Source of the DNA: Chitinophagia bacterium
GTDB taxonomy: Bacteria; Bacteroidota; Bacteroidia; Chitinophagales; Chitinophagaceae
DNA: 22,984 nt
Assembly (NCBI GenBank): GCA_010027295.1
Contig: RGVM01000004.1
Coordinates: forward strand, 1-22,984
Direction of reading: 5' to 3'
Part shown: positions 1 to 22,984 of the stretch, in pieces
How positions within the stretch are numbered: the first letter of the stretch is position 1
How the letters are laid out: the number at the start of each line of letters is the position of its first letter
The notes under the pieces: generated by a model
Databases searched by the model: none
Seen by the model: the letters and a program-made list of their open reading frames with translations, nothing else
What the model was told of the DNA's origin: nothing
Position numbers and translations under genes: made by a program

Positions 1-1126
1 ACCCCCGCCTGTTCAAGGAGACTGAGCTCGCGCTCCGGAACGGCTTCGACGTCACGGTCATCCTCTTCTCGCTCGGCAACTGGGGCGATGTCAATGACAG
101 GGCACTTGAAGAACGGATACCTGGTGCAAGACTCATCCGCATCAGCGCCCTCAGGAGTCCCTTCCTCCCCTGGCTGGCCTCCAGCCTCCTGCATAGCTGC
201 GCGCTGGCCCTCTCTCGGTTCCTCGACACACCGACCATCAATGCCGCAGCCACTGGCAAGCGGTATGTGCTGCTCCGCAGGGCGGTACGCAGGCTAGCGG
301 GGCGGTACAAGTGGGTGGTAGGCCACAATCCCGCAGCGCTTCATGCCGCCGTGGTAGCGGCGCGTAAATTCCGTTCCAGGCTGGGTCTCGACATCGAAGA
401 CTATCATCCCTTCGAGACCTCTGATCCCCTCCTCAGTGAGACAACACGGAGGATGATGCGGGATTGTCTCAAGCAGTCCGATTATGCCTCGTATGCGTCT
501 CCGCTGATCCGTGAGCATTGCGACAGGTATGCCGCTCGACCCCGTGGGAATGGGATCGAGGGATGGAGTTGTACTGTTTAAAAAATTGCGTCATGTCCAC
601 GATCAAGTCGCGAATCACCGGCAGGCCAGGCAGGGGTTTGGACCTCGTGCTTCCCGGCCTCTCCGCACATCCGGCGGACGTCGAGCTTCACTTATACGGC
701 CAGCCTGACGAAGCCTATGTCCGTCATCTGTCGGAAGGGCGCACTAATGTCCGGGTTCACGGTCCCCGCAGCCAGGCCGAGCTGCATCGCTCGCTGGGGC
801 GCTACGACGTGGGACTGGCCGTGGATATCCTAAGCGATAGAAACAGGGATATCGCCGTTACCAACAAGATTCTGACCTTCCTGCAATCAGGGCTCTTCCT
901 GGCGGTGACCGAGACCAGCGCCCAGCGTCGGCTGCTCGGCAGCTTCGAAGGCCATGGCCTCCTATTCCCACCGGATGCGGAGGCGTTCACACGGACCTTG
1001 GAAATACTGATCGAACGGAAGGGTCAGATCCGGTCTGGACGGGCCGGCCGTCATCTGGCCATGTCAGGGCATCATTGGGAGGCCGAGTCCGCAAAGCTGC
1101 TGACCGAGTGGCGGAGGTCCCTGTAA
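1..1126 (+). pseudogene. Glycosyltransferase (GT4-like), 5'-truncated by the window and frameshifted
   Basis: The reading frame starting at position 3 is open from the window edge and encodes an N-terminal glycosyltransferase half (LFKETELALRNGFDVTVI, later VVGHNPAALHAA and LDIEDYHPFE). It runs into a stop at 579-581. The C-terminal half, including GRGLDLVLPGLS, VELHLYGQPDEAYVRHL and a TNKILTFLQSGLFLAVTET sugar-nucleotide-binding-like segment, continues in another frame and stops at 1126. The crossover lies roughly between 530 and 640, where no frame looks like the family for long, so more than one indel or a small deletion is likely. The product would be a cytoplasmic GT-B transferase acting on a lipid-linked glycan. 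It is either a decayed gene or the result of sequence error. The next gene begins 32 bases later. Confidence 0.7.
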
Positions 1127-1158
1127 GGCATGCCAGTGCGCGGAGACAAGACATTGGA

Positions 1159-2454
1159 ATGAGGAAGCTGCTCATCATATACCCACATTATCCGCCTTCG
1201 AACCTGGTCGGCGTCCATCGCGTTCGGCTGTTCGCGTTACACCTTCCCGCTTTCGGATGGGAGCCCCATGTCCTGACTGTGCACGAACGCCATTATGAGG
1301 AGAAGCCGGACATGGACATGCTCAGGCTGCTGCCGGAAGGCCAGAAGATTTTCAAGTCGGGAGCGCTTCCCCTGACCCGTCCGAGGGTTATCGGCGACAT
1401 AGGTCTTCGGGCATTCTTTTCGCTGTATGCCAAGGCGGTCGACATCATCCGCAGGGAACGCATCGACATGGTCTGCTACAGTATTCCCTCCTACTATGTG
1501 GCCCTGCTGGGCCCGATCCTGAAGGCACGTACCGGCGTACCCTACGGGGTGGATTACCAGGATCCGTGGGTGCACCAGTTTCCGGGGTCGGAGAGACGAT
1601 TCTCCCGGCATTGGTGGAGCATGAGGCTGGCAGGTCTGCTGGAGCCCATCGCTGTAAAGGGAGCATCCTGGATCACAGGTGTGGCGGAGTCATACTATGC
1701 AGGCGTAAGGGAGAGGAATCCCCGATTGTCCTCTACCTGCCTGTTCGATGCCATGCCAATGGGCGGAGAGGCTTCCGATCATGCCGCAATGGCGAGTTCA
1801 GGTCGGGATCCGTATGTGTTCCGAGGAAGCCGGGCTTTCCGACTCGTCTATGCCGGAGCGCTCCTTCCCAAGGCCTACCCCATCTTGGAGGCCGTCTTTG
1901 GCGCCATTGCCTCCTCTCGAGCCGACTTCGAGGGTGTCGAGTTCCATTTCATAGGTTCCGGCAGATCGAATGCCGACCCGGAGGGATTCAATGTTCGTCC
2001 ATATGCGGAGCGCCATGGTCTGTGGGGCAAGGTTGTCTTCGAGCACCCGCACCGCATACCATACCTCGACGTGCTCGCGCATCTGGACGCTGCGGATGCG
2101 GTTTTCATCCTTGGCAGCACCGAATCCCACTATACCCCTTCGAAGACCTATCAGGGCGTGCTGAGTGGAAAGCCCATCATCGCCGTGTTGCACAAGGACA
2201 GTACCGCCATCGATGTGCTTCGCGAGACGGGAGCTGGCATAGTCCTGGCCTTCGCTGGGGAGGAGGATGTCGCCCGGGTCGGCGAAAGCTTCGCGGAGGT
2301 CTTCCGTACTTTCCGGAACTTTGCAGCGTCTTTCGACCGTCACAAGGTGAATCCCGCCGCGCTGGAGGCTTATTCCGCAAAGACCGTCACGGGGCGGCTG
2401 GCAGGATTGCTGGACCGGGCTTTGGAACGGAATGCAAGGACACACCCGGAATGA
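1159..2454 (+). CDS. Glycosyltransferase, GT4-like, 431 aa
   Basis: This is a predicted cytoplasmic GT-B glycosyltransferase of the exopolysaccharide locus; donor and acceptor sugars cannot be told. I chose ATG 1159 because the protein then begins MRKLLIIYPHYPPSNLVG, a typical first beta strand and glycine loop of the GT4-like N-terminal domain. An upstream in-frame start at 1075 would overlap the preceding gene and add an unstructured arginine-rich stretch. The middle carries VDYQDPWVHQFPGS, seen in many Bacteroidota transferases of this type. The C-terminal Rossmann domain has FRLVYAGALLPKAYPIL, a LDAADAVFILGS segment and TPSKTYQGVLSGKPIIAVL, which corresponds to the nucleotide-sugar-binding region. 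No classical E-x7-E pair is evident there, so it belongs to a divergent subgroup. The next gene follows after 67 bases. Confidence 0.82.
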   Translation: MRKLLIIYPHYPPSNLVGVHRVRLFALHLPAFGWEPHVLTVHERHYEEKPDMDMLRLLPEGQKIFKSGALPLTRPRVIGDIGLRAFFSLYAKAVDIIRRERIDMVCYSIPSYYVALLGPILKARTGVPYGVDYQDPWVHQFPGSERRFSRHWWSMRLAGLLEPIAVKGASWITGVAESYYAGVRERNPRLSSTCLFDAMPMGGEASDHAAMASSGRDPYVFRGSRAFRLVYAGALLPKAYPILEAVFGAIASSRADFEGVEFHFIGSGRSNADPEGFNVRPYAERHGLWGKVVFEHPHRIPYLDVLAHLDAADAVFILGSTESHYTPSKTYQGVLSGKPIIAVLHKDSTAIDVLRETGAGIVLAFAGEEDVARVGESFAEVFRTFRNFAASFDRHKVNPAALEAYSAKTVTGRLAGLLDRALERNARTHPE

Positions 2455-2521
2455 TCCGCAGGCGCGGTAGCGAAGACCGGCGCCATCACAGAGGCGAACC
2501 CCATACCCATAGGACGCAGAG

Positions 2522-3715
2522 ATGCCGAGGCTTGCCATAGTCACGACCCATCCCATCCAGTACAACGCGCCGTTGTTCATGCGGCTGAACGGCTTGGACG
2601 GCATCGAGTTGAAGGTCTTCTATACTTGGTCCCAGACGGAGTCGGGTGGGCAGTACGACCCGGATTTCGGCCGGGATGTCCGCTGGGACGTACCCCTTTT
2701 GGAAGGCTATCCGTATGTCTTCGTACCCAACACAGCGCGAAGGCCAGGGGCCGGCCGCTTCATGGGTATCGTGAACCCGGGGATCATCTCCATGATTGAG
2801 GCCTGGGGGCCCGACGCCATCCTGGTCTATTCCTGGCCCTATCACAGTCATCTGAGGGTCCTTCGCCATTTCTCGGGAAAAGTTCCGATTCTATTTCGGG
2901 GCGACTCGACCCTGCTGAACGAGCACCCAGGCTTACGCAAGATTGCGAGGCGGATCTTTCTGACATGGATATACAGGCATGTCGACATGGGATTGTATGT
3001 GGGCACCTACAACCGTGATTACTATCTGGCGCACGGGATGGATGACCGGAGACTTTGCCATGCCCCCCATGCAGTCGACAATGAAAGGTTCGAGGGGGCA
3101 GGCATGGAGTATGAGGCCGAGGCGACCGCAAGAAGGAGGGCCCTTGGCATCGAGGATGACGAACTCGTCGTACTTTACGTTGGAAAGATAGAGGACGTGA
3201 AGGACCCCTTCTGTATTGTCAGGATCTCTGCTCAAGTGCGTTCGCCAAGGGTCAGGTTCCTCTTCGCAGGGAACGGGCACCTTGAGCCCGACCTTAAGCG
3301 GACGGTGGCAGGTGACGGCAGGTTCGGATTCCTCGGCTTTCAGAACCAGCGTTCCATGCCTGTGGTGTACAGGATGGGGGATGTCGTGATCCTTCCATCC
3401 CGGAGCGAGACATGGGGTATGGCCGTCAACGAGGCAATGGCCTGCGGAAGGCCGGTCATCGTTTCTGACAGAGTTGGATGCGCCCCCGACCTGGTGGAAG
3501 ACGGCCGTACGGGGTGGGTCTTCCGTCAAGGTGCAGAAGGCGAGCGCCGTGTGGCGGAGGTCCTAGAAAAGCTGAACCGTAACGGCGACATGCTCGGGAA
3601 GATGCGGGAGGCCTGCCTGCGACGGGTCGGAACCCATTCCCTCGAGGCGGCCGCAAAAGGGGTCTCAAAGGCACTCTGCGACTTGCTGAAGACGGTAAAA
3701 AAGACTGACAGATGA
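2522..3715 (+). CDS. Glycosyltransferase family 4, 397 aa
   Basis: A retaining GT-B glycosyltransferase that would add one sugar to the undecaprenyl-linked repeat unit at the cytoplasmic face of the membrane. The N-terminus MPRLAIVTTHPIQYNAPLF is characteristic of a GT4 subgroup common in polysaccharide clusters. The C-terminal domain starts near residue 215 (VVLYVGKIEDVKDP), continues with FLFAGNGHLEPDLK and carries the E-x7-E motif (Glu296 and Glu304) in SETWGMAVNEAMACGRPVI, followed by the usual GCAPDLVEDGRTGWVF. The length is normal for the family. Its stop codon overlaps the start of the polymerase-like gene by 4 bases (ATGA at 3712), which indicates translational coupling. Sugar specificity cannot be read from the sequence. 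Confidence 0.9.
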   Translation: MPRLAIVTTHPIQYNAPLFMRLNGLDGIELKVFYTWSQTESGGQYDPDFGRDVRWDVPLLEGYPYVFVPNTARRPGAGRFMGIVNPGIISMIEAWGPDAILVYSWPYHSHLRVLRHFSGKVPILFRGDSTLLNEHPGLRKIARRIFLTWIYRHVDMGLYVGTYNRDYYLAHGMDDRRLCHAPHAVDNERFEGAGMEYEAEATARRRALGIEDDELVVLYVGKIEDVKDPFCIVRISAQVRSPRVRFLFAGNGHLEPDLKRTVAGDGRFGFLGFQNQRSMPVVYRMGDVVILPSRSETWGMAVNEAMACGRPVIVSDRVGCAPDLVEDGRTGWVFRQGAEGERRVAEVLEKLNRNGDMLGKMREACLRRVGTHSLEAAAKGVSKALCDLLKTVKKTDR

Positions 3716-5124
3716 CACGTGTGCTACCCTCCATAGTGTATCTATCGAGCCTCATGCTGTCGCTCATGACCGACGGGCTACATCGGGTACTTGTGCTACT
3801 GATGTTCTTTACGACGCTTGTAAGTCTTCTGAACAGGATAGGAAACGGCATCGCGCTTCGCGAATCGATTGCCCTGATGTACATCATCACCTGTCTGTTG
3901 ATGCCTATCTTCGGTTACGACTTCTACAATGTGGAATTCTATCCGGCAAGGGTCATAGACTTTGTGATGCAGGTTCCCGAACAGGAGTACTACTCATACG
4001 TGCTGCCCGCCGTGTCGGCCTTTTGCTTCGCACTCACTTTCCCACTACCGACAGACAGGGCCATTGACGAGCTGCCCGGGATGGAGGTGCTCATGCAGCG
4101 CTGCCAATACATTCTCGAGAAGGACAACATCGGGGTGTTCATGATCTTTGCGGGAGTCATCTCCTTTTTACTTACCTCCGTGCTACCCGCCGCCTTTCAC
4201 TATGTCGGTGTGATCTTGTTCTTCAGCAGCTTCACAGGGCTGTTGTACATCTTTTACACACCGAACCGCGAGAACAAGAGGCCGCTGATGATCTCCTTCG
4301 CCATTTTCCTGATAGTGCATTCCATCTTCATCGCGATGTTCACGATCATCATCTACATGGGGATCACGATTGCTTCCTTCTTCCTGCTGCGCACGCGTAT
4401 CGCCTTCTTTAAGAAGCTGGGCATACTTACCTGCGTGGTGTTCCTGGTGATCGTGCTTCAGTTCACCAAAGGGATGTATCGGAAGATCGTCTATGAATCC
4501 GACCCTGCCAATAAAGTTGAACTGTTCACTACCCTCTATGTCCAGAACCTGCAGGCCGGTACCGACCTGTTCCGTCCGGAGGCCTTCTGGAGCGTGTATA
4601 TGCGAGTGAACCAGGGACTCATCATCTCTAACGTGATGGAGCGCTTCCCAAAGATCAAGCCATTTGACAACGGCGAGATACTGCTGACTTCCATCTTTGC
4701 GAGTTTCATCCCACGATTCATATGGGAGGACAAGTCCACTGCCGACGGACGTTTCAATATGACCTACTTCGCAGGCAGGACCCTCAACAAGAATACGTCC
4801 ATGAACGTAGGCCCCATCGGTGAGGCGTATGGGAGTTTCGGTCCGACGGGAGGCATAGCGTTCATGTTCCTGATCGGCATGTTCGTGAGGCTCCTCTACG
4901 GATGGGTATTGCAGATTGCTCTACGTATCCCGCTGGTGATCATGTGGCTGCCTGTCCTTTTCTTCAACATCACCTTTTCTGCCGAGACTGATACCATGCA
5001 GATCCTGAACTCCTCGATCAAGGTCTCCTTCCTGATGTGGGTCATTTACATGGCCTATCCGCGCTGGTTCGGTGTTAGGAGACAGACCTTGCATGAAAGG
5101 CGCGTCGAGTTGAGCAGACTATGA
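3712..5124 (+). CDS. Polytopic membrane protein, probable Wzy-type polysaccharide polymerase, 470 aa
   Basis: About eleven hydrophobic segments are visible across the 470 residues, including ALMYIITCLLMPIFG, IGVFMIFAGVISFLLT, SFAIFLIVHSIFIAMFTI and, near the C-terminus, GIAFMFLIGMFVRLLYG. Between roughly residues 250 and 380 lies a long hydrophilic loop, the place where Wzy and O-antigen ligase proteins carry their large periplasmic loop. Wzy proteins share little sequence, so the call rests on topology, length and position between glycosyltransferases. The role would be joining repeat units on the periplasmic side after flipping. It overlaps both the upstream and the downstream gene by 4 bases (ATGA). 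By eye it is poorer in GC than its neighbours, as is usual for polymerase genes. A WaaL-type ligase cannot be excluded. Confidence 0.65.
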   Translation: MTRVLPSIVYLSSLMLSLMTDGLHRVLVLLMFFTTLVSLLNRIGNGIALRESIALMYIITCLLMPIFGYDFYNVEFYPARVIDFVMQVPEQEYYSYVLPAVSAFCFALTFPLPTDRAIDELPGMEVLMQRCQYILEKDNIGVFMIFAGVISFLLTSVLPAAFHYVGVILFFSSFTGLLYIFYTPNRENKRPLMISFAIFLIVHSIFIAMFTIIIYMGITIASFFLLRTRIAFFKKLGILTCVVFLVIVLQFTKGMYRKIVYESDPANKVELFTTLYVQNLQAGTDLFRPEAFWSVYMRVNQGLIISNVMERFPKIKPFDNGEILLTSIFASFIPRFIWEDKSTADGRFNMTYFAGRTLNKNTSMNVGPIGEAYGSFGPTGGIAFMFLIGMFVRLLYGWVLQIALRIPLVIMWLPVLFFNITFSAETDTMQILNSSIKVSFLMWVIYMAYPRWFGVRRQTLHERRVELSRL

Positions 5125-6119
5125 GGGTAATTCATGTAGTCAGGAGGCGCGATCCCCGCTTTTTCAGTATAGAATCCGTGTTTGAGATCGTGCGTGGTGC
5201 TTGGAAGAGCGGTGTCCGCCCGGAGGTCTGGATGCTGCCTCGATCGGGCGTCTCGCCCTGGAATCTTCTGTATCTCTTCCGGAAGGCATTGTCCGCCCCA
5301 CGGGATACGGTCTTCCATGTTACGGGGGATGCACTCTACGCGGTGTTCGCACTCCCAAGGGGAAGGACAACGCTGACGGTGCATGATTGTGTGTTCCTGC
5401 ATCGCAGAAAGGGAATCAAGCGTTGGCTGCTGCTCAAGCTCACGCTCGACTGGCCGCTCCGCTGGTGCCTACTGTCCACGGTAATATCGGAGCAGACCCG
5501 GTCCGAGGTCGTAAAATTCACCGGATTTGACGCGGAGAGGCTCGTAGTCATTCCGAATCCAGTATCCCCACTAATCAAGCATGTTTCAAAGCCCTTCCCT
5601 GTTGCCATGCCTCGGCTGCTGTTCTTTGGCATCACACCCAACAAAAATCTCTTGTGTACGATTAAGGCGCTCGAAGGGTTGGATGTGCACCTCTCCATCG
5701 TTGGCAGGCCGGGACCTGAAATCCTTGCTCAGCTACAGGCCTCTGGCTTGAGCCATGACCTATCCCATGGTCTAACGGACGAAGAGGTGGCATTGAAGTA
5801 CACGGAGTCGGACATCGTGCTCTTCCCTTCCCTGTATGAGGGATTCGGGCTCCCCATCATAGAAGGGTTCGGGTCTGGAAGGCCCGTCATTACCAGCGAC
5901 AGGCTCCCCATGAGCGATGTGGCAGGTGATGCCGCCTGCCTGGTGGACCCGGAGGACTTACGCAGCATTCGGCAGGGCGTGGTCCGACTATGTACCGACT
6001 CAGACTACCGCGAAGGACTTGTCCAGAAAGGCCTGGAGCGGGTTAACATGTACCAGCCCGAGCGGATAGCGTCTGAATATGCGAGCGTCTATGGCCGTCT
6101 GATGAAGTCCAAAACCTGA
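5121..6119 (+). CDS. Glycosyltransferase family 4, 332 aa
   Basis: A short GT4 transferase of the polysaccharide locus. The N-terminal domain has FHVTGDALYAVFALP and TLTVHDCVFLHRRKG, typical of the mannosyltransferase-like GT4 group. Then comes a linker with LLSTVISEQTRSEV and VVIPNPVSP, and a C-terminal domain starting near residue 165 (RLLFFGITPNKNL). The E-x7-E motif (Glu240 and Glu248) sits in SLYEGFGLPIIEGFGSGRPV, followed by SDRLPMSDVAGDAACLVDPED, the standard nucleotide-sugar-binding end of these enzymes. The start overlaps the stop of the polymerase-like gene by 4 bases, so the two are almost certainly co-translated. A 107-base gap follows before the AsnB-family gene. The sugar transferred is unknown. 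Confidence 0.9.
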   Translation: MRVIHVVRRRDPRFFSIESVFEIVRGAWKSGVRPEVWMLPRSGVSPWNLLYLFRKALSAPRDTVFHVTGDALYAVFALPRGRTTLTVHDCVFLHRRKGIKRWLLLKLTLDWPLRWCLLSTVISEQTRSEVVKFTGFDAERLVVIPNPVSPLIKHVSKPFPVAMPRLLFFGITPNKNLLCTIKALEGLDVHLSIVGRPGPEILAQLQASGLSHDLSHGLTDEEVALKYTESDIVLFPSLYEGFGLPIIEGFGSGRPVITSDRLPMSDVAGDAACLVDPEDLRSIRQGVVRLCTDSDYREGLVQKGLERVNMYQPERIASEYASVYGRLMKSKT

Positions 6120-6226
6120 GACTGCCCAGCCCCCGTTGGCTACCCAGGATACGCTGCCGTAGGCCGGTCATTGGCAGTCTTTGGGGAGTTTGCCCTTCCT
6201 GGAAGTGAATCCACAACCAACGAGCC

Positions 6227-8083
6227 ATGTGCGGGATTTGCGGCATCATCGATTTCAATGCCAAGGCTGGGGTCCATGCCGACCGTATCCGCGCCATGGC
6301 AACCACTATGAGCCATAGGGGGCCCGACGCCGGAGGCATCCATGAACTCGGGCCAGCCTACCTCGGCCACCGGAGACTGTCGATCATCGACCTTACTTCA
6401 GCCGCGGATCAGCCGATGACCGACGTGGATGGCCGGTTCACACTGGTCTTCAACGGAGAGATCTACAATCACCTCGAGCTAAGGACGCTCCTGCCGGAAT
6501 ATCCCTTCCGGACACAGAGCGACACCGAGGTCATCCTGGCGGCGTTCCTTCGCTGGGGCCCATCCTGCGTGCATCGTTTCAAAGGCATGTTTGCATATGC
6601 CGTATGGGACGCAGTGGAGCGCAAGCTCTGTCTTTGCCGCGACAGGATGGGCGTCAAGCCACTATATGTGAGCGTTCAGGACGGGCGCATATTGTTCGCC
6701 TCGGAGCTCCGTTCCATCCTTTCTTCGGGGCTGGTGAAACCGGAGTTGGACCTGAGGGCACTGTACGACTACCTCTCCTTCCAATCCTTCGGCTATCCGC
6801 TCAGTCCCATCCGTGGAGTGCAACAAGTCGAATCCGGCTCTTACATCGAGTTCACGGAGCATGCCTCCGCCAAGACGGTCTATTGGAGGCCCGGGGCGGC
6901 GAAGCCCGATGTGGACTATAGCGACCGGAAGGCGCTTCCCCGCCGCGTGAGGGATCTGCTTATCACCTCTATCCGTCGTCGATTGGTCAGCGATGTGCCA
7001 TTGGGGGCCTTCCTATCCGGGGGCATTGATTCGTCCGCCGTTGTTGCACTGATGGCAGAGTTGACTGCCTCTCCTGTCAATACCTTCAATGTTTCTTTTT
7101 CGGAGGAGGCCTTCGACGAGTCGAGGTATGCGCAAGTCGTGGCAGGCAGGTTCGCTACGCGGCATGAAACCATACGCATGTCTCCTGCCCGATTCCTCTC
7201 TGAATTGGAGCATGCGATGGAGGCGATGGACACGCCCAGCGGGGACGGTCCCAACACCTACGTCGTCTCGAAGGCGGTCAGGCAGGCTGGGCTGAAAGTA
7301 GCGCTCTCGGGCATCGGGGGTGACGAGCTTTTCGCCGGATACCCATTCTTCCCGACCTGGTCTCGACTGAACCGTTGGAGGAATCTCTTCGATGCCACTT
7401 CGCATCTCAGAATACCGGTGGCCCGTTTGTTGCGAAACTCCGGCGGCAACCGCATCCATCGGATGGCAGACATGTTGGAGCTCGATCATATGGATGTGAA
7501 GGGTTTCTACGCTGGATTCAGGAGGGTGATGTCCTCTCCCCTTATCCAAGACCTCACGCGCATCCAGGCGGTCGAGTCGGGTTGCTATGCGGAGAGGATG
7601 GATGGGCTGTCAACAGGACTCCCACCACTTGGGCAGCTGTCCGTGGCAGAGTATGCCGGGTACACCCAGCAGACGCTTCTGAAGGATACCGACCAGATGA
7701 GCATGGCCGTGTCGTTGGAGATCCGGGAACCCTTCTTTGACCATGAACTTGTAGATTTCGTGTTGCATGTCCCCGACCACATGAAGATAGGTCGTCAACC
7801 CAAGCCGTTGCTGGTAGAGGCGATGGGCGAACTGTTGCCCCGGGAAGTCGTCCATCGGCGAAAGCAGGGATTCCTATTTCCGTGGCGCATTTGGATGAGG
7901 GGCGAACTCAGGGGGATGTGCGAGCGGCACGTTGGCCGGCTTGCAGAAAGGCCGTTCATGCGGGGCGATGCCCTGCTGGGCCGGTGGAGGCGTTTCCTGT
8001 CCGGTGACGAATCGGTACATTGGCAGGAGATGTGGCAATTCGTCGTACTGGAGCACTGGATGGAGCGGAACCATGTGCAATGA
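6227..8083 (+). CDS. asnB: Asparagine synthase (glutamine-hydrolysing) family amidotransferase, 618 aa
   Basis: The protein begins MCGICGIIDF, with Cys2 as the glutamine amidotransferase class II nucleophile. It continues with SHRGPDAGG, LGHRRLSIIDL and FNGEIYNH, the glutaminase pocket (about residues 1-210). The synthase domain has the ATP pyrophosphatase loop SGGIDSS at residues 264-270, a second GIGGDELFAGYP segment, and KDTDQMSMAVSLEIREPFFD in the C-terminal third. Length and motifs are complete, so it should be active. The family uses ATP and glutamine to amidate a carboxylate. In polysaccharide loci such homologues are often thought to amidate uronic acids rather than make asparagine. 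I infer that here from the position between glycosyltransferases, but free asparagine synthesis remains possible. The start is fixed by the obligatory Met-Cys. Confidence 0.92.
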   Translation: MCGICGIIDFNAKAGVHADRIRAMATTMSHRGPDAGGIHELGPAYLGHRRLSIIDLTSAADQPMTDVDGRFTLVFNGEIYNHLELRTLLPEYPFRTQSDTEVILAAFLRWGPSCVHRFKGMFAYAVWDAVERKLCLCRDRMGVKPLYVSVQDGRILFASELRSILSSGLVKPELDLRALYDYLSFQSFGYPLSPIRGVQQVESGSYIEFTEHASAKTVYWRPGAAKPDVDYSDRKALPRRVRDLLITSIRRRLVSDVPLGAFLSGGIDSSAVVALMAELTASPVNTFNVSFSEEAFDESRYAQVVAGRFATRHETIRMSPARFLSELEHAMEAMDTPSGDGPNTYVVSKAVRQAGLKVALSGIGGDELFAGYPFFPTWSRLNRWRNLFDATSHLRIPVARLLRNSGGNRIHRMADMLELDHMDVKGFYAGFRRVMSSPLIQDLTRIQAVESGCYAERMDGLSTGLPPLGQLSVAEYAGYTQQTLLKDTDQMSMAVSLEIREPFFDHELVDFVLHVPDHMKIGRQPKPLLVEAMGELLPREVVHRRKQGFLFPWRIWMRGELRGMCERHVGRLAERPFMRGDALLGRWRRFLSGDESVHWQEMWQFVVLEHWMERNHVQ

Positions 8084-8137
8084 CGGAAGAGTTGTGAATA
8101 CATTCCTTCTTTCGACTGAGAAGTCAAGGCAGAAGAC

Positions 8138-9319
8138 ATGAACGATCATAAGACACCCCATCTGGGGCATCCTGGCAGGCGGCCCCGAGTATTGGTGCTG
8201 GCTGACTGGTTCGAGCCGGGCTTCAGGGCCGGTGGGCCGATACAATCCACCGTGAACTTCGCAGACCACATGGAGGGGCTGCTGGACATCTATATTCTGA
8301 CGACCGACAGGGATCTGGGTACGGACGTCCCTTACGAGGGAGTGGAGCCCGACAGATGGGTGCAGCGAGGCGCCCACCGGGTTTTTTATGCAAGCCCTTC
8401 CTGGCTTTCCTGGCGGAGCATTCTCGCCTTGATACGGTCAGTACAGCCCGACCATATCTACCTCAACAGTATGTTTTCCCGTTATATGACGGTATATCCC
8501 CTGCTGATGCAGCGCATGGGGCTCATTCGTGTGGGCATCCTGCTGGCGCCTCGCGGGATGCTGATGGATTCGGCCCTGGCCGTCAAGACGATACGGAAGA
8601 TGGTGTTCCTGGCCACGTTGCGCGCAATGCGGATCCAAAAGTTCATTCGATTCCAAGTGACCAATCCCGGCGAGACGCATTGTGTCACCCGGCATTTAGG
8701 GCAGGATGCACAGGTTGTAATGATCAGCGATTTCACGGCGAGACAGCGGCCACTCTCAGAGCCGCCCGACAAACAACCGGGCATGATGCGGCTCGTGTTC
8801 GTGGGCCGGAGTCATCCAATCAAGAATCTGGATCTGCTCTTAGAGGCGCTGCAGTCTGTCGAAGCCAGTGTCGAACTCATCGTGGTCATCACGGGTGAGA
8901 ATCCCTCCTATCTGGAAAGATGTCGGACATTGGCGGATGCCCTTCCCGGGAATATCACGGTCCGCTTCGAAATCGACGTCGTCCACGCCCGTGTGCAGGA
9001 ATTCCTTATCACAAGCCATGCCTTTGTGCTGCCCACGCGGGGTGAGAACTTCGGCCATTCGATCTTCGAGGCCTTGCTGGCAGGACGTCCGGTGCTGATC
9101 AGCGACCAGACACCCTGGAGGGGGCTTGAAGCCCTGAAGGCGGGCTGGGACGTACCGATCGATACGCAGGAACCCTTGCAGAAGTGCTTGGTCAGGATTG
9201 CAGATATGGATCGAGAATCCCTCAGGGAATGGTGCCAGGGGGCCTGGCAGCTCGCCCGGAACCACCAGGATGAAATAGCCATGCATCAGAACTTTATCGA
9301 TGTATTTGGCAAAAGCTAG
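8138..9319 (+). CDS. Glycosyltransferase family 4, 393 aa
   Basis: A GT-B transferase with the N-terminal signature RVLVLADWFEPGFRAGGPIQ, where the glycine-rich AGGPI loop is shared by many GT4 enzymes of Bacteroidota polysaccharide loci. The following APRGMLMDSAL is a usual part of the same subgroup. The C-terminal domain starts near residue 217 (MRLVFVGRSHPIKNLDLLL) and carries the E-x7-E pair Glu303 and Glu311 in RGENFGHSIFEALLAGRPVL, then LISDQTPWRGLE. The length is normal. It lies 54 bases downstream of the AsnB-family gene on the same strand and is followed by a 298-base non-coding interval. It is therefore probably the last gene of the first transcription unit. Substrates are unknown. 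Confidence 0.9.
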   Translation: MNDHKTPHLGHPGRRPRVLVLADWFEPGFRAGGPIQSTVNFADHMEGLLDIYILTTDRDLGTDVPYEGVEPDRWVQRGAHRVFYASPSWLSWRSILALIRSVQPDHIYLNSMFSRYMTVYPLLMQRMGLIRVGILLAPRGMLMDSALAVKTIRKMVFLATLRAMRIQKFIRFQVTNPGETHCVTRHLGQDAQVVMISDFTARQRPLSEPPDKQPGMMRLVFVGRSHPIKNLDLLLEALQSVEASVELIVVITGENPSYLERCRTLADALPGNITVRFEIDVVHARVQEFLITSHAFVLPTRGENFGHSIFEALLAGRPVLISDQTPWRGLEALKAGWDVPIDTQEPLQKCLVRIADMDRESLREWCQGAWQLARNHQDEIAMHQNFIDVFGKS

Positions 9320-9463
9320 CGCATCCTGAACCATGTTGAGGGTATCACGCCCCCGGACCTGCTATTTCGAGTCACCTTTTCTAATCAATCCGACTCTGAA
9401 AAGCGTCCATGCGTATTGTTAAGGGATTCCTTCGGCCGGATGGCAAGGATGGAATGCATGCCA

Positions 9464-9471
9464 TATTTTTG
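9464..9471 (+). promoter_or_regulatory. Possible -7 box (TATTTTTG) ahead of the carbamoyltransferase gene
   Basis: In the 298-base gap 9320-9617 the sequence TATTTTTG matches the Bacteroidota -7 consensus TAnnTTTG. No TTTG is found at the expected distance upstream, so the -33 element is missing or degenerate. If used, transcription would start about five bases downstream, at the foot of the stem-loop at 9474-9503. The rest of the gap holds no convincing ORF. Confidence 0.4.
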
Positions 9472-9473
9472 CG

Positions 9474-9503
9474 CATCCGACGACGGAAGGATGTCGTCGG
9501 ATG
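9474..9503 (+). repeat. Perfect 11-bp inverted repeat (stem-loop) in the leader of the carbamoyltransferase gene
   Basis: CATCCGACGAC at 9474-9484 pairs perfectly with GTCGTCGGATG at 9493-9503 across an 8-base loop. No T-run follows, so it is not a normal intrinsic terminator. It lies just after the possible -7 box and 114 bases before the start codon. A hairpin at the mRNA 5' end that protects the transcript is one reading; a binding site for a dimeric regulator is another. Confidence 0.6.
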
Positions 9504-9617
9504 TTGGACCCGCTGCTGCCGTGTCGGATTGACAGAGCGCAGCTGGAGCTACGCCTTGTTATGAGTCGACCGTCATCCCGCCTCGAAAGCCAGAGTCGGT
9601 TTCCATATTCCTAAACC

Positions 9618-11396
9618 ATGTATGTACTTGGCCTGAACGCTTTCCACGCCGACTCCTCGGCAGCCATCTTCCGTGATGGCATAATGATCGCCGCCACGGA
9701 GGAAGAAAGGTTCACACGGGTGAAGCATTGGGCCGGCTTCCCTTCGCAGGCGGTCCGTTTCTGTCTGCACGAGGCCGGCATCGGACTTTCGGATGTTGAC
9801 CACATCACCATCGGGCGAGACCCTCGGGCCAAGTTCTTCCACAAGCTCAGCTATCTCCTTCGTAACCCCTCCCTGGTCGCCGGCGCTTTCCGCAGGTTGG
9901 GCAATAGCCGAGACGTGGCAAACCTGGAAGACCTTTTCCATGAGGTCGACCCATCGGTGCCCTCATCGGCCGTCCGATCCCGTATTCGGAACATCGAGCA
10001 TCACCGCAGCCATCTCGCCTCTGCCTTCTACGCGTCACCTTTCGAGGAGGCGGCCCTTCTCTCCATCGACGGCTCCGGCGATTTCACTACGACCATGATG
10101 GGTGTCGGACGCGGGACGCGCATCGAAGTGATCGACAGCGTAGACTTCCCCGCTTCCATAGGTCTTTTCTACACCGCCTTCACCCAGTTCCTGGGGTTCC
10201 CCCATTACGGCGACGAGTATAAGGTCATGGGCCTCGCCCCCTACGGAGAGCCCAGATACGTCGATAAGGTGCTGGAACTGGTGCATTTGAAGCCAGAGGG
10301 CTTATTCGGATGGGATGCACGCTACTTCGTTCCCCCGAGCCAGGCCGGCTTCGAATATATCGATCATGTGCCTTCGGTCGGCAACCTCTACGCTTCACCA
10401 TTCCTGACAGCCTTCGGTCAGCCGCGACAGAAAGGGGAGGCACTTACCCAATACCACCGCGACCTGGCGGCCTCCGTCCAGCGAGCCACCGAGCAGATCA
10501 TCTTCCACCTGCTCAGGACGGTGAGGCAGCGGACGGGGCTCGACAATGTCTGCGTGGCGGGCGGTGTGGCCCAGAATTCCGTTGCGAACGGTAAGATGGC
10601 GGAGGCCACCGGCTTTAAGGGCGTATACATCCCATCGGCGGGCCATGATGCCGGCATCTCGATGGGTTCCGCCCTCTACCAGTACCATCATGTCCTGGGC
10701 AGGCCCCGTAATCCTGCCATCCGCAGCGCCTACACGGGCATCCGTTTCGGGAACGAAGAGATAGAGGTCATGCTGCGCGCGAGGGGGATCGCCTATCGCC
10801 GCATGGAGGATGACGAGCTGTATGACGCGGTGACGAACAAGCTCCTTCAGCCCGGCGTCGTGGGCTGGTTCCAGGGCCGGGCGGAGTTCGGCCCCCGGGC
10901 CCTCGGGGGGAGGTCCATCCTCGCAGACCCCAGGAACCCAGAGGCCAAAGACCTCCTCAACCTCAAGATCAAGCGCCGGGAGAGTTTTCGCCCCTTCGCG
11001 CCATCCATCCTCAGGGAATACACAGGCGAATGGTTCACCCGGACCGATGACGTCCCGTTCATGGAAAAGGTGTTTCCCATCCGCCCGGAGAAGAGGGCGG
11101 AGATACCCGCCGTGACGCATGTGGACGGTACGGGAAGGCTTCAGACAGTCGACAGCACGGTGTCTCCTAGGTACCATGCCCTGATTGATGCGTTCCGGCG
11201 CAAGACTGGCGTCCCCATTCTCCTCAACACGTCCTTCAACGAGAATGAACCCATCGTGAACACACCGCAGGAAGCCCTGGATTGCTATCTTCGAACAAGG
11301 ATGGACATGCTCGTGCTCGAAAACTGCGTGATCGAACGCGGCGCAGGAGATGACACCTCCGTGGCCGAGGCCGGACCCGACCCCAAGGGCGAGTGA
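9618..11396 (+). CDS. Carbamoyltransferase, NodU/CmcH (TobZ) family, 592 aa
   Basis: The N-terminus MYVLGLNAFHADSSAAIF followed by TEEERFTRVKH is the start of the Kae1-like, HSP70/actin-fold domain. HHRSHLASAFYAS (His128, His129 and His132) is the metal/carbamoyl-transfer site, followed by LLSIDGSGDFTT. Near residue 310 come VCVAGGVAQNSVANG and SAGHDAGISMG. The C-terminal YrdC-like part shows GWFQGRAEFGPRALGGRS and KRRESFRPFAPSIL, hallmarks of the family. The length matches NodU and TobZ. These enzymes move a carbamoyl group from carbamoyl phosphate, through carbamoyl-AMP, to a hydroxyl of a sugar. In this locus the acceptor is most likely a sugar of the polysaccharide repeat. The gene starts a new unit after a long gap and ends one base before the GT2 gene. 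Confidence 0.93.
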   Translation: MYVLGLNAFHADSSAAIFRDGIMIAATEEERFTRVKHWAGFPSQAVRFCLHEAGIGLSDVDHITIGRDPRAKFFHKLSYLLRNPSLVAGAFRRLGNSRDVANLEDLFHEVDPSVPSSAVRSRIRNIEHHRSHLASAFYASPFEEAALLSIDGSGDFTTTMMGVGRGTRIEVIDSVDFPASIGLFYTAFTQFLGFPHYGDEYKVMGLAPYGEPRYVDKVLELVHLKPEGLFGWDARYFVPPSQAGFEYIDHVPSVGNLYASPFLTAFGQPRQKGEALTQYHRDLAASVQRATEQIIFHLLRTVRQRTGLDNVCVAGGVAQNSVANGKMAEATGFKGVYIPSAGHDAGISMGSALYQYHHVLGRPRNPAIRSAYTGIRFGNEEIEVMLRARGIAYRRMEDDELYDAVTNKLLQPGVVGWFQGRAEFGPRALGGRSILADPRNPEAKDLLNLKIKRRESFRPFAPSILREYTGEWFTRTDDVPFMEKVFPIRPEKRAEIPAVTHVDGTGRLQTVDSTVSPRYHALIDAFRRKTGVPILLNTSFNENEPIVNTPQEALDCYLRTRMDMLVLENCVIERGAGDDTSVAEAGPDPKGE

Positions 11397-11397
11397 C

Positions 11398-12150
11398 ATG
11401 CTCATCACCATCATCACTGCGACATTCGATTCTGCCCGCACCGTGGATGACACGCTGCGATCCGTGCATGCCCAGACTTATCCCGATATAGAACACATCA
11501 TCGTCGACGGTGCCTCTACTGACAAGACGCTGTCCATCGTAGCCAACTATCCGCAGATACGAAAGGTCGTCTCCGAGCCGGACATGGGCATCTACGACGC
11601 TATGAACAAGGGAATCGCCCTTGCCTCGGGGGATGTGGTGGGCATCCTCAATTCGGACGACTTCTATGCGCATCCGGATGTCCTGCACAAGGTGGTCGCC
11701 GCCTTCGAGGACCCCAGCGTCGATGCCGTCTATGGCGACCTGTTATATGTCGATGCCGAAAATCCCCGACGCGTCCTGAGGTCCTGGAAGTCGGGCAGGT
11801 ACCGGCCCGGCAGATTCAAATGGGGCTGGATGCCGCCCCATCCGACATTTTTCGTCCGCCGTACCTTGTATGAACGGTATGGAGGTTTTAATTTGGCGCT
11901 CGGAACATGTGGAGACTATGAGCTGATGCTGAGGTTCATACACAGGCACGGAGCCCGTTTGTCATACCTGCCCGAAGTACTGGTGCTCATGCGGGCCGGC
12001 GGCGCCAGCAACGAAAGCCTGCTGGCCAGGCTGCAAGCGAACCGGAACGACAGGCTGGCCTGGTCGGTCAACGGGATAAAACCCTTCTGGTTCACCCTGT
12101 ATCTGAAGCCTTTGCGCAAGTTCATCCAGTTCCTCAGGTTCCGTCGCTGA
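11398..12150 (+). CDS. Glycosyltransferase family 2, 250 aa
   Basis: A single GT-A domain. [20 protein letters not shown] is the first strand of GT2 enzymes of the WcaA/WbbD-like group. [12 protein letters not shown] (Asp37 and Asp42) binds the nucleotide, and GILNSDDFY (Asp87 and Asp88) is the metal-binding DxD equivalent, in the usual form for this subgroup. [14 protein letters not shown] and [12 protein letters not shown] are typical of the C-terminal acceptor side. I chose ATG 11398, one base after the stop of the carbamoyltransferase gene, because the longer frame from 11350 would lie inside that gene. The two are tightly coupled and probably co-translated. It adds one sugar to the repeat unit; which sugar is not known. 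Confidence 0.9.
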
Positions 12151-12163
12151 CAGCGGAAGCCTT

Positions 12164-12208
12164 CTGCGCATTCTGTTGGGAACCCCGAGGGACAACAGGC
12201 ATGCGCAG
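12164..12208 (+). repeat. Imperfect 14-bp inverted repeat between the GT2 gene and gmd
   Basis: CTGCGCAT (12164-12171) and CTGTTG (12173-12178) pair with CAACAG (12193-12198) and ATGCGCAG (12201-12208). The loop is 14 bases and a small 1x2 internal bulge separates the two helices. An A-rich rather than T-rich stretch follows, so termination of the upstream unit is not clear. It could be a processing or mRNA-stability hairpin inside the operon. Confidence 0.6.
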
Positions 12209-12241
12209 GGCGTAAGAAAACCCTCAAACCACTCGAATACA

Positions 12242-13357
12242 ATGGGCATGACGGCACTCATCACCGGCATCACGGGTCAGGACGGCTCCTATCTCGCGGA
12301 ACTGCTGCTGGAAAAGGGATATACGGTACACGGCATCAAGCGGAGGAGTTCCCTTTTCAATACCGACCGCATCGACCACCTGTACGCAGACCCGCATGAG
12401 ACCGACGTGCGGATGAAACTGCATTACGGCGACCTGACCGATAGCACGAACCTCATCCGCATCATCCAGGAGACGCAGCCCGACGAGATCTACAACCTCG
12501 CGGCGATGAGCCATGTGCACGTAAGCTTCGAGACGCCCGAATATACAGCTAACGCCGACGGCATCGGTACGCTCCGAATCCTGGAGGCCGTGCGCCTGCT
12601 GGGCCTCACGAAAAAGACCCGTATCTATCAGGCCTCCACTTCCGAGTTGTACGGACTGGTGCAGGCTGTCCCCCAGTCGGAGACCACCCCGTTTTATCCC
12701 CGTTCGCCCTATGCCGTGGCCAAGCTCTACGCGTATTGGATCACTATCAACTACCGGGAGGCGTATGGCATGTTCGCCGTCAACGGCATCCTCTTCAACC
12801 ACGAGTCTCCCGTCAGGGGTGAAACCTTCGTGACGCGCAAGATCACGCGCGGCGTCTCCAAGATCGCCCTCGGCCTGCAGGACAAGATATATCTCGGCAA
12901 CCTGGATGCTCAGCGAGACTGGGGCCATGCAAAGGACTACGTCGAGGGCATGTGGCGGATTCTGCAGCAAGACGAGCCGGAGGATTACGTGCTCGCCACA
13001 GGTGTGACAACCCCCGTCCGCGAGTTCGTCCGCATGGCCTTCCGCGAGGTAGGGGTAGAGCTCGAATTCAGGGGCGGCGCCGAGAAGGAAGTGGGCGTGG
13101 TGGCCTCCTGCACGAACCCGGAGTTCCAGCTTCCAATCGGAAGGGAGGTCGTGGCAGTGGATCCCCGGTACTACCGCCCCACAGAGGTCGACCTACTCAT
13201 CGGCGACGCCTCGAAAGCATATCGGAAGCTTGGCTGGAAGCCCGCTTACGACCTACAGATGCTTGTGACGGACATGGTACAGTCCGACCTCGAGGTCTTC
13301 CGCAAGGAGAAGATCCTCCTCGATTCCGGTTTCTCCCTCAAGAACCAATATGAATGA
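12242..13357 (+). CDS. gmd: GDP-mannose 4,6-dehydratase, 371 aa
   Basis: This enzyme converts GDP-D-mannose to GDP-4-keto-6-deoxy-D-mannose, the first step to GDP-L-fucose. It is a short-chain dehydrogenase (extended type): the NADP-binding loop GITGQDG is at residues 9-15 and [15 protein letters not shown] follows. The catalytic region has STSELYG near residue 133 and SPYAVAK with Tyr157 and Lys161. [17 protein letters not shown] is diagnostic of Gmd over other sugar epimerases, as are the substrate-binding [18 protein letters not shown] and the C-terminal [18 protein letters not shown] 12242 or ATG 12248 fits; the frame opens earlier, but residues upstream of these do not resemble the family. 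The next gene, fcl, follows within 28 bases and does the next step. Confidence 0.96.
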
Positions 13358-13385
13358 CAGGCGCTTGCCGCGCCAATCAGCACCC

Positions 13386-14309
13386 ATGCACAAGGACAGC
13401 ATCATCTACGTGGCCGGCCATCGCGGCATGGTGGGGTCGGCCATCGTCAGGCGTCTCCTTTCCGAAGGGTATTCACGCATCCTGACACGCGGCTCCCGCG
13501 AACTCGACCTCAGGAACCAGGCCGCCGTCGGCACCTTCTTCGGTGAGGAGAAGCCCGACTATGTATTCCTCGCAGCTGCGAAAGTGGGGGGCATCCTCGC
13601 CAATGACACCTACCGTGGGGAGTTCCTGTACGACAACCTCATGATTCAGAGCAACGTCGTCCATGCCGCCCACCTGAACGGTGTGAAGAAACTGCTCTTC
13701 CTGGGGTCGTCCTGCATCTATCCCAAGATGGCATCCCAGCCGCTCCGGGAAGACTACCTGCTGACAGGCCCGCTGGAACCCACCAACGAACCCTACGCCA
13801 TCGCCAAGATCGCCGGCATCAAGCTCTGCGACGCCTATCGCGCCCAGTACGGAAGCCGGTTCATCTCCGTCATGCCCACCAACCTCTACGGGCCGAACGA
13901 CAATTACGACCTGCACAACTCGCATGTGCTGCCCGCGCTGATCCGGAAATTCCATGAGGCAAGGATGTCGGGGGCGGAGAGCGTCACCATCTGGGGTACG
14001 GGCAAGCCCCGGCGGGAATTCCTGCATGTCGACGACCTGGCAGACGCCTGCCTCCACCTCATGCGCACCTATGACGAGGCCGGACTCGTGAACATCGGTA
14101 CCGGAGAGGATATCGAAATCGGAGCGCTCGCCCGGATGGTGGCCCGCATCGTCGGGTTCGAGGGTGACATCATACACGACCTGTCGAAACCCGACGGCAC
14201 CCCCCGGAAACTGCTGGACGTCTCCAAGCTGCACGGGCTGGGCTGGTCGCACCGCATCGGTCTCGAGGAAGGCATACGTGCCGTGTACGCCGAGTACGCA
14301 TCCCGTTAA
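13386..14309 (+). CDS. fcl: GDP-L-fucose synthase, 307 aa
   Basis: The enzyme performs the 3,5-epimerisation and 4-reduction of GDP-4-keto-6-deoxymannose, giving GDP-L-fucose for the polysaccharide. The NADP-binding loop GHRGMVG is at residues 11-17. [11 protein letters not shown], the catalytic [10 protein letters not shown] with Ser108, Ser109 and Cys110, and NEPYAIAK with Tyr137 and Lys141 are all present, as are [12 protein letters not shown] and [15 protein letters not shown] chose ATG 13386 because it gives the usual length and puts the beta strand IIYVAGHRG next to the N-terminus. The frame opens at 13350, but that start overlaps gmd. With gmd immediately upstream the pathway from GDP-mannose is complete; the gene making GDP-mannose is outside the window. 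Confidence 0.96.
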
Positions 14310-14326
14310 AAATGCTCCCGAATGGG

Positions 14327-14334
14327 TACATTTG
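14327..14334 (+). promoter_or_regulatory. Possible -7 box (TACATTTG) ahead of the phosphatase gene
   Basis: TACATTTG in the 69-base gap after fcl matches TAnnTTTG, and a start near 14339 would leave a leader of about 40 bases. No TTTG stands at the -33 position, so this is a partial match only. Confidence 0.35.
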
Positions 14335-14378
14335 CGTGCCTGTGACCCGGCACCTGTGAAACCCAAGACAAGCGAAGC

Positions 14379-15119
14379 ATGTTCTCCATCTTCAGGAAAA
14401 AGAAGCCAGAGGAGCCCTTCCCGTTCCATCTCGTGGGAACGGACATGCATTCCCATATCCTGGCCGGCATCGATGATGGTTCGCCGGACCTGGACGTGTC
14501 CACGACGCTCGTAAAGGGGCTCCTGGACCTGGGGTATTCGAAACTCACCGCCACGCCCCATGTGATGGAGGACCTCTTCCGCAATACCAAGCGGACCATC
14601 CAGGAGGCGCACAACAACCTGCAGCTCAAATTGGCGGAAGAGGGCATCCAGGTGCCCATCCGCTTTGCAGCAGAATACCTCCTGGACGGCAATGTCGACA
14701 CCATGCTCGCCAAGAAGGTGCCCTTGCTGACCTTGAAGGACAACCTCGTACTGGTGGAGATCTCCTTCGTCAGTCCGCCCATGTACCTGAGGGAAGTGCT
14801 CTTCGAACTCCAGATGAAAGGCTACCAGCCCGTATTCGCACACCCCGAGCGGTATTTCTTCTACCACACCAAGCCCGCCGAATATTCAGATATCAAGGAC
14901 ATGGGTTGCCTCTTCCAATGCAACCTCCTGTCTTTCAGCGGTTACTACGGCCCTCCCGTCCGTCAGGCAGCCGAATACCTTGTCAAACACGGCATGGTGG
15001 ACTTCGTCGGTACCGATATCCATCATGAGAAGCACCTGCAGGCCCTTCGGGAACTGACACAGACTCCCAGCCTGGCAAGGCTTATCCATGAGAAGGGTGT
15101 CATGAACACTCGTCTATGA
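14379..15119 (+). CDS. Tyrosine-protein phosphatase, CpsB/CapC (YwqE) family, PHP fold, 246 aa
   Basis: A metal-dependent phosphotyrosine phosphatase of the PHP superfamily, as in CpsB, Wzb-like CapC and YwqE. The family removes phosphate from the tyrosine tail of bacterial tyrosine kinases that control capsule or EPS export. Visible metal ligands are TDMHSHILAGIDDG (His24, His26, Asp32, Asp33), TATPHV (His61), AAEYLLD (Glu99), FAHPERY (His155) and GTDIHH (Asp213, His215). The basic, proline-containing start MFSIFRKKKPEEPFPFH is usual for Bacteroidota members. It follows fcl by 69 bases and ends the polysaccharide block. No cognate kinase/Wzc gene is in the window, so its target must lie elsewhere. 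Confidence 0.9.
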   Translation: MFSIFRKKKPEEPFPFHLVGTDMHSHILAGIDDGSPDLDVSTTLVKGLLDLGYSKLTATPHVMEDLFRNTKRTIQEAHNNLQLKLAEEGIQVPIRFAAEYLLDGNVDTMLAKKVPLLTLKDNLVLVEISFVSPPMYLREVLFELQMKGYQPVFAHPERYFFYHTKPAEYSDIKDMGCLFQCNLLSFSGYYGPPVRQAAEYLVKHGMVDFVGTDIHHEKHLQALRELTQTPSLARLIHEKGVMNTRL

Positions 15120-15179
15120 CCTTTCACGAATAATTGGGAACCTCAGAACAATTCTGGGTCGTCATTGTTATAAGCCACG

Positions 15180-16061
15180 ATGAACGCCTTCACGATCAAG
15201 GATCTGGAAAACCTAACCGGGATAAAGGCCCATACCATCAGGATATGGGAACAGCGTTATTCCTTCCTGAAACCGAGGCGAACCGACACCAATATCCGTT
15301 ACTACAGCAACGAGGAGCTCAAGAAGATCCTCAACATCGCGCTGCTCAATAAGTACGGCTACAAGATTTCCCATATCGACCGGATGTCTGAGCCTGAGAT
15401 CAACGACAAGATCATCAGCCTCAGCAATTCCCTGGCCCAGCACGAGAAGATCATCAACGATCTGATCCAGTCGATGGTTGACATGGAAATGGAGTCCTTC
15501 GAGGACTGCCTGACCGACTACATCCGTCAACGGGGCATCGAAAAGGCAATCAGCCAAATCATCTTCCCTTTCCTGGAGAGAATCGGTGTCCTCTGGATGA
15601 CCGGGCATATCATTCCCGCCCAGGAACACCTCGTGTCCAACATCATCCGTCAGAAGATCCTGGTGGGTATCGATACGGTCACCACCCATCTTCGGGCCGA
15701 GAAGACCCTCATCCTCTTCCTCCCAGAGGGGGAATTCCACGAGTTGGGTCTTTTGTTTGTCTATTATATGTTAAAGAGCCGTGGCATACGGGTCGTCTAT
15801 TTAGGGGCAAACGTGCCCCTCGACGACGTCCAACAGGTCATCGGCTACAAGAAGCCGGACTTCCTATACACGCACCTGACCTCCGTCTCCCACGCTTTCA
15901 ACTTCGACAGGTTCATCGCCCAGTCCCTCAAGAAGTTCGACACCACCCCCCTCATCATCTCCGGCAAGCTGGCCCTGTCCTACGAGAAGAAAATCCCTCC
16001 CCAGATCATCTTCAAGCGCTCCCTCCAGGAGGTAACCGAGTTCATTGCTACGATACACTAA
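15180..16061 (+). CDS. carH: MerR-family transcriptional regulator with B12-binding domain, CarH/LitR-like, 293 aa
   Basis: A DNA-binding photoreceptor-type repressor. The N-terminal MerR helix-turn-helix (FTIKDLENLTGIKAHTIRIW, wing region RYYSNEELKKIL) spans about residues 4-70. A four-helix bundle (about 85-165) carries Trp139-x9-Glu149-His150, the W-x9-EH motif that marks light-sensing adenosylcobalamin proteins of the CarH group. The Rossmann domain has EFHELG (Glu185, His187, Gly190), the ExHxxG form that supplies the lower axial histidine to cobalt. Where Thermus CarH has its light-state upper ligand His132, next to the tryptophan, this protein has Met140. In the dark, family members with adenosylcobalamin repress carotenoid genes, and light breaks the tetramer. 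The position immediately before a sigma factor and crtI/crtB fits that role. It ends 120 bases before the sigma-factor gene. Confidence 0.9.
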   Translation: MNAFTIKDLENLTGIKAHTIRIWEQRYSFLKPRRTDTNIRYYSNEELKKILNIALLNKYGYKISHIDRMSEPEINDKIISLSNSLAQHEKIINDLIQSMVDMEMESFEDCLTDYIRQRGIEKAISQIIFPFLERIGVLWMTGHIIPAQEHLVSNIIRQKILVGIDTVTTHLRAEKTLILFLPEGEFHELGLLFVYYMLKSRGIRVVYLGANVPLDDVQQVIGYKKPDFLYTHLTSVSHAFNFDRFIAQSLKKFDTTPLIISGKLALSYEKKIPPQIIFKRSLQEVTEFIATIH

Positions 16062-16087
16062 TTCTCCCCACTTCCGCCCTCTCCTCG

Positions 16088-16123
16088 TTTTGTTGAAGAG
16101 TAGTTGAAAAAAATTCAACAAAA
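16088..16123. promoter_or_regulatory. Operator-like inverted repeat O1 upstream of the ECF sigma gene
   Basis: TTTTGTTGAA (16088-16097) is repeated in perfect inverted form as TTCAACAAAA (16114-16123) with a 16-base spacer. Inside the spacer another GTTGAA (16103-16108) lies exactly 11 bases after the first GTTGAA (16092-16097) and 11 before TTCAAC (16114-16119). An 11-base period suits a CarH-type protein whose subunits bind successive 11-bp repeats. TTCAACAA also fits the nTnnACAn core reported for that group, as I recall it. The right arm ends one base before the -33 TTTG. Confidence 0.65.
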
Positions 16124-16124
16124 T

Positions 16125-16157
16125 TTTGGTGCCCTCCCTGGCTTTTGTTTAAATTTG
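16125..16157 (+). promoter_or_regulatory. Bacteroidota-type promoter for the ECF sigma gene
   Basis: A -33 TTTG (16125-16128) and a -7 TAAATTTG (16150-16157, consensus TAnnTTTG) are separated by 21 bases, within the normal range for the primary sigma factor of Bacteroidota. Transcription would start near 16162, leaving a leader of about 20 bases. O1 abuts the -33 box and the left arm of O2 overlaps the -7 box, so bound regulator would block polymerase. Confidence 0.7.
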
Positions 16158-16177
16158 TCGAGAAGGAATTAAACAAA
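16144..16177. promoter_or_regulatory. Operator-like inverted repeat O2 overlapping the ECF sigma promoter
   Basis: TTTGTTTAA (16144-16152) and TTAAACAAA (16169-16177) form a perfect 9-bp inverted repeat with a 16-base spacer, the same arm design and spacing as O1. The two elements are offset by exactly 55 bases, five 11-bp units. A further TTTGTCGA-like half-site lies within the spacer at 16154-16161. O2 covers the -7 box and extends to four bases before the start codon. Confidence 0.65.
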
Positions 16178-16181
16178 GGCC

Positions 16182-16682
16182 ATGTCCAAACAGGATTTCA
16201 ACCAAATGCTGCTTCAGAACACTGAGTTCCTGAAGCCTTTTGCGGTGACGCTGACGAAGGACCACGAGTCTGCCAAGGATCTCCTGCAGGAGACCATGTT
16301 CCGGGCGCTGGCCAACCACGACAAGTACAGTGTGGGGACCAATATCAAGGCCTGGCTGTACACGATCATGCGGAACATTTTCATCAACAACTACCGCAGG
16401 AAGGCCAAACAGAACACCATATTCGACAATTCCTCGAACGACTTCCTGCTCGACTACAACCAGTCGACCATTGACAACGGGGCTGAGAGCAGCCTCAGGA
16501 TGAAAGAAGTGAAGGCAGCCATCCATGGTTTGCCGGAGATTTTCCGCCAGCCTTTCCTCTTGTATTTCGAGGGATACAAATACCATGAGATTGCCGATGC
16601 ATTGGGAGAGCCCTTGGGTACGATCAAAAGTCGCATCCATTTCGCCCGGCGTCTCCTGAAGGAGCAGATATCCAGGTTCTGA
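16182..16682 (+). CDS. RNA polymerase ECF-type sigma factor, 166 aa
   Basis: A two-domain sigma-70 family protein lacking regions 1 and 3. Region 2 (about residues 13-75) includes ESAKDLLQETMFRAL, the core-binding helix, and NIKAWLYTIMRNIFINNYRR, the -10-melting part. After an acidic and asparagine-rich linker, region 4 (about 105-162) has IHGLPEIFRQPFLLY and the helix-turn-helix GYKYHEIADALGEPLGTIKS for -35 recognition. No anti-sigma gene follows, so control probably comes through its own promoter, which is flanked by the O1 and O2 elements. This resembles Streptomyces LitS, an ECF factor controlled by LitR that drives carotenoid genes. I infer that it transcribes crtI and/or crtB. Confidence 0.93.
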   Translation: MSKQDFNQMLLQNTEFLKPFAVTLTKDHESAKDLLQETMFRALANHDKYSVGTNIKAWLYTIMRNIFINNYRRKAKQNTIFDNSSNDFLLDYNQSTIDNGAESSLRMKEVKAAIHGLPEIFRQPFLLYFEGYKYHEIADALGEPLGTIKSRIHFARRLLKEQISRF

Positions 16683-16690
16683 GTCGGCGG

Positions 16691-16707
16691 ACCGTCGTCC
16701 GGACGGT
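16691..16707. repeat. Short inverted repeat between the sigma gene and crtI
   Basis: ACCGTC (16691-16696) pairs with GACGGT (16702-16707) around a 5-base loop; within it CGTCCGGACG is a perfect 10-base palindrome. It lies in the 60-base gap before crtI and has no T-run after it. It may be a small operator or a weak hairpin, or chance in GC-rich DNA. Confidence 0.3.
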
Positions 16708-16742
16708 AGGCAGGCCCTTCACGTCCCAACAACCCATAGCCA

Positions 16743-18218
16743 TTGTCCAAAAGAGCGGTCATTATCGGCAGCGGTTTCGCAGGCCTATCTGCTGCATCCT
16801 TCATGGCCCGTGCGGGCTGGCAGGTGACGGTCCTGGAGAAGCATGACATGCCGGGGGGCAGGGCCCGGCGCCTCGTCGAGTCGGGGTTCACCTTCGACAT
16901 GGGCCCCAGCTTTTATTGGATGCCGGACGTCTTCGACCGGTATTTCGCCTGTTTCGGGAAGCAGGTGGCTGACTATTACGATCTCCGTCGCCTTGATCCC
17001 TCGTACCGTGTTTACTGGTCCGATGGTCCGATGGATGTTCCGGCGGACTATGAGGCATTCTGCGGGATGCTGGAGGGGTTGGAGCCGGGTGCCACCGCCC
17101 AGCTGGCCCGCTTCCTGAACGAGGCCGAGTACAAGTACCGGGTTGGCATCGACAAGCTTGTATTCAAGCCGGGGCAGTCGCTGATCGAACTGGTGGATGC
17201 GGACCTCATTCGCGGACTGTTCCGACTCGACGTGTTCCGGTCCATCAAGAGCCATGTGGCGAAGCATTTCCGACATCCCAAGATCCGTCAGCTGCTGGAG
17301 TTCCCGGTGCTCTTCCTGGGTGCGAGGCCGGAGGATACGCCGGCGCTCTACAGTCTCATGAACTATGCCGACATCCGGCTGGGCACCTGGTACCCGATGG
17401 GTGGCATCTATGCCGTCGTGGAGGCCATGCACCGGCTGGCGATGGAGCAGGGGGCCGTGTTCCGCTTCGGCCGCAACGTCGACAGGGTCGATATTTCGGG
17501 ACGTTCGGTGAAGAGCGTACATACCTCCGACGGTGAGGTATATGAAGCAGACGTGGTGATCGGCGGTGCGGACTACCATTTCATCGAAACACGCCTCCTG
17601 CCGAAGCAATACCGTTCCTATTCGGACGCCTGGTGGGACCGCCGCCTCATGGCGCCCGCCGCCCTGCTGTATTATGTGGGGCTCGACACGCGCATCCCGG
17701 GTATCCCCCATCACTCGCTGTTCTTCGACGAGCCCTTCGATCCCCACGCCCGTGACATATACGTCACGAAGAGCTGGCCCGACAAACCCCTTTTCTATCT
17801 CAGCGCTTCCAGCGTGACCGACCCTGCGGCCGCCCCGGAAGGCTGTGAGAACCTTGTCTTCCTGATCCCGCTGGCGGCCGGCCTCGAGGGTGATTCCGAG
17901 GAGGTACGCGAGCGTTATTTCCAGATCATGGCCGACAGGCTGCAGCGCTATACGGGAGTCGACATGCGCCAACACCTGGTCTATAAGCGCTCCTACTGCC
18001 ACAGCGATTTCCGGCACGACTACAACGCCTTCAAGGGCAACGCCTACGGTCTTGCGAACACGTTGCTCCAGACGGCCCACCTCAAGCCCTCCTGTAAAAG
18101 TTCCAAACTCGATAACCTCTTCTATACGGGACAGCTGACCGTACCAGGACCGGGGGTGCCGCCCAGCCTCATCAGCGGCGAGGTGGTCGCCGGGCAGGTG
18201 CTCTCCCGTTTCGGTTGA
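16743..18218 (+). CDS. crtI: Phytoene desaturase (CrtI type), TTG start, 491 aa
   Basis: An FAD-dependent, membrane-associated enzyme that introduces double bases of conjugation into phytoene, normally through to lycopene in bacteria. The dinucleotide-binding fold is complete: AVIIGSGFAGLSAA with Gly9, Gly11 and Gly14, Glu32 at the end of the second strand, then DMPGGRARR. The next segment, FTFDMGPSFYWMPDVFDRYF, is characteristic of bacterial CrtI. The C-terminus has LFYTGQLTVPGPGVPPSLIS, the conserved FAD-binding tail. The start codon is TTG at 16743; the first in-frame ATG (codon 21) would delete the FAD loop, so TTG is preferred. It lies 60 bases after the sigma gene and 94 before crtB. 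Closely related CrtN or CrtD-type desaturases are less likely given the crtB partner. Confidence 0.93.
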   Translation: MSKRAVIIGSGFAGLSAASFMARAGWQVTVLEKHDMPGGRARRLVESGFTFDMGPSFYWMPDVFDRYFACFGKQVADYYDLRRLDPSYRVYWSDGPMDVPADYEAFCGMLEGLEPGATAQLARFLNEAEYKYRVGIDKLVFKPGQSLIELVDADLIRGLFRLDVFRSIKSHVAKHFRHPKIRQLLEFPVLFLGARPEDTPALYSLMNYADIRLGTWYPMGGIYAVVEAMHRLAMEQGAVFRFGRNVDRVDISGRSVKSVHTSDGEVYEADVVIGGADYHFIETRLLPKQYRSYSDAWWDRRLMAPAALLYYVGLDTRIPGIPHHSLFFDEPFDPHARDIYVTKSWPDKPLFYLSASSVTDPAAAPEGCENLVFLIPLAAGLEGDSEEVRERYFQIMADRLQRYTGVDMRQHLVYKRSYCHSDFRHDYNAFKGNAYGLANTLLQTAHLKPSCKSSKLDNLFYTGQLTVPGPGVPPSLISGEVVAGQVLSRFG

Positions 18219-18253
18219 GCATCTCCGTGGTACGCTTGTGCCACTACCTTCGG

Positions 18254-18300
18254 CTTTTGTGAACAAAAGACCGGGTTATTTCGTATATTCATTGAACAAA
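18254..18300. promoter_or_regulatory. Operator-like half-sites O3 upstream of crtB
   Basis: CTTTTGT (18254-18260) and ACAAAAG (18263-18269) form a compact palindrome with a 2-base centre. TTGAACAAA (18292-18300) exactly matches the right-arm consensus TTnAACAAA of O1 and O2. GTGAACAAA (18259-18267) matches it at all but one base, and the two copies are 33 bases apart, three 11-bp units. The last copy lies 12 bases before the crtB start codon. No clean TAnnTTTG box is present, so the promoter here is either divergent or read by the ECF factor. Confidence 0.5.
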
Positions 18301-18312
18301 GTCCAGGAAATC

Positions 18313-19149
18313 ATGCTCCGGATCTTCCATGAAGTCAGCCAGGCCTGCAGTCGCATCACCACGGAGCGCTACAGCACCTCCTTCAGCAGCGCCATACGGA
18401 TCCTGCATGAGGACATCCGGACACCGATCTACAACATTTACGGTTTCGTCCGTTTCGCCGACGAAATCGTGGACACCTTCCATGACCACGACAAGGAGGC
18501 CCTGCTGGCCGACTTCAAGCGGGAGACCTACGAGTCCATAGCCCGGGGTATCAGCCTGAACCCCATCCTGCACAGCTTCCAGATCACCGTCAACCGCTAT
18601 GGCATCGACCATGAACTGATCGAGGCTTTCTTCCGCAGCATGGAGTTCGACCTGGATCGGCACCGGTATGACCAGGTCGGGTATGAAGAGTATATTTACG
18701 GCAGTGCCGAGGTTGTCGGGCTTATGTGCCTCTACGTTTTCTGCGACGGCGACAGGGAGCTCTACGAGAACCTGAAGCCCAATGCGCGCTCGCTGGGGGC
18801 CGCCTTCCAGAAGGTCAACTTCCTGCGCGATGTGAAGGCCGACTACATGGACCTCAAGCGGGTCTATTTTCCCGGAGTAGACTTCCAGCGTTTCACGCCC
18901 GACATGAAGCGCACCATCGAGGAAGACATCGCGAAGGATTTCCGCCATGCCTACCAGGGCATTGTGCGACTGCCTCTGAAGGCGCGCTTCGGTGTCTATC
19001 TGGCCTACAAGTACTATCTCAGCCTATTCCGGAAGATCTGCAACGTCCAACCCCAGCGCATTCTCGAGGAGCGCATACGCATTCCCAATCATGCGAAGCT
19101 CTGGGTGGCAACCAAGGCGGTGATCCGCACGCAACTCAACATGCTCTGA
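18313..19149 (+). CDS. crtB: Phytoene synthase, 278 aa
   Basis: The enzyme condenses two geranylgeranyl diphosphates head-to-head to phytoene, the first committed carotenoid step. It is an all-helical trans-isoprenyl synthase with both Mg/diphosphate motifs: FADEIVDTFHD (Asp50 and Asp54) and FLRDVKAD (Asp173 and Asp177). It also has the conserved GSAEVVGLMCLYVF and AAFQKVNFLRD stretches. ATG 18313 gives the normal length and begins just before EVSQACSRITTERYSTSF. The frame stays open to 18238, but that extension would run through the O3 repeats and is unlike the family. It ends seven bases before the convergent dusB stop. Squalene synthase family members have similar motifs, but the crtI neighbour settles it. 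Confidence 0.94.
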   Translation: MLRIFHEVSQACSRITTERYSTSFSSAIRILHEDIRTPIYNIYGFVRFADEIVDTFHDHDKEALLADFKRETYESIARGISLNPILHSFQITVNRYGIDHELIEAFFRSMEFDLDRHRYDQVGYEEYIYGSAEVVGLMCLYVFCDGDRELYENLKPNARSLGAAFQKVNFLRDVKADYMDLKRVYFPGVDFQRFTPDMKRTIEEDIAKDFRHAYQGIVRLPLKARFGVYLAYKYYLSLFRKICNVQPQRILEERIRIPNHAKLWVATKAVIRTQLNML

Positions 19150-19156
19150 CGCCTCT

Positions 19157-20191
19157 TCAGTCGCAGGCGCAGCGCATGGCGTCCATCTCTGGCATCCAGC
19201 GGGAGAAGACATGGTCGCGGTAGGTGCTATCCACCTCTCCCAGCACCGCATCAATCTCTTCGACGGAGGATTTCGTGACCAGTCGCTGTCTGAACTCACG
19301 GATGCCGGGCAGTCCCTTCAGGTAGTTGCCGTAGTGGCGGCGCATTTCGTTGATGCCGGCCGTCCTTCCCTTCCATTCTACGCTCCGCATCAGGTGTTGG
19401 CGGATGACGTGCACCCTCTCGCCGATGCTTGCCGGCATCAGGTGTTCCCCTGTTTCCAGATAGTGTCGGATCTCTCGGAAGATCCATGGGTAGCCAATGG
19501 CTGCGCGTCCTATCATGATGCCGTCGACGCCGTACCTGTCGCGGTAGGCCTTCGCCTTCTCGGGCGAGTCGATGTCGCCGTTACCGAAGACGGGGATCCG
19601 CATGCGCGGGTTCTCCTTCACTTTGGCGATCCATGACCAGTCGGCCTCGCCCCTGTAGAGCTGGCAGCGTGTCCGTGCGTGTATGGAGATGGCCTGTACG
19701 CCGATGTCCTGCATGCGTTCGGCCACTTCGACGATGTTGATGCTGTCAGCGTCCCATCCAAGCCTCGTCTTGACGGTTACGGGTAGGGACGTCGAGCGTA
19801 CAACGGCCCTGGTGAGTCGTTCCATAAGGTCCACGTCCTTGAGGACGGCCGCGCCTGCGCCTTTGCTGACGACTTTTTTGACTGGGCACCCGAAGTTGAT
19901 ATCGAGCAGGTCGGGGTTGACTGTCTCGACGATGCGGGCACTGAGGGCCATTGCCTCCTCGTCGCCTCCGAAGATCTGTATGCCCACCGGCCTCTCGGCA
20001 TCGAATATGTCGAGCTTCTGACGGCTCTTGATGGCATCGCGGATGAGGCCTTCGCTGCTGATGAATTCCGAGAACATGAGGTCGGCCCCCGCCTGCTTGC
20101 AGACGGCGCGGAAGGGAGGGTCGCTCACGTCCTCCATCGGGGCTAGGAGCAGAGGGAATGCGGGCAGCGATATGTTTCCTATGCGTACCAT
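19157..20191 (-). CDS. dusB: tRNA-dihydrouridine synthase, DusB type, 344 aa
   Basis: An FMN- and NADPH-dependent enzyme that reduces uridine to dihydrouridine in the D-loop of tRNA. The TIM barrel begins with LLLAPMEDVSDPPFRAVC, the FMN-binding start, followed by DLMFSEFISSEGL. IQIFGGDEEAM and DINFGCPVKKVVSKGAGAA contain the catalytic Cys102. VTVKTRLGWDADS, ISIHARTRCQLYRGEADW, PVFGNGDIDSPEKA and GIMIGRAAIGYPWIF complete the phosphate-binding side, and the C-terminal helical domain has RRHYGNYLKG. I chose the ATG at 20191 (minus strand) because MVRIGNISLP is the usual beginning. The open frame extends to 20551 only because it runs under the divergent protease gene. It is convergent with crtB and divergent from the protease, and unrelated in function to either. 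Confidence 0.95.
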   Translation of the reverse strand: MVRIGNISLPAFPLLLAPMEDVSDPPFRAVCKQAGADLMFSEFISSEGLIRDAIKSRQKLDIFDAERPVGIQIFGGDEEAMALSARIVETVNPDLLDINFGCPVKKVVSKGAGAAVLKDVDLMERLTRAVVRSTSLPVTVKTRLGWDADSINIVEVAERMQDIGVQAISIHARTRCQLYRGEADWSWIAKVKENPRMRIPVFGNGDIDSPEKAKAYRDRYGVDGIMIGRAAIGYPWIFREIRHYLETGEHLMPASIGERVHVIRQHLMRSVEWKGRTAGINEMRRHYGNYLKGLPGIREFRQRLVTKSSVEEIDAVLGEVDSTYRDHVFSRWMPEMDAMRCACD

Positions 20192-20200
20192 GAAAGGATG

Positions 20201-20208
20201 CAAATTTA
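20201..20208 (-). promoter_or_regulatory. Possible -7 box (TAAATTTG) for dusB
   Basis: Read on the minus strand, TAAATTTG matches TAnnTTTG perfectly and ends nine bases before the dusB start codon. Transcription would begin only about five bases before the ATG, giving an almost leaderless message. No good TTTG stands at -33. The other half of the 69-base divergent gap shows no recognisable promoter for the protease gene. Confidence 0.4.
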
Positions 20209-20260
20209 CTGAGTTGGCGGCTGACGCGGCCATTGTTACTTTTATGGCAAGAACGTTGAC

Positions 20261-21214
20261 ATGTCCTACGATATCGACCACCAACCGGGTATGAGTTATG
20301 GGCGTACGCTGCTGACCCTCTTCGGTTTCCTGCTCCTGGGCATGGTGGCCGGCAGCCTGTTCTCGGCAAGTGTCTGGACGCTCATGACGGGGCGCGGAAT
20401 CGCCACCCTTTCGCAGGACATGCTGGACCCGCACTTCGCGAACGCGCTGCGCATCATGCAGCTCGTCAGCTCCCTCTTCCTCTTCTTCCTGCCTGCCTGG
20501 GGGGCCATCCGGATCCTGCACAGGAGCCCCATGCGCTTCATGGGCTTCCAACAGGGCCGAGACCTGCGCATGGCGGGCCTGGTGGTGCTCGTGATGGCGG
20601 CCTGCCTGCCGATGGTGGGCTCCCTGTCCGAGCTCAACCGGATGATACCCGTTCCGTCCTCATACCAGAAGGTCTTCCAGGACATGGAGGACAGCTATAT
20701 GCGGCAGATGAAGGCGATGGCGCGGATGGGCGGCTTCATGGACTACCTCTCCTGCCTGCTCATCATGGCCTTCATCCCTGCGCTATTCGAGGAGAGCTTC
20801 TTCCGGGGCGGCATGCAGAACCTGCTGCAACGCATGACATCCAGGCCCTGGGTGGCCGTCATCGTTACGTCCCTCGTCTTCAGCGCCATCCATTTCTCCT
20901 ACTACGGCTTCATCCCCAGGTTCGCGCTGGGTCTGGTCCTCGGACTCCTGTTCCAGTACAGCGGCAGCCTTTGGATGTCCATCCTCGGACATTTCTTGAA
21001 CAATGCCGTAGTGGTGACATACATCTATTGGCTCACCCTGCATGGCCGTCCGATCGAGGAGGCCATGGACGACAGCCAGCCGCTATGGTACGGCCTTCCG
21101 GCAACCCTGGCCATCGTGGGGCTGATGGTCCTCTACCGCCGCCGGGGTGAACAGATTCAAAGGGGGCGCATGTCGCCGGAGGACAGGTCGAGGGAGGAGA
21201 AATGGCTGGCCTGA
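20261..21214 (+). CDS. CPBP-family intramembrane metalloprotease, 317 aa
   Basis: A polytopic membrane protein of the CAAX protease / bacteriocin-processing (Abi, Rce1-like) family. The catalytic signature is FEESFFRGGMQNLL with Glu177, Glu178 and Arg182, followed by VFSAIHFSYYGFIPRF (His211) and GHFLNNAVVV (His244 and Asn248). All four conserved motifs are present, so it should be an active glutamate-type intramembrane peptidase. Hydrophobic stretches at about residues 15-45, 65-85, 103-121, 162-175, 197-213, 220-235 and 240-260 fit the usual six to eight helices. ATG 20261 is taken as start, with ATG 20291 as an alternative just before the first helix. Substrates are unknown; in Bacteroidota this gene often sits next to DUF2007 and cdsA, as here. 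Confidence 0.88.
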   Translation: MSYDIDHQPGMSYGRTLLTLFGFLLLGMVAGSLFSASVWTLMTGRGIATLSQDMLDPHFANALRIMQLVSSLFLFFLPAWGAIRILHRSPMRFMGFQQGRDLRMAGLVVLVMAACLPMVGSLSELNRMIPVPSSYQKVFQDMEDSYMRQMKAMARMGGFMDYLSCLLIMAFIPALFEESFFRGGMQNLLQRMTSRPWVAVIVTSLVFSAIHFSYYGFIPRFALGLVLGLLFQYSGSLWMSILGHFLNNAVVVTYIYWLTLHGRPIEEAMDDSQPLWYGLPATLAIVGLMVLYRRRGEQIQRGRMSPEDRSREEKWLA

Positions 21215-21215
21215 C

Positions 21216-21431
21216 ATGAACGCCGGCTGGACACTGCTCTGCCGCCTGACGGACCCCGTCGAGGCGGGTATCCTACGGAGCGTGCTGGAGACGAACGGCA
21301 TCCCGGTGGCCCTGCTCGACCGGATGGACTCTTCCTATCCCCACGTATTCCCGGGCGAGATCGAGGTCTATGTGCCGCCTCTCTGGCTCCATCTGGCCCT
21401 TGAGCTCAAGGACCGGACCCTGATGAACTGA
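21216..21431 (+). CDS. DUF2007-type small protein, 71 aa
   Basis: A short cytoplasmic protein whose pattern WTLLCRLTDPVEAGILRSVL, ETNGIPVALLDRMDSSYP and GEIEVYVPPLWLHLA matches the DUF2007 fold (a PII-like ferredoxin-type alpha/beta unit annotated as a putative signal-transducing protein). No enzymatic residues are evident. The start at 21216 comes one base after the stop of the protease gene, and cdsA begins 18 bases after its own stop, so the three genes are very likely one operon. The function of this family is not known, and I do not assign one beyond a probable accessory role to its membrane-protein neighbours. Confidence 0.8.
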   Translation: MNAGWTLLCRLTDPVEAGILRSVLETNGIPVALLDRMDSSYPHVFPGEIEVYVPPLWLHLALELKDRTLMN

Positions 21432-21449
21432 CCCCATCAAACAAACGCC

Positions 21450-22355
21450 ATGCCTTTCGATCCCGTCGTCTTTCGCACCCGAGCCCTGACGGCCCTCGTC
21501 TTCGCCGCCGTCATGCTTGCCGGACTGCTGTGGAACGGATGGAGCTTCTTCCTTCTGTTCACCGTCGTGCATTTCGGATGCTGGCAGGAGTATGGCAGGC
21601 TGACATGCCTGATCCATCCTGAAGCCAGGGAGGGGATCGACGCCCACCTGATGACCTTCGGCATGATGGGTTGGTGCGGGATGATCCTGGCATCTGCCGG
21701 CCTGCTGGGCAATGCGGTAGAGGCGGAGACCATGGGGAGGATCGCGCGCATGTCCCTTGCAGTATTGGCGGCCACTGTCGCCTACCGGCATTTCTTCGGG
21801 GGACGGCGTTTGTCGTCCGTTGCGCTGAGGGTACTCCTCATTGGTGTCGCCTACCTCTCGATACCCTGGGTTATGCTCTTGCATATACGCAGCGGTGCAC
21901 CCTGGATGCCGGGAGGTGACGGCCCCCATTTCGCCCGCGACATCGCCGCCGCGATGGGACAGACCCTGCCACTGGTCATCATCGCATCCATCTGGCTGAA
22001 CGATACCCTGGCCTACCTGACAGGCTCCTTCCTGGGACGGACGCCCCTGTCTCATATTTCCCCGAAGAAGACATGGGAGGGAACGATCGGCGGCGTGGTG
22101 CTCAGCGTGGCGCTTGTGACGCTGGTCGGGCATTACGGCTTGGGTGGCGACACCATGCTGTATGGCAGCATCTCTTTCCTGTCATCGGTGGCCGGGACGG
22201 TGGGCGACCTACTTGAGAGCTGGCTAAAGCGCAGGGCTGGCGTGAAGGACAGCGGCAGCTTCATGCCCGGGCACGGCGGCTTCCTGGACCGCTTCGACTC
22301 CCTCCTGCTTGCAGTGCCCGCCGTGTGGGTCTACTGCATGCTCGTGGCGGGTTGA
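21450..22355 (+). CDS. cdsA: Phosphatidate cytidylyltransferase, 301 aa
   Basis: An integral membrane enzyme making CDP-diacylglycerol from phosphatidate and CTP, the branch point of phospholipid synthesis. The C-terminal CDP-DAG signature is complete: SWLKRRAGVKDSGS then FMPGHGGFLDRFD (residues 257-283), with the KD, HGG and DRxD residues that bind Mg and CTP. Before it, LNDTLAYLTGSFLGRTPLS and SPKKTWEGTIGG are also family hallmarks. About seven or eight hydrophobic segments precede and flank these. The length and the start MPFDPVVFRTRALTALVF are normal for Bacteroidota. It follows the DUF2007 gene closely. A run of six T at 22363-22368, just after the stop, lacks a strong stem, so the transcript may read into the structured region beyond. 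Confidence 0.95.
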   Translation: MPFDPVVFRTRALTALVFAAVMLAGLLWNGWSFFLLFTVVHFGCWQEYGRLTCLIHPEAREGIDAHLMTFGMMGWCGMILASAGLLGNAVEAETMGRIARMSLAVLAATVAYRHFFGGRRLSSVALRVLLIGVAYLSIPWVMLLHIRSGAPWMPGGDGPHFARDIAAAMGQTLPLVIIASIWLNDTLAYLTGSFLGRTPLSHISPKKTWEGTIGGVVLSVALVTLVGHYGLGGDTMLYGSISFLSSVAGTVGDLLESWLKRRAGVKDSGSFMPGHGGFLDRFDSLLLAVPAVWVYCMLVAG

Positions 22356-22502
22356 ATCCCTTTTTTCCTGATTCTCATCCATCATGCCATGATCCTTGCC
22401 GATGGCTTTCGGTATCTAGAAGAGTAACGAGCGCGCAAGACATTTCCCTGACATATCATCGAGCCATTCTTCGGACGCCATCCAGGGCATGTCCGAAACG
22501 GT

Positions 22503-22535
22503 AGGGGCCGGGTGACTATGAGTCATCCGGCCCTT
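22503..22535 (+). terminator. Strong stem-loop in the cdsA / TonB-receptor gap, terminator-like
   Basis: GGGCCGGGTGACT (22505-22517) pairs with AGTCATCCGGCCC (22521-22533) around a 3-base loop with one G-T pair; an A-T and another G-T pair can extend it. TTGTTGT follows, a weak U-tract. It is 150 bases past the cdsA stop and may end that transcript, or may be the first element of the leader of the receptor gene. The preceding bases 22356-22502 hold nothing else that I recognise. Confidence 0.55.
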
Positions 22536-22548
22536 GTTGTGTCATGCC

Positions 22549-22586
22549 ATTGTCATTTCCCGGCTCCGTCGCCGTCTTGTGACAAT
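22549..22586 (+). repeat. Inverted repeat in the TonB-receptor leader
   Basis: ATTGTCA (22549-22555) is complementary to TGACAAT (22580-22586), with a 24-base GC-rich loop between. It lies between two stronger hairpins and could form the middle helix of a structured leader. On its own it is weak evidence. Confidence 0.35.
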
Positions 22587-22596
22587 TCCATGATGC

Positions 22597-22614
22597 AAGC
22601 CGGGGAGCCGGCTT
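22597..22614 (+). terminator. Terminator-like hairpin 36 bases before the TonB-receptor start
   Basis: AAGCCGG (22597-22603) and CCGGCTT (22608-22614) form a 7-bp GC-rich stem with a 4-base loop, followed by TCAATTTT. The form is that of an intrinsic terminator or attenuator placed directly ahead of the receptor gene. Its sequence is loosely like the B12 box of cobalamin riboswitches, but the rest of that riboswitch is not visible. Confidence 0.45.
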
Positions 22615-22650
22615 TCAATTTTGCGCCGTCAAACTGCGCAGATGCGAGAG

Positions 22651-22984
22651 ATGCAGATCCTAATGTTATTGATGGCTGTCACGGGTGTCCTGCGGGCTTC
22701 CAGCTCTCCGCATGTTGACACCCTGCCCGCTCGCGGTCTTGAGGAGGTCGTAGTGACTGCTACGCGTACCGAGCGCAGGATGGGCGGGGTCTCCGTCCCT
22801 GTAACCCTTGTCGGTCGCGAAGTCATCCGCAGCAGCGGGTCATTGAGGCTTGCCGACATCCTGATGGAGCAGACGGGCCTAGCCGTGGTGCAAGGTTTCG
22901 GGCGTGGCATCCAGATGCAGGGCCTGTCGCCCGAATACACGTTGATCCTCGTCGACGGGGAGCCGCTGATCGGTCGGATGGGCG
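22651..22984 (+). CDS. TonB-dependent outer-membrane receptor, N-terminal part, cut by the window end
   Basis: The first 111 residues of a longer protein. MQILMLLMAVTGVLRASSSP is a plausible signal peptide with a short hydrophobic core. GLEEVVVTATRTERRM (residues 29-44) is the TonB-box-like lead-in common to these receptors. The plug domain then starts: VPVTLVGREVIRSSGS, LADILMEQTGLAVVQGFG, IQMQGLSPEYTLILVDGEPL. The plug would close a 22-strand barrel, so about 600 residues should lie outside the window. The VDGEPLIGR form occurs in siderophore-, haem- and cobalamin-type receptors, so the substrate cannot be named. ATG 22651 is chosen because it opens the signal peptide. Upstream stem-loops suggest control at the RNA level. 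Confidence 0.9.
   Translation, partial: MQILMLLMAVTGVLRASSSPHVDTLPARGLEEVVVTATRTERRMGGVSVPVTLVGREVIRSSGSLRLADILMEQTGLAVVQGFGRGIQMQGLSPEYTLILVDGEPLIGRMG

Follow-up and report, generated by a model that had tools for sequence, protein, structure and literature searches.

Two exact copies of a wide palindrome, TTTGTTnAA-N16-TTnAACAAA, lie in the 120 bp gap between a gene for a CarH-like regulator and an ECF sigma factor gene, and very probably they form the operator of this neighbouring regulator, a putative photoreceptor repressor of the AdoCbl type, at the sigma factor promoter. Judged from the sequence comparisons below, the element is most likely a real and conserved operator, belonging to a Bacteroidota variant of CarH/LitR control, with the adjacent CarH-like protein as its binder.

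Twin palindromes at the sigma factor promoter

The window (the whole stretch of DNA analysed, 22,984 nucleotides) is one contig of a 3.57 Mb assembly of 923 contigs. The features of the locus are the following:

15180..16061, plus strand: CarH-like MerR/B12-binding regulator (293 aa), proposed binder, assigned by Pfam, sequence and predicted fold
16089..16122, no strand: distal palindrome (putative operator 1), TTTGTTGAA-N16-TTCAACAAA, arms 16089-16097 and 16114-16122, upstream of the -33 element
16103..16108, plus strand: extra GTTGAA, 11 bp after the GTTGAA at 16092 in the first arm, not conserved
16125..16128, plus strand: predicted -33 element TTTG, in the linker between the palindromes, weakly conserved
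16144..16177, no strand: proximal palindrome (putative operator 2), TTTGTTTAA-N16-TTAAACAAA, arms 16144-16152 and 16169-16177
16150..16157, plus strand: predicted -7 element TAAATTTG, N21 after TTTG and sharing bases with the left arm of operator 2
16182..16682, plus strand: ECF sigma factor gene, proposed controlled gene, with Sigma70_r2 and Sigma70_r4_2
16743..18218, plus strand: phytoene desaturase (CrtI/D), above the NF058655 cut-off
18238..19149, plus strand: phytoene/squalene synthase family protein (CrtB-like), SQS_PSY

The phytoene desaturase gene is probably in the same operon as the sigma factor gene. The initial annotation had described the duplicated element with its arms, 16-base spacers and 55 bp offset, and every coordinate was correct on checking. 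Only these two matches were found in the window at up to three mismatches, both exact, while 100 dinucleotide shuffles gave a mean of 0.01, so the pair is far beyond chance. In the source assembly as a whole, the pattern with 9-base arms is exact only at these two places. A third site in the same genome (C66:1133-1166, equivalent to L003:1133-1166) is one base off this pattern and has exact seven-base arms (C66:1135-1164); it is followed by a reading frame of 65 aa that had no relative in 40 other genomes of the genus and no Pfam match.

TTTG at -33 and TAAATTTG at -7 are presumably promoter elements of the Bacteroidota type. The distal palindrome ends two bases before TTTG, and the proximal one covers the -7 element and the likely (predicted) transcription start. 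The earlier description of elements that flank and overlap a TTTG-N21-TAAATTTG promoter was confirmed, with TAAATTTG overlapping the proximal palindrome in its left arm. At 16140-16181 of the window, the palindromic match of operator 2 is longer, GGC(T/C)TTTGTTTAA...TTAAACAAAGGCC, and reaches the ATG; in a profile of 61 promoters, little conservation was seen around the proximal palindrome beyond its A/T flanks. Before the window's own carH-like gene there is no good site, the best one having five mismatches.

Conservation, gap and association with the CarH-like gene

Conservation was studied in 60 genomes, own included, of which 48 had a match to the regulator at an E threshold of 0.001, some of them weak. 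A sigma factor gene was present at 24 of 30 same-genus loci, own included; the remaining loci (L012, L023, L024, L025, L028 and L034) had no sigma match and were left out. Both palindromes, written as TGTTTAA-N16/17-TTAAACA and allowing up to two mismatches each, were found in 23 of these 24 same-genus promoters with left arms 54-56 bp apart, and only L033 has the proximal site alone.

The wider set consisted of 130 loci (50 plus the best 80 of 589 named Bacteroidota records), which gave 96 distinct sigma promoters after exclusion of loci without a sigma match and of promoters identical in their last 70 bp. At up to two mismatches, the proximal site is present in 87 of these 96 promoters and the distal and proximal sites together in 65, compared with means of 0.43 and 0.00 in 30 dinucleotide shuffles of the same promoters. 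The search for the bipartite motif before sigma genes at CarH-like loci of other Bacteroidota, suggested by the initial annotation, thus showed that the arms are conserved. Among the best 80 of 589 loci, a site at up to one mismatch was found in 66 of 80; where a sigma gene is adjacent, the count is 64 of 67. The 20 more distant CarH-like loci divide into 11 with such a site and nine without one (L041, L046-L050 and L052-L054); L048, L050, L052 and L053 are second copies, with 34-39% identity, in genomes that also carry a close homologue.

The 55 bp offset turned out to be typical rather than fixed. Among the 65 two-site promoters (including those from the best 80 of 589 loci), it is 54-58 bp in 58, 43-44 bp in four and 63 bp in three, and an offset of 36 bp occurs in one further promoter of the best 80 of 589 loci. 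In the 61 promoters of the profile, chosen for an offset of 54-58 and a distal site with up to three mismatches, the linker from -17 to -7 is low in information (0.01 to 0.36 bits per position) but maintained in length. The -7 element, TA-n-n-TTT-(A/G), is strongly conserved and straddles the inner edge of the proximal palindrome's left arm, and TTTG is weakly conserved. Conservation is concentrated in the inverted arms, whose near-constant letters are partly built in because sites were picked by match, and the middle of the distal site is A/T-rich.

These data bear on the binding array proposed in the initial annotation, in which successive CarH subunits would contact 11-bp repeats in the manner of Thermus and the two elements would stand five 11-bp units apart. 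Such an array is improbable. In the own genome, the first element does have a second GTTGAA at +11 and the offset is 55, but GTTNA at +11 was found in the distal site of the window only (1/65 distal sites and 0/87 proximal sites), other offsets occur, and the inverted arms, not the repeat, are the conserved part. The extra GTTGAA in 11-bp phase is a true feature of the window and not of the motif in general, and what stands of the earlier interpretation is an operator-like element with the adjacent CarH-like protein as its most likely binder. A common helical phasing of the offset is not claimed, as 36, 44, 55 and 63 bp share no single phase.

The gap between the arms is strict. Within 645 kb around CarH-like genes (best 80 of 589), 53 pairs of exact arms are spaced by N16 and 23 by N17; all remaining gaps between 2 and 35 (32 values) account for 7 in total, with no more than 2 each. 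In 296 genomes of the class, drawn evenly and at least 85% complete, 308 exact copies of the N16 motif were counted, compared with 32 of the reversed pattern. With the CarH-like gene called at E 1e-20, the motif was found in 150 of the 197 genomes that carry this gene and in 9 of the 99 that lack it; 47 of the 197 have the gene and no exact N16 motif. The reversed pattern also leans to genomes with the CarH-like gene (24/197 versus 4/99, P 0.03; Fisher values overstate independence, since the genomes are related), so base composition contributes a little.

It is also quite unlikely that the palindromes are the site of another regulator merely co-occurring with CarH. Some room for it comes from the genome survey, which covered CarH-like, sigma and rhodopsin genes only; the strong link to CarH-like genes, the adjacent position of the regulator and the half-site, which fits TnnACA, argue against it.

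Less probable still is an autoregulatory or other site of the ECF sigma factor itself. Among 168 sites at up to two mismatches (best 80 of 589 loci), 122 precede a sigma gene, 24 precede carH, 1 precedes crtI and 21 are unassigned. However, when the class genomes were divided by both genes (sigma homologue called at E 1e-25, which may include paralogues), the exact motif was found in 119/161 genomes with both, 31/36 with the CarH-like gene only, 2/33 with the sigma gene only and 7/66 with neither, indicating that the motif tracks CarH and not sigma. The motif is also present upstream of carH, crtI, folE and rhodopsin genes, and a wide palindrome is not the usual form of an ECF promoter.

The least credible reading is that hairpins form in the leader RNA of the sigma gene and act as a terminator, riboswitch or start-codon mask, for although both palindromes can pair (-31.3 kcal/mol, z -2.0, equalled by 9 of 200 shuffles) and the second ends beside the ATG, no Rfam match up to E 0.1 was found in 14900-17000, the predicted promoter would leave the first palindrome and the left arm of the second untranscribed, and the same letters occur at other genes at a varying distance from the ATG.

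The regulator and its proposed mode of action

The protein favoured as the binder, the CarH-like regulator, has the Pfam domains MerR_1, B12-binding_2 and B12-binding in the order of CarH, the C-terminal B12-binding match scoring 30.1 bits, just under the cut-off of 32.1. Thermus CarH was matched by sequence with E 2.8e-22, and CarH structures are the top sequence matches. The predicted fold has a mean pLDDT of 89.5 and its top PDB matches are 5c8e and 5c8d, both CarH. The Wx9EH and ExHxxG motifs are present, with W139, E149-H150 and E185-x-H187 unchanged in all 22 sequences aligned, the window regulator among them; the last Gly of ExHxxG is kept in the window regulator and lost in some distant relatives. 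A PF01923-type cobalamin adenosyltransferase is encoded in the own genome, so AdoCbl synthesis is probably possible provided that cobalamin is obtained. No LOV protein was found in a Pfam scan of five window proteins.

The regulator was not classed as CarH proper, since it scores 113.5 bits against the 400 required by the NCBI equivalog NF052513, lacks the upper light-state ligand of Thermus CarH, His132 (Met140 in the window regulator, with no His at this column in 22/22 sequences), and has no tandem 11-bp direct-repeat operator of TnnACA (the half-site fits but is inverted, and the +11 repeat is not conserved). It probably works like CarH. The Thermus H132A variant was reported to remain largely a tetramer after illumination, although disassembly had been described before (PMC10442372). 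With His132 missing in all 22 sequences, the light step may differ from that of CarH.

Each arm holds one half-site of the CarH type, as TTAAACA contains T-n-n-A-C-A. Within each palindrome the half-sites face each other, 23-24 bp apart, from which we infer two DNA-binding domains per palindrome, symmetrically placed, and four per promoter, provided by one tetramer bridging both palindromes or by two dimers. In the dark, the B12-loaded regulator would fill both palindromes and shut out RNA polymerase. In the light, the B12 cofactor would be broken, the regulator released and the sigma gene transcribed, and the sigma factor together with the downstream crtI-crtB genes would lead to more carotenoid. 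A dark repressor is the simplest reading because filling both palindromes would exclude RNA polymerase. An activator of the MerR type would be expected between -33 and -7; here, the palindromes flank the promoter instead, so repression fits better than such activation.

In Thermus, repeats 1 and 3 are contacted by a CarH dimer in head-to-tail arrangement (PMC9304148), and these repeats are 22 bp apart given the 11-bp tandem spacing. The spacing within each palindrome is near this value but one half-site is reversed, so the linkers of the regulator would have to allow a domain flip.

Control of the regulator gene itself appears to be only sporadic, as few sites precede carH genes. Among the named loci (best 80 of 589), 1 of 79 has an exact site before carH, 9 have one at up to one mismatch and 19 at up to two mismatches, a level at which one off-gap control reaches 11.

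The CarH half-site was published as TnnACA, and the operators of Thermus, Bacillus and myxobacteria are described as tandem direct repeats; T. thermophilus and Bacillus megaterium CarH use three or four 11-bp direct repeats of nnnnTnnACAn (PMC9304148). The dual palindromic layout does differ from the direct repeats of Thermus, as the initial annotation had noted. The domain order, Wx9EH, ExHxxG, TnnACA, the promoter overlap and the nearby crt genes are shared with the Thermus and B. megaterium systems. In contrast, the half-sites here are inverted and wide apart in two separate palindromes, His132 is absent and the operator precedes an ECF sigma gene.

The class II LitR proteins of Pseudomonas, PplR1 and PmlR2, have TGTACA-N12-TGTACA sites, and PmlR2 binds two of them, one covering the -35, the other located between start site and ATG (PMC9758184). 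They resemble the present case as MerR-type repressors of the LitR/CarH family with inverted half-sites and two wide palindromes per promoter (here relative to a predicted start), but the sequence is TGTTTA-N18-TAAACA here, with an inner gap of 18 versus 12 bp. Moreover, PmlR2 depends on a separate LOV photoreceptor (PMC9758184), while the window regulator keeps the B12-binding residues.

The operator of CarA and CarH in Myxococcus xanthus was described as two inverted repeats in about 55 bp, with CarA binding as two dimers (PMC9304148, PMC8156234). For CarA and Cystobacter CarH, direct rather than inverted repeats were later argued to be the recognition element (PMC9304148). The two inverted repeats proposed for M. 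xanthus, of which one lies upstream of the -35 region and the other covers it, are like the layout found here. In that system, later work reads direct repeats and the inverted ones are degenerate in relatives, whereas here the inverted arms are the conserved part.

Escherichia coli MlrA and BluR are not known to be B12 photoreceptors. They are likewise MerR-type regulators with spaced half-sites, the MlrA site being palindromic with a 12N spacer, and differ from the present case in the GTACA half-site and in their targets (PMC3509220).

Occurrence of the motif before rhodopsin, pterin and other genes

In the class genomes, the exact sites also stand before carH, crtI, DUF4397-like and rhodopsin genes (among the matches listed, 30 loci). 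A rhodopsin gene was found in 65 of the 296 genomes, and the CarH-like gene is present in all 65 versus 197 of 296 overall. The 350 bp upstream of the rhodopsin gene were surveyed at 50 of these 65 loci. The motif at up to one mismatch precedes 22 of the 50 genes (13 exact, 9 with one mismatch) and is absent from this stretch in the other 28, while 20 shuffles gave 0.05 at up to one mismatch and 0.0 exact. The gap again peaks at N16/17. The exact sites are those of L201, L207, L212, L214, L220, L226, L229, L233, L237, L239, L240, L243 and L245. The palindrome upstream could possibly be a B12-dependent light switch for rhodopsin, which is a lead and not a finding about the window. The own genome also has a rhodopsin gene (C227, L227:3211-3867), with no site in the 212 bp upstream to the contig end.

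The same site before pigment, sigma factor and some rhodopsin genes in a large group of Bacteroidota suggests a shared light switch. On balance, we lean slightly towards a single operator, TGTTTAA-N16/17-TTAAACA, used across much of the class, with inverted half-sites read by B12 photoreceptors lacking His132 and with light inducing sigma-carotenoid genes, pterin genes and, in many species, rhodopsin genes. If true, this would explain how rhodopsin genes of Bacteroidota could be light-induced and would offer a candidate for their light control. With so sharp an operator, the light regulon of this Bacteroidota group would become predictable from sequence, and a second DNA-reading mode would be added to a photoreceptor family used in optogenetics. 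Light-induced carotenoid production has been reported in Bacteroidota, where a CarA/LitR-like regulator was only speculated upon (PMC7064467). No operator of a Bacteroidota CarH-like protein was named in the literature searched, which comprised titles and abstract openings, with most subscription journals outside it.

Among the matches listed, exact sites lie next to GTP cyclohydrolase I-like genes (L135:1501-1530, L140:2123-2152 and L142:1501-1593) and a 6-pyruvoyl-tetrahydropterin synthase gene (L138:1501-1530). Pterin genes with sites parallel folM, a folate/pterin gene among the light-inducible genes of the class II LitR system (PMC9758184). Pfam confirmed GTP cyclohydrolase I (L135), the synthase (L138), DUF4397 (L158) and rhodopsin (L162), and the other target genes of exact sites were judged by resemblance. 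In addition, at L139, L143, L149 and L158, among the matches listed, exact sites lie upstream of genes for mutually similar repeat proteins.
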